This document shows, piece after piece, positions 1-64,000 of a DNA stretch of 64,000 nucleotides. This stretch comes from Hericium rajendrae. Taxonomy: Eukaryota; Basidiomycota; Agaricomycetes; Russulales; Hericiaceae. A program made the translations under genes and the position numbers. The DNA lies in NCBI GenBank assembly GCA_033439255.1, contig JAVRDV010000018.1:124001-188000 (forward strand), read 5' to 3'. Below the pieces are notes generated by a model. It was not told the DNA's origin and did not search any database. It worked only from the letters and a program-made list of their open reading frames with translations. Positions within the stretch are counted from its first letter, which is position 1, and every line of letters starts with the position of its first letter.

Positions 1-1160
1 TGCTAGGTGTGTCGCATTGCTGGCAGGTCAGGGTGCTGGGCATGTGGGTGAGGGGCTGGGTGCACTGGCTGTGGGTGGTTGCACATGGGCTGCAGGCTAC
101 AGGCATGGGCTGTGGATGCTAGCACACCAGAGTGGTGCTATCACATGCATGTGGGATGCTGGCATGCCAGTGTTGTGCTGGAGTACGCATATGTGAGGCT
201 GGGATGCACAGACATGGCAGGGATGCTCCTGGCACACAACGGCGATGTGCACATGGAAAAGGATGGACATGAGTGTGCGGCACATGTCGTTATGTGCGAG
301 TGTGGTGGGGACGTCGGGGTGCATTTGCAAGCACAAGGAGGAGAGATGAGGGGTGTCATGGTGCAGCCTGTTGTGCCACATCAGTGCATGAGGAAGCTAG
401 AATAAGTAGCAAATAGTTAGCAAAATGAATAGATAACACATTCGAGAATGAGACACTTACGAATTTATGGGCTATTGAGCCCTACATCATCCTCGCTTGA
501 TGGGAGGAGGAGGAAGAGGACAGGCCCCTCAGCCATGAGCATTATGGTGCCAATCAGCATTTGCCAAACAGGGCACCGAACGAGGCTGACCAATATTCGA
601 ACATGACTTTCTCGGTGAATAAATTTTATTAAACTCTACAAATAATACAGTAGCTGTAAATACAGTTGAATAATGTATATACCAGGCTTTGTATGAGTAC
701 AATGGACTGAACATGCTCTATGTGCGAAATACCGCTAAGCAAGTCTAACTGGACGGTGCTTGTCAATGATGCCAAATGCATCGAGCTTGAATCCTAGTCT
801 CGGGCACACTGGGCACCAGATTTGAGTCGTGATTCCTCAATGTCTCTGCCTTCTACCATTTATCGGTCTTCTTAGCTTTGCTCAGGCACATCATACCAAT
901 GTGCAACGACGTTATTAGATTTTTTGGTGGCCCAGATCTATAGGATCTTGGCCACATTGATGTTTTTCAGTTATTTCAGGCCAGATTTCAGGTGTATTTC
1001 GAGTCTTCAAGTCTCAGACCTTCATGAAAATATTTGTAATTTGAGAAATACATGATACATATCTAGTATAAACATTCCGCTCCATTAGTCTGGCTGATTT
1101 CAAGGGGATGAAGCCTGAAGTACACAAATTATGGACTAGGGTTATATAGGGTTATGGTAT
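1..1160 (-). mobile_element. Decayed, edge-truncated arm of the two-arm GC-rich element
   Basis: Read on the minus strand, about 1160 to 340 aligns with plus-strand 28,731 to 29,520: both open with AACCCTA-like motifs, share the block GCCTCGTTCGGTGCCCTGTT and the phrase GGGCTCAATAGCCC, and both then carry a short predicted intron. Here the intron is 460-397 (GTAAGT donor, GCTAAC branch point, TTCTAG acceptor, 64 nt). Positions 340-1 are the start of the body; it is TG/CA-rich and poor in CpG, unlike the CpG-rich body of the 29.5 kb copy. The reading frames in it have repetitive amino-acid make-up and no recognised domain, so I do not call them genes. The element runs off the window edge. Confidence 0.5.
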
Positions 1161-1289
1161 ATTTCCTACTGTAGCTCGTATTTTCTTTCAAACTGTTCAA
1201 TTCTTTGTATATACATTCAATTCAATTCTATGTACATAATTTTGAGAGAATGCCAGCCTACATTGGTCTCAATTTCATGCCTCATCTGG

Positions 1290-1708
1290 AAAAAGTGTCC
1301 ACACTACTTTAGCCTACAGTAGAAAATATGATCTACAGTAGCTATAATAGATTATATATTTTCTGTAGCATCTGTTGATAGGTGGATCTCTATTACAACT
1401 ACAGGTAGCCATCTGTAGCCATCTGTAGTGATCCGTAGCAGTCTGTAGATGGTATATTTACTATAGCTTATGTTAGCTACTATAGCTTATGTTAGCCACT
1501 GTAGCTTATGCTAGCTACTGGAGTGCTATATTGCAGTATGTGAGATTCAGTATAATATATAAACCACAATAGTCCCTCATATCACCTCTCCAACAATATA
1601 TCATGCAAAACATTTTAATTTGGCTGGTTACAACTGTACACTAATAGTACTAATACATAAAATCTCCCCCTCCATATCCTTCTGCACCCACAGCACCCAA
1701 GCCCTCAT
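1290..1708 (-). repeat. CTACAG-rich tract, minus orientation
   Basis: Dense CTACAGTA/CTATAGCTTA motifs. Read on the minus strand it follows the palindrome at 1709-1740 and ends near 1290 with ACACTTTTTCCAGATG. It is an inverted homologue of 20,515-20,830: shared blocks include the stretch around TATATTTTCTGTAGCATCTG and the final ACACTTTTT. It may be a promoter/intron segment of a transposon. Positions 1161-1289 between this tract and the preceding element show nothing recognisable. Confidence 0.6.
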
Positions 1709-1740
1709 GGGAACTGTTTTGCTGTAGCAAAACAGTTCCC
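1709..1740. repeat. Palindrome p1
   Basis: A 32 bp near-perfect palindrome: each 16 bp arm begins GGGAACTGTTTTGCT, and 15 of 16 positions pair, the exception being the centre. Relatives lie at 3452-3487, 8021-8056 and 20,483-20,514. p1, p3 and p4 sit at the junction between a GC-rich body and a CTACAG tract; p2 has neither next to it. Confidence 0.8.
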
Positions 1741-3110
1741 ACGCACTATAGAACACAACATGGGCATGTGGGGGTCAGTGTTGGGCATGGAGAAGTTGGT
1801 GGGGGTGTGCGGGAGGTGGCAGGGGCGCACAGGGGTCAGCACGAGCATGCAGGCATCGGTGCGGGGTGCATGCGAGTTGGCGGGGATGCGGGGCATCAGT
1901 GCATGTGTGTTCGAGTCGGCGCATGCACATAAGAGGCAGCATGCGGAAGTTGGCACAGGTGGGTGGGAGGTGGTTGGAGCGTGTGGGAGGCAGCGCGGAT
2001 GCGAAGGAGTCGGCGCAGGCGTGCAGGCATTGGCACGGGTGCGTGGGCATCGGCACGGGTGCACAGGCATCAGCAGATGGGTGCACAGGGGTGGCAGACG
2101 GGTGCGCGAGGGTGGCAGACAGGTGTGGGAGGTGGCAGAGGCGTGCGGGAGGCAGCGCCAGTGTTCAGAAGTCAGCGTGGATGGGGAGAGGCAGTGGGAG
2201 CACGCGGGAGGCAATTGAAGCGTGCGAAAGGCGATGGGAAGCACGCGCAAGGCAGTTGGAGTGCACAGGAGGTGGTGAGAGTGCGCAGGAGGCGGTGGGA
2301 GCATGCAGGAGGCAGCATGGGTGGGTGGGAGTCAGCGCGGGGGGTGGGAGGCGGCAGAGGTGCACGGGAGGTGACAGAGGCGTGCGGGAGGCGGCAGAGG
2401 CATGCAGAAGGCAGTGGGAGTGCGTGGGAGGCGGTGGGAGCGCGCGGGAGGCGGTCAGAGTGCACAGGAGCAGCACAGGTGGGTGGGAGTTGGTGCGGGG
2501 GATGGGAGGTGGCAGAGGTGCACAGGAGGCGGTAGGGGCACGCGGGAGTCAGATGCCACCTCTCGCCCACCCCGACCCTGTGCACTTACTTCTCCTCTCG
2601 CAGGCCTACACCGACTCCCTCTGCCTCCCGTGCCCATCCTCCAGCTTCCGCACACCCCCGTCGACTCCCTCACGCCCGTGCTGACTCGCTCGTGTCCCCA
2701 TCGACTTGCTCGCACCCCTGCCACCTCCCGGCACACCCGCGCTGCCTCCCACATGCTCTCGCCGACTTACTCACCCCTGCGGGCATGTGGGAGTCGATAG
2801 GGGCATGCGGGACGTGGGCTGGTGGTGACGCACGCAGGTTGACGGGGACGTGTGAAGGTCGGCGGGTGTGCGCACGAGTTGACGTGAGTGCGAACAAGTC
2901 GACGGGGGAGCGTCGGGCTTGGTATGGGTGCACGAGAGGCGGCACAGGCGTGCGCGAGTCGGTGGTGGTGCGAGCGAGTCAGCAGGAGCGCAAGCGAGTC
3001 GGTGGGGCACACAGAAGTCAGAGTGGGCATGCAGGAGTCGGGGTGGGCATGTGGGAGTCGATGAGGGTGTGCGGAAGTCGGCGAGGACGTGCGGGAGGTG
3101 GGAGTGTACA
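1741..3110 (-). repeat. G-rich minisatellite-like body
   Basis: About 1.37 kb of degenerate repeats built from GTGGGAGGCGG, GTGCGGGAG and GGCATGCGGG-like units, G-rich on the plus strand up to about 2540, C-rich to about 2770, then G-rich again. Open frames occur in all six frames because stops are rare in this composition; they give repetitive Arg/Gly/Ala or Pro/His/Ser polypeptides and no domain. I interpret it as the body downstream of hairpin module h1, read on the minus strand. Confidence 0.6.
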
Positions 3111-3115
3111 AAACA

Positions 3116-3192
3116 AGAGTATCGCTCGACACCACGAGTGATACTCTCTTGATTAGTACAAGAAAGCTACAGCAAAAAATGTAGCTACTCAC
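3116..3192 (-). other. Intron-hairpin leader module h1
   Basis: On the minus strand a predicted 45 nt intron runs from 3192 (GTGAGT) to 3148, with the branch-point-like ACTAAT just before CAAG. It is followed at once by a hairpin at 3147-3116 whose arms are AGAGTATCACTCG and CGAGCGATACTCT. The single mismatch in the stem (A opposite C) fits a CpG to CpA change. The upstream leader at 3450-3193 includes a CATATATGG box. The body lies downstream at 3110-1741. The same arrangement recurs at 3604, 6032, 6550 and 53,212. Confidence 0.65.
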
Positions 3193-3451
3193 CTTTATTC
3201 CCAGCCCGACAAGAATCAAAAAAAGATTAAGAGACACTTACAGTAAAAATTCCACCATGAGGAAGGGGTGGGTGGGTGGAAGGAAGACGACGTGGCAGGC
3301 AAAGTGAAGTTGCACTTGAGTCGAGCTGCATGGGGCCACGCGGCCCAATTCATTTTATTGACCATATATGGGCAACAAAACAGCACGGCATGCGGCGGGC
3401 CGTGCGTGCGCGCATTTTGACTTTGAACAAAAAAAAAAAGGTAGAGGGCGT

Positions 3452-3487
3452 GTGGGAAACGTTTGGCTACAGCCAAACACGTCCCAC
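3452..3487. repeat. Palindrome p2
   Basis: A 36 bp palindrome centred on GTTTGGCTACAGCCAAAC with outer arms GTGGGA and TCCCAC; 14 of 18 positions pair. Relative to p1 and p4 the inner stem carries G-C where they have T-A, a paired change. It lies between two divergent hairpin modules, h1 leftward and h2 rightward. Confidence 0.7.
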
Positions 3488-3603
3488 GACTGTTTTTTCT
3501 TACTTGCAAGGTACATTTTCCTCTGTCAATGGACAACTAACATGCATTTCTCAGGTATTCTAAGCTGGATTCAATACAGGGAGGAGCTGCAGATGGCCAC
3601 ATA

Positions 3604-3680
3604 GTGAGTAAAGTTGTTCTTTTGACCTTGTTTTCCACTGATACAGAGAGTATCACCTGTTTAAATACAGGCGATACTCT
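3604..3680 (+). other. Intron-hairpin leader module h2
   Basis: A predicted 43 nt intron at 3604-3646 (GTGAGT donor, CACTGAT branch region, ACAG acceptor) is followed directly by a hairpin at 3647-3680 with arms AGAGTATCACCTGT and ACAGGCGATACTCT. The outer stem matches the family; the inner stem differs on both sides but still pairs apart from one A-C mismatch. The upstream leader is 3490-3603 and the body is 3681-4612. Confidence 0.65.
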
Positions 3681-4612
3681 TGACTGAACCGCTCGACATG
3701 CCACCGACCCGTGTGCCCCACTACCAAACCCCATGCATGGTCACCAACCTCTGCGCGCCCACACTGACCTCACAATGCCTCCGCCGACTTGTGCGTGCCC
3801 CTGCTGACTTGTGCACCCCCACCGACTTGTGCACCCCCACCGACTCGCGCATCCCCACCGACTCGCGCATCCCCACTGACCCCCACCCATCTACGCCGAC
3901 ATGCATGCACCCTCGTCGACCCGCACACGTCACGGCTGACCCACACACGCTGCCACCGACTGCCGCTGACCCAGGCATACTGCTGCCGACTCGCGTACAG
4001 CCCCCGCAGCTCAGACACGCATGTGCCAACTCGTGCCCATCTCTGCTGACCCGCGCCCATCTCCGCTGACCTGCGTGCACCTCCACCGACCTCTGTATGC
4101 CTCCGCCGACCTGCTCGTATTGCCGGCAACATGTGCATGCACCTACGACATGCGCTCTCCCTCTCTGACTCGCACAGCCCCCCTACCAACTCGTGTACAG
4201 GCCCATCGGCTCACACACACTCCCATCGACTCACACACACCCCCGCTGATTCACACATACCCCCACCGACTCCCATGCACCTCCGTCGACTCCCGCGTAC
4301 CCTCACCGACTCCTACGTGCTCCCACCAACCTCTGCACATCCCCGTCAACCTGTGTGCATCACCGCTGACCCAGTAAGCCCCTGCCAACCTGCACGCACT
4401 GCCGCCAACCTGCACGCACTGCCGCCAACCCACACGCACTGCCGCCAACTTGTGGGCACTGCCGCTGATCCACATAAGCCCCCGCTGACTTCCACACGCC
4501 CCCTCTGACCTTTGTGTGCCCCCTCCGACCTTTGTGCGCCCTCGTCGACTCCCGTGCACCCTCGCCAACTCTCGCATGCCCCCGCCGACTCCTGCGCATC
4601 CCGCATGCCCTA
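3681..4612 (+). repeat. C-rich minisatellite-like body
   Basis: Degenerate tandem units around CCACCGACTCGCGCATCC, CTGCCGCCAACCTGCACG and similar. Several adjacent exact or near-exact copies are visible near 3825-3875 and 4388-4450. Stop-poor in both directions with no recognisable protein domain. It follows hairpin module h2 and abuts a CTATAG tract of opposite orientation at 4613. Confidence 0.6.
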
Positions 4613-4845
4613 CTCATCAGAAAAATCAGTTTTCTACATAGCTTTCAGCCAATAATATGAGTCCTATGGTAGTGCTATGAGTCCTATATATTTTGGCAGT
4701 ACAGCTATATAGCTCTATGAGACCTATCATAGCTTCTATAGCTGTTGGTGAAGGGTATATAGAGCTATGTAGTTATAAGTGACAGCTATGACAGCTATAT
4801 AACATCATAGGCTTGCTATCAATGCTATGGCTCCTACTGTGCCAT
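4613..4845 (-). repeat. CTATAG-rich tract, minus orientation
   Basis: Tract of AGCTATAG/CATAGCT motifs. Read on the minus strand it ends with GATTTTTCTGATGAGTAG, the counterpart of the TTTTTCAGATG end of the other tracts, though here the AG dinucleotide of a splice acceptor is not kept. Positions 4846-4971 are AT-rich and show nothing else recognisable. Confidence 0.6.
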
Positions 4846-4971
4846 ACCTAGACCCCAGAGGTATGCCAAAGGCAAGAGCATCCCAGGTGAAATATATGAG
4901 TTCAAAATATATATATTATTGTCTCAAGGATAATAAACAGCAGATAATTTTACTATACTAAGTAGGGATCA

Positions 4972-5950
4972 AGTACGTGGATGCACACGAGGCGCGGCGG
5001 GCCGGCGCGCGGGAGGCGCGGGGCATGGAGTCCGTGCGCAAGGTGGCGCGCCCGTACGCGAGATACGGCGGGCGTGCGCCAGGCGGCAGGCTGCGGCGCG
5101 CCCGTGCATGACGTGGCGGGCGTGCGCGCAGGCGGCGCGCTGTCCATACACCAGGCACGGTGAGTGTGCGCGGGGCGCGGGGGACGTGCTCGAGGCGTCG
5201 GGGGCAGCGGCGGGAGGCGACGGAAGGAGGCGGGCCCGTGCACGAGCTGTTGGCGTGCGACGGGCCTGTGCGAAGGGCGCTAGAGGCTGGCACGGGGTGC
5301 GGGGGCATGCGCGACACGGCAGGTCCGTCCGCGACGCTGCAGGCATGCGCGCTCGCCGGTGGCCACACATGCGGGAGGGCGGCGTGAGGCGTGAGATGCG
5401 GGGACGGCGTGCGAGGCGTCGGGCTGCGGCGCGCCTGCGCATGGCCGTGCGCGACGTGCGCGCATGTGCGTGCTGCCCGGCATGCGCTGGCATGCGCGTC
5501 CCGCGTCGTGCTGCGCTGGGGTGCCCGCCCCCGGTCGCGTGCGATGTGCGCGTCCCTGTCCGTGCGCGTGTGCTGGCATCCCCGAGCGGCTGTGGCCATC
5601 CGCCGGCCATGCGTGCGCTGGCGGGGCCTTGTGTGCACTAGCGGGGCCGCACGCACGCAGCACGGCGGGGCGGGCCCGTTCGCGAGACGGGGAGGCTCGC
5701 GGAGCGTGCCTGGCGCACGGGCCAGGCAGCAGCGCCGTAGGTGGGACGACGGGGCCATGCTGGAAGGGCAAAGCCCGTGCACGAGGCGACGGGCTCGCGT
5801 GCGCGTCGTCCGCGGAGGTGCGTACGCCAGCGAACGCTCGTAGTCGTTGGAGACGGCGCGCCAGGTCATGGCGGCGATGTCGGGGGGTGGGCCGATGGGG
5901 GAGAGACGGCGGCGGGAGGCGAAGGGGAGGGAGGGGCACGCGAGGGGGAA
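4972..5950 (-). repeat. CpG-rich, stop-poor body of hairpin module h3
   Basis: About 1 kb of extremely GC-rich, CpG-dense sequence (GCGCGC, CGTGCGC, ACGGCGGG motifs) with long open frames in all six frames. The predicted products are Ala/Arg/Pro/His-rich and have no domain, and open frames of similar length on both strands argue against coding. It is bounded abruptly by AT-rich sequence at 4970 and by hairpin h3 at 5959. It looks like a less deaminated counterpart of the bodies at 1741-3110 and 3681-4612. Confidence 0.6.
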
Positions 5951-5958
5951 GTAAGTCG

Positions 5959-6032
5959 AGAGTATCGCTCCGAACGAGCGATACTCTCTGAGTTAGCACG
6001 AACGAACGAATCAACATGTTTTTTTTACTCAC
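5959..6032 (-). other. Intron-hairpin leader module h3
   Basis: On the minus strand a predicted 45 nt intron runs from 6032 (GTGAGT) to 5988 (GCTAAC branch point, TCAG acceptor). The hairpin follows at 5987-5959 with a perfect stem AGAGTATCGCTCG on one side. This is the best-preserved hairpin of the family. The leader upstream (6237-6033) is pyrimidine-rich with repeated CCGTCCCGCCTCC units. Confidence 0.7.
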
Positions 6033-6473
6033 CTTTGAGGCCCTCTGCGTCCTACTAACTTCCTCCGGTGTTCGATCCGATGAGGGCGAGAAGAGGATGG
6101 GAGACGGGGGAGAGAAGGCGGGACGGACTTGCGGAGGTGGTGCGAGATGCGGGACGGGAGGCGGGACGGGCGCACCAGACAACGTTGCCGTAGCTCGCGT
6201 CTAGGCGTTGCCAGCTCCCCCGCGCCTGGCACTGGGCCTGCGCAGGCTCTTGAGGGCTTGCGTGGGCCGTGGAACGCTCGAACGAGCAGGCGCGGGCTGT
6301 AGGAGACAGCCGGGGGCGTGGGCGTGCAGCGATGACACGTCAGCGCATGTCGGGGGCGAGGGCGAAGGCGTGGGGACTGTCGAGGGTGCGAATGATGCGC
6401 GGGAGTGGAGGGGAGGTGTCGAAAGGGGGTCGAGGTGCCGTGGAAGGTCCGAGGCCGAGTGAAAAGAAAAAAT

Positions 6474-6550
6474 GAGAGTCTGGCTCGATAACGAGCGAGA
6501 CTCTCAAGATTAGTACATTACAACGAGAAAATAAAAGCTTAATGACTCAC
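6474..6550 (-). other. Intron-hairpin leader module h4
   Basis: On the minus strand a predicted 48 nt intron runs from 6550 (GTGAGT) to 6503 (ACTAAT branch point, TTGAG acceptor), followed by a hairpin spanning 6505-6474 with arms GAGAGTCTCGCTCG and CGAGCCAGACTCTC. Relative to the family, one A-T pair has become C-G on both arms. The leader upstream extends to about 6890 and starts back-to-back with the TATATAA promoter at 6942. Positions 6033-6473 between h3 and h4 are GC-rich leader/body sequence without a recognisable gene. Confidence 0.65.
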
Positions 6551-6941
6551 CTGGGATCCCCTTAGCTCCTACAAGATCCTTCCGACTTCGAATTGGAGGA
6601 GGAGCGACGGAGAGCGAAGAGGATGGGAAGAGACAGGGTAGGAAGGTATTGGAGGACAAGTCGAACGACGCGCCGTTCAGTACAGCTACCGAACATGCAC
6701 GAGTTCGAATGTTTTCGAGCTTAGTAAATCGAAACAAATCGTATCAACTCTGAAAAAAAGAGACAGTATGGCGTACGATCATAGCATTCGATCGAATAAG
6801 ATACATATCTATTTAAAGCATCGTAAGCTACTGGGCAGCGAAGTAACGTTTGTGAAATCTGATACTTAGCCTCTGACGTGGTGCCCGGGCCGAGCTCCGG
6901 CAGCCATATTTAGGGCTCCGCCGGGCAAACCCGCGCTCACC

Positions 6942-7240
6942 TATATAACCCTCGCACGACGCGCGTTCTCTCTCTCTCTTTAACCACTACATTCCCCCTT
7001 CGCTCCGGCTTTCCTCGGGCCTTTCCTCTTTACCCTCGGTAAGTCTTTCTTCTTTAGGTTTGCTGTCCTATACTTATGTCATTCATATCTAAGGGTTATT
7101 CATTTTCGCTTTTCAACACTTTTGGTATGTCTTTAAATCTTTTGTCACTGTTGGTTTGTTACTAATTAACCTTTTATTTTGTAGCTTATTTTCGCTTTTT
7201 GTAATCTTTGTAAGTCTAGTATACTTATCTTGTATTTATC
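6942..7240 (+). promoter_or_regulatory. TATATAA promoter with splice-ladder leader, copy 1
   Basis: TATATAA at 6942-6948 is followed by CT-rich sequence and a series of candidate 5' splice sites: GTAAGTCTTTC near 7040, GTATGTC near 7122 and GTAAGTC near 7212. The latter two are each preceded by an ATTTTCGCTTTT block. Between them lie acceptor-like TTTTGTAG sites. The same pattern is seen on the minus strand near 25,450-25,080 and 52,800-52,500. Positions 7241-7439 are AT-rich spacer. Confidence 0.6.
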
Positions 7241-7439
7241 TTTTAGTAGTAAGTGTAGTGTTTTTATCTTTTTGCAATTAGTAGTAGTATGTTTGTTTAT
7301 AGTAGTATAATAATTTGAATATAATTTTGATGTATTAAACAAAGTTTATATTTGTGTGATCATTTTATTTGGACCTTGCTATATGAATTTGATTAAAATT
7401 TATAGTTTCAATAGGCTTTATTGCTTCAATAGATATGTC

Positions 7440-7710
7440 AGGTCTACATATTAAATATAGAATATATAAGTGGCATAAGTCTCATAGCTTTCATAGACAC
7501 TTATAGCTTTCATAGCTAGGCATGCTATGGTAGCTGCATAGTCAGCTCTCATAGCTATGATAGTACTCCATAGCATCACCTTTTAGCTTCATAGCACTAT
7601 ATAGCATTTCCCTTTAGCTATGCTGGCTATAAAGAAAAGGGCAGTGCTATGGAACTATGAAATCTATGTAGACTTTATAGAGCTATGTAGCACTTGCAGA
7701 TTTTTCTGAT
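7440..7710 (+). repeat. CTATAG-rich tract, plus orientation
   Basis: ATAGCTTTCATAG, TAGCTATGATAG and similar motifs throughout, ending with GATTTTTCTGATGCTGC near 7697-7715. Equivalent tracts are at 4613-4845, 21,556-21,815, 52,010-52,235 and 54,440-54,690. Confidence 0.65.
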
Positions 7711-8012
7711 GCTGCCTGCATGCCCCGCCACCCTGCACGCCCTGCCGCTGCCAACTCGCGCATGCCCCACACCTCGCTTAGGCACACATGCCACTGCTGA
7801 CTTGCACGCGGCCCCTCCGACCCACTGTGCAGTGCCACTAACTCATGCACACCGATCCCTGCAGGCCACCACCAACTCGTGCATGCCCCACCAACTTGCG
7901 CACACCCCTACCGACTCCCATGCATCCTTGCTGACCCATGTGCATCGCGCTGAACTGCACATCCCCCCCTCCGACCTGCGCATGCCCAACACATCACTAC
8001 AAACCCCTGCGA
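7711..8012 (+). repeat. C-rich minisatellite-like body, short
   Basis: Degenerate units of the type CCACCAACTCGTGCATGCCC, mostly TG/CA instead of CG. No protein domain. It lies between a CTATAG tract and palindrome p3. Confidence 0.55.
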
Positions 8013-8020
8013 ATTGACAT

Positions 8021-8375
8021 GTGGGAAATGTTTTGCTGCAGCCAAACACTTCCCACAGGGAGAGATGTAATCATATGTTGGCCTTATAAATTAGATATGC
8101 AATATATGATAACCTGGCTATATTGTGAGCTACAATGCAGAAATTTTGAACTGCTGGACTTGTCAACCTAGCATCTGTGAGCCTGCAGATTGCCTCTACA
8201 GTGCAAAAATCCCATGAACTACAGCAGCTACAGTAGATTGCTCCCTGATACATGTAATACCGGGTTGAAATCAGTACCTGAACATCGGCTATCATATGTC
8301 TATTTGTAGTACAGGCACTGATACTGTAGCATAACGTAAGATCGCCCTGGCTATCGATCAAAAAACACTTTTTCC
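8021..8375 (+). repeat. Palindrome p3 and CTACAG tract
   Basis: The 36 bp palindrome at 8021-8056 has arms GTGGGAAATGTTTTGCTG and CAGCCAAACACTTCCCAC, pairing at 16 of 18 positions. It is followed by sequence with scattered CTACAGTAG motifs that ends AACACTTTTTCCTGATGCTG near 8375, the same terminal phrase as 1290 (minus) and 20,830 (plus). Confidence 0.6.
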
Positions 8376-8449
8376 TGATGCTGCATGTTTGTCTCCTCGA
8401 GACTTGGGCACCTCGGGCTCAGCCACTGATGTTTAGCATTCTCTGAGCT

Positions 8450-9640
8450 GTGCCAACGTGGCTTGCTCTGCCTCCTCCTGCATCATTCCCTGTCTCATCG
8501 ATCTTCTGCCTTTGAATGTGCATCTCCACATTTTTCTCGCATCTCACATCCCTCCCCATGTGTTTGCCCTTCTCGCATCCCACCTGTGTGTTCAGCACCC
8601 TCCACGGCCGTCGACTACACCCTTCAAGGCTCCCAGCCCACCTCCATCCTCTTCCACATCCCTAGACATGCACACAAGCATGTGCGACATGCTCCGGATG
8701 CACAAGCAGCCGCGCACAATGGAAGATGCGCACCCAACACATGTGCCCCACTGAGCACCGAGCACCACGACACCAACATGTGCACCCCAACCACCAGTGC
8801 ATGCCCCGACCACCAGTGTGTGTCCTGACCACCAGCGTGTGCCCGCTGCACACATGGATCACTGCATGCTGCTCGTGTTGCCCCATGTACCCCTGCATCC
8901 CTGAGCGTCATTTGACAAGCACTGGGGCTCTGCACATGACACACAATATCCCACCCATGGCACGCTGCACATTAGCAGTGGTGCATGCCTTATCAACACG
9001 AGCCCAATGCTGTAGCAACAGTGCACCATGAGCAGCAACCACACATGGGCCCCAACAATGGTACATGACACTAGCGCCCGTGCCTGTGCCCACCAGCGAT
9101 GTAGCAGCAATGACAGCAGCAGCGCCAGTGGCACTGATGATGTGTATCATGGCAATGGTGCGGCAGTGGTGGTGGGGAGCGAGCAGCAGCAACAGCTGTG
9201 GCAGCGGGTAGTGAGCAATGGTGGCAGGGAGCGGGAGGCAGGAGGTGGGCACATGTGCATAGCCGAGGGTGAAAGGTGCATAGCCACTGCAGCAGAGAAT
9301 GAGCAGTGGTGGCGGGGAACGAGCAGTGGTGGCAGGGAGCGAGAGGTGGGCGCAGGCATGTAGCCGAGGGTGGGAGGTGCATGGGCGCATAGCTGAGGGC
9401 AGGAGGCACATGGGTGCATAGCCAAGGCGGGAAGCACGGAGGGCAATGGATGGTGCCGAGCGAGTAGGCATGCCAAGTGCACAGCAGTGCATAGTGTACA
9501 GCCCAGCAAGCAGCCCCAACCTACATTATAATACAAGTGAATTATATTGTGTGTGACAAGGTCCCGAGCAGCAACTGCTGGGTTTTTTGTAATACGATTT
9601 AGGCAAGTTGCTGATACACAATATAATTTCATAGCTGGGA
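8450..9640 (-). mobile_element. Decayed arm of the two-arm GC-rich element (CAGCAAC end)
   Basis: Read on the minus strand, 9610-9480 matches plus-strand 27,430-27,540: both have an AGCAACTTG motif, a TATAATGTAG block, then GGGGCYGCTTRCYGGGCYGTACAC. The body that follows (9480 to 8450) is TG/CA-rich with simple-sequence-like CAGCAG and CCACCA runs and no recognised gene. Only one terminus is visible. Positions 9641-9990 show no recognisable feature. Confidence 0.5.
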
Positions 9641-12600
9641 CTGGTGTCAGATGACATGACCACCTTCAATGTACCACCATGATTGCTCTCGTTCTGTCTC
9701 GTTAGCTCTGCTCTCATCTCCTCACTTCTCTCGATCTCCGGACTCTCCCCTTGGGATGAAGTCTATCACTCACACTTACCTTCATAAGCAAAAGCCTGAC
9801 AAAGCATAATGAAAAGACAGTAGATAGAGAAAACCATAAATTGTGCTGAACATGCCAAATCTACTTGCAGTGATGCTTGATTAGGCTGTCATTACCAGAT
9901 GAGCACATGGAATCATTAGGCAAAACACAATGTTTGGTGGGACATGCAGTGAGACCAAGTGTAAGGCAGCATCTTACAGCCATTCAATAACATTGCGTGC
10001 ATGCGATCGTCGACGTGACTTGGGCCGGATAGGACCAGACCCCGTGCCTATGGGTGCATTTGTACATGTTTATATATGGACTTATGGGTGCTGATTGTGG
10101 TGCCTGTCACTTTACCTTTGTAACTACATCCACACTATGCCTGTGCAATCCATCCTACACCCATTGGATACAGTGGATTCTGCTCAGCTTATATGACTAT
10201 AGATACTACAAAGTGTGATTCCTTACACTTTTTGAGCACCACACTCAAAAGTACTCACTGAAAAGTGAGAACTTCTGCAATGGTCCCCAAAACACAACCA
10301 AAAGTTGACACGAGACTGACCACATGGTCGCAGTCTTGTGCGATGAAGCAATCTGCTGTGGATGATGAGCAAGTGCCATCAACTGAGATCTATGAGATGC
10401 CTGGCCACCTCAACCCTACCCCAGGTGGACAGAGTGAAAACCTTACTCAAGCATCATCAGAAGATGCACCAGGTGGACAAAAAACACTGTATGGTGGAGT
10501 GGCTCTCAACATAGCCCACTCCACACCTGCTCTGATATGCGATGTGCAGAGTGAACCAATCAATAAACACGCATATGCCGAATGACCAGACATATGAGAT
10601 GAATGTCCACTAAGCACATCGCCCGACAGAGGGCATCGCTGAGAGCATAAGAATTCCATCACAGATCAAATTCTTGCCCACTTGAATGATATGACAAAAT
10701 ACAGAGATGCTGTAAAAATATCCTTAAACATTCTCAATGAACAGAGTGACATAATAAATTCACTTATGAAGACCCATCTCGCTGAATGCAAATGTACTCA
10801 TAGCGAGAATGTGCACCACCACAGCAATGTGGAAAATGTGCGTGGTCACTGAGAGATGACCGAAGGGTCAACTATCCCCACAGAAGTGGAGGACCCCATT
10901 GACATTGCAGTGACATACATCAGATGCCCGCATGAAGCAAGAGAGTCTGTGGCACAGTATAACCACTGCATGGTGATGTACCAAGCATCGACCGAGGAAA
11001 AGTCAATGCAAGAGCAGTCCATAAGGACTGGACAGGGACTCAACCCCCCTGAGGTAGCCACCAGCTACCTCAACGTTCACTGGTCATTGGTGAATGATGC
11101 AATTACCCAGGGAAGAAAACCCCAAGTTATGGTAGCACCACCGAACCAGATTGGAGTGATACCCATGAGTACACCGAGAGCAAAGTCACTCCGGCCATTC
11201 AGATGCCCACTCCATCAGGGACAGGGCATCAACAACAGACACCAGCCTATGATGCTGTCGACCCATATACCACATGTCATGGTAGTACTGTACCACCCAT
11301 GTTACCATGCAGGACTACAGCTCCCACTAGCCAACCAATAGTTAGCTCTGCTATGGCCAGACTAAACCATGTCAGAGCTGGAATGGCTGTACTGCAAGTA
11401 CAGCCAGCCTGTATGCTATCAGTCCAGGCTACAACATCATCACTACTGGCCCCATGAGAGTGTAGTGTCACACTTGCACCTGGTGTGCTATTGGGCACTG
11501 GAAATATCATCCAGGGGATCCTGCCCTTATTGTTGGGACTTCAACAGGATGTCCTATTCTGGATCATATCAAAGATCTGGGATAAGGTAGGAGCCCCACC
11601 ACTGGCTGTGCTCCTTAATTACACCAAGAGTGTCAAGTTACCAGTCCTCAAGAAATACAGTGGCCAGGATGAGGACAAGGAGTTCAATCACTGGCTTATC
11701 AGCATCCTTTGATGGATGAAATGGCACCATATCATGGGTGATGTCAATGACAAACACTGAGTGGATGCCATTGGCCACTACCTGAGTGGTGACACCACTG
11801 AATGGTTTGCCACCGAGGTCGAAGACCTGCAGTGGTCAAAAGTTGACTGGACTTTTGAGGAAACCATAATCGTATTATACATGCAATTCATCCACAAAGC
11901 GACAGCGGTGCATGCATACAAAAAGTACTCACAGTGCCACTACTCATGCAAGGATGGAGTAGCCCACTTCTTCAATGACCTGAAGAAGTCAGCTTTGCAT
12001 CTGATCAAAGCACCCAGCGACTACTTGTTCTACAAGCATTTTCTTGATGAAATGCTGGACGATATCGCTGTAGCACTGATCAAGGTCTGGGACATGAATG
12101 CTGAGCATAACACGACCCAAGAGATCCTCAATGCCATGCTGTAAGTAGAGGACTCGCAAGCCCTCATACAAGTGCATCGTGACTGCTCCAAACGCATGGC
12201 TCATACATCAAGCACCACCATATTGTTGCCAGTGCCCCGACGACTACCTGACAATGTACCCCACAATAGAGCAAGGGTGTGATTCACCCCTGGTGAATCC
12301 TGCAGTGCATCAAATAACATTATTTGACCCACTACGTCAGGCAGCGGGCAACATCTGACAATGCAGACAGACACCATGCACCATTACCCGGCAGATGGTC
12401 AGCAGTGCCCCACATTGAATGGTGACAGCTGACCACAGACTGTGAGCCAATGGCAGCTGCCCAGTAGCAAAGAACCACCTTGCTGCTTCAGCTGCAGGTC
12501 GACTGGTCACTTTGCTAATGACCCATCCTGCCCCAAGTTCAGGCAACACTGCACTGCAAATGCTGGTGGCAAACCTCACATATTTGCTGTGCGCATCATT

Positions 12601-13379
12601 AATAATAGTGCTAACAAACATGGGCCCATATACAATGCAGATGATGGGCCCCATTGGGCACCCAAGGGTGATGGCTCTTCAGAGTCATTGATCCCACTGG
12701 ATCATGCATCCGAGTCTGCTGATGAGTACGTGGACAATTATGAAATGGACCACTTGTCTGGCAAGGAGAGCGACCAGTATCTGCAGCTCACCAGTATGAG
12801 AGTTGCTGTGATACGCACCATGGATGACCATGATGATCTGATGGACATTGATGATATGTCAGGCCTCCTCGACATACATGATGACTTCTCTTCTGACGAA
12901 GAGGATGCTGAGGATGCCAACACGTCCTGCACTGGATGTACAGGTGTCTTCACAAATCCATATGAGAGAACTGGAGGGACAACATATGCCTTGATCCAAG
13001 CATACACCACCATCCCCAGTCACCCTCATGGATCATTATTACACCACGAACATGCCCCATACAGTGGGTGTAGCATCCCATCCACAGACATCAGTCTGTA
13101 CGAGGAGGGCGGCAATGATGGCATGCCTGCTCAATCACCCCATGCCATGCTGCCATGTAACTGGCGTGGCCATCTCATCGACGTGTGCCAACAATACATC
13201 TCTGACTGACACCGGTTGATGTGCACAACTGAGTGCATGCTGGCACATACCAATGACTGGATGTGGGACCCAACATATGGGATCATCTATGCCCAGGGCT
13301 GCAGTGCCTGCCTTCAATATGTCCTGCACTGCAAGATCGCTGTGTGCATAGACCACCAGGGCTACGAGCTGGCTGAGTT

Positions 13380-13553
13380 TGTTGGAAGGTATTGGGCAGT
13401 CGGTGTAGGTACAAGTTATGATTAGTCAGCACATAGCTATTCTACTGTTCGTGTTCTTAGTTCTTTTCCTCATGCGTTTACAAGAGCTCAGCTAAACGCA
13501 ATCTATTCGTTCATTCTCTATTCTGCTCCCCGGTTCTCGCGCAGTATTCAACA
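13380..13553 (+). repeat. Left LTR of the nested miniature element
   Basis: 174 bp, TGTTGG...CAACA, preceded by the target duplication GAGTT. Confidence 0.9.
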
Positions 13554-14274
13554 TAAACGCATCGCGGCTAGCTACCGCTAACCAAAGCTCGAGTCTCAGA
13601 CCACTCGTATCGGGTTCTGCTCTCGAATTCAGATGACGATGCGCCCGATCACGATGATCAAAGACCCGCAGGAGGCTCGCGGGCACGTACAAAGACCTCG
13701 CCGTCCGGAGGCACCACATACCGCGCCCCATGGTTGCGATCTATAGCAGCTGCACGCCGATGGACCTGGAGTAGACCACGGAGGCCCGAGCGATGATCGC
13801 CGGGATAAGGCCCGCCCTAGGAGGATTGGACGCGTGCGCCGGGGAGCGATGCTCCGCCGGAGGGAATGCTGAACTGGGAGATGTGCACAAGCTGGTAGCG
13901 GCAGAGAGTGGGCAGGCAACGGCAGGAGCAGTGGGAGCGGCACGTCTGGGGAGGGATTCCGCCAGTGAGTGCACCACGCAGGCTGCTCGAGGGATTGGGA
14001 AGTCCTCTGGAGGGGTCGGGAGCCTCATCTGGAGGCAAGAAGTCCTCTGTAGTGGCTGAGAGCCCTATCGGAGGCATCGTGCGATGGCCTGGTCGACGGC
14101 TGTGCAAGTTCGTGCACCACGCACACTCAAGTCCACCGGTTCGCGAGGCGGCATCTCACCCGATGTCAGGTTTGAGGGGGAGCAATTTTTGTTGAGGAAT
14201 TCTACTACGGTATGGACTTCTACTCTACATGTTCTGGGTCCATTATCCTTGTACCTCCTTTGACTGAGGGGGAG

Positions 14275-14449
14275 TGTTGGAAGGTATTGGGCAGTTGGTG
14301 TAGGTACAAGTTATGATTAGTCAGCACATAGCTATTCTACCGTTCGTGTTCTTAGTTCTTTTCCTCATGCGTTTACAAGAGCTCAGCTAAACGCAATCCA
14401 TTCGTGTTATCCTCTTTTCTGCTCCCTGGTTCACGTGCAGTATTCAACA
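14275..14449 (+). repeat. Right LTR of the nested miniature element
   Basis: 175 bp, TGTTGG...CAACA, followed by the target duplication GAGTT and preceded by a polypurine tract. Confidence 0.9.
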
Positions 14450-17400
14450 GAGTTTCACTGCTCAGATGTTAGGAGACAACAGTACTCCTGTGAGCACAAT
14501 GAAGCACTGGCAACAGCCAGCACCATTGTGGCCCATACCCTGAGGGTACACCCATTGTCTCGACATGAGACCTGTTTAAATGAAGGCCTAACAGAAGCCA
14601 TCAAAGCTATCAATAGCATTCCATGACACGTGCTGCACCATGAAGGTTCCATCAATCCTGTGAAACCTTCCCAGTCAATCGCCATACAGGCCATCGAGAG
14701 TGATCTGATAGGACCACTGTTGCTCCCCACCCAGTCTCCTTCTCCATTTGTGGAAGAAGTCAAGGATGCAGAGATTGATATCAATCAGCTGCACTGAACC
14801 TATGGCCTTGTCCTCCCACTGGATGACTTAGCCATCATTTGCTGCCATGTGATAAATCTGGCCAAAAAGGAGGAGGAACCCCAACTGCAATGGCTATACA
14901 ATGTGAACATACAGCACACATTGGCATCAGAACAATCCAAGAGGGACCAGTGTAAAAACCAGACTCTTGCAGCCAAGGTTGTCATTAACAACTCCCAACT
15001 GTTCACATTGTTTGACTCTGGTAGTACTGCAAATGGTATAAGTCCAAAAAGCACACATCTTGCTAAAGCAGATGTGTTTGAATTGCATGAACCAATGACG
15101 TTGCAACTCAGATGTGTAGGGAGTAAATCCTGCATATCCTACGGGACTAATACCTGGATCAGCATCACTGATCAGACAATGGAATGTTACCTAGACATAG
15201 CAAACATTGACCACTATGATCTGATCCTAGGAACACCATTCCTAATAGCTCACAAAGTCATACTCGACTTCGCACATTGCACAATAAAAATAGGCAATAA
15301 AGTCATAGAAGCAATGACCATCAAAGAAGAAAAGAAGACTCAACAGCGTGCAAGGCAAAGGCATACCTCCTACCCAGCTGTGTGTGCTGCACAACTGGAG
15401 AACATGCACGAAGATGCATAAAATGCGGCTGCAGGATCTACAAGAGTAGAACCTGCCTCCTCAATGAGACAGAGCAAATACACTCCATCTTGTGATGAGA
15501 TAACACCATCACTAAGATTGCCCAGCAATCCCACATCCCATTTGTCAGTGGATCAACCAATAAAATACATGAATAAAAATGAGTGCAAGATGCTCTGTCA
15601 AAAAATCGAGATAGCACTTGATCAGGCTGTCCCAAAATTACGATCTCAGCTCACGACTGAGGATGTCCCCAAATTAAGGGAACACTGGTATGAATACAGA
15701 AAGGACATAATGTGCCCTGTACCACTGGAGTTATCTCTGTTCTATGAAGTCAATCATCAAATACCATTGGTCAATGACATGAAAGAAGATCACTATCATC
15801 TTCCTAAGTGCCCTGAGGTGCTAAAGCCTGAGTAATGAAGAAGATACAGTGATATTCTGACATGGGCTGGTGGGAATCAAAGACTGTTTCCCAAGCTGCC
15901 CCACTTCTTTGTAACCCAAAGAAGTCCAAAAAACTATGCACAGTTATTGACGTGTAGAAGCACAATGACAATATGTGGAAAGATGTGACACCTTTCTCTG
16001 ATCAAGACCAGATCAGAATGGATGTCGCCTGAGCGAAATACTGCTCCAAGATTGACATGAGTGATGCATATGAACAAATCCACATTGAGCCAGATGATAT
16101 CTGGAAGACCACATATGCCATGGTCTATGACACATTCATGAGCCATGTCATGCAGCAAGGAGACTGTAATGCCCCAGCAACATTCCAGCAGCTCATGACA
16201 GTGATATTCCATGATTGCATTGGAATATTCATCCACGTTTACTTGGATGATGTATTCATATTCTCTAGACCATGAAGAATTGAAACTGATGTTCAACCAC
16301 CTTAGAAATAGCCACCTATTCCTAAATCGAGACAAGTGTGATATCTATTCCAAAAAGATGGACTGTTTTGGACATGTGATCAACAATTGTGGACTTCACA
16401 CCGATCATGACAAGATGTCGAAAATACATCACTGGCCCATGCCAAAGAACTTCAATGAAGTTCAATGATTCCTGGGACTAGTTCAGTACCTAGCACAATT
16501 CATGCCGGACCTGTCACTATACACATCTCCATTATCAGGGATGGTACAGAATGGTCACACTTTCAAATGGTGTGCAATGCACACTCAATACTTTGAAATG
16601 ATCAAGGCGATGGCATGTAAAATGCTGATTCTGAAGCTGATCAACCCCAGAAACCTGGACATGATTTGGGTTATCTGTGACACCTCTACATATGGCATTG
16701 GGACTATGTACGGACAAGGCCTGACTTGGTTGACCTGTCGTCCAGCAGAATTCATGTCCAAGAAGTTTTCAAATGTGCAGCATAACTACTGCATGTTTGA
16801 ACAAGAGACAATCGCCATTTTAGAGGCACTTTCCAAATGGTCCAATAAACTTATCAGGTGCAAGATCTCGGTGGTCACAGACCATAAATCTTTGGAGTTC
16901 TTCAAAACTCAGAAGAACCTATCACTGCATCAAACACACTGGATAGAGTTCCTATCCAAGTACGACATGAAAGTCCAGTATGTGGAAGGGAAACTCAACA
17001 AGGTCACTGACTGTTTCTCGTGATACTATGAGTCTGTCGACAGTGACCTCATGGGGACAGAATACATCAATATTGGATCTCTCCCCAGCCTGAATCACCG
17101 AGATTTGAGCCATGCAGCTGCACCCATGAGAACTTTGCGAACAAGTTTCCCCTCAGGATGTGAAAGCTCCAGAACTAGATTGCCGAGCATGCACTAGCTC
17201 CCTGCCAAATAGCATGAGCTGGGTCACAGTACATGACCCCCGCATTATGACTGCCCTGACCGATGGTCCACCCCTCCACGAGTGGGTCGAAGGCAATGCT
17301 GACTGGACATTCCTCATCAAAGACAGATATACCAATGACCTGTTCTCTGGCAAAGTCCTGTCCAACATGAACAGTCACCCATCCTTCACCCTACAAGATG

Positions 17401-19003
17401 GGTTGATCTGGTCTAAAACCAGGACAGGATCTGAGGTCCTGTGCATACCTGAGGTTGTCCTCAAAGGGTGTAGCATCAGAGAAATCATCCTCGACACTGC
17501 CCACACCACCATCGGCCACTTCGGCATGCAGAAAACCTCTGAATATGTGTGTCAATGGTACTGGTGGCCCAAAATTGGACATGACTTGGACAAGTTCTGC
17601 TCAAGCTGTGGGTCTTGTCAAATGACAAAGACTCGCAACCAACCCCCAGCAGGACTTCTCTATAGCATGCTCATCCTGACGCACCTATGGGCGTCAATAG
17701 GAATGGACTTTGTTAGCCCCTTCCCCAAGGCCCAAGGCCTCGACTACCTCTGGGTAGTTATTTGTCGCCTTACATCTATGGTACATTTGCTTCCCAGTAC
17801 CATGCAGACTAAGGCATCAGAGGTGGCTCATCTCTACTATAAAGAGATAGTGTGACTCTATGGGGTACTGAAGTTGATCATCTCTGATAGAGATGCAAAG
17901 TTCACATCAACATTTTGGCAGGAACTCCATCGGCTCATAGGTACAAAACTACTCATGTCCACCTTATTCCATCTCCAAATGGATGGTGCCTTAGAGCATG
18001 TGATCTGCTCTATAGGGCAAATCCTGAGAAACATGGTGTCCCCTAGTCAGGAAGACTGGGTAGGCCAGATTCCCATGGTAAAATTTGTGCTGAATTCCAC
18101 TGTCAGTTCGAGCTCGAAATTTGCCCTGTTCAAACTGAACTACGGGTACATGCTCACCATGGACAAGCAACCCATCACTAACATCTCATATAGAGGAGTG
18201 AAAGCATTCGCAGAATGTGCTCGCATGCATCTGGACATCACTCATGATGCTATCATCGAGAGCCATGTCAATCAGGCATACTACACTAATGCATGCTGTA
18301 CACCTGAAGTTGAATACAAGGTCAATGACCTTGTGTATCTCTCAACTAAGAACCTGAACATGCCGAAGGGTCGTGCAGCGAAACTGCTACCCAAATATAT
18401 TGGGCCATTCAAGGTCCTCGAGAGCAACCCCAGCACCTCCAACTACAAGCTGGAGTTGCTCAAGGAGTTACAGTGACACTGAATACACCCCATATTCCAT
18501 GCCTCTCTCCTCCATCATCACGAGCCCAATAACAACATACTATTTCTGTGCTGGGAGACAAAATTGTATTACAATTTTGGTCAACTCGATGATGAAGAAT
18601 GGTATGTCAAGGACATTGTTGGACATCAATGGGTGTGCAACAAAGTCCAATTCCACATCAAGTAGTCCCTAGGTGACCACTCATGAGAACCATACGAGAT
18701 CTGTAAAGATCTCAAAGCTCTCAATAGATACCTCAAGCTTCAAGGGACTACCAACTGGCGTTCCCTCCTGCACAAGTACACAGTGACTTCTACATGAAGT
18801 GTCAAAATTGAAGATGTGTCTGGGCCCCCAAATCCCCCCAGGCATGCACCTTGGCAAATGCTGAGGAAGCATGCATAGCCACTGCACACTTCTGGAGCTC
18901 AAAGCTGTTAGACTTCTGGATGGATTCAGTTGTGTGTGTCTGATGGTGCCTTGCAAAAATACTGGCATCAAGGTGTGGTCTCTTCCACTTCCCCTCCTCA
19001 ATC

Positions 19004-20008
19004 ATGACCACCACCATGCCCACTGAACCTCAGTCCACCAACCTGCCCCCAGCTACCGAGCTGCCTACCACACACACCAGTGTGTCCAGATCACAGGCCT
19101 CACCTGTTGATCTGCCATCGATGGAAGTCGATGAGCTGACCACATCACAGACCATGGGGATGAATGTCCCTGCATCCATGATGCAGCTGCAAGGTACAGT
19201 CAGCAACTCTGTCACTCCTGCATCCTCTCTTCCCCCTCTCATTTCCTCCACATCGGGGTTATGGGGCTGGAAGGTTGGCACCTACACCATCATGCACCCG
19301 ATGACGATGTGCAAGATATGCCATGCATATCTTGTGCACACCGATGTCAGTGATGCCACCTTCACCATGGTGATGTGTGCTCATCGACATCATGAGGAGC
19401 ACCTGGCCAACAATGGTCACATAGTGCTCATCATGCACTGCGAGACCATCGAATGTCAGTTCACTGAATGTGCTGACAATTTGGTCCACGAGAAGAAGCA
19501 TGGCCATCGCTACAAGACCGAGTACGACAATGAGCAGGCCAACCTCATGATGACCTACTGCTCACTCAACCATGCCATGGTGGAAAATACCTGCCTCATG
19601 GGCCTCCTTCATGCCTATGAGATGGCTCTGCTGCCTGTTGCTGTGCTTGCCCCGCCTTCGCACACCTCTACTTCATCATCAGTTCACGCACCTCATGTGG
19701 CATCCAAAAAGCAGCCTTCCCAGAAGGCCCTGGCAGCCCTGCCTGCTGCCATGTCTGCATCCACCCCTGCGCCATTGGCACAGCTGGACAACACTGATGT
19801 GGAAATGTCTGGTGGGTCCCCCTCACTGGGTAATTACTATGAGGACTTATTGTCCTCCAATGGCATCGACTCAGAAGCCAAGTTGAAGTGTCACAAGTGG
19901 AATGATGCCTGCACCCTGTGCAAGGATTGGTCCAGTCACTGGAAGGCATTTGACTGCCAGCACAAAGAGGAGTCCATGGCCATGACTCTGATGGACATGC
20001 AGTGTTAG
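19004..20008 (+). CDS. Uninterrupted 334-aa open frame downstream of the gypsy integrase
   Basis: A 334-codon frame on the same strand as the gypsy element. The N-terminal 80 residues are Thr/Ser/Pro-rich. A Cys/His-rich middle (CKIC at 103-106, a CAHRHH motif near 125, CETIEC and TEC near 145-155, then several His) resembles a zinc-binding module, and a Ser/Ala/Pro-rich linker leads to a C-terminal part with two further CxxC-like pairs. I do not recognise the family. No signal peptide or membrane segment is visible, so it is not an envelope-like gene. It is longer and cleaner than its surroundings, which suggests either a separate gene of the repeat or an extra frame of the retroelement. It is followed by a C-rich body and palindrome p4. 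Confidence 0.4.
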   Translation: MTTTMPTEPQSTNLPPATELPTTHTSVSRSQASPVDLPSMEVDELTTSQTMGMNVPASMMQLQGTVSNSVTPASSLPPLISSTSGLWGWKVGTYTIMHPMTMCKICHAYLVHTDVSDATFTMVMCAHRHHEEHLANNGHIVLIMHCETIECQFTECADNLVHEKKHGHRYKTEYDNEQANLMMTYCSLNHAMVENTCLMGLLHAYEMALLPVAVLAPPSHTSTSSSVHAPHVASKKQPSQKALAALPAAMSASTPAPLAQLDNTDVEMSGGSPSLGNYYEDLLSSNGIDSEAKLKCHKWNDACTLCKDWSSHWKAFDCQHKEESMAMTLMDMQC

Positions 20009-20199
20009 TTTCCCAACACCACAGCCCCTGCTCCACCTGTGCAGCTGCTCCCTGGCTTCACCATGCCTCAATATATGGGGAGCCAGGCATCCATGTACAC
20101 CAGTGCAATTCTGGCGGCACAATATGAGCAAGTCTGCCACTCCTGCCCAGGCTGTGTTGCCATTACAGCATCTGCACCATCTTCGACCATGTTGTGCAT

Positions 20200-20482
20200 G
20201 AGTGCTGAACCCCCTGCATCTATGCTGCCTCCTATATGCTTCCACCACCTCCCACTCACTCATGCTGACTCATGCACACTAGTGCTGCCTCCTACATGCA
20301 CACACCAACTTGCATGTACCCATGCTCATGCCTGTATGTCCATGCCAACTTCAGCATGTCCATGCCAGTGCTCATGCATCTGTGCCAATTTGCATGTGCC
20401 CCTGCTGACTCCAGCATGCCCCTACTGACTTCAGCATGCCCCCACTGACTCTCACATGCCCATGCTGCCTCCTGTAGTGCAT
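20200..20482 (+). repeat. C-rich minisatellite-like body, TpG-rich
   Basis: Degenerate units around CATGCCCCTACTGACTTCAG; nearly every expected CpG is TG or CA. The inverted homologue is the beginning of the body at 1741 onward, read from palindrome p1. Confidence 0.55.
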
Positions 20483-20830
20483 GAGAACTGTTTTGCTGCA
20501 GCAAAACAGTTTCCACAAGGCATTGGGTGCTGTGAGTATAAAAGGATATAGAAGGAGAGATATTATTCACTACTATTTGAATCTCACATACTGCAGTATA
20601 GCATTACAGTAGCCAGTATAAGCTACAGTAACTAGCAAAAGCTACAGTAAGTATACAATGTATAGACTACTACAGATCACTACAGATGGCTACAGATAGC
20701 TACCTGTAGTTGTAATAGAGATCCACCTATCAACAGATGCTACAGAAAATATATAATCTATTATAGCTATTGTAGACCATATTTTCTACTATAGGCTAAA
20801 GTAGTACAGACACTTTTTTCAGATGTCAGT
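20483..20830 (+). promoter_or_regulatory. Palindrome p4, TATAAAA box and CTACAG tract
   Basis: The palindrome 20,483-20,514 (arms GAGAACTGTTTTGCTG / CAGCAAAACAGTTTCC) is followed by GAGTATAAAAGGATATAG near 20,534, which looks like a TATA box, then a CTACAG tract, then ACACTTTTTTCAGATG at the end, which looks like a 3' splice site. It is the inverted homologue of 1290-1740 over about 430 bp. Splicing and transcription are inferred, not shown. Confidence 0.55.
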
Positions 20831-21335
20831 CCAACTCAACCTACTCACACTCCCTAGAGAAACATATACCAGCCAATCCAACTCCGACTCTAACCCCAAC
20901 TATCAACCTCAACTGCCAACCCAACCTCCAACCCAACTCATTCCAACCTCAATCAATATGACTGCAAAAGCTAGTCTGTGATGACTAGTCTAAATAAAAT
21001 ACACTTTGACAATTATTATTTAGCTCTATGATCAATCTAGGCTGTAGACAGCTAAGGCTGATCCAATATCACAGCTGAGAGCATGATAGGCTGTTAAGAT
21101 AGGCCCTACAGGTTGCATCTGAGAAAAAAAAAACTTAAGACTATGACTATCATGTTCACATGTCACATCTAAGCAGAATGGACATTGTCCAGGTTATTTC
21201 TCAGACATTCAAGTTCTGTCACATATCTATTCAGGTTTTTTTTTCAAGCATCCAAAAATGGTTGAAAAACCTGTATCTGGACTGTCTGGATCTGAAAAAA
21301 AAAAACTGAACATGATCTAAACTTTCATTAGTCGA
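20826..21335 (+). mobile_element. CCAACC-family non-autonomous repeat, partial
   Basis: Begins with CCAACC/CAACTC-rich sequence and the phrase GAAACATATACCAGCC. It then matches the inverse of 56,400-55,880: shared phrases include GCATGATAGGCTG/GCATGGTGGACTG, GGTTGCATCTGAGAA and GGACATTGTCC. No coding potential. Positions 21,336-21,555 hold nothing I recognise. Confidence 0.6.
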
Positions 21336-21555
21336 ATAATCTGAACAATTGAGGATAGAGAGTATGAGATCATAACATCAGAGAGAGAAAAGTCAGGACA
21401 TAGTGGGCACTTGACTAAAGATCATAGAATAGATGTAAAATGAAGCCAATCATTAACAAACAGACTTTAGCAATGTACTCTCCATATTCGTATACATGTT
21501 GATATTGATGTAAACATAAGAAGGATGCACAAAAGGAGAGACCATCTGAGAAATT

Positions 21556-21815
21556 TGTCAGAGCTATATATGACTATATTGACTATATAGTTTTAATAGC
21601 TCTATAGTTGTCTCCTTTTCTTCATACCTTTATATAGCTTGAGTGTCATCTATATAAAGCTATAGAGCTAGATAGGACAGCTATAGAGAGCTATCATAGC
21701 TATCATAGTATAAAGTAGCTATAAGAACTATGCTAACTATATATTATATGTGTACTATTCATACTATAAGCTATATGAATACTAGTCATCTTATCTCAGA
21801 TTATTAAGACTATAT
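21556..21815 (-). repeat. CTATAG-rich tract, minus orientation
   Basis: AGCTATAGAGCTAT-type motifs throughout. Read on the minus strand it ends AATTTCTCAGATGG near 21,545, an acceptor-like CAG/ATG. It belongs with the leader and promoter at 24,870-25,470, from which it is separated by the Tc1/mariner insertion. Confidence 0.65.
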
Positions 21816-22087
21816 TATAGCTATTTTCAATATTCATGAGAATCCCAAAAAAAAGAAAAAGAGACGATGAGATCGAGAGCGCATTGACAGGATGGGCTGA
21901 TGCCGAAAGGCAAATATGACCAAATAACATGGCACACTGCGGCGCTGAGCGGTGACGTGCATCATCAGTCATTGTCGTCGTCGTCGTCGTTGTCATCGTC
22001 GTCGTTGCTGTTGCCGTTGCTGCTATCCATGCTCAGTGTGGCTCTGTTGATCCTCGCTGCTCTGTAATCTCTCAGCACTGTATCCTG

Positions 22088-23169
22088 ATGGTCTATCATG
22101 CTATCTCCGATGACTTGAAGATGGCTTCTGTCCACTTGAGGCAACGAGGCCTCGACTCTGTGCCTGAAATCAGGGACATCACTGGCATCTCTTCGGCAAC
22201 TCTGTATCGTACCTGGCACCACTTCATGTTCACTGGGTCTGTCTCCAATGCACCTTCTCTTCGACGTGGATGGCCTCGCTCTTTGGCTCTTCAAGATGCT
22301 ATCTATCTGCTTCATCTTGCTTGGTACAAGCCAAGTCTCTTCCTTGATGAGTACTGTGATCATCTTGAGTGCTATCGGCACCTTCCTGTCTCTCTTAGCA
22401 CTTTGCATCGGACATTTGCTCAGGCTGGGGTCAGCTTGAAGAAGCTTCAGAAGATGGCAAAGGAACGTTCCCCTGCCAAGCGAGCTGACTACATTTGTCG
22501 CATTGGAGAATATTCCCCAGCTTGTCTTGTTTTTCTTGATGAAGTCTCCAAGGATGATCGCACCTATGCACGGCTCTTTGGACAGGAGAGGATTGGATCT
22601 CAGGCAGAGATTCATGCTCTGTTTATCAGAGGAAGAAGGCTCTCTTTGTTGGGTGGCTTGGCATTAGATGAAGGGATGATCGCAACTCGAGTCATCAAAG
22701 GTGCATATACACGAGATCTCTTTTTTGAGTTCCTGCGTGATGACCTTGTGTGTCAACATATTCAGCTTATCTCTTCTCATTTACTAATTTGTCTTTTCAC
22801 TTAGCTACCAGTTATGACACCATATCCTGGTCCACGTAGTGTTATTGTCTGTGACAATGCTTGAATCCATCATTCTGAGGAGATTCGTGAGCTGGTTGAA
22901 AGCCATGGTATGTCATGTCTAAGCCTTGTTATTATTTCTCATATAGAGATTTTACATCGTAAAAAGGTTGTCATTTAGAATATTTGCCACCATATTCACC
23001 AGACCTGAACCCAATCGAACAAGCTTTCTCTATAATGAAGTCACACCTACGACGTAATGGTATGTATCTTTACCCTTCTGATCAACTTTACTATGAGATG
23101 TATGCTGTCTGTGATGAGATCACACCAGAGAAGACATGGGGCTATTTTTCACATTCTGGCTACCTTTGA
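22088..23169 (+). CDS. Tc1/mariner-type DDE transposase
   Basis: Cut-and-paste transposase. Predicted exons are 22,088-22,747, 22,805-22,907 and 22,979-23,169; the two introns (GTGTGT...TTAG and GTATGT...TTTAG) keep frame exactly. The N-terminus carries a helix-turn-helix (TGISSATLYRTWHHF, residues about 33-47). The catalytic core shows the first Asp in FLDEVSKDDRTYARLFG, the second in VCDNA, and the third acidic residue in LPPYSPDLNPIEQAF, matching agaricomycete Tc1/mariner relatives. A TGA at 22,862-22,864 follows VCDNA where relatives commonly have Arg; CGA to TGA is the expected result of CpG deamination. This copy is therefore probably not active. The start at 22,088 is the only in-frame Met upstream of the helix-turn-helix. 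Confidence 0.85.
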
Positions 23170-23205
23170 AAATGTACAAACATTACATGGATTACAGTTT
23201 TAGAA

Positions 23206-24618
23206 TTACATATTGTCTGCAAGCCATCGTTCCTCTGCATCACGAAGCTCTGCAATCTGTGCCTTTGTCAATGCTCCGTCCTCTACAAGGTCATGGTCTG
23301 AAAGCTTTCGCAAAACATGTGGACCTACAAGCTCCATCTTATGCAGCTTTTCCACAAGGGATTCTGAAAGAAAATAAAGTGTACAAAATTCATCAAGTGC
23401 CATGCGTGGCGGTAAACGAGGTGCAGCTGGCTTTACCACATCAACTGCTGCAGGTGTTGAGTTTGATGATGATGCAGTTGTACCATCTTTGAGAGCTGCA
23501 ACAAAGTCTGCAAGCCCATCAAAGCTCATATAAACATTGGGTGTGTTGCTCGTGTTTGAGACTGTGTGTAAGCGTCGACTTGCGAGTAGCGCCACATCAG
23601 TCATGTTTGGCGTAGCAGTCAACCGTGGGATATCAAAGAGTGAATCATTCAGGGGAGTGTTTCGGTCGACGCCATCGGCCTTTGCACTCTAGAACAATGT
23701 AAATCAATTATACATTACACAGAAAATAAGAATGGTGACTTACTATTGCTGCAGCCCATTGCCAAAAGTGACGAGGGGTGAGCTTGATGTGTGTAGCATC
23801 AGTTCCACATGGAAAGCAGTGGGTCGATGCACAAGAGTTGTCTTCACAACTATGGATGCCCTGAAGGTCTTCGATGATCTCATTTTGGTCGACTTCTTCT
23901 GCCAAAGGCTCGTGCTAGCCATATGCTCGAGTTAGATCATGTAAACATTGACTGAAATGAGCATATGCACCTGTTTACCCTTCTTCTTCTTAGCTTGCCA
24001 AGCATCGTCATTCTTCTCATCCTCTGTCACGTTATTGAGCTCCAACACAGCCTATATCTAGGTAAATATACGTATGCGCACATGTAAAATGAAGAAAATG
24101 TACCAAAATAAGCTCTGTCAGCTTGATAACAAGCTGCGGAGCCTTGCGCTTGATAACCGCCTTCAGCATTTGCTCATAATCGTGCTTTGTTGCAAGCTCA
24201 ATATCTTGGTCGCTGGTCCCAAAAACCATGTATGTGAGTGAGAACAGCTCAGGGTCTTCGAGTGATGCTTGCCCCTAGCAGACCTGGTAGATGCTCGAGG
24301 ACTCGAGAAAATTGAGCCGTCCTACGCTCGTCATCAGCGCAACGAGGAAGTCGGACATGCCATAGTCTTCGTGCATCGCAAGGACCTTGCTAACAGTGAG
24401 AGGTTTGGCATTCTTGCACCTCTTGTTCTTGTCCTTGTCAATCAGGAGATAGACAACCTTGACCCGGATGCCTTCTCCCTCATTGTAAAGGCTTGGGCCC
24501 CCTTTGTAACTGCAGTCAGCCATGCACAGCAGAGAGCTAATTAGCTCGACTCACAGTCTCCAAAAACTGCATCCTCTGCTGCTCCTAGGTCCTCTCCCGA
24601 GCCTTCCGAGTCAGCCAT
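23206..24618 (-). CDS. Transposon accessory protein with SAM-like region (approximate model)
   Basis: Convergent to the transposase, on the minus strand. The best candidate start is the ATG at 24,618 (MADSEG). Coding-like blocks follow: 24,523-24,275, with a basic and hydrophobic stretch (VYLLIDKDKNKRCKN); 24,229-24,100, with an alternating Leu pattern (HDYEQMLKAVIKRKAPQL); and 23,622-23,206. The last block ends in a SAM-like fold pattern: FLSESLVEKLHKMELVG, then LRKLSDHDL, then a helix QIAELRDAEERW. SAM folds mediate protein-protein contacts. GTGAGT and CAG sites suggest introns between blocks, but I could not fix every boundary and the first intron does not keep frame in the simplest reading. 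A role as a transposition partner is inference from position inside the terminal repeats. Confidence 0.55.
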
Positions 24619-24869
24619 ATAGCAGTCAGCTACTTATGAAGAGCAGATATGGTCAAAAATGTGATTGCAGCACTGCAGTAGCGAGAAAGACGATGACAAT
24701 GACGTGATGTGCTGTGAAGTCACCGCTACTCAGAGCGCACGTGGTTTGTTTGGTCTGCTTTGTTCTTTAACCCAATCGGCCTGAATCAGCCTGCTCGGCC
24801 CTCTCTGGCATCCACACGACTCCTTCTTTTTTTCTTTTCACAATTCTCATGAATATTGAAAAGCGCAAT

Positions 24870-25470
24870 AACTTTTTACACTATATTTTATTTGTTTGAA
24901 TTATTTCAAAATTTGACCAAATGTTAGACTTGATATTATAACAATCAAACTAGCAAAAGAGCAAATCAATATAAATTTTATTACACATTATATAACAATA
25001 ATACAAAATATATAAACTAACTAATCAAACTACACAAGCAATTATATATAAATTTATAATCTAGATAGAGTACAGCAAGATTTTAAATTTAAGATAAGAT
25101 AAAATAAGATAAAGATAAAAGATAAGATAAAGATAAGATGAAAAAGATAAGACAACAAAAAAACTTACTAAGACAACAAAAAGTAAAAATAAACTACACA
25201 TATAAAAACATCAGGCTAAGAAATATAACAAAGATAAAAGAACTTACCTAAAAGTCCTACTATGACTACAAAAAAGCAAAATTAACTAAAAACATAAGAA
25301 CATAAGAACATAGGTAGTAGAAACATAAGAAATATAAGAGACTTTACCTCAGAGGCTAAGAAAACAAGAGCAAGTAATAAGCAAAGGTCATAAAAGTAGA
25401 AGATGGTAAGAGTTAAAGAGAGAGAGAGGACATGCATTGCACATGCCTTATATAAGCATTGCAAGTAGAG
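24870..25470 (-). promoter_or_regulatory. TATATAA promoter with splice-ladder leader, copy 2
   Basis: On the minus strand a TATATAAG box near 25,452 is followed by CCTCTCTCTCTCTTTAAC and then repeated GTAAGT-type donors near 25,350 (GTAAAGTC), 25,249 and 25,170, the latter two each after a TTTTGCTTTTTT or TTTTACTTTTT block. AT-rich sequence follows to 24,870. Positions 25,480-26,285 hold the opposite-facing flank (GATTTATTCAATTTGTTG and neighbours also seen near 53,000) and then nothing I recognise; no hairpin module is visible here. Confidence 0.6.
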
Positions 25471-26285
25471 CCTGAAATATGGCTGCTGAGTGCTGGACCA
25501 AAGGTTGCTGGGCTCTGCAATAGAGGCTAAGTGCCAGATCTGAGTAGGTTGTCTTTGCTGGCCTGTGGCCTATGGTATATTATCTACGATCATTTCTCAT
25601 GAGATATTGTTTTATGTACATTCTATAATATCTGTCTTTTTTTCTGATTTAAAATTGATTTATTCAATTTGTTGTACTCAAAAGAACTTAGTTTGGACCA
25701 AAAAAGAAATGATTAATTTGAGGCAGCATGCCTTGCAAGTTCTGCACAATTTTTCAGTTACACTTGATGTCCATGTGCTCAAAGTGCTTAGCATAGTCAT
25801 AATGCAGACAAGGCATGTATGTTTTTCTTGAGAATTTGGCATTTTCAAGATGTAATCAATATGTTTCTGGCTGTCTTTGGTAGCACACATTTTGTAGCAT
25901 GGTGTATTGTATGACCTCTCACTCAGTCAGACTTGCAGCTAAGAAAACATGTGAGCATACCATGTCTATCATCCATGTTGAATTAGTATGTTTGAAGCTT
26001 GATATTCTTAAAACTGCTTTCACTCAAGATGAACACTTGATACAATACTGATACATCACTTTTATGCTTATAGCAGCATTTGTATACAAACTGAGAGCAT
26101 ATAACCCAAGATTCATATCTTGCTATTAATTTGATAGCTTTTTTGACACACCAAGGCTGCATAAACCTTGGCATTTGCCCAAAAGCCAGAGAGCATGTGT
26201 CAGGCCATATCACCATCGAAGATTTCAAATTTATGAGCTTCACATAGTTCTGCATATCTCAAAAAAATTCATTCATCATGCATTC

Positions 26286-26458
26286 TATAGAATTATCATT
26301 CCATGTCAGAGGTACGAGCCAAAGTGTTCATGATCAAATTAGATTGGATATTGTTTTTTTGTACTCATAGTGCTCATTGTGCAATTAATGCCTCCATGCA
26401 TTTGTGTGGATTTTCTGCTACCCTGGACCCTTGCACTACTCATCAGCCAATTTCAACA
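26286..26458. repeat. Left LTR of the second miniature element
   Basis: 173 bp, TATAGAATTATC...TTTCAACA. Confidence 0.7.
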
Positions 26459-27134
26459 CAACTGCACTGTATGACCTGTCTATCATTCATTGTGATGCTG
26501 TCATTCTGGCTGCTGGCTAGTCTTATCACTTGCTGTCTTACTGTTTTCTTTTTTGGTTGAAGGCTGAACATCTCATCTTCTCGTCATGTATCATGTCTCT
26601 TTGCATAAGTTAAACTGACCATCATTCCTCTATGACATCCTTTGACTTCTCTCACTTATCATGCATAGCTTGAGTTGGCATAGCCCTGGAGCTTGAGTCA
26701 GCAGTTCTAGAGAGTTAGCTAGTATGGGTAAGGGTGCAGTGAGTCAGATTGAGGCTGTAGAGTATAGTTGAGTTTTGGGAGTATGGAAGAGCTTTGATGA
26801 GGATTTCTGAGAGGGTCAAAGGTTGTCTCAAGGGTCTTGCGGGTCAACGGGAGGCACATAGACTCCATGCAATTGCAGAGATCTCATGCAGATCTGGATG
26901 ACCTCGGTTCATATTTATTTGTGCACAGCTTTGTGCTGCTTTTCACCAGTCAAGCGACCAATGTCATTGTGGGCTCAATGGCAATGGTGGTCCCCTTATG
27001 GACTTACAGGAAAGTATGGGGGAGTATTTTGTGGGTTTCTGTTTTTTGGTACAGCATTTTATTTTCTTTCATTGTGTTTACTGCTTTTCTAGTTCATTCC
27101 ACTGCTGCTCACTCATGCTTGGCTTGTGAGAGAG

Positions 27135-27307
27135 TGTAGAATTATCATTCTGTATCAGATGTACAAGCCAAAGTGCTCATGATCAGATTAGATTAGATAT
27201 TGTTTTTTCATACTTATAGTGCCCATTGTGCAATTGATGCCCCCATGCATTTGTGTGGGTTCCCTGCTACCCTGGACCCTCATGCTGCTCGTCAGCTGAT
27301 TCCAACA
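27135..27307. repeat. Right LTR of the second miniature element
   Basis: 173 bp, TGTAGAATTATC...TTCCAACA. Confidence 0.7.
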
Positions 27308-27586
27308 TGTTCATCTGAAAAACTCAAAATACCAAGTTACATAGTGTGCATAAATGTGCTACGGGTTGCAGAACATTCACCAGTACCAGCCCTTGAATAA
27401 TTTTGTTGACCAGCAAATTGCCGGGAGTGCATTCCAATACACCCAGCAACTTGTTGGCCAGCAACTTACTGCACTCATTATTATGCACTCATACTATAAT
27501 GTAGCTCGGGGCCGCTTACCGGGCCGTACACTACTCCAACCGTGTGCTTACTACATCGGCTCGGCTCGGCACCGTGCCCGCCCCAC

Positions 27587-27680
27587 CTCGGCACCGTTCC
27601 GCCCCTGCTCGGCACCGTTCCGCCCCTGCTCGGCACCGTTCCGCCCCTGCTCGGCACCGTTCCGCCCCTGCTCGGCACCA
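27587..27680 (+). repeat. 21-bp tandem repeat
   Basis: Four identical 21 bp units plus a partial fifth, each containing CTCGGCACCGTTCCGCCCC. The period is a multiple of three and would read as a seven-residue repeat, but no gene is supported here. Confidence 0.95.
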
Positions 27681-28730
27681 CCTCCTGCCTCGGCTACGTG
27701 CAGCGCCCCGATTTCGGCTACGCGAATGCGCGCGCTGCCCGCCTCCCGCCCACGCCTCGGCTACACGCGTGCCTGCCTGGTGCCGCCGCTCCTCGCTGCC
27801 ACCGTTTGATCCCCCGCGCGCGTTGCTGCGACGCGCGTCGTCGGCGCCGTTGGCGTTGCCGACGTCGTCGCTGCTGCGACACGAGGGTAAACTACGGGGC
27901 GCGGGGGGGGGAGCGTGAGTGGACGTGCGCCGTCGCTGGGCACGCGCGCCGTTGTTGGGGCATTGCGGTGGGTGCTGGGCATTCGGCGCGGGTGTTGGCG
28001 TGCGGCGTGGGTGCTCGGTATGCATCGCGGTGCTGGGGGCCGCGCGCCGTTGCTGGGGCATGCGGGCCGTTGCTAGGGCGTGGCAGATGGGTGTCGGGGT
28101 GTCGCGCATGGGTGCTGCGCGTCGAACGCGCGCGCTGAGGCTCCGGCGCCGGTATCGAGCGACGCGAGGGGGTGCTGGATGGCCCAAGCGAGCGCTGGGC
28201 ACGCTGTGCCTTGTGCGCCTGCGCGCCGCGAGCCGCGCGTCCGTGCACGTCTGGTACGTGTCCGTGCGTGTGTGGAGGCCCGCATACGTGCGCGGACGGC
28301 CGCCGGGGGCTGCTGGGGGGGCTGAAAGAGGCATGGTCCTGCGTGGTCGAGGGGCGTGGAGGCCAGCGGATGCGTGGGATGGATGGGGAAAGGAGCGCGG
28401 AGAGGGAGACGCGACGCGCGAAAAGCAGGGAGGAACGGGTGTGCGCGAAAAGGAGGGTGAGCGGGCAGGACAGGGTACCCGGGATGTAGGGAGAGGCAGG
28501 GAGAGGCAGGCGGAGACGAGCCGCGTGCGTGCTGTGGCGCGGCTCGGAGATTGCCGAGACAGGGCCGAAATGCCCGATGTTCGAAGAGAGGAATGCGCGG
28601 GCACACATTCTGCGGAGAATTGAACGAAAATTAAGCCGTAGACACGTAGATATAGAAGAATTAAACTTGTCTGCCAAAAATCTAGAGAATAGAACAAGAT
28701 CCCGAGCCAGTACTAGCAAATTAATGTAAC

Positions 28731-29475
28731 CCTACAGTAACCCTAGGCCCGAATTTGTACAGTAAAAGCTTGAATACCTGACTTTCTTCATATCTGCTTC
28801 AGCGAGACGTTTTCAATGATGATCTTCTATGTACATACGAAGTATCAATTTTATTTGATGTGATTCCAGAGCTTGAGACCAGAAAGACATCGATAACATA
28901 GTCGATACTTCTTAAAAAACATGTATCTAGCGAGATCCTATCGATTTTGGCATGTAGAAGATACAGTAAATTTAGTATACACTAAGGACATATACTTATA
29001 TGTAAAATCGTATGCGAATAGAGAGGTGAGAGAAGATGCGCTACAGAAACGCGACTCGAATCTGATGTCTGGCGTGCCCGAGACGTCGATTCGAGCTCGA
29101 CGCGTTTGGAAGCGCCGTCCATTTTAGACGTGCTTATCAGTGCTTCGCACACAGAGCACTTCCAGTTCGTTCTATTCGCACAGAACTTTGTACATACATT
29201 ACTTAATTGTATCTACAGCTACCCTATTATTTGTCGAATTAAATCAAATTTATTCGCCTTGAAACTCGTGTTCGAATTTCGGCCAGCCTCGTTCGGTGCC
29301 CTGTTCGGCAATTGCCGATTCGGTGCCACAGTGCTCGTAGCTGAGCCATACCTTTTCCTCCTCCTTCCATGATGAAGCGGGGACAAGCTAGGGCTCAATA
29401 GCCCTCGAATTTGTAAGTTTCTCGTTTCTACATATGTATCTACATGTTATACTGACTATCTCGTTCTTTTCTTAG
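28731..29475 (+). promoter_or_regulatory. Leader and intron of the right arm, with AACCCTA motifs
   Basis: Starts with GTAACCCTACAGTAACCCTA. It ends with a predicted intron 29,413-29,475 (GTAAGT donor, TACTGAC branch point, TTCTTAG acceptor, 63 nt) placed just upstream of the CpG-rich arm. The inverse at 1160-397 keeps the same intron at the same place, which supports it being a real transcribed leader. Expression is not shown. Confidence 0.5.
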
Positions 29476-30804
29476 GCTCTGAACACGCTGACGTGGCACG
29501 ACAGGCCACACGACGACGCCCCCCCTCACTCCACTATCTCCCACCTCCCGCGCTCGCAAACGCGCGTCCGACCTCGCCAGCGCGCGCACGCAAATGCTGC
29601 CGCAACCGCCCTCTGCGTTCGTGCGCGTCCACGCCAGCGGATCGCGTCCACGCATTAGCACTTCGCGTGCGTGCTCAACGCCTGGACCGCGCACCAACGC
29701 CCCTGCCCGCGCACCAACGCCCCTGCCCGCGCAGCCCCGCGTGTCGCGTGCGACCACGCGCGCCCGTTTCCAGCCCGCGTGCCGCGTCCGAGTCCACGTG
29801 CGTGTGCCAGTACCGCACCTCAGCACCCGCGTGTGCGCAGCAGCTCGCTGCCCCCCCCCGCTCAGCACGCCAGTCCCCACCAGCCAGCCAGCTCGCCCGC
29901 CTGCACCCATGACACAAGACCGCCTGCGCGCTTGCGCATAAGCAAGCCCCCCCGCGTGCCAGCCCCCATGCAGCACACATCCCACGCACCCGCATCCCAG
30001 CACCCCGCCTGCGCTTTCAGCACCCCGCCCGCGTGCCCCAGTGCCGTCCCCGCGCGTCCAGCGCCGTGCCCCGCGCCGTCCCTGCGCCATCGTCCCCGCA
30101 GGGTCCCCGCGCCATGCGCCGTGCGCCCTAGCATCGCGCCCGCCATGCTAGCACATTCCAGTCCCGTGGCCCGCACGCTAGCACCCCCACGCGTATGCCG
30201 ACCGCCGTGCGTGCATGTCTCCCGCCCGCTCCATGCGCGCGGGAGCCACCATCGGCGCGCGGCAGATGCGCGGCCAGGGCAGTGGACGGCACGGGCGCCA
30301 GTGGCAAGCGGGCGCATAACGCTGCGCCGACCGGACCGCGGCGCGTACGCTCTGCGACGGGCGGGGATCGCGGACGGGGAGCAGCAGGCCGGCCGCGCGC
30401 AGGGAGCGGTCCTGCAGCAGCGGGCGGGGAGCGGTATGCGGGCGCGACCAGGAGCACCGACGGGCAGCGGTATGCGCATAACGCGGGCGAAGAGTCGCCG
30501 GGGGGCGCGCGCAGCGGTAGCGCCAGCGAGCGCGTGCGCAACGGTAAGCGCCGGCAGCGAGCGCGGCGGGACGGGGTAAGCGCGCGGCGGGACGGGGTAA
30601 GCGCGCGGCGGGCGGGAGCATTAAGCGTGCGGCGGCCGCGGGCATCAGTGGGCGCGGCAGCGTAGCCGAGGGCGACGAGCGCGCAGCGTGGTTAGCGAGC
30701 GCGGCCGAGATCCTTATGATCTCGGCCGATATGTTTTTTCTGGAATATTATATGTTTTCGTGGCACCTCCCGGTGCAGCTTTGTGAGTGTGAATAATAAT
30801 ATGT

Positions 30805-30833
30805 CCAGCAACTGGCTAGTTGCCAGTTGCTGG
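30805..30833. repeat. Perfect 12-bp inverted repeat at the element end
   Basis: CCAGCAACTGGC and GCCAGTTGCTGG are separated by 5 nt. It forms the inner part of the right terminus of the two-arm element. Positions 30,878-31,350 hold nothing recognisable. Confidence 0.85.
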
Positions 30834-31354
30834 AGTTATTGCAATGCACCTCCAGCAATTTGCTGGACAGAATGTTTTTTCGTGACTGGGACGCCTCGAA
30901 CATTTGTTCGTAGCAGCTACACAGCTAACCATCTCCAGTGTATGATTAATGATGAGCACTTTGCATAGCTGATACCCTGAGCCACCCTTGGTCTGCCGAC
31001 ACTCAGATACTGCTGCAGGGTTGCACCCGACTCTTGCCAGAGGTCTGCTCCACAGTGACAATGCTTAGCTATTGGCCGGTCTGAGGATTTCTGCCTGAAA
31101 TCTTCTCTAAGTCTCTAAGTTGTTTTGCTGCGACTAGCTACAATGTGCCGAGGATCCCACCTTTTCATCGTGAAAAGGAACCTGGGAGATCACATATAGA
31201 TTCTGATGGCATACATGACAATAAAATCTTGAGGTAACATAGAAAAATACACAGTATAGGCAGATGCAGTTGAGAGATTTACGTTGTGACTGAGAATGTC
31301 GAAGAAATTTCTTCAGAGTCCCCAGAGGCATATGATATAATGCTAATTTTCATT

Positions 31355-31480
31355 AGACAGAAAGCCTCTATGGACTAGTGGTTGTATAAGCTTTGCTTGG
31401 ATTTATCATTTGTATTTCACTCTTGACTGTGAGGCTCAAGGTTCAACTCCCGTGCTGATCTTTTGCATGTATTTTTCATT
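31355..31480 (+). mobile_element. tRNA-derived SINE-like sequence
   Basis: A pol III A-box-like TGGACTAGTGG at about 31,371 and a B-box GGTTCAACTCC at about 31,440 lie in correct order. The spacing is about 28 nt longer than in a normal tRNA gene, and the anticodon arm and acceptor stem do not fold convincingly. It is therefore more likely a tRNA-derived SINE or a tRNA relic than a functional tRNA gene. No target duplication was located. Positions 31,490-32,360 show no supported gene. Confidence 0.35.
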
Positions 31481-32360
31481 TGCATGTCAAAATCCTAAAC
31501 CCTGTACCAGGGTCTTGCAAGCATTTGGGCCATGCTGCTTGTCAACACTGGGTGAACCATGAGCGCTTTGCATAGAATCTATGCTTATGCAAGGTGCATG
31601 CAGCGGCATCTCAAGGTGAGAATGCACTCCCATGCCCACCCTTTGTTAGACCCTGAACTCGCGCAGCCATGTACACAGTGCAACAGCAGTGACTAAGTGT
31701 GGCTCCTGCCGAAAAAGGTGCCACTTTTTGTGTTACAATTCGAAGTCCGCTAGAATTCAAACTCAGCTAGAGCTCGCTCAGTGCCCACCTATGGCCCGAC
31801 CGCCCTTATTATGTAATAATTTAGGCCAAAAGGTGGGAAGGCCAGACCCTAGGAAAGCCGAGGTGCTCGGTTCATCAAAACTCTCTGATGTGGTCACCAA
31901 ATTAGATCCAAAGGCGTGTGAGCAGAAACACAGCTCGGCGAAGTCCGGCGGTCAGCATATTTTATTCGAAGGCAATTGTCAGACAGGGGAGGGCATGCAG
32001 TAATAAACTCAATCGAGGTCAACGGAGGAACAATCAACATGTTCTGAAAGACAAGCACAGACATAGTGAGTACGAATAGGTGCAGATACAACGCGTGCAA
32101 AGGTTTATTGGATTCAAGAATGCTTCCGGTCATTGTCACCGGGGAACTTGAACGAGATGTATATAAATTGACCGGTACAGAGAACCGGGACAACATAACT
32201 GCGATGGTTGCGAAACAGCAGAAGGAGAGAGGTGGGAGCCTGTCACAGCATCAAAACAAAGTGCAATTCAGATTGTGTCTGCAAGTCCGGTCAATGATAG
32301 TCCGTTAGCCATAATTCAACAATTGGACACCTACCGAAGCTGGCACGGCGCATGGTCCGC

Positions 32361-33840
32361 CTAATGACGATCCAGCCAAGCCTGCGCCTCTGTGAGAGAG
32401 CGGAAGCGTCTATGACGGGGGTTTCCGTGCCCGCCGATGAGGTGTTCAACGTCATTCCAAGATCTAACGATGCCTCGGTGAGTTCCTCTGGCCACCGCGT
32501 ACCAGTAACGGCGCGGGGACACGCTGAGATGGGCATAGTCGTGACCCCCCGAAGCTTGGATCTCCTCTGACTTCTGTTGGTATATGGGTCACGCTGCTGA
32601 ATGATGTATGATAAGGGCAAAAACGTACCAAATCAAGGCCGGGGAGCCCAGAGGGGCCAGATGGCCCAGCCACCGTAATCGAAATAGTGATAGGACCATG
32701 TCTTTTCGCGGCGCGTGCATCGCAGGGCGATGTCGCTGTGTAGGGTGTAGAGGTGCCGACGGAAGAAGTTATGAATGAAGGTGTCGCAGCCCCATGGCGT
32801 TGGCCTTGACCGACCGCAGATGAAGTACCGATGCGGCTGGGGACGCCAAAGGTGCCAGTACTATGGACAGATGGCGAAGACTCTACGTGAGGTGCGGACT
32901 GCGGACAGCCCACTACTTGTGAAGACCGGTTAGAGATGTGGGTAGACGATGAAGGCCGTTGTAGTGAGGGGATAGCAGTGTCTGCGGTATTAGGGACGCT
33001 GTAGATAACAGAAGCGCCGCCAGAGACAGTGGTGGCAGGAGTACCGCCAGAGACAACAGGTGGATTGGCGATGTCGAGGCCTTCCATGAATTGCATGAGA
33101 TTGACGTCCATGGCAGCATCATGACGGGCTCGTTCAGCGGCACGCAGATCGGCTTCCTCGATCGAGCGTAGGTGATCCTGCCAGGCCTGCTCCGCGAGCT
33201 CGAACGTATCATACCGCTGAAATACCGCTCGCCTATAGCCCAGGACTAGCGGACCGCAGCGGTGCCTGCACATAGAGATGAGCACGAAAGATATAAGTTG
33301 GCGCATTATACCACTTACCAGCCCCGAAATACGCCGGTGCGCCGACCGTTAGTAACAAGATAAAACCGGGAGTCTTGCTCTTTTGCTGAAGAAGACTCAG
33401 TTTCAGGCATTATGTAGTCCAGCTCGGGAGGCGACTGCTGAAGTGGAGACCGTGCGTCCTGCTGGGGCGGCGTGGAGGCCAACGGCAAGGCGAAAGACGG
33501 TATCATTGAACTGACTGGAGGGATAATGGGTATATAGAGGTCGTCGTCGTCGTCGTCAGGCAGAGCATCCGTATTGTAAAACTCTGACGGGACCTCATCG
33601 TCGGCGTCGGAATCTAACCAGTATGGATAAGAGGTGCGACTTGAAGCGTATAGGCGACAGCGACTCACCGACGATCTCTATGGTCGGAAGAGGGGGATGG
33701 ACTCCTGGGGTGGCGCTCGATATACTTCCCGGGCTGCTGGGCACAATGCGCATCACTTCGTAGCGAGCCCCGGCGGCGTTGTCAGCCGCGGCCGTAAGAA
33801 AGGATGTGCGGCGTGCAGCCAGGGAAGTTTGCTGGGACAT
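32361..33840 (-). CDS. Protein with two RNase H1-type hybrid-binding (viroplasmin-like) domains
   Basis: Four exons on the minus strand: 33,840-33,669, 33,613-33,319, 33,265-32,629 and 32,573-32,361. The three introns (53-55 nt, GTGAGT/GTAAGT/GTACGT to TTAG/CAG) keep frame and give 438 residues. Residues about 58-120 are acidic and low complexity. The first domain spans exons 2 and 3: FYLVTNGRRTGVFRGW, then VLGYRRAVFQRYDTFELAEQAW. A Ser/Thr/Pro-rich linker of about 200 residues follows. A second copy ends the protein: YWYAVARGTHRGIVRSW, then a pattern closing FRSLTEAQAWLDRH before the stop. In RNase H1 this fold binds RNA/DNA hybrids; here no RNase H catalytic domain is present. The role is unknown. 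Positions 33,841-34,950 show nothing supported. Confidence 0.82.
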
Positions 33841-34958
33841 GGGGGTGCGGGAGGGAAGAGAGGAGACAAGGACGCTATGCGCATTCGCCGTCCTTATATG
33901 TAGAAGCGCAGGCGGCTTCGGCCATATCGGGCCTCAGAGTGATTGATGCCTTGCGGCATGATCATGAATTCTAGAAGGGGTTCATGCGTCTCATATCCTT
34001 CCTGCCATGATCTGCAGAAGCACGATCTGCGTAAGACGGAGCCATTAGACAGCGGGGACATTGCCACCATATTACATTAACCCAGCATCAAGGAATAAGA
34101 GAGGCTCAGACACACCTGCCAATGGCATAACGAACAAGATAGCGCCATGTCTCGGCCGCGCAAGTGCAGGACATTGACTGGTGAAGTAAGAAGTACTGCA
34201 TCGATCGGACAAAGAAGTTGAAATTGAGCAGGAAGCGGGTATTAGGATGAAGCCAGATGTAGAAATCTATTGATCACTGTGTAAACATCTCACTCCCACG
34301 CTACACGTAGAATACTTCCGACATTTGCACACATCGTGCATACGATCCATGATACAGCACCCAGGAACTTTAAAAGGAAGGGACGGAGTTGGACACCAAA
34401 GAAGAGATCACAACTGTTTGAGGGAACTAGCAACGTGATGAGGATATTGGGCAAGTATCGGGTGATGTCCGCTCATTTGCTTAGAAGGAAGTCCAAAGGA
34501 AGTCCATCCTTAGGAGACGACGATGCGATAATCTCGGAATAGAGAAGTCAGGATTTGCTCGTTCTAGTGAATAGGCATGAATTTCGACTTATGTGAAATA
34601 GATAATGATATCGGCGTGGCACAGCAGCAAGACAGTCGATGGCGGAGTAAAACCTAGTTTCCTTCAACAGATCAACGGACGAAGACGGTAGTTGATCTTC
34701 GTTCTCTACAGAATACTCGACTCGTCCGTCATTGTGTACGAGAGACGGTCACCAGTCTAGATCTTCGTGTACAAATAAACCCGACTGTATTCCCGTAATC
34801 GGAGATAAGACAGCGTTCCGACTCATCATTGTCTCGAGATCTATCTGTGGGAGTCAAGTAGCTATCGATGGAGCTCCTTGTACACGCAACAAACAACTAC
34901 ATATATTCATAGTACGAGAAACATTGCGGTCTTCGTTGACACCAAATGTTATCTTCGC

Positions 34959-34989
34959 CTGCAGCCGGGCTCTTTGCCCGGCGCTGCAG
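34959..34989. repeat. GC-rich stem-loop upstream of a TATA box
   Basis: CTGCAG-CCGGGC and GCCCGG-CG-CTGCAG pair around a TCTTT loop with a 2 nt bulge. It lies about 75 bp upstream of TATAAAA at 35,064. Function unknown. Confidence 0.6.
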
Positions 34990-35063
34990 ACCGAGCCTTA
35001 ACGTGTCACTCTCATGGCGTGACCAGCGTCAGCATGCAAACCTGTGTAACGGTTTGATAACGG

Positions 35064-35070
35064 TATAAAA
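35064..35070 (+). promoter_or_regulatory. Possible TATA box
   Basis: TATAAAA followed by a pyrimidine-rich stretch and CCAGTGAGTTTCC near 35,140, which could be a 5' splice site. I could not identify a convincing coding region downstream on the plus strand. Confidence 0.3.
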
Positions 35071-35394
35071 GCGCAAGGCAAGGCTACACCGACTCTCACC
35101 CTGCAGCCTGCTCGTGCCAGTCCTACTCAGAGACTCCAGTGAGTTTCCCTCATTTTTCTCTCGGCGCCTTCATCCGTCGGTACCTCCTGCGACCTGCATT
35201 TAAGGCGCGGCAGCCTGACAAGTAGGATGAGGCTGAAACTACCGCGCATAGTCATGATGAGCTTGAATCGCGTAGAGCCTACCTGACCTCATGCATACCC
35301 TCACCGTGACCGACCTCCAGTCACCCGGCACCGTGCATTCTTCCCTACTTATCGCGTTTCGTCACGATCCGCGACGGGGTTGGCCAGATTTCTA

Positions 35395-35870
35395 TCACGT
35401 CTCCGCCCGCCCGCCACTACACCGACCGCGGTCCTCCCGCCGTCTGCACAGTGCGGGAAGCTCGCGTTCACCACGAGTGATGTCCCCGGTCTTGCCCTCG
35501 GCGACAACCCTCAACAAAGGTTCTGAATCAGTGCTAACAGACGGAAATAAGATGCAACGGTTCAATAGGAAGCCGAAATTGGGAGGGAGAAGGGCGGGAA
35601 AGGAAGCGGGATAGATTCGTGTGGCACGTGTGCATGAGCTTGTCCCACGGAGGCCGCTGTGTTCAGGTTTTGTGAGATCTTCTCCAACAAAATCACTAGT
35701 GTACTCACTCACGCGTTCAGCCCAGGCGAAGGCGGCCACGTCGACGCAGTCTCCTTCCTCTCCGCATCCGGAACAGAATATCTCGTGTCAAGTCAAGCGG
35801 CGGCGAAGCCGCCCGCCTGCCTTCGCTGTTCCGCCGCCCCGAGGCAGTCATGACATCCTATTTCGCATGC
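35395..35870 (-). CDS. Possible small gene, unrecognised
   Basis: On the minus strand a coding-like stretch (RYSVPDAERKETASTWPP) ends at GTGAGTGAG near 35,725. It could be joined through a roughly 56 nt intron ending in AACACAG to a frame that closes at 35,395. The product has no recognisable domain and codon use is not decisive, so this may be chance. Confidence 0.2.
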
Positions 35871-36201
35871 CATAGGGAGGCCATCGCCCCGAGTGACGCA
35901 TTCTGCTTGGCCACACACAGGCGCAGGGACTGGTGTGCAGGTCGGGCGGGTAAATGAGGATACATAGAGTGAGGAGGTGAAATCGGTGTGTGGTCCATCT
36001 GACGTTAGTTGCGAGATCATGCATGGGCGTCAGATATATATACGTAACTTGGTAAGGTTATACATGGTGTTCTTTGCGATAAATTACTCCAGGTTCACCC
36101 CGATGCTCTGGCCTTTCACTTCGTCCCGGAACCTACGTAACGTCATCCGATCTGCAAGTCGAACACATTCAGCGTCATGGGAATACCACAGACAAGTCAA
36201 C

Positions 36202-37103
36202 TCACGCTTCGTCAGGCAAACGATACTTGAAAGCACCATCCTGGACAATGGGCCACCGCTTCCGCCTCCTGCGCTCTTCCTCCCTGCGCTCTTCCTCCAC
36301 CTCAAATTCAAACCGTAGCCAATGAGAACGACGGAAGGAAAGACCAACAGACATGTATTGCTTAGGAGTCCATCGTCCACCTCCCATTCGCTTGCAGATT
36401 TCAGAGGACACGCGCAATGGATATGTCTCATATCCGGGCAGGGTTTTTTCTAAAGACGCTGGGGTAGATGGTGGCTTGCGACAGGAAGGGTGCGTGTGGG
36501 GTCCAGTCGGGATGCTATCAGGTGCAGTTGAGTGTTACAAAGATAGGAAATAGCTTCGGAGTAGATGCACACCGATCCAGGCTAGAGAAACCCTCTACAA
36601 ATCGAACTTTGCGGAGCGGACTGTTCTGCCGGATATTCTCGTGAACCTTGTCCTCCTGGACTTGGCCCGGCGCCGCTTCATGGCCATCGTAGCCCTGAAC
36701 TGCGTCCTCTTCGCGGCTGGTCAAGCCATGTATCTGACTCCAGCAATCATCGCACACCCGGGCAAATATAAGCTGCGAAGTAGGAGAAGCAAAGCGACAG
36801 AGAGGGGTATTGCGCGGAGGGTGAATGAATGGAAGGTTAGTCGTGTCGAGAAGGGTGGTAGCACGACTTGTGCAAGCATCACAAAAGACTCCGCCGCACT
36901 TCCTACAGTGGTGCCGGCGGTTAAACAAAGAGAATCGCTGACTGCAAAGGAATCTCTGGCAACGAGAGACCCATGAGTCCGGCTGAGTGAACAGCATGAG
37001 TAGAATATTGGAATGTAATGGATTTGCATACCATCCAAAGGTCTACAGGCGTGGCGACAGCCAGGTGTTCATTGAAGCGGAGGGAACAATCTGCCGCTTT
37101 CAT
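36202..37103 (-). CDS. FYVE zinc-finger protein
   Basis: FYVE domains bind phosphatidylinositol 3-phosphate on endosomal and vacuolar membranes. Exons on the minus strand are 37,103-37,032, 36,982-36,573 and 36,514-36,202; both introns (GTATGC...CTCAG and GTGTGC...GATAG) keep frame, giving 264 residues. The ATG at 37,103 opens a short N-terminus (MKAADC) leading to HLAVATPVDLW. The zinc finger starts near residue 30: CQRFLC, FSLFNRRHHCRKCGGVFC with the RHHCRKCG signature, CTSRATTLL, and the final CDDCW pair. The C-terminus (GGGRWTPKQ, then a basic EERREEERRRR helix and YRLPDEA) is conserved in agaricomycete relatives as I know them. Codon structure and splice sites look intact. It lies downstream of a possible PH-like gene on the same strand. 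Confidence 0.85.
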
Positions 37104-37320
37104 GGAGCTAGCGTTGTACAGAAAAAGATCGGCTTCTAGTTTCTAAATCTGAGGGAAGGAATGGCGGCAGTGTGGTGTATCCAGGCCCTTCAGAGAGATG
37201 ATTTCTCTGACATAAAAGCTAGCGAGAACCTCCTGGAATCTGCAAGAAGACTATCGCTTCGGCATGCATTATGCGAAAGTCATGAGCATGTTCTTAGCAG
37301 ATCCGAGCATGAGAAGCAGA

Positions 37321-37672
37321 TCAGCGAAGACCATCTAGCAGGCTCACTCTTCCACGCTGGAATGGAGCGGAAGATGACCTGCGCCTTCTTCCCGGATAAG
37401 CTCCACGACCGTGGCAGGGATCTGCCCACTTGGGACCCGATATATTGGCGGTCAGAGCAATTGCAATCTTCCGTACCCATTCAGCGCTATCAAGGTGTCG
37501 CGTTGCTTGCAAGGACAGGAGATCCGTTGAGCCACATGAAGCAAGATCATCTGGCGGGCTACTGAGGACAAATTCATCTGTAAATGATATCATTAATGAC
37601 GGAAAGGTGTTACATACGGAATGGACAGGTACAACGAGCAGAGTCGTGGTCACGAGATCGTGACGTGTGGAT
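37321..37672 (-). CDS. Possible exons of a PH-domain-like protein
   Basis: On the minus strand, exon pieces 37,672-37,618 and 37,577-37,321 join in frame across a 40 nt intron (GTATGT...TTTACAG). The product contains ARCTCPFH, a Ser/Pro-rich turn, then LLSLQATRHLDSAEWVRKIA, which resembles the last strand and C-terminal helix of a PH domain (hydrophobic strand, then a Trp-containing helix). Upstream exons must exist, since the first piece opens after an acceptor-like AAAATGAG. I could not find them. Positions 37,700-38,360 hold nothing else clear. Confidence 0.35.
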
Positions 37673-38366
37673 CTCATTTTAGCGCGCAGATCCCTTTACT
37701 TACAAAGGTTATATGACGGTTCCACAGGCAATGCAGCTGAGCGACGAAATCTGCAGTGCTATGTAGGCACGCATCCAAAGTCTAGACCGGTGGCCGTGTC
37801 ATATTGCATAGAGTCTAAAGCTTGCACTATCACAAACCTCTCCTAAGTACCATGCTATTTTAAGAGGTTAGTACTGTCTCCTTCAAGGCGCTAGCGGTTG
37901 CACACCTCATGAGTACTTGAATTATCATGCCCGAACGATTGAGTTCTGACTAGTTCATTGCAACTTGATGATGAGTAGATGCGAGTCGGCGATCGAGATA
38001 CAACGCGGCATCTTGTCGGTTTGGCTGTCGGACCGACATCACAGCTCTGCATAAAGTTTCAGACACTCGGACGTCAGTGGAGACATACTCCGGAACAATA
38101 GGCGCAGCGGCCACTACCGTGACGTATGTACTGATTGAGAAAGCGTATAATAACAGATCAACAGTGCTCGTGTATCAAAATACTATCCGATTCAAGTTCA
38201 GAATGTCTTTCTACGTAACCCACCGTTACTATATACTATCACATACTATCAAGATACTACTGGCGAGGAAGGAGGCAAGTATACGAATATCCAGTATACC
38301 TGCAGTACACATGCGGCGGGGCCTCGGAGGAAATGTGATGCATGTGAACACGATGCTACTCCATAT

Positions 38367-38892
38367 TCAGGCTGCGACTACGATACGTTTTCCAGTGACT
38401 GGATCATCACGAAAAAGGGGGCTTATCGCGATGAAGTTCGCTGGATCCTCTAAGGCTGTAAATCAGCAGCCACATCATCTCATATACGCAGTTAAACTCA
38501 CCGCTTTCAAATTCAGATACATCCGCAGAGCTTCTGGCACTGGTCCCATCGAAGAAATCGGCTACACGGTTCCTTGTTCGTCTACGAGTCTACGAGAGTA
38601 ATTGATCAGCTCGTGGTACAACGGTACGAAGGGCAATTAGGAAGCGGCTGTCGACAATAGACAAGTTTGGGCTCACGTCGATCATACACTTGCGCTGACA
38701 ACGGTCGCACTCGTGCCTATGTAGTTCATCATTAGTCTGACAAGTGGTTGGGCATAAGTCAATACAGAACTATGGGGTGTGTTTCAGAGAACTAACGCTT
38801 GCTCCTACCGCTTGAACAATCTCCGTAACCCCTCCCAAACGGAGCGTTACCGTCAGCTCCCCGTTTTCGGTTTTTTCGCTGCTGATAGCCAT
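38367..38892 (-). CDS. Small spliced protein with a CxxC...C motif
   Basis: Four predicted exons on the minus strand (38,892-38,809, 38,709-38,677, 38,589-38,502, 38,455-38,367) join in frame through three introns with GTAGGA, GTGAGC and GTGAGT donors, giving 97 residues. The start MAISSEKTENGELTVTLRLG is followed by CDRCQRKC, a basic stretch TRRRTRNR, RVADFFDG and an acidic tail. The CDRC motif recalls Cys-cluster proteins common in Agaricomycetes, but the full Zn2Cys6 pattern is not there. Three frame-keeping introns argue that it is real. Function unknown. Confidence 0.45.
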
Positions 38893-39973
38893 AGCTGCAG
38901 TCGGAAAGAGTATTACGTGTCCCGACGAAAGACGGAGCCTTGTGAACGACCCTGCTCCGTGATTTTGAAATCAATACATGGAAAATGCGAAACTTCAAGG
39001 AATGCGCGTACTAGCCGGCGCCATAGATGACAGGGGTTAGGAAGAAGGGGCAAGGATTGGGCCCGGCAGGGTGCTTATACGGAACTCAGCACCCAGCAAG
39101 CTCCAGATCACCTTTTTTTTCTGAATTCTGCAAAAATATTCCTTTGTATAGCGAAGACGCCGATTGGTTTAATAGCTGTCGCATGGCACACCAAATCGAG
39201 GTGTGTTTCAAACCCACGTTCATACACGCGTGCCCGCGTGCCCGCGTGCCCCGTGAGCACATAGGTAAACGTGTCAGCAAATCGTAGCGGCGTCACCGGC
39301 GTGACAAGCGCCGTACCCCGACTCTATAGGCTTGTAAACCAGTCATTATCTGTTGCACTGCAGGTCATCTTCGTTACGGCAATCTGCATAAAATGCATCT
39401 GGCAGAATTTACTTGTGGACGACGCGAGCCTGGCGCACGATGGGGATAACTATTTCGGTCAGAACCAGCAGACGCATAGGCAGATCAGCACGTAACGAGC
39501 GCAACTGTCCAGTACATTGCCCGTCGTCACACTGCGGACAGTCTTCGAACACAGGGATGGCGCTTATGTGGTTTACCTCTTCCCGCCGACGAGAAGTTTT
39601 CAGCCGCTCCACCGGCGCTGACATTCAGTAGATCTGAAGATCATGGAAAGGCTGAATGTCGGTGAGAACGAGGTCACGCCGGGAGATGGCGCAGACGGAG
39701 ACTCATTTATCAGAAAGTGTTCTCTCTTCCATCGCCAACGACGGTGAAGTGCTGTAGAAAACCCCAATAGGGTCCGAGCTCGGCGGGGCGGTGACAGAAA
39801 ACGAATGCGATTCCTGCTGAGGCACGCTGCCACGCAGCAAACCAGTCGCCATAGGAGGTGACCGCCTTGCAGGGCGAGACGCCGTTGAACGCTATGGAAA
39901 GCCATCTAAGACATTCCTATGTTCGTTGTCAATGGCGACACTGGCATGCATAGCATCGAGATGAACAACCTTC

Positions 39974-40555
39974 CTATTGCACTCCAAGACCCAGGGGTTG
40001 CAATTTCGATAATTGGTAAGAAAATGTCTTCGGCTGCTTGAGGTCTTCCGTGAACTGCTCGATGAAGGTACGTGTCTTCTCGAGGAGCTCTGAGAGACTG
40101 ACACGTTCGGAATCCTCGGACCACGGGAGCATGGTGAAAGTGACCGCCTTATTCTGCTCCTTGAGCTCATCGTTGTCGCTGCCGGAGGAGGTGCTGCGGC
40201 GTTTTTCCCCAGGCTGACCGGCGACGGCAGCCGAGCCTCTCCAAGAATACTGAGCCTGCTTGGAGATCCGCTGCTTCCTTCCGCGGCGTTCCCTCGCTCG
40301 TGGGCATTGCCAAAAGCGACTCCCCTCGAGCATATCGAGATACACGCGTGGCATTTGGTTGAAAACCCGGATAGTATTCGACAGCTTCAAGGGCGAGATA
40401 TATGGTTTGGACCTTGGGAATATTGTGCCTGGGCGACGAGACGGAGATGTGGCATAACGGTGGCGGAAAAGCCTGAAAAATGTCAGAACAGGGTCGGATA
40501 CGCAGAACAAGGAGCTGCGCGAGACTCCGGCGACCGCTACCATCGATGGGAGCAA
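39974..40555 (-). CDS. Unrecognised protein-coding candidate
   Basis: A 193-codon minus-strand frame. The upstream part has TTTTTCAG near 40,485, so the true gene may be spliced and begin elsewhere. The latter half has credible composition: basic RARERRGRKQRISK, then Ser-rich, then an acidic helix SELLEKTRTFIEQF. No known domain is recognised. It could be the 3' part of the neighbouring gene at 40,640-41,429. Positions 38,893-39,900 upstream contain short frames only and nothing I can support. Confidence 0.35.
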   Translation of the reverse strand: MLPSMVAVAGVSRSSLFCVSDPVLTFFRLFRHRYATSPSRRPGTIFPRSKPYISPLKLSNTIRVFNQMPRVYLDMLEGSRFWQCPRARERRGRKQRISKQAQYSWRGSAAVAGQPGEKRRSTSSGSDNDELKEQNKAVTFTMLPWSEDSERVSLSELLEKTRTFIEQFTEDLKQPKTFSYQLSKLQPLGLGVQ

Positions 40556-40639
40556 ATTGGCAGAGCGAAGACCGGGTCTCTCTAGTCTCCGTTGCGACCT
40601 ACACAGAAGATAGTCGTTCTAGGGTCTCTCGAGAGCACG

Positions 40640-41429
40640 TCACAGGGGTGGCAGATCAAGAAACTCGTTCGTGGATACAAAGCCATTTTGACAAGAAAGC
40701 ACTTCAGATTTATATTTCATTGCGACGACAGGAACAAGGCTCACATAAACGAGCAGACAACGCGGTCCCCATTCGCCGAGGACTGCAAAGCAATGAAAAG
40801 CACATGATGGGCTAGGCGCATCCAGCAAGACACTGTCGTAAACACGGCAGCTCTCGTCCCGCGAGATATTCAGGACAAATTGACGGAGCAACCGGTAAAG
40901 TGAGCGGGCGACGTCACTGAGGTACGCATGTGGTGACGGAAATTTTCTAGTTTCGTCCATAATCAGTCATAGTACAGCCAGCTGACAGAATAACGCACTT
41001 CGATCTTGCCCAACCCCGGAGTTCGTTGTGTTCGACCTTTAAAGCGACCAACTTCAGGCGTCCCCAGCAACACTGCCGCATACGTCGTGCCGTACAAGGT
41101 GCCTCCTGCAAGGCTAATCGCCCCAGGGTTTCACCGAACACAGCATCGACGCAACGCTCTGCAGTCGACAACCCTTCTCCCGAACCAAGAGTAAGATGGG
41201 CGACAACAGTGATAAAAGCGGGGGAAGACAGTGTGTGTAAAGAGCGAACACAGTACGGAAAATAGGGACTCGTTCTAGCCCGTTCCGGCAGTTGCCGCTT
41301 GCTGAGTAACTTGCTCCATGACGCCTCAGCACGTGACCTTTGCGGTGGAGGACCTCCGAGTCTGAAACCACAAGTGATTAATGCTTCAAGAGCCCAGACG
41401 CCATTAATATCGTACGTGGAGGTCTTCAA
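40640..41429 (-). CDS. Unrecognised basidiomycete-type gene, probably spliced or decayed
   Basis: Coding-like blocks in order on the minus strand: VWALEALITCGFRLGGPP near 41,400; GTLYGTTYAAVLLGTPEVGR near 41,100, after an acceptor-like CTTGCAG; a block ending VRYSVSWLYYD near 40,975; and FPSPHAYLSDVARSLYRLL near 40,930, leading to VLLDAPSPS. These match in style a hypothetical protein family of Agaricomycetes, but I cannot name a function. Between the last two blocks there is a stop and a frame change with no room for a normal intron, so this copy may be damaged. Positions 41,430-41,965 hold nothing supported. Confidence 0.4.
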
Positions 41430-41965
41430 GGGAAATGGTCAGCACACCGGCACCCTTGTCAACATTTTGAATGTAATTACAGGCGGAGTCTCGTACGAAA
41501 TCGTCCATTCAATTCATGCTGAACTTCAACTCCGAATCCGAGCAAGGATTTCGCCGCCGCGGGCGGCACTTGAATTTGTCCCGGCGTGCATTCCTTCAAA
41601 GTTACACCGTCAAGTAAATGATATCATCAATGAGGCGATTCCGCATTACGTTGCAAACGGCTCTACCGTCTGCAACAATATATTCACCATGGGATATTAT
41701 GCAAAACCAAGCGAATAAGATGAATATAGGCGGGAGTACTGGGATATCAGAAAGTGCAAGTACAATAACAAGTAATGAGGACCTCGAGGGGTATGTCCAT
41801 GGCATCAGAAAATGAAAGCAGGAAAAAAATTAATTAAATGATATCATCAGATCGGAGCAGAAACATGTGCAGGAGGAAGGATGCATGTTTTGTTCAAGCA
41901 AACAAAAACGGAGACGCAAGTAGTTCCCGTAATCCTTGCCCTTTTGGTCCCTTTTTTTTTCGGAA

Positions 41966-43132
41966 TCAGGCCGTCATGAGCTGCCCGATGCACCCGGGGG
42001 GTGGCAACAATCCAGGGCCTGGAAGGCGCCCGCACCACTCGCGTGGGTGGTATGGGTGAGTCGGCCAGTCATTCTCGTACGAATTACGCTCCTCGGCTTC
42101 AGCATCGACACCGTTGCATGGAATCACTGGTGCAAGTGGAATTGAACAATGTTCAACGAGCGGCGTGAGGTCGAAGGTAAGAAGGGACAGGGGAATCCAG
42201 CGGGAGGGCGAAGGCGCGCGGCGAGAGCGCTTCGGGCGCGCCGTCGCAGGACGAGGGGCGGCTGCAATGGTGGACGTCTGCCCACACGTGTTCTGCGAAG
42301 AAAGGCCATTGTCGGCGCCTGTGGGTGAAGGGGATACATCCGCGATGGCCGTTGACTCCTTTTCAGTAGATGAACCGGACGTCCGACCTGCATGGTTGGG
42401 CCGCAGGACACATCGGCGCGTATGCCTGTTCAAGTTAGAGGAAACAGCGAAGCGGCGGCCGCAAGTTTCGCATACGTGTGCTACGGACATATTTCACAGT
42501 GAATTAGTGCTCAAACGGCGCGCATGGTCCATGCAAAGGTGTACTGACCTTTTTCTCCTGTATGGACTAAAAGATGCTGGATCGAAGAGCATGAGTATTG
42601 CAGAGTGGGATGGAGTCTGGAATGGATGTGTAAGTTAACGTACTTTGCGCAAAGTGCTGGGGCGGTCGAAACACTTGTGGCACATCCAACACCCATGTCG
42701 CTTTTCACGCGTACGGGGAGGTGGGGACAGAGGCAAAGCTGCGGGTGCTTCTGAGAAAGCTGAGGGATGAGAGAGCCCTGTTTGGGATGTCACGCTGTTC
42801 GAAGCGATAGAAAACATGGACAGGGAAGCGCAGGTGGACGTAGACGCAAACGCAGATGCGTAAGACTGGGGCGCCGGATGTGGGGACATAAATCCAGGGA
42901 GGGTATCGAAATGAGCCTGCGGCGTGAAAGATTGCGGCGTGGAGAGTGGAGCAGATGACGAGCTAGGGAGGGCTGAGACGTGCGGAAAGAATTCGTGATC
43001 GAACGCCTGGGGTGATCGTACGAGGAAGCTGGCGCGGTCGAAGAAACATAAGTTGTCAGATCCAGCGGGAGATGCGAAGGATGAAAATTTCGGGCTTTGG
43101 TAGAGAGAGAAAGGGGAGGACTGGGAGGCCAT
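41966..43132 (-). CDS. C2H2 zinc-finger protein, probable transcription factor
   Basis: Minus-strand exons 43,132-42,644, 42,576-42,549 and 42,480-41,966 join in frame (GTACGT...CCAG and GTCAGT...GTAG introns) to give 343 residues. The 28 nt middle exon lies inside the finger pair. The first 150 residues are Ser/Pro/Phe-rich and look disordered, as in activation regions. Two adjacent C2H2 fingers follow: CWMCHKCFDRPSTLRKH with HLLVHTGEK as the linker, then CETCGRRFAVSSNLNRH ending HTRRC. The second finger ends in His-x3-Cys instead of His-x3-His, a known C2HC variant. The C-terminus has basic and Pro-rich parts (RPKRSRRAPSPSRW) that could be a nuclear localisation signal. DNA binding is inferred from the fingers. 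Targets are unknown. Confidence 0.85.
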
Positions 43133-43544
43133 GATGCGGACGTTAGTGATTCCCTAGAATATATACCTGCAGAAGGAACTGGACAGAAATGATCCCCGAT
43201 TGATCTCTGCAGATCACTCTATCCGATAAATCGGCGTGGGTCGGCGCCTGATAGCTTGGCTCCTTCGCGCAACCCTCGCGGCATGTGGTCCATACGACGT
43301 CGACGTTCTCACGCCCGCATGTTGTCGATACACTCATTTCAATATGTCTAATGCACCCCACCATGTACATTGCCGTGTTCTATAAGCAATGCAGAGTTCT
43401 CGCTGTTCTGATAGCTAGTCATTTGTGAGTTTTGGACTCGTATCGATACGATCAAGTGGAGTACCGGAGCCAGGTCGAAAGTGTTCTTGCCCAGCATACG
43501 ATATTCAAGGAAGTCCAGGACAAACTAATAAAACTCTAAGACGG
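43133..43544. other. Intergenic spacer
   Basis: Between the C2H2 gene start and the end of the nuclease gene. It holds the upstream region of the former and the downstream region of the latter, and I see no further feature. Confidence 0.5.
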
Positions 43545-46212
43545 TCACGTTAAATCAATAACATCGTTACTAGTTATGTCCGGCATTGCTGTCGATCTGC
43601 TAGAATGTCCATAAGACTTGCTGTTAGCCAATCTTGAAGCATTCGCAGCCCTTGAGCGTGCGACTGGGCGAGGGGTTATATTTTGTCGACGCATAGGACG
43701 GGTATGGCTGGTATCTGAGTCGCTCGATAACTCGATGACAGTAGCCACCATGTCCTTCGCTTTCGGAACAGATGGAAGGCATGTCTTATTGGTGTGTGCA
43801 GAAATAGGCGGATGCGATGACTGTGATGCCAGGATTTGAGTGGACGATAAGTCACTTATCGAGCTTCGTGTTTCAACCCTTTGCTGAGACATGGAAGTCT
43901 TCACAGGAGAAGCATGCTCTGTGCGATGCCGGGCTGTCTTATGAGGACTCCGAGCAATAGTAGGTGAAATAGAACCGGATGACTTTCTCCGACGCCTGTC
44001 AGACGAAACTCGATCAACGGGTCCTTTCACGGGTGGAAGGAAAGTGGGAAAGGAAGGCGGGTGCACGGGCAGGGTATGAGACTCGTCGTCAGTAGGACCT
44101 GATTCCAGAAGCATTGGAAAAGGGCGCAAGTTCACTTTTCTACGCATAGATTGTGAATCTTTTGGTGTATCTCCTAACGTACCCTCCAATGAAGGTAATG
44201 CCGGCAAAGTGTCTTCATCCGAGCTGAGGTCATACGCCGCGACAGAGGATTCTGTGCTCCATGCTCCCCTTTTCTGCACAGCAAAGCCAGTAAAGTTGCT
44301 TGAACGGCCTGCGTTCGGATGAGAATTGGCACATGATGATGCCGTAGAACCCACTGCAGGTAACTTATTTCTTGTTGTGGATTTAATGATGGTCTTGACA
44401 GCAGCATTGGGAGGGATGACCTCTTCTGATTCACTATATGAAATCTTGCTTCCATCGCCATCTGGTCCCTGTACCTGCGCAGTGGTCACTTCCTTTCGTC
44501 CCTCCCCATTCGGCTCGGTACCAGTTCTTTTCCGTATTTTTGTATTTTGTTTCTTCTGCTGAAACTCTCTGACTAAATCCGGACGTACGAGCTCCACCAT
44601 GCAACCAGGCATCCACATCCGAAGATGAGTATAAGGATTGGTGATCTGTTTGTCCTTTCTTCCGACCAGCTCTTCGTCTGTGTCTTCTTCAGAAGCGTAG
44701 ACGTCATACGTTGTATCTGCGGGCTTCCGAATACCTTGTATACCGGCTTCCGAAAGGCGCACCAATTGCGCAGGTGCGATTTCCAGGCGATACTCAAGCA
44801 GGCCATCAGTAGAGGCATGCGTTCGTGTGGAGTGAATTTTGACAATCAATTCTTCATCGTCTTCATCGTCTTCACCCACAGCCTTGAGATCCATGGACGA
44901 GAAATGTTTTGTCAGCATTTTCGAGGGGGTTCCGATCACGGCTGGACAGTCTGGCCTCCTTTGCTTCGACGGTGTCCCGAGCAGATCATCATGAATGTTC
45001 CCATTCCCAGACTTCTCAGATTCTAGTACAGCGCGGCGTAGGATACGCAAGACGGCGCATGGCCAAAGCACGGTGCGGAAGCGCTTTATGATAATGTCCT
45101 TCAAGCCCCACTCGAAGTGGACTTCGCAGAGGTGTGCAAGCTTGCCAAGATCTGGTTCACGTTCCCATGTTGGGTGTGTATGCGTGCGCTTCGCGCCGAC
45201 GTCATTCTCAGAGGTGATGGGGTTTGCATAGGAAAGTAAAACCTTGACGTCTGGGAAGTCATCCGAGACTGCTTTTGCCAGACTCGGCTTTTTGGAGCCT
45301 ATGTGACCTTTCGAGTTCGTGCGTAGTTCCTTGCGCAGTTCCTCTCGCCAAAGGTCGAGAAATGTGGGCAATTGATCTTCAGGCATCGCGGGAGACCAGC
45401 CTGGTGATAGTCGCCACCACTCAGGAGACCAATGAGGACCATACCGCCTCTAGTGAGTTGCACAGAAGGATCGGAAGTGAATGACTTTGATCTGTAGACA
45501 GCCGTGTGGTTCCCGTCATCCCTGCCGGCAGAGTTCTTGATCACATGCATTCGGTTTCCGGTAAGTGCTGTGCTGGGGCTAAAGAGGCAACATGAGTTCA
45601 CTCCTTCTGAAATCATACTGAAAAGCTTACTTGCGAATAACTATTTTCGCACCAAAGAGAAAGGTGTCCACATCATCGGAGAGAATCGCGTCGATAATAT
45701 CTATATTATTGAGATATGCTAGCTCAGCTTCAGCTTCGCCAGGAGCCTGACGAATATAAGTTTACAATGATATCGACCATCAAGTATGCGTACCATTCTC
45801 CATTCGAAACCAAATGCTTCTATCATATTCTTCATACCGTCTACAAGCCAATGATGTTTTCTGTTGATCCGTTTACCTCTCTTCACGCTTGGGCGTTTAG
45901 GACCGTCAAAGACGAAAAGAGGCAAGAATGGCGTGCTCATCAACCGCGAACAGCGAAAGAAGAGGGTCCGCAACTCAGGATTTTCACCCTCTCGTCCATA
46001 TGCGGCATGAAAGAACCAGATTGATGCATCAATTCCGATCCGCAAGCCTCGCGCACCGCTAGGATTGGCCTGAAACCCGTGAATCACAGACAAATGAGTT
46101 AGGGAGTGCGTCTCTGCTGTTGGTCGCAGAATCTGCAAAGATCATAAACCTATAAGTTCCCACCCATATCATAGAAAGGAGTACTGACATCCCAAAGTCC
46201 CGGCACGCCCAT
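43545..46212 (-). CDS. Rad2/XPG-family Holliday-junction resolvase (GEN1/YEN1-like), apparently damaged
   Basis: GEN1/Yen1 cut Holliday junctions in the nucleus. Exons on the minus strand: 46,212-46,189, 46,132-45,794, 45,746-45,631, then 45,578 onward; the introns keep frame. MGVPGLW and GIDASIWFFHAAY mark the XPG N-region. APGEAEAELAYL with SDDVDTF (residues about 122-149) is the XPG I-region with its acidic metal ligands. LLSGGDYHQAG near 212-220 carries the last catalytic Asp. Just after this, near 45,390, the frame changes without room for an intron, and the next frame resumes at LPTFLDLWREEL, so about 30-40 residues expected for the helix-two-turn-helix DNA-contact region (a GCG...A...GFG pattern) are missing. 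The rest, including an acidic region and a Ser-rich tail, is open to 43,545. This is either a pseudogene or a sequence error. A MITE lies about 60 bp upstream of the ATG. Confidence 0.8.
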
Positions 46213-46269
46213 ACTCGTCAAGCACGGTCAATTAGTCCTTTGCGAAATGTTAGTGCTGAATCGTAGAAT

Positions 46270-47190
46270 CGGGTCATGTCCGGGTTTTTTCCCGGACCCG
46301 GACAGTCCGGATCCGGGTTTTCGGCCGTTTCCGGACGTCCGGGAGAAAAACCCGCTGGAGAGCGTTCCGGACTAGGGCTCTGTGTAGAACTCCCCACAGA
46401 GTTTCTCACGCATTTTAAACAAAATGTGTTTTAAACGCGGTGTTTTAAACAGAGTTTCTAACTACCACAGTGTAATACGTAAAGATGCACCAAACCCGAC
46501 AGAATTAGCCATCAAATCTGTTCTGCTCCACCCAAGGATCGTCAGATATGTCTCCGTGTGTTGAGGATACTGTATGCCCGACTCAGGAAGAAGGACATCA
46601 GAGTGGCCGATACAGACTTTGACGGCAGCATCCCTGATCTATGAATGGCCTTGCCTTCGCATCGCCGGCGCTGAGGACAATATTGAGGCCTGAGAATCGG
46701 CAGTCAGAAATCAAGAAACAATTCCTGATTTGTGGTGCATGCTCTGAGCCTCACCAGTTGGCCGCTCCGTGACTTTAAATCACCATACATCCCTCCCAAT
46801 GCACTAAATGATCATCACCGGGATTGCGCATGAGCCTGCATGAACTCGAGGGCCACCGCCATGTTGATGTAGTCAATGCCGCCCTCCCCAAGCCTCCCCC
46901 GATGGTTCTCCGAGCCTCTTACATAATACACTGAGCGATGTTTCTAACACCTCAAAATATGGTACCCTCGGCAAATAGGTGTTTATAACGTGTTTATAAC
47001 GCCTTGTTAGAAACTGAGCTTCAAACAAACACTTCTACACGGAGCCCTATTCCGGACATGGAAGTCCGCATTTTTTCTCGAACGTGGACGCAGACGCGGA
47101 CATCAAAAATCTGGACGTGGACGTCTGCGTTTTTGTCCGGAGGGTCCCCTGATAAACGTGACCCTAGAGTCCACATTTTCTGTCGGACGG
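46270..47190. mobile_element. MITE-like non-autonomous DNA transposon with CCGGAC-rich inverted termini
   Basis: The left end (about 46,270-46,460) and the inverted right end (47,190-46,930) share TCCGGA, TAGGGCTC, GTGTAGAA and TTTCTAAC in the same order, about 185 bp each. Both outer parts contain clusters of short palindromic CCGGAC/GTCCGG motifs and T-runs. The interior (46,500-46,920) has no open frame of note. Boundaries are approximate and no target duplication was fixed. Related CCGGAC/CCAGAC clusters lie at 55,880-56,070, 57,000-57,125 and 21,165-21,310. Confidence 0.7.
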
Positions 47191-47511
47191 TGGCACGACC
47201 TGTTTGCAAGGGGCATCTGGGATCAGAATTCACTAAAATGACTACCCTCAAGCACAGGACCCCGTAAGACCACTACCATGACTATAAATGGAAAGATGTC
47301 GTAGCCAGTGACGTAAATATTCCTCGAGCTTTAGAGTCACCATCGAAGTACGATGTATCTGTACCATAATTACACTGTGCAGAATAATGATTAGTTGCTA
47401 TAAAATGGATATGTGGAATGAGGTATAAAGGTCTAGAACTATAGTGCAAGGATTGAGTATGGTCCATTATTGCAAGGCTTTTAGCTTTAGGAGAAAGATA
47501 GAGTATGGAAT

Positions 47512-50500
47512 TTACTTCGACTTTGGCCACTTTGAGGTAGTAGGAGCATTGGAATTCTTGCAGGGACAAGATGGAGCTTTGCACTTCAAAGGAGCGAGTG
47601 GTGGCACTGGTGTCATTTGGCATCCCGTGAATGGAAGGATGACGGAGATATCACTGAACAGGACCGTGAAGACTTGATCCTTCACGATCCTGGAGAACTC
47701 CTTGCTCGATAGGATGAGCTTCACATTGAGGTCGTGGTCAAGGCCTTGCAGAGCATGCTTGAGAGTGTCCCAGTGGTGGGGATGGCTCGCTCGAATATGG
47801 TCATACATCGCGTACTTCCAGAAGGTCGGTGTTAGCTTCGAGAGCGGATCAGGACCACAGAGTGAGCACAAAATTGGTATGTTTGTTGACGCTGTTCATT
47901 CAGATGACACCAAAGCCATGTTGTACTTGAAAGGATGCTGATGAGGACAGTTTGTAACAGTTTGAAAAGACTTGGAAGTCATCTTCTTCAACGCAATACT
48001 GCAACCTTTCGACCACAGAATCCACATGCCATGTTGGGAACAACCTTAATAAAAATGAGGCCATGAGAATGAGCAGATAGTATAGAAGTTGAATGTGCAC
48101 CTGCTCTCTTAAACCAGGCTCAACTATCCCTACGAGGGCATGCAGTATGTGAATTCCGATGTGCGTGCAAGCTTGGTCTTGTGCGATCAGTACACCACAC
48201 TGATAGCAAGCAACCTTGCTGGTGTCCGAACCATTTCGCTCTGCAAGGATTTGAGTAGCACTACCAATGAGAAAGCATTGAGAGCCTTTTATATTGAGAA
48301 CATCACTGTCAGTACAAAACAGGAATTAGAGGGAGTAGGATGTGCACACCTTCACTGTCCCGATATGATAAAGTGTCACTGTCGCCGTACTTTGTCAGCT
48401 TCATTAACAATTCTGTGGGATCTGTAGCAGCGTAGAGCATGTTGACAAGCTCTAAATAATCATCGTGATTTACAGCCCATGTGTGATCAACTTGCTTTGC
48501 ATCTAGGGTTCCTCTCACTTCAGCAGGAAGGGCTGAGATGGGCTGAGATTCGGCTGTAATGGGATAGAGAAGATTGCCTGTGATACAAACTAGATGATCT
48601 TTACACGAGGTCATCTCTTGAGCTTGAGAGGAGGCTGCTAAAGCAGATGCTGGCAAAACATTTGCAAAGTTTCCTGTCCAAGCCCATTTGCGTGACCATA
48701 ACAGTGGTGCAGCCAGCTCGCTCGACGAATCAAAAATGGCCAACAATGAAGGAAGCTCTATATCTGTGATAAGGACTTCCCTCATAGTGAGGACCTGCGC
48801 TGTGAGCTGAATATCTGATCCAGATGCTTGACTGAGATCTTAAAAATCAATCTTCGTAAGTCGACTCCCCTTTCGGTCAATTGTGCTAACTTTCATGAGG
48901 ACCATGGCGACTGAATCCTGTAGATGTATAGGGCAGATTGCTAGGTCACCTGTGAGAAAGGCCTTCTTGCTGCAAAAGCTATCATTGCTAGGGTCAAATT
49001 TTCACCAATCCTTGGAATAGCAGTGCACCCGAAGCAAGCGATCAACAGACAATCTTGAGTAGTCTGAGTGAAAGAGGGAGCTTAGAATAGATGCTTTATG
49101 GAGAGATTTCTTTTTTCCTGTATCCAGCATACATTCAATCCAATCATGGTTCTCTAATTGTGAGCTTGACACTACACCCTGAGAGTCAGGCTCACCCAGC
49201 AAGTCATCGAGCTTGATGCTACCAGGAGGATGAGCTTCTTTGACTTCTATATGCATTGTTGTGGGTCCTGAATTCTCTGCTATCAGAGAGCGATCAGGCT
49301 CCGAGCTGGAAATGCCAGGATATGTATTGCCTCCAAATGGACACATGAAGTCAATTCCAGTAGCTGAGAGTGTTGTCACAAAATCGAAGTGAATTCCATA
49401 CGCATGCAGGTAGTTTGATGCATCAATTCTTCCTGAATTCCAGACTGTAGTTAAGTAGACATTTTGAACAAAGAGATCACCCTTGAAGTATGTCGGGTTC
49501 ACATGATCCACCCCTTCACTTCCCGAATATGAGGTTCTCTGATGGCCATGATTCCAATCTGGGTGACGACTGTAGATTGCAATGCAGTCCGCAGATGTTG
49601 AAAGCCGGTCACAGAGCTGCAGGGTATCACAATTGCAATCATGGCACATCTCACACTTCGCAAAAGATCTCTTCGAGCTGATCTGAACCAAGCTGATAAA
49701 GATAGAATGGTTTTGTCAGATCGAGAAGAGACTGCTGTGCGATGCATACAAATGCTGCTTTTATGAGGGCTTGCGTGTCACTATATAATTGGCCAGTCAT
49801 GAAAGATGACTTATGTCGGGAGAAGAGGGTGAAGCACATGTGTGCATATGTGGACAAGGATCGCAGCTGGTCTGACAATGAAAACATTGGGTTTATGAAT
49901 GCCTGAAGAAGTGATTTCCACAGCTTTGCAATGACATTGATAGCACACATGTCGGACTGGCTGGATGGATCGAGAGATGACAAATCCATATCTGCAAGTG
50001 TAGATAGCACAATGAGTAGACGGACTGCATGCGGAACATCTTGGTGATCCTTCGGATCAATTCACATTGCAACGCTCTTTTCATTCTGACCAGGAATGCA
50101 AGAAAGGTGCCTTGCTAGCATGTTCCAATTGACAATGGTATCATTAATTAGCATGCCATCCTTGCTGCAAAGTAAGGTAGCAGCCCCTATAAGCACCCAT
50201 GCCAACAGTCAGTTTTTGCTTTGCAGGGCATGACAGAAAAGCAATCTCGTACGCTTTAAGATATGCTTTGGGTCTGGGCACATCACAATTTTGTCCATGC
50301 TGCAATTGAGATTCAAGTCCTCCAATGTCAATAATAGGGAATATAATGGCTTGGCTCCTTGGAATCTACTATCCATGAGGACTCGAAACATAGCACCTCT
50401 GAATGTCGCATCACCATCTGTTGAAACAATCCAAAGCGGGCCTGGACCATGTGCTTTCCATTGCTTGATCAGCAAGTGGACGATGACAGCAAACTCCTCT

Positions 50501-52003
50501 GACGTTTCTGACTTGCATGTGCCTGATGCCATGATGAGAATGGGCTCATACCGCTCTTGTCCGAACACACCAACTGCGGCGACCATAGACTCCTGAGCAT
50601 AATGGCATGATGGTTCAGCGCCATGCACTGCCTCGACAATTTTGAGGATCGAATTCAGGTCTGTCATTGCAAGATCGAGTCCTTCATTGTGTTCACAACA
50701 AAACCCGACAATTTGATTTGTAGATTTCCACCATCGAGCATGCTGATTCAGTGCTAGACCATCGATCATCAAGGCAAAACCACGCATCATCCTCTTAACA
50801 GGGACAGAGACAGCTTGAGTGCAGGAAATAATGTTTTGAGCAATTTCTGATGCTTTGGGATGTGACAAGCATGGAACAATGGTGGGTGATAACATGCGAT
50901 TTTGGACCGTAGTGGCAGAAGGTAAGCCAAAGGCCTTAGAGAGCGCGAACAAGCCCTTTCGGCCTGAAAGATGTCGAAGAAGCCATGCTAGATCAAAGTC
51001 AAACTCATCAAAACCATGGACCTTGTAGACACCCTCAACTGCCTGTTCAATGTGGGACAGGATAGCATGGGGACTCATTCCCTCTTTGAGTGCAAGGTTG
51101 AGCAGTTGACGAATGCGCTTCACGTCTTTTGTCGCAATTGCCATTATCAATCGCTTGTAGTTATCAATGTGAATGATCAAGTGATGTACTCTTAGAGCCT
51201 GGTTATTAGCCTAAGAAGCCCGGTCAGTCTCTTGTATAATTTCTTATGACAGAAAGTGGCCTAACCTGTATTTTCAACCAGGCAATCTCCTCTGCTTTCT
51301 GGTCCAGCTTTGCAACAAGTTGAGCATGGCTGAGCCATTTATATGGCCAATGTCCTGTCTCCGTGGCTTGCACTCACAGGTCAGCCAGATGAATCGCCTG
51401 TGGAGCCTGGAGAAGTCGGCATACATGGCAAGCATTTAATTGGTCCTTCCACTGTGTGCAGCAATCCGATCTTATCAATATGCAGATTCCTCCATGGTCA
51501 CTGCTCTTGAAACCAGCCAGGCAGAATCCAAGGGTTCCATCGTGATCTTCAAAGATCTGCCATGGGAACATTGTGAAGACCGACCCTACATGCCATTCGA
51601 GCAGGACGCCATTGCAGACATCCATTTCACCCCTGTCTGAGCCACTCACTTCACTTCTCGTCTCAGACTCTGCTCCATCATCTTCATCTCCAGACAGGTA
51701 AGGCTTGTTGCCATTTTGGACTGGCTTAGATGCTGATCTCCATGGAATATGAGCTGGATGAAGTGAAGCACTGTCTGCAGTAGACAAAAGGCCTTGAACT
51801 CGGAGAGAGCTGGTGAAGTTCCCTTCTGACAGAGCTCGAATCGAGGGCAGGGAATGCTGTGGAGTCAGTGGAATTGTTCTAATGGCCGGAAGTGAGTGCT
51901 GTTGCTCATGGCTGGCTACCACTGTCGGTGCTGACATCTGCTGTTGCTTTCCTAGCTTCCTCTGCTGTGCCTTGCACTTCTTGCTGTCGCAACATCTGAA
52001 AAA
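47512..52003 (-). CDS. Large DNA-transposon protein of a widespread agaricomycete family (P-element/THAP9-like core)
   Basis: Multi-exon minus-strand gene. It begins after TTTTTCAG near 51,998 with a Cys-rich start (CCDSKKCK), then a Ser-rich region to 51,374; a short coiled-coil exon (LVAKLDQKAEEIAWLKIQ); and exon 51,180-50,209 with FALMIDGLALNQHARW, WIVSTDGD and MCPDPKHILKR. Further coding is at 50,010-49,651 and 49,691-49,002 (VWNSGRI, MCPFGGNTYPGI), 48,785-48,309, and a C-terminal zinc-binding end (CGFCG, CSLCGPDP, FWKYAMYDHI) near 48,030-47,512. The MIDG...DGDA...DxKH spacing resembles RNase H-fold transposases of the P/THAP9 type, and I recognise the domain order from many agaricomycete hypothetical proteins; assignment to the P superfamily is inference. 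Several frame breaks make this copy probably inactive. Confidence 0.7.
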
Positions 52004-52009
52004 TGTACC

Positions 52010-52235
52010 AGTGCTATATTGCTTTATATAATCTATATAGAAGCTATAGCTCCATAGCAATCCCCTTTTATATATAGAACTTCATAGCTACAGAGCAGTC
52101 TATGATAAGCTATATAGTCAGATAGGATTGCTATGCCCTGCTATGATAGCTATGATAGCTATCAGAGTATAAGGCATAGCTATGGTAGCTATAAAGGCTA
52201 TGTCACTTATACTATGTATGTATATTATCATATCA
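52010..52235 (-). repeat. CTATAG-rich tract within the transposase leader
   Basis: AGCTATAG/CATAGCTAT motifs. On the minus strand it ends ACATTTTTCAG/ATGTTGC, directly before the first Cys-rich coding block. This is the clearest evidence that the terminal motif of such tracts is a 3' splice site. Confidence 0.7.
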
Positions 52236-52249
52236 TATTTAGCTTAATA

Positions 52250-52800
52250 GGATTGCTATCTATTTAATATCATCTCTAAGTAATATATTGCCTCACAATG
52301 CTATAAAAACATTTGAATTATCTGAATTGTTTTATAGGCTTCACAATCATTATATCTTAGATAAACAAAACATCGAAAATTTAAACACATATCATTTTAT
52401 CAAGAGAGACTAATATACAACAAAACTACATTATACTATAAAGTTAGAGAGTCTTAATTATAACATAGACTAGACTAGATTAGATAAAAGATACAACTCA
52501 AAGACTTACTCTGCAAAGGTAATAAAAAGCGAAAATGAAACCCTAAAGTCAACAATTGATTGTAAGTAAACAATAAGAGGAAGAACATTACATATAAGAC
52601 TTACCAAGAGAAGAAAAAGCGAAAATTTTGAAGTCTACAAAAATAAAAGATAAGTATAAGTATTAATTAACAACATAACAAGATGAGGACTTACCAAATA
52701 TAAAGAGTTGAAGAAGGAGAGAGAGGAGAGAAGGACAAAAGACGAGAGATGGTAGTGGTAGGGAAGAGAGAGAGGACGTGTGTCGTGCATGCCTTATATA
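52250..52800 (-). promoter_or_regulatory. TATATAA promoter with splice-ladder leader, copy 3
   Basis: On the minus strand TATATAA (52,800-52,794) is followed by CCTCTCTCTCTTCCC and then three donor-like GTAAGTC sites near 52,696, 52,604 and 52,513. The last two each follow an ATTTTCGCTTTTT block, with TTTTGTAG, CTTTAG and TTTGCAG acceptors between. AT-rich sequence separates this from the CTATAG tract. Confidence 0.65.
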
Positions 52801-53029
52801 GGCGAGCACGTCGGAGCCCGAATTACAGCTGGCCGGTGGTTGCCGGGTGCTGCAGCAGAGGCTGCTGCTTTAGATCTCACTAAGGTAGACAGGATGCTCA
52901 AGACCGTACAGTAGCGTAGACACATATCTGGCTCATTCATAGTTTAGAGACAATAATTTTATACATACCTCTTTTTTCTTGAATTTTATAACATTTGATT
53001 TGATTTGTTGGACTCAAAACTACGAGCCG

Positions 53030-53276
53030 TGCGAGTCGAGTGCTATTGGCTGCACTCAATGTGCGACTTGACACGTCTCTTCTCTCCATCTTCCACCTTG
53101 TCTCCCCTTGTCTCTCCTCGTCTCCCCTCTTCCTTTATGCAAGCAATGCACGGTGCCGATCAACATTCGGAAGGATCAGCAGGAGGGTCGCGGGCCTTCA
53201 GGTAAGTAAATACTATCGTCTCTTTTGTCTTCATGCTAATCAAATGAGTATTGCTCGTTGCAAATGAGCGATACTC
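53030..53276 (+). other. Intron-hairpin leader module h5, divergent from the transposase
   Basis: The leader from about 52,960 is CT-rich (CTTGTCTCCCCTTGTCTC near 53,096). A GTAAGT donor at 53,212, CTAAT at 53,236 and an AG at 53,247-53,248 define a 37 nt candidate intron, the shortest of the family. The hairpin 53,246-53,276 has arms GAGTATTGCTCG and TGAGCGATACTC with two wobble-type pairs. It is transcribed away from the transposase promoter at 52,800. Confidence 0.6.
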
Positions 53277-54355
53277 GTGTCGTTACACGATCAACCCACG
53301 TGCCCCCACCATACGAGCCCACCCCATGCTGCTCCCTCAACAACGCCATCGTCGATGCCGATGTCGGGTCTCATTGTCATGGCAATGAGGCCCGACTAAA
53401 TGTCATACGACGTGCTCGCCCTCTACTGCAACACCAACCCACAGGCCCTGGTCCCACTTCCACTCCCATCCCCGACTCGCTCTCACCTCCCACTGCCAGC
53501 AGAGATGCATGCACGTGGCCCTGCCAGCGTGCTTGGGCCACGTGCGCTGGCAAGTCCACACGCATGGCCGCGAATGATCGCCAGTGCATCCACGCCTGCG
53601 CACGCTGCGCGGGCAGCTGCGGGCAATGCAAGGTGGTGGACGGCCGTGCCAGCACATGCATCCGCGTGCTGGCAGCTGTGGACGACTTGGCCAGCTTGTG
53701 CACGTGCAGGGCTACTCGTGGCTGCAGGCGACCCCAATGGTCGCAGACTGTCCTGCCAGCCCATGCACAGCGCAGGCAGCCATGCATGGCCCCGCTAGCT
53801 CACGGGCTGTCACGCACGTCCCGCCCTGCCCTCGCCCTGCCCTGCCCTGCCCTCGCATGGTTGCAGATGACTGCGTCACCACGTATGCACACTCACGCAT
53901 GGCGAGCGCCACCGCGTGCCTTGCCAACGCGTGGGTGGTCGCTCGCTGCCACGCCCTCGCCTTTTTGTGGCCGCGCGTCACCTGCACACGGCCATGGATG
54001 ACTGCGCCACACACGCATAGCACAGGCAGCCATGCACGGCCCTGCCAGTATGCGGGCTGTCATGCACGGCTCCCCTGCATATGGCCACAGATGACCGTGC
54101 CAGTGCGCGTAAGCACGCATAGCGAGATAGCCGCACACGGCACTGTCTGCATGTCCGAGGCCACACAGGCCTCACGCACGTCGGCGACGGCATGTGTGGG
54201 CAGCTGCGGGCAGTCCCATCTGCATGCATAAGGCCCTGCACACCGGCAACAGCATGGTGATGGCACATGGAGCCATGCATGTCGGCGACGGCATGGGCAT
54301 GGCAGTTCCGACGATAGGTGCCATGTCGTCTGCGCATGCCCTTGTATGTGCATGC
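53277..54355 (+). repeat. GC-rich, stop-poor body of hairpin module h5
   Basis: About 1.08 kb with a mix of CpG-rich and TpG-rich segments, repeated phrases such as CACGGCCCTGCCAG and GGCAGCCATGCATGGC, and long frames on both strands. Products are Ala/His/Cys/Arg-rich with no domain. It is intermediate in CpG content between the 5 kb and 20 kb bodies. Confidence 0.55.
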
Positions 54356-54439
54356 GAGATCTCTAATTAGGAACTTAGATACTTGAGTAAAATAGTAGAC
54401 TACTTGTAATGTCTTGTTCTGTAAATTAAAAAAAATTCC

Positions 54440-54690
54440 TCAGTGTCTAGCTCATTGAACATAGCCAGTATAATAAACATAGGAGCCATAGCTCCCCTTA
54501 CTAAGTAGTATAGCTCTATATATCTAATACTACTAGCTATAGAGGCTATATATTTTACACTCCTTGCTATGGAGGCTATGATAGTTGTCATAGCTCTATA
54601 TAGCTTGACAAGTCAAAACTATAGACTCCATAGCTCACCTATAGAACTCATAGTTTGACCCTTTGCTATATAAAAATCAGATTTTTCAGA
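54440..54690 (+). repeat. CTATAG-rich tract, plus orientation
   Basis: AGCTATAGAGGCTATATA-type motifs ending with CAGATTTTTCAGATG near 54,676-54,690, an acceptor-like end identical in style to that at 52,000. Confidence 0.65.
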
Positions 54691-55070
54691 TGAATGCAAG
54701 GTGAGTGCATGCCTCGAATGCTGCGTTATATTGATAGTGACTCCACATAGATCACATGGAGTAGGAATGAAGGCTGTTGCACTCCTGATCATTGCCGGCA
54801 AGGTTGAGGTGTGGAGCAATCCTAGGTGTGCATTCTCGGTGGCACTGCATGGCCCAAACGTCCATTCTACTAGCTGAACACATACAAATCGGAACCTATC
54901 CTGCAGACTAAAGTCTGGGTCATAGAATTCAACCTCCTAAAAGTCTGTATCATTGTCAGTACTGCTTTCTGAGCCACTATCTGTGTCGAAAGAGTCATTT
55001 ATGATATCAATAGAATCTGAGCCTGGAGAAGAATGAAAACAGAGTACGATAGGGCTGCAGTGATCATTCA
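54625..55070 (-). pseudogene. Remnant of a transposon protein gene
   Basis: Minus-strand coding-like pieces: an acidic Ser/Asp-rich segment (DSFDTDSGSESSTDNDTD) near 55,000; FRFVCVQLVEWTFGPCSATE near 54,870; and a possible C2H2-like piece CDLCGVTINITQHSRH near 54,745. Interrupted, with no complete frame. The source element is not identified. Another weak minus-strand frame closes at 55,080 (CRHCETLAPWD). Confidence 0.4.
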
Positions 55071-55584
55071 TCTATACGCTTAATCCCATGGCGCAAGAGT
55101 TTCGCAGTGTCGACATGGTCTGTTGAATAGCGTGATGTGATATTGAGTATGGGCACGTACACGCACCACACCATAGCACTGGATATTGGAATGATATGCG
55201 AATAGCTTCAAAACAGTGAAAGCACAAATCATAAAAATATTCATATGTACTCTACACATGTAGTAGACTAGGATAGACATGAAATTGAACCACTTTGTAA
55301 GAGCAAGAACAAGTCTCCGAGAGCGATTCACTAAGCAAGACAAGGATAGTGCAGATTGTGGCATTAGCGTCCGGGGTCCTCAATTTTCATGTCATACCAC
55401 CAGATAGTCATTTTAGTGAATTCTGATCTCAGATGCCCCTTGCCTGTTTGAGACAAGAATTTGTGACATATTACTTATATCATCAAACAGAGCTACAACC
55501 CGTGGGTCACAGTGGATTATGTCCGAGTAAGAAAGAAGGATGAAGCTCCTCGCAAAATTTTTGCACACAAATACCTAGACTAGT

Positions 55585-56400
55585 TATGACCTTGTGAGCC
55601 CCTGCCCCAACCTAACCTCCTCACCCACCCCCTCAGCAAACATATACCAGCTAACCCAACCCCAACCCCAACCACCAACCCAACCACCAACTCAACTGCC
55701 AACCCAACTGATCCCAACCTCAACCAGCATGACTGCAAAAGCTACTTTGTGGTATACAGTCTGGAGTCTTATAGACTCATTATGAGATCTCTCAGTTTTA
55801 CTGTCAGTCCAGACTGACAATGGCTCTTAGATGTCATGTCATGTATACACTTTTCAGCAGATATCTGCAATTTTTTGTCTCCCATCTGCATTCTTTGTCT
55901 AAACTCCACACTTGAGTCCAACCTGTCATCTGTGTCTGACCAAAAATGCAGATAACCTGAAAACTTCCATAACCAGCACAATCTGAAAAACTCAGACAGA
56001 TGCGTGACAGGACTCGGACATCTGGGAAATAACCCGGACAATGTCCATCCTGCCTGGACATGACATGTGAACATGATAGTCACAGTGTTATGTCATCTTC
56101 TTTTCTCAGATGCAACCTGCAAGACCTATCCTGGCAGTCCACCATGCTCTCAGCCATGATATTGAGTTAGTCTTAGCTACCTGCAGTCTAAATTTGACCA
56201 TAAAGCTAAATAATAATAAATTGTCGAAGTTTTTGAACTGGTTACCATGGACTAGCTTTTGTGATCATGCCAGTTGAGGTTGGGATAGGTTGGGTTGATG
56301 GTTGGATTAGTAGTTGGGGTTGGCAGTTGGGGTTGAGGTTGAGTTAGACAGTATATGTTTTTCTGGGGGTGTGAGGGTTGGGTTGGTCTGGGGCTCAAAA
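55585..56400. mobile_element. CCAACC-family element with inverted termini
   Basis: The left arm (55,585-55,750) and the inverted right arm (56,400-56,230) both read GAGCCCC, CCAACC-rich sequence, AACATATAC, further CAACCCCAAC repeats, and CATGAYNRCAAAAGCTA. The interior has CCGGAC/TCCAGAC motifs and a GGACATTGTCC-like palindrome but no gene. The right half is homologous to 20,826-21,335. Confidence 0.65.
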
Positions 56401-56574
56401 GACTATGACTCAGTACTATTCTGAATATTTGTGCATGAAAATAAAGCAAAAACATCACGAAAAGCTTCATCTTTCCCTTTTACTCAGATATGATCTGCTA
56501 TGATCTGCAGACCATAAATCTTTCTGGTGATGTAAGCAACATGTTGTCATGAATCACCCATTGGTCTTCTTCAT

Positions 56575-56720
56575 TCCCTTTGTTCCCTATATGGACACTC
56601 CCTTGTTATGTCCCCTTGTTCCCCTTTAGGATATCCCTTGTTCCCCTTTGAGACATCTCTTGTTCCCCTTCCCCTTGTTCCCCTTTCAGGATATCCCTTG
56701 TTCCCCTTTGGGCTATCCTT
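56575..56720 (+). repeat. Minisatellite of CCCTTGTTCCCCTTT units
   Basis: Five to six variable units with the core TCCCTTGTTCCCCTTT, some extended by AGGATA or GAGACA, immediately upstream of AGTATATATAGGGC (56,724-56,737), which looks like a TATA box. It may act as a promoter-proximal repeat. Confidence 0.75.
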
Positions 56721-56724
56721 CCAG

Positions 56725-57130
56725 TATATATAGGGCTGCCTTTCTGACTGGCTTCCTCAGTTTGTCCACTTGACTCTCCAGTCCCATTGTACCCTAGACA
56801 TTCTCAGCCTGTCTCTACTCTCTATGACATCCTCTGCTCTTTGATCCTTAATCCCTTGGGGTGACTTGGATGGCTTCACTGTTCCCCTGAACCCAGTCTT
56901 GATACATGTCACAACTTTCCATTCTAAACAGGCTGTTCCACCCATTCTGCAGAAAACTCAGACTCCAGGGTCATGTCTCGAGAATGAACGTGACACCCCA
57001 AACAACATCCTCACTGTTCAGAAAAAATCTGAATGTCCAAGGTAAAATCTGGACATCCAGGTCTGGATTTTTGGTGTCCAGGTCCAGAAAACAAAACCCA
57101 GACTTTCACGTCCTGAATGTTCTCAAGCTA
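56725..57130. mobile_element. Transposon-derived sequence with TATA box and inverted duplicate at the window end
   Basis: The minus-strand frame near 56,905-56,846 reads FRGTVKPSKSPQGIKDQ, and the same coding phrase appears on the plus strand at 63,945-64,000. At 57,000-57,125 is a degraded CCAGAC/GGACATCC cluster like the MITE termini at 46,270. Positions 57,131-58,459 are AT-rich and contain only short frames; I see no supported gene there. Confidence 0.4.
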
Positions 57131-58459
57131 TTATGTTTCAATTTGGCATTAATGTCATGTACATGCAGCACAGCCACACACTTGATGACAACTGTGCTCT
57201 TCCCACACATTTGACATTTGCTTCTGTTTGCTTCAAATCTGCTCTTCGTCGCTCATCAACATGATCAGCATGAAGCTGCACAGGATTCAATATAGTGGCT
57301 ATGTAATGTTTGCATCAAAGCACTGACATATGCCCTCAATGGTGAGTGGATGACTTTCTGTGGCCTTATTTCTATGATATGGTATGTTATAACGAAGGGG
57401 CCAGGTACATGGCAAAGCCCACTACCTGAGCCCTCGAGCAGTCCTTGAGTGGTGTTGTACCCAGCGTTCCTCATTTGTCTGCAATTTTTGAACATCAATA
57501 TCTTTACGATGTGCTCATATTCTGATAGTCGACAAAGCATAGAAGACAATAAGACACTATGGTGTGTGAGACTTGAGAGATAGAATCACGTATGTTACCT
57601 CATGCATTCAAGTGGAGTTCATTGTACACATTGTGACTAGAATACTATAAGCATCGGCATGCACTAAGGTCTGAAATTTCACACAGACATGAGATAACAT
57701 GGAACATATATGACTGTCAAATCAAAAGGCAGTTTTTGGACAATTTCAGGTCATAGCCTTTGATTTTGTGCGAGGTACTGGGCACGATGATGTGTAGATG
57801 TTGCTGAGATGGAGTCAAATGTCATAAACATAAAATCCTGCATCAAAAGTGAATCAGAGTGGGGGCCCTAAGACCTACTACCTAAGGGTAGCAGGAATTG
57901 AGATTGATCATTTCATTATGAGATTGCAAATGTAAAAAAATATGTTGGTTTTATTGCATGGTGTAAACTGTAGGCCAAAGAAGAATTGTTTAACAAGACA
58001 TGATAGAGCTGGCACTCTGCCGGTCTTGGTAAGTAAAGGTTAAAATTGAAGTTTATGGTACAATTGGTATAGCCAAAGTGCATGATCAGACATATTGGAC
58101 AAGTAATATTAGATGGTGGTATGTACATGAGTTAGAATTATTGTATGTAACTATGGAGTTTTCATGTCATAGCAAGATTTTAAGAAGATGCATCAATATA
58201 GGAGAAGATATGTTGACTTGTTGACAATGCACTGTCAAGCATGGCACATTGATCATACCACATGCCCCACAGATACATTATGTGCATTGTGAATATAGAG
58301 ATGGGGTGTGTCGTTGACATGATGCTTAGGTCGAGGCTGCCTGACAGGTTTTGTGTATTGACTATGTATGTGATTACACTATATAATATTATTATAATTA
58401 TCAGAAGCTTGAGAAAGTAGCAGTACACACACAATATAATTGTCTGCAATGTAACCCAC

Positions 58460-58946
58460 TGTAACGGACGATAGAGGTCGAGCCGCTACTGCCCAGGAAG
58501 TCCAAGGTAGGCGAGCAAGTGAGGAGGGTATAAAGGTGTCGTAGACCTCCTAGAGAGAGTCCACGAGCTAGAGCTAACAGAACCGAGGATGCCTCAGTCC
58601 TGCAGCCAAGCAGATGAGTGATGAGCTGGCACCTCCTCTGAGGGCCAGCAGCAGATATAGACCTCCTGATGAGGGTTTTGGGGGCCACACACCTTCCTTT
58701 GAGGGTTGGATCCCAAGAGAACCTTTCAGATATGAGGAGAACAAGCAGAGACTGAGACAAAAGCAGACAGATGGTGGTGAGTTGGCAAGATAGATCCTTA
58801 TTCCCAATAAGGAAATCCGCTCTAAGTACATGATTCAAACTCAGCTATCCTAATAAGGAAACTCTGCAAAACTCGAAAAGTAAGCCAGGTAGAAAAGAGT
58901 AAGAAAGTAGAAGACTATAGTAGTAACTGATAAACCATCCGTTACA
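58460..58946 (-). repeat. 3' LTR of the young element
   Basis: 487 bp, TGTAACGG...CCGTTACA, with CCCAC duplicated outside it. A GGGTATAAAGG box lies on the plus strand near 58,526; whether it is used is unclear. Confidence 0.92.
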
Positions 58947-59949
58947 GAGCCCCCCCACTTTCTTGGTCTTTGAGACTCCTGAACACAAAGTGAGTAGTGC
59001 AAAGCTGAGAATGAACAAAGCAGAAAGGGAACAAGACAAAATTAGAAAAGAAGAAAAAGGGTTAAAGTAGAAAAATCAGAGAAAAATCTAGAGAAGAAAG
59101 TAGAAACAAGATAAAAGTGAAAAATTAGAGTGAAAATTTGGAGAAGAAAATTGAAGAGAAAATCTGCATGTGAAGCTCTGCAGCTCCAGACTTAACTGCA
59201 CCAAGCTCTCTTAACAGAGCAGCCTCCAACCCTAGCCAAGCTACAAGTCCTCCAGCTGCAGCACTTCACATCCCAAAAGGGAAGGATGAAAGATGCTAAG
59301 CCAAGGCCACAGGCTATCTCAGCCACCCAGACTCCAGACTGCTCTCAGCAAAGAGACAGGATCTCTTCAGCTCCTGGGTCTCCAAGCTGGTCTCAGGATG
59401 GCTGAGGCCTGAGGCATTCAGCCACTCCTCCAGTCTGCTCACAGCAGGAAGGCAGGATCTCACAAGCTCCTATGCAGCTCCCAGCTGCTCTCAGCCCTAA
59501 GGGTCTGACTCCAAAGGAATGCTGGATCCAGTGCTCTGCAAGGCTCCAGCCTCCCTCCTATACATCCCTATAGCCCCCCATCGCTAGCTCTGTGCAGGTA
59601 CTCCCAGTAGATGGACAGGGGGAGCGAAACCTCCATACCTCTAAGGTCCCAAAATCCTGAAAACTGTGCCACAGGCCCTAGTCACACAAGCCCCCCCAGA
59701 CTCCGCATCAGAAACTAGATGGAAGTCCAAAATATGGGTGGATGGTGGGGTCGAGGACGGACAATGAGTGAGGCGTGCGAGCCCCCCCAGACTGGTGCAG
59801 GAGATTTGAGTTGAGAGTAGACAGGATTGAATGAGGATCACAGAGCGTAAGAGCAGCGAGGGTTGCAGATAAGCAGAAAGGGATGGATGCCATCCCTAGG
59901 ATGTTGAAGGAGATGAGGATGGAGAGAAGGGATTTGCGGAGCAAGATCA

Positions 59950-62250
59950 GGTCGGATTAGGACGTGTGAGGGCGCGTTTTGGAGGTGTGATCAATGCGGA
60001 GGAGATGCAAAAATCTGCTTGTTGATTAGTGGTCTGGATGCCGAGATATGGCCGAGCCAAAAGAGGCCTAAATCGCCAAGTAACTTGCTGGATGACTACC
60101 CAAGCCATAGAATACCCCAGAGCTCATATAGGGATTCAAAAGCGTTTGAGTATACGAGCAGAGCGCAAAAATTCCCATCCAAATCGGTCCAGAAATGAAG
60201 GAGATGTGGCAGAATAGGGAGGAAGGCTAGCTGCAAAGGCCAGACGAAGGTTGAATGGGAACGGCTGGGCGGATAACCACGATTGAAGGCTTGTTCGAAT
60301 CCCTTTTATGAACATGTTAAGGGACAGAAGAGTTTGCGGCGATAGCACATGTGGATCGAGCGCTACAAGCCTTCTAAGGCACCCAAGAGCGCCACCTGTT
60401 CCATTGGAATCCAACGGAATGCGATGGTGCTCCTGGAGATGTTTTGGGCGCCCCAGAATACGACGATTATTGCGGTCCAGATGCAAAAATCCGCTTAGGA
60501 ATTGGTCCACGGATGGCAGAGATACGGATACACAGTCTGGGCCCTTCCCAGAGGCTGTAGCCCCGTAGGTGGAATGGGAATGGCTGGTCGTATCAGGTCG
60601 TATGAGGGCTTGTTGGAATCGCATTGAAAACGCAAACTTGGGCGTTCAAACTGTTTGACAATCCGCCAGATATTCGGCCTTGGGTGTAGAGATAAGTCTG
60701 GCCTGAAAAACAGGCAGGGCCAGAGAGATGGCGAAGAAAGGAGCCTCTCAGGGCAGAACAAATGCAGGAATACGAAAGCGAATTCTCAGTGGATTCCACC
60801 GAGAAAAATTTCGAAAGAATTGGAGGAGAATTGAAGAAGATACAAGAAAATTTCGCCCCAGAGGGAGGAGGAAGAGGAGATGATTCGATCTTGAGAACGG
60901 CTGGACCAATCAGCACGATCTTGGGCTTGTTGTAAAGCGTTTGCAAAGGGTAGGCTGAATGTAGGAAGAACAGGAGGAATGAAGCTCCAGTGGATACCAC
61001 AGAGCTTCATCCAAGTGCCACTACATCGCCCAGGGTCGCCCAAGTCCGGCCATTGGCAGCCCCCCCAGCCTCCTGGTCTTAAGACGAATGAATATGGTGA
61101 AATAAAGGAATAGATGACAAGAAACCGCTTGTTGATAGCACCCCTGGTCACGGAGATATGGAGCTGGGGCTGCCTGGGGAATCCCCTGGACTATGGACAC
61201 AATTCCGGAGGAACGGCTGGACGTCCCTCAAATCGTTTTGGCGTTCTGTTACCGGGTCAATAATGCAAGTCGAGTGCAAAAGACCGCTTCGAAATCGGTC
61301 CAGTATTAAGGGAGATACCAGCTGGCACTCAGGAGGGGCAGCAGGGTGAGTAGCCCCTCGAGCATAATGAGAACCGGTGGTCGGATCTGGACGTATGAGG
61401 GCTTGTTCGAAGCGTATTCACAACGCGAACTCGGGCCAAAAGTCCGTTTGGTCATAGCTAGCATAGGCGCCACGCTATGGCCATCTTAGCGCACCAGGAA
61501 GCGTCCTTGATACCCTCGGATTCCAAGGGGATGGCTGGACACTCTGAGAAGCATCCTGGCGAGCGGAACGGTCCTAAAGGCACACATTGACGTGCAAAAA
61601 CCCGGTTCCAAATCGATAGAGGGAAAGGAGAGATACAGCAGTGCAATATGATCTCTCCTCCAGGCAGAGCAGGATCGCCGATGAAATGGGAAGTAGGGCT
61701 CCAATCAGCTCGTGCAAGGGCTCGTTGGATTCATGTGGATGGTCCGAATCGAGGCGTCCTGTCCGTATAAGGATCGGCGAAGAACTGACTTCAGGAGCCC
61801 CAATATAGTCCGGCCATAGGAGATAAGCTATGGCGAAGATTTGATGAGCTGGGTCTTCTCCCAGGGTGGAAGCGGTTATGCGAAGGTGTAACGAATGCTC
61901 CATGGATTCCACGGAGCAAGTTTCGAAGGAATAGAAGAAAGGTTGAAGGAAATACAGCAAAATTTCGCTTCAGAGGGAGGATGAGGAGAGCATGAAGATA
62001 TCTTGACAACTGCTGGAGCGCTTGAGACGTTCTTGGGCTCGTTCGAAAGCGTTTGAGAAGGCGAAGAGGATGGTGGAGTGGTTTAAGGAGCAGGGGCAAC
62101 GTACAAAGCATGATTTGCGTCCAAAACCTCCCTACATCGCCTGACAGAGCCTGATCTCAGCGATCTACAGCCCCCCCAGCCTCCTGGACTTGAAGCGAGG
62201 TGGAAAGCGTTTGAAAAGCGAATAGGATACAAAAGAAACCGAGGGAATCC
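59950..62250 (-). repeat. Array of degenerate modules of about 330 bp inside the young LTR element
   Basis: A block GCAAAAANCCGCTTNG...ATCGGTCCA...GGAGATANGG recurs near 60,005, 60,165, 60,482, 61,117, 61,275 and 61,590. A second block GGGAACGGCTGGNCGGATCA...GAGGGCTTGTTCGAA recurs near 60,255, 60,580, 61,370 and 61,695. A third, AAAATTTCG...AGAGGGAGGA, recurs near 60,846 and 61,960. GGAGGCTGGGGGGGCT on the minus strand recurs near 61,065 and 62,175, with variants near 59,690 and 59,780. Divergence among modules far exceeds LTR divergence. Confidence 0.6.
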
Positions 62251-62267
62251 ATCCAGAAATGAGAGAG

Positions 62268-63053
62268 TTAGAGAGGGGGTGAACTACCAGGCTCCCTGAC
62301 CCTCTCCTCGGCATGGGACTCCTCGAGGCGAGGCCCTGTTGATAGGGCAATGAAGCGAAGCATCTCTATAAGGACTAGAGATGCATATAGGGCCCTCCAA
62401 GCAGCCAGAATTGGGCCGAAGGAGGAGCCAGAGGCAGGGAGCTGCCCAGAGGAGGAGGAGGCCTGGAATGGCCGAGCGAGTCTTGCGTCGACAGACAGCG
62501 GCTGGAGAACACATGGGACATATTCTATGCGAAGGTAGGGAGCTCCTGGGACTGCCAGGGACATGGATTCCACGTCCCTGAGGTCCTCAACTCGAGGAGG
62601 AGGAGGAGTCTTGATGGCAGGAGGAAGAGCACCTGCATACCGGAATAGGATATCGACACCTTCGGCGACTCGTGCCTGCAATGTGCGCCAGGCCCAGCGA
62701 ACGTCCCAGGGAGATGGTGACCCATGGAGACAGGAACGGAGAACGAGATCCCTGTCGACCGTGAAGACAGACCTTGGGGGGTATGGCAGGCAAAACCAGA
62801 CTTGATCGAGCGACGATTGAAGTCGCTCGATGACCTCTAAGGCAAAATGGAGCAAGGGCTCCCTGATCTGAAACCGATGGGCTTGGATACCAAGCCCATT
62901 GTCGACAAGATCGCTGTCGACAAAGGAATGAGACCGGAGAGCGAGAACGCGGCTCTCCAGTGAATGGCGATAAGACGACTTGACATCGTCACTTGAGATA
63001 AGGAACCTGGACATGGATGCCACGTCCAGGGAGAGGGAAACTGAATGAGGCAT
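62268..63053 (-). CDS. Uninterrupted 261-aa frame of the young LTR element
   Basis: First long frame after the 5' LTR on the minus strand. It is Leu/Ser/Arg-rich and mostly helical by composition (SYRHSLESRVLALRSH, LLHFALEVIERLQSSLDQVW), with a Pro-rich linker (PPAIKTPPPPRV). There is no zinc knuckle and no recognised domain. By position it could be a gag-derived protein, but that is inference. Confidence 0.45.
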   Translation of the reverse strand: MPHSVSLSLDVASMSRFLISSDDVKSSYRHSLESRVLALRSHSFVDSDLVDNGLGIQAHRFQIREPLLHFALEVIERLQSSLDQVWFCLPYPPRSVFTVDRDLVLRSCLHGSPSPWDVRWAWRTLQARVAEGVDILFRYAGALPPAIKTPPPPRVEDLRDVESMSLAVPGAPYLRIEYVPCVLQPLSVDARLARPFQASSSSGQLPASGSSFGPILAAWRALYASLVLIEMLRFIALSTGPRLEESHAEERVREPGSSPPL

Positions 63054-63108
63054 GTGAAGTCCTCACCAGCCAGCCAGAGATGAGTGGACTTCCGGATGTA
63101 TCCACCTT

Positions 63109-63595
63109 TGTAACGGACGATAGAGGTCGAGCCGCTACTGCCCAGGAAGTCCAAGGTAGGCGAGCAAGTGAGGAGGGTATAAAGGTGTCGTAGACCTCCT
63201 AGAGAGAGTCCACGAGCTAGAGCTAACAGAACCGAGGATGCCTCAGTCCTGCAGCCAAGCAGATGAGTGATGAGCTGGCACCTCCTCTGAGGGCCAGCAG
63301 CAGATATAGACCTCCTGATGAGGGTTTTGGGGGCCACACACCTTCCTTTGAGGGTTGGATCCCAAGAGAACCTTTCAGATATGAGGAGAACAAGCAGAGA
63401 CTGAGACAAAAGCAGACAGATGGTGGTGAGTTGGCAAGATAGATCCTTATTCCCAATAAGGAAATCCGCTCTAAGTACATGATTCAAACTCAGCTATCCT
63501 AATAAGGAAACTCTGCAAAACTCGAAAAGTAAGCCAGGTAGAAAAGAGTAAGAAAGTAGAAGACTATAGTAGTAACTGATAAACCATCCGTTACA
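63109..63595 (-). repeat. 5' LTR of the young element
   Basis: 487 bp, the same as the other LTR at every position compared by eye, with CCCAC duplicated outside it. Confidence 0.92.
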
Positions 63596-63600
63596 CCCAC

Positions 63601-64000
63601 TGTCTCATTGTTTCTTCACATTCAGGAAGAGTATTTCTGCCTTGAGCATAGTGGAGCATATGAGTATACTCATGACACCTTGTAGCACAGAACATGATGT
63701 GATACTGTAGCTACACAGCTCTCAACACAGATGCAAGAGCATACACCTTGTCTACAGTGAGCTGATAAAGTACTCTGCATATGGAACATAGATCTTATAT
63801 TTGCTTTGATATAATACATCTACAAGATCAGTACATCAAGCATGGAGGCCTCCGTTGTATTGTGAAAGAAGAACAGGTTCTCACAGGATATGAGCACATC
63901 ACTGGCATTGAAATTTTGAAATTATTCAATCTATCTAGGATGAGCGCTGTCAAGACTAGGTTCAGGGGAACAGTGAAGCCATCCAAGTCACCCCAAGGGA
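63601..64000 (+). mobile_element. Continuation of the transposon-derived sequence interrupted by the young LTR element
   Basis: Follows the CCCAC duplication, so it is the other side of the insertion site. The end carries a plus-strand coding phrase (YEHITGIEILKLFNLS, then FRGTVKPSKSPQG) that is inverted relative to 56,905-56,846. It runs off the window edge; the family is not identified. Confidence 0.4.

Follow-up and report, generated by a model that had tools for sequence, protein, structure and literature searches.

Why should a block of sequence that reads like a short intron followed directly by a hairpin occur at five places within a single stretch of fungal DNA? The stretch in question (termed here the window) comprises 64,000 nucleotides of the Hericium rajendrae genome, positions 124,001 to 188,000 of contig JAVRDV010000018.1. 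A preliminary description of it proposed that each block combines an intron of 37-48 nt with a second exon that starts with a selected hairpin or, alternatively, that each block is an introner-like mobile unit. The analysis described here leads to a different reading, to which we assign a probability of about 60%: the block would belong to a leader intron that has a hairpin at its branch point and a distal acceptor, and that is carried by non-autonomous Plavaka-like transposons. One part of the earlier interpretation survives, namely that motifs resembling splice signals are coupled to a pairing-selected hairpin on mobile DNA; its placement of the intron end probably does not, nor does its introner-like unit.

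Five modules in the window

All five intron-plus-hairpin blocks (termed here modules) are present in the window sequence (Table 1). A covariance-model search of the window recovers each of them at 48.8-56 bits (E 5.5e-8 or better), the model having been trained on 39 hairpins that include these five copies; five further matches are the same palindromes on the opposite strand. Four of the copies lie where they had been placed, whereas the donor of the fifth starts at 53,202 instead of 53,212. The replacement of an A-T by a C-G pair on both arms of the copy at 6.5 kb is genuine, and this copy additionally carries one mismatched pair; among the matches listed, C1:2728982 and C2:526797 have the same swap in stems that pair throughout. 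That the copies are hardly alike outside the block is only partly true: they occupy related elements with common ends and, within families, module-bearing elements also have exon and promoter sequence in common.

Table 1. Positions in the window of the module parts and of the transposons that carry them.
Feature	Position	Strand	Remarks
Donor GTGAGT, first module	3187..3192	-	
Branch-point motif CTAAT, 3 nt and hairpin, first module	3115..3156	-	
Donor GTGAGT, second module	3604..3609	+	
CTGAT, 3 nt and CCTG-type hairpin, second module	3638..3681	+	
Donor GTGAGT, third module	6027..6032	-	
CTAAC, 3 nt and hairpin, third module	5958..5996	-	The only one of 17 aligned copies without the shared distal AG
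Donor GTGAGT, fourth module	6545..6550	-	
CTAAT, 3 nt and hairpin with A-T to C-G on both arms, fourth module	6474..6513	-	
Candidate distal acceptor, fourth module	6377..6378	-	First AG past the hairpin, preceded by C; prediction only
Donor GTAAGT, fifth module	53202..53207	+	
CTAAT, 3 nt and hairpin, fifth module	53236..53278	+	
Outer transposon	1283..8380	.	Ends CATCTGGAAAAAGTG / CATCAGGAAAAAGTG, flanked by CT and CT; divergent modules 3192(-) and 3604(+)
Nested transposon	4615..7711	-	14/15 identity between terminal repeats, CT duplicated at the target; carries the tandem modules 6550(-) and 6032(-)
Third transposon	51993..54692	+	Terminal repeats 13/15 alike, 2-bp duplication AA; 53.2 kb module

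Elsewhere in the window, an integrase zinc-binding domain (PF17921) and an adjoining ORF at 17160-18476 look like a retrotransposon fragment, and a host-type gene with a GEN1 C-terminal domain lies at 43545-45386 (-). The GEN1-like protein encoded by the latter matches one of Hericium alpestre at 81% identity across 46% of its length, followed by other Russulales.

A genome-wide family with fixed geometry

A pattern that consists of the branch point, 3 nt and the outer stem (CTAAYNNNGAGAGT..ACTCTC) occurs at 312 places in the 46.8 Mb genome and nowhere when the pattern is read backwards, which is the control used for the genome pattern searches. Against this control, GTGAGT followed by a spacer and one arm is found at 72 places (control 0), the corresponding GTAAGT pattern at 71 (control 0), the perfect two-arm hairpin at 155 (control 0), and one arm with up to 1 mismatch at 427+441 (control 22+24); a looser pattern gives 417 overlapping matches (control 4), which are not taken as a copy number. 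The window has no Rfam 15 match above the gathering score, and viral contigs give no exact match.

Fifty oriented copies, which remain of 51 after removal of the reverse reading of L013, define the geometry of the module. (Outside this set are copies with a decayed donor or stem, at L031 position 2462, L036 position 2468 and L037 position 3999, the last of which was added for the hairpin pairing counts, as well as the window copy at 3604, which exceeds the mismatch limit, and those of L055 and L056.) The donor starts 43-50 nt upstream of the hairpin sequence GAGTATC, which in all 50 copies is separated from the branch-point A by exactly 6 nt, the search having allowed 4-8. In one subfamily, a module with a CCTG-type stem and another with a CTCG-type stem point away from each other at a distance of about 400-570 nt; examples are the window element at 1283-8380, L018, L027, and C1:1245161 with C1:1245692.

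The carrier transposons

Comparison of 40 genome loci with the window indicates that the alignable unit is an element longer than the module. Among 29 distinct elements--that is, 31 module rows in which two terminal repeats agree at 11/15 positions or more, the left repeat of L016 being perhaps wrongly paired--lengths are 2.6-4.0 kb, ends read CATC(A/T)G and 24 elements have an identical 2-bp target duplication, as does the outer window element. What moves is not the block on its own; it sits inside transposons of 2.6-4.0 kb with terminal inverted repeats, the ends of which lie roughly 0.9-2 kb from the module and hence too far outside it for an introner-like unit. In the window, the outer transposon is interrupted by the nested one, which is inserted within a C-rich array of the former, and on either side of this insertion the outer transposon aligns with L027 at 87-90%. 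C-rich, imperfectly repeated arrays follow the hairpins on the sense strand (window about 2000-3110, 3690-4610 and 4960-5950); in some copies such arrays have no AG over 410-537 nt.

The transposons of Agaricomycetes termed PlavakaB have CATCA..TGATG ends and target duplications of 2 or 3 bp, as described in the accessible text of PMC12730594. The hairpin elements resemble these in their 2-bp duplications and similar termini; they differ in that many of their ends read CATCT (the ends vary by copy, both being CATCA in window 4615-7711 and both CATCT in L045), in being short and without a transposase domain in the loci examined, and in containing the intron-hairpin module, which that same text leaves unmentioned for PlavakaB. 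The Plavaka domain PF18759 has at least 132 matches in the genome, with pieces counted apart, and none of those listed falls in the hairpin loci examined, as judged by a by-eye comparison of coordinates in which domain matches are lower bounds. Two loci, one a Plavaka locus and the other a candidate one, have ends in common with hairpin elements. The left 268-484 bp of L057 are 85-91% identical to hairpin elements, no hairpin being present within the 3 kb of that locus, and a 122-bp end of the Plavaka locus L054 is shared with L028 at 74% identity. Because ends are shared in this way, Plavaka transposases are probably what moves the hairpin elements. The 15-bp repeat with which L057 starts, at C4:1680460, has an identical inverted counterpart at C4:1698936-1698950, and a PF18759 domain lies between the two; C4:1680460-1698950 is a possible 18.5 kb Plavaka element.

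The idea that the module serves the Plavaka transposase itself as a leader was considered and rejected, the module being absent from six Plavaka loci. None of the 143 places with donor and arm lies within 5 kb of a PF18759 match (by eye). Among the 100 of 312 places listed for the outer-stem pattern, hairpin C4:1968475(-) is about 1.5 kb from the PF18759 match C4:1970060-1970947(-), and hairpin C4:1134800(-) about 4 kb from another, because of which a transposase-bearing carrier of the module is possible.

Coding potential and opposite-strand signals

A coding role for the spliced RNA was also rejected: pN/pS is 0.60-1.01 over 15 pairs, indicating no coding constraint. When exon 1 is joined to the first AG past the hairpin in 12 copies, ORFs of 310-384 aa result in 4, of 177-233 aa in 2 and of 13-63 aa in 6, the products being rich in Arg/Pro/Ala; C-rich sequence follows the hairpin, with C accounting for 48% of its first 100 nt. 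On the opposite strand, a TATA-like box (TATATAAGG or TATATAAAG leftwards) occurs 436-468 nt before the hairpin in 29 of the 50 copies, for example at L015:2083-2100, and leftwards of it come CT-rich sequence and then several ordinary-looking candidate introns. To judge from these motifs, the elements may have a divergent promoter, and they look divergently transcribed and non-coding.

Selection for pairing

The hairpin is under selection for pairing. Across 39 sequences, 9 of the 14 pairs have changes on both sides; these yield 20 covariation cells, as against a mean of 4.0 in shuffles that ignore the kinship of the copies (0 of 500) and at most 4 in slid controls. Sixty-one distinct hairpins likewise give 20 cells (shuffle mean 3.1, maximum 9), many of them coming from loci chosen for an exact arm, which biases that set toward perfect stems; 36 distinct hairpins for which the inner stem was not a selection criterion give 12 cells (mean 2.4, maximum 7). 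Loops are 2-12 nt long, as expected for RNA, and the predicted fold contains the hairpin in all five of the window introns.

Where the intron ends

The AGs at the foot of the hairpin lie 5-9 nt past the branch-point A and are nearly all within the stem. In the 61 distinct hairpins, 177 of the 186 AGs have both bases paired, and 59 of these hairpins have an AG in the 3' arm. Past the hairpin, AG is avoided. In 27 family representatives, which have common ancestry, the first 80 nt contain 11 AGs, as compared with 37.6 +/- 5.3 in shuffles (0 of 2000), whereas GA over the same 80 nt is not depleted (1.22 times expectation); farther downstream AG is back at the GA level. In a group of 17 aligned copies, which are relatives and hence not independent, a zone of 87-146 nt contains no AG and 44 GA, where column permutation gives a mean of 5.0 AG (0 of 2000 as low). 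(Two L048 rows, which are non-homologous here and both of which contain AGs in the region, were left out of this 17-row test.) In all but one of the 17 copies the zone is closed by an AG that falls in the same alignment column; 14 of these 16 are YAG (7 TAG and 7 CAG), and the other 2 are GAG. For 13 copies of the group, taking the first AG past the hairpin as the acceptor gives introns of 168-223 nt and a distance from branch point to acceptor of 127-185 nt. Over all 50 copies, the first AG lies 4 to 537 nt past the hairpin, the zone not being uniform outside the aligned group, and is a YAG in 37, which is little over expectation from the C-rich composition.

Because AG is avoided past the hairpin and, in one group, a shared AG closes the zone, we infer that the hairpin is intronic rather than the start of exon 2 and that, in this group, it lies between the branch point and a distal acceptor within a predicted intron of about 168-223 nt. 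The distal acceptor is thus supported for one aligned group; for other copies, the predicted acceptor is uncertain.

The 37-48 nt intron of the preliminary description, which would end at the AG at the hairpin foot and leave the hairpin as the beginning of exon 2, is probably wrong, and we consider that model unlikely. In its favor, AGs do occur 5, 7 and/or 9 nt past the branch-point A in the copies examined. The AG at +5, however, is not conserved (many copies read CCGAGAG or TCGAGAG), and the near-constant foot AG is the GAG within the stem. Moreover, AGs less than 12-15 nt from a branch point can be bypassed, according to PMC1431707, and in the leftward candidate introns the branch point is about 11 nt or more from the AG (examples seen by eye and uncounted). 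Nor does a short intron explain the avoidance of AG for some 80-100 nt past the hairpin.

This avoidance could also be the mark of a splicing trap, in which the donor and branch point engage the spliceosome while the hairpin and AG-poor zone block or delay the second step, with stalled complexes or lariat intermediates as the outcome. Such a trap would fit the fact that the avoidance is strongest by the branch point and weaker with distance, as well as the lack of any AG for 410-537 nt in some copies; it seems quite unlikely, however, given that an AG conserved at a single column, and mostly as YAG, would be needless for a pure trap.

A third view attributes the hairpin to DNA rather than RNA: a palindrome serving as a protein-binding or recombination site, with arms equalised by template switching and with incidental splice-like motifs. 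The arm sequence is indeed conserved beyond what pairing needs, 4 of the 14 pairs being invariant across the 39 sequences, and arm-to-arm correction of DNA could likewise give paired changes. Yet a donor, a branch point and a fixed spacing from branch point to stem accompany the hairpin, its variation in loop length fits a hairpin better than a rigid dimer site, and the one-sidedness of AG avoidance points to splicing, which together render this view highly improbable. Least probable of all is that the module is a relic, inherited from a founding element and now functionless, for even though internal sequence need not matter in elements with neither coding constraint nor, in the loci examined, a transposase, the stem has been kept and compensated and AG avoided while the adjoining AG-free zone of the 17-copy group drifted to a median pairwise identity of 66%.

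Proposed mechanism

On the reading favored here, that of a leader intron with a distal acceptor, the block would be the 5' part of this intron in one transcript of a large non-autonomous Plavaka-like transposon family. The spliceosome would be engaged by the donor GTRAGT together with the branch-point motif CTRAY, which lies about 30-40 nt downstream of it. A stem-loop of up to 14 bp would start after four nucleotides past the branch-point A and its arms would hold about three paired AGs, usually one of them in the 3' arm, at a distance from the branch point that would permit its use. Splicing would then skip the hairpin as well as the zone with few or no AGs, and exon 1 would be joined to the distal acceptor, about 100 nt past the hairpin in the best-aligned group. 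The stem might serve as an element of splice timing and acceptor choice: while it is closed, the distal AG would be used; heat, a helicase or a bound protein could open it, and nearer AGs would then be exposed or the speed of splicing altered.

What the sequences show directly is where the module sits in the elements, its constant spacing, the covarying pairs, the avoidance of AG and, in one group, a common distal AG; that the elements are transcribed and spliced, that a switch exists and that the transposon gains anything from it is what we infer. A stem fixed so near the branch point suggests conditional acceptor choice or timing, a proposal that is clearly less probable than the leader intron itself. 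More specific, and to be regarded as doubtful, is the idea of a transposon-borne switch in which a protein of the host, or one linked to the transposase, recognises a sequence-specific stem at the branch point and this stem determines whether and where the leader intron is spliced. If true, such a switch would control the transcriptional state of the element or its exposure to spliceosome-coupled silencing, of which Cryptococcus provides an example.

In a single genome, hundreds of variants combine a fixed spacing and compensated stems with loops and AG-free tracts that differ in length, so that the effect on acceptor choice of a stem beside the branch point is testable in one fungus. They also raise the question of what maintains selected splice signals in DNA transposons without any recognisable coding content.

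Comparison with known systems

Among known mechanisms, that of the downstream stem in yeast introns comes closest (PMC12350175). In yeast RPS23B, a stem between branch point and acceptor shortens the path between them and can occlude nearer AGs. The module likewise would place a stem of at least 6 bp between the branch point and the acceptor, provided that the distal acceptor is used, the stem being known here from prediction and covariation. Unlike RPS23B, however, a single stem sequence is repeated across hundreds of transposon copies, at a fixed distance directly past the branch point. PMC12350175 also reports that, in yeast, intervals around splice signals are depleted of stems and that stems near splice signals are uncorrelated with the splicing fraction; the latter weakens the timing part of the proposal.

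Human introns with distant branch points have an AG exclusion zone, and very near AGs are bypassed (PMC1431707). The module resembles these in the AG-free stretch ahead of a distant candidate acceptor, which is present as such in the 17-copy group and as a depletion in the 27 representatives. It differs in being fungal and in transposons and in having a conserved hairpin that opens the zone, and its branch point and acceptor are predictions from sequence.

Introners are mobile DNA of which the whole unit becomes an intron in a gene (PMC9860276). Like introners, the elements described here are mobile, have inverted repeats and target duplications, and contain splice signals; unlike introners, they are far longer than their intron, which takes up only a small stretch of their interior. 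Within the literature covered, most subscription journals lying outside it, no title or abstract opening describes such a module in a transposon. Each component of the module has a known counterpart; their combination and fixed geometry appear to be new.
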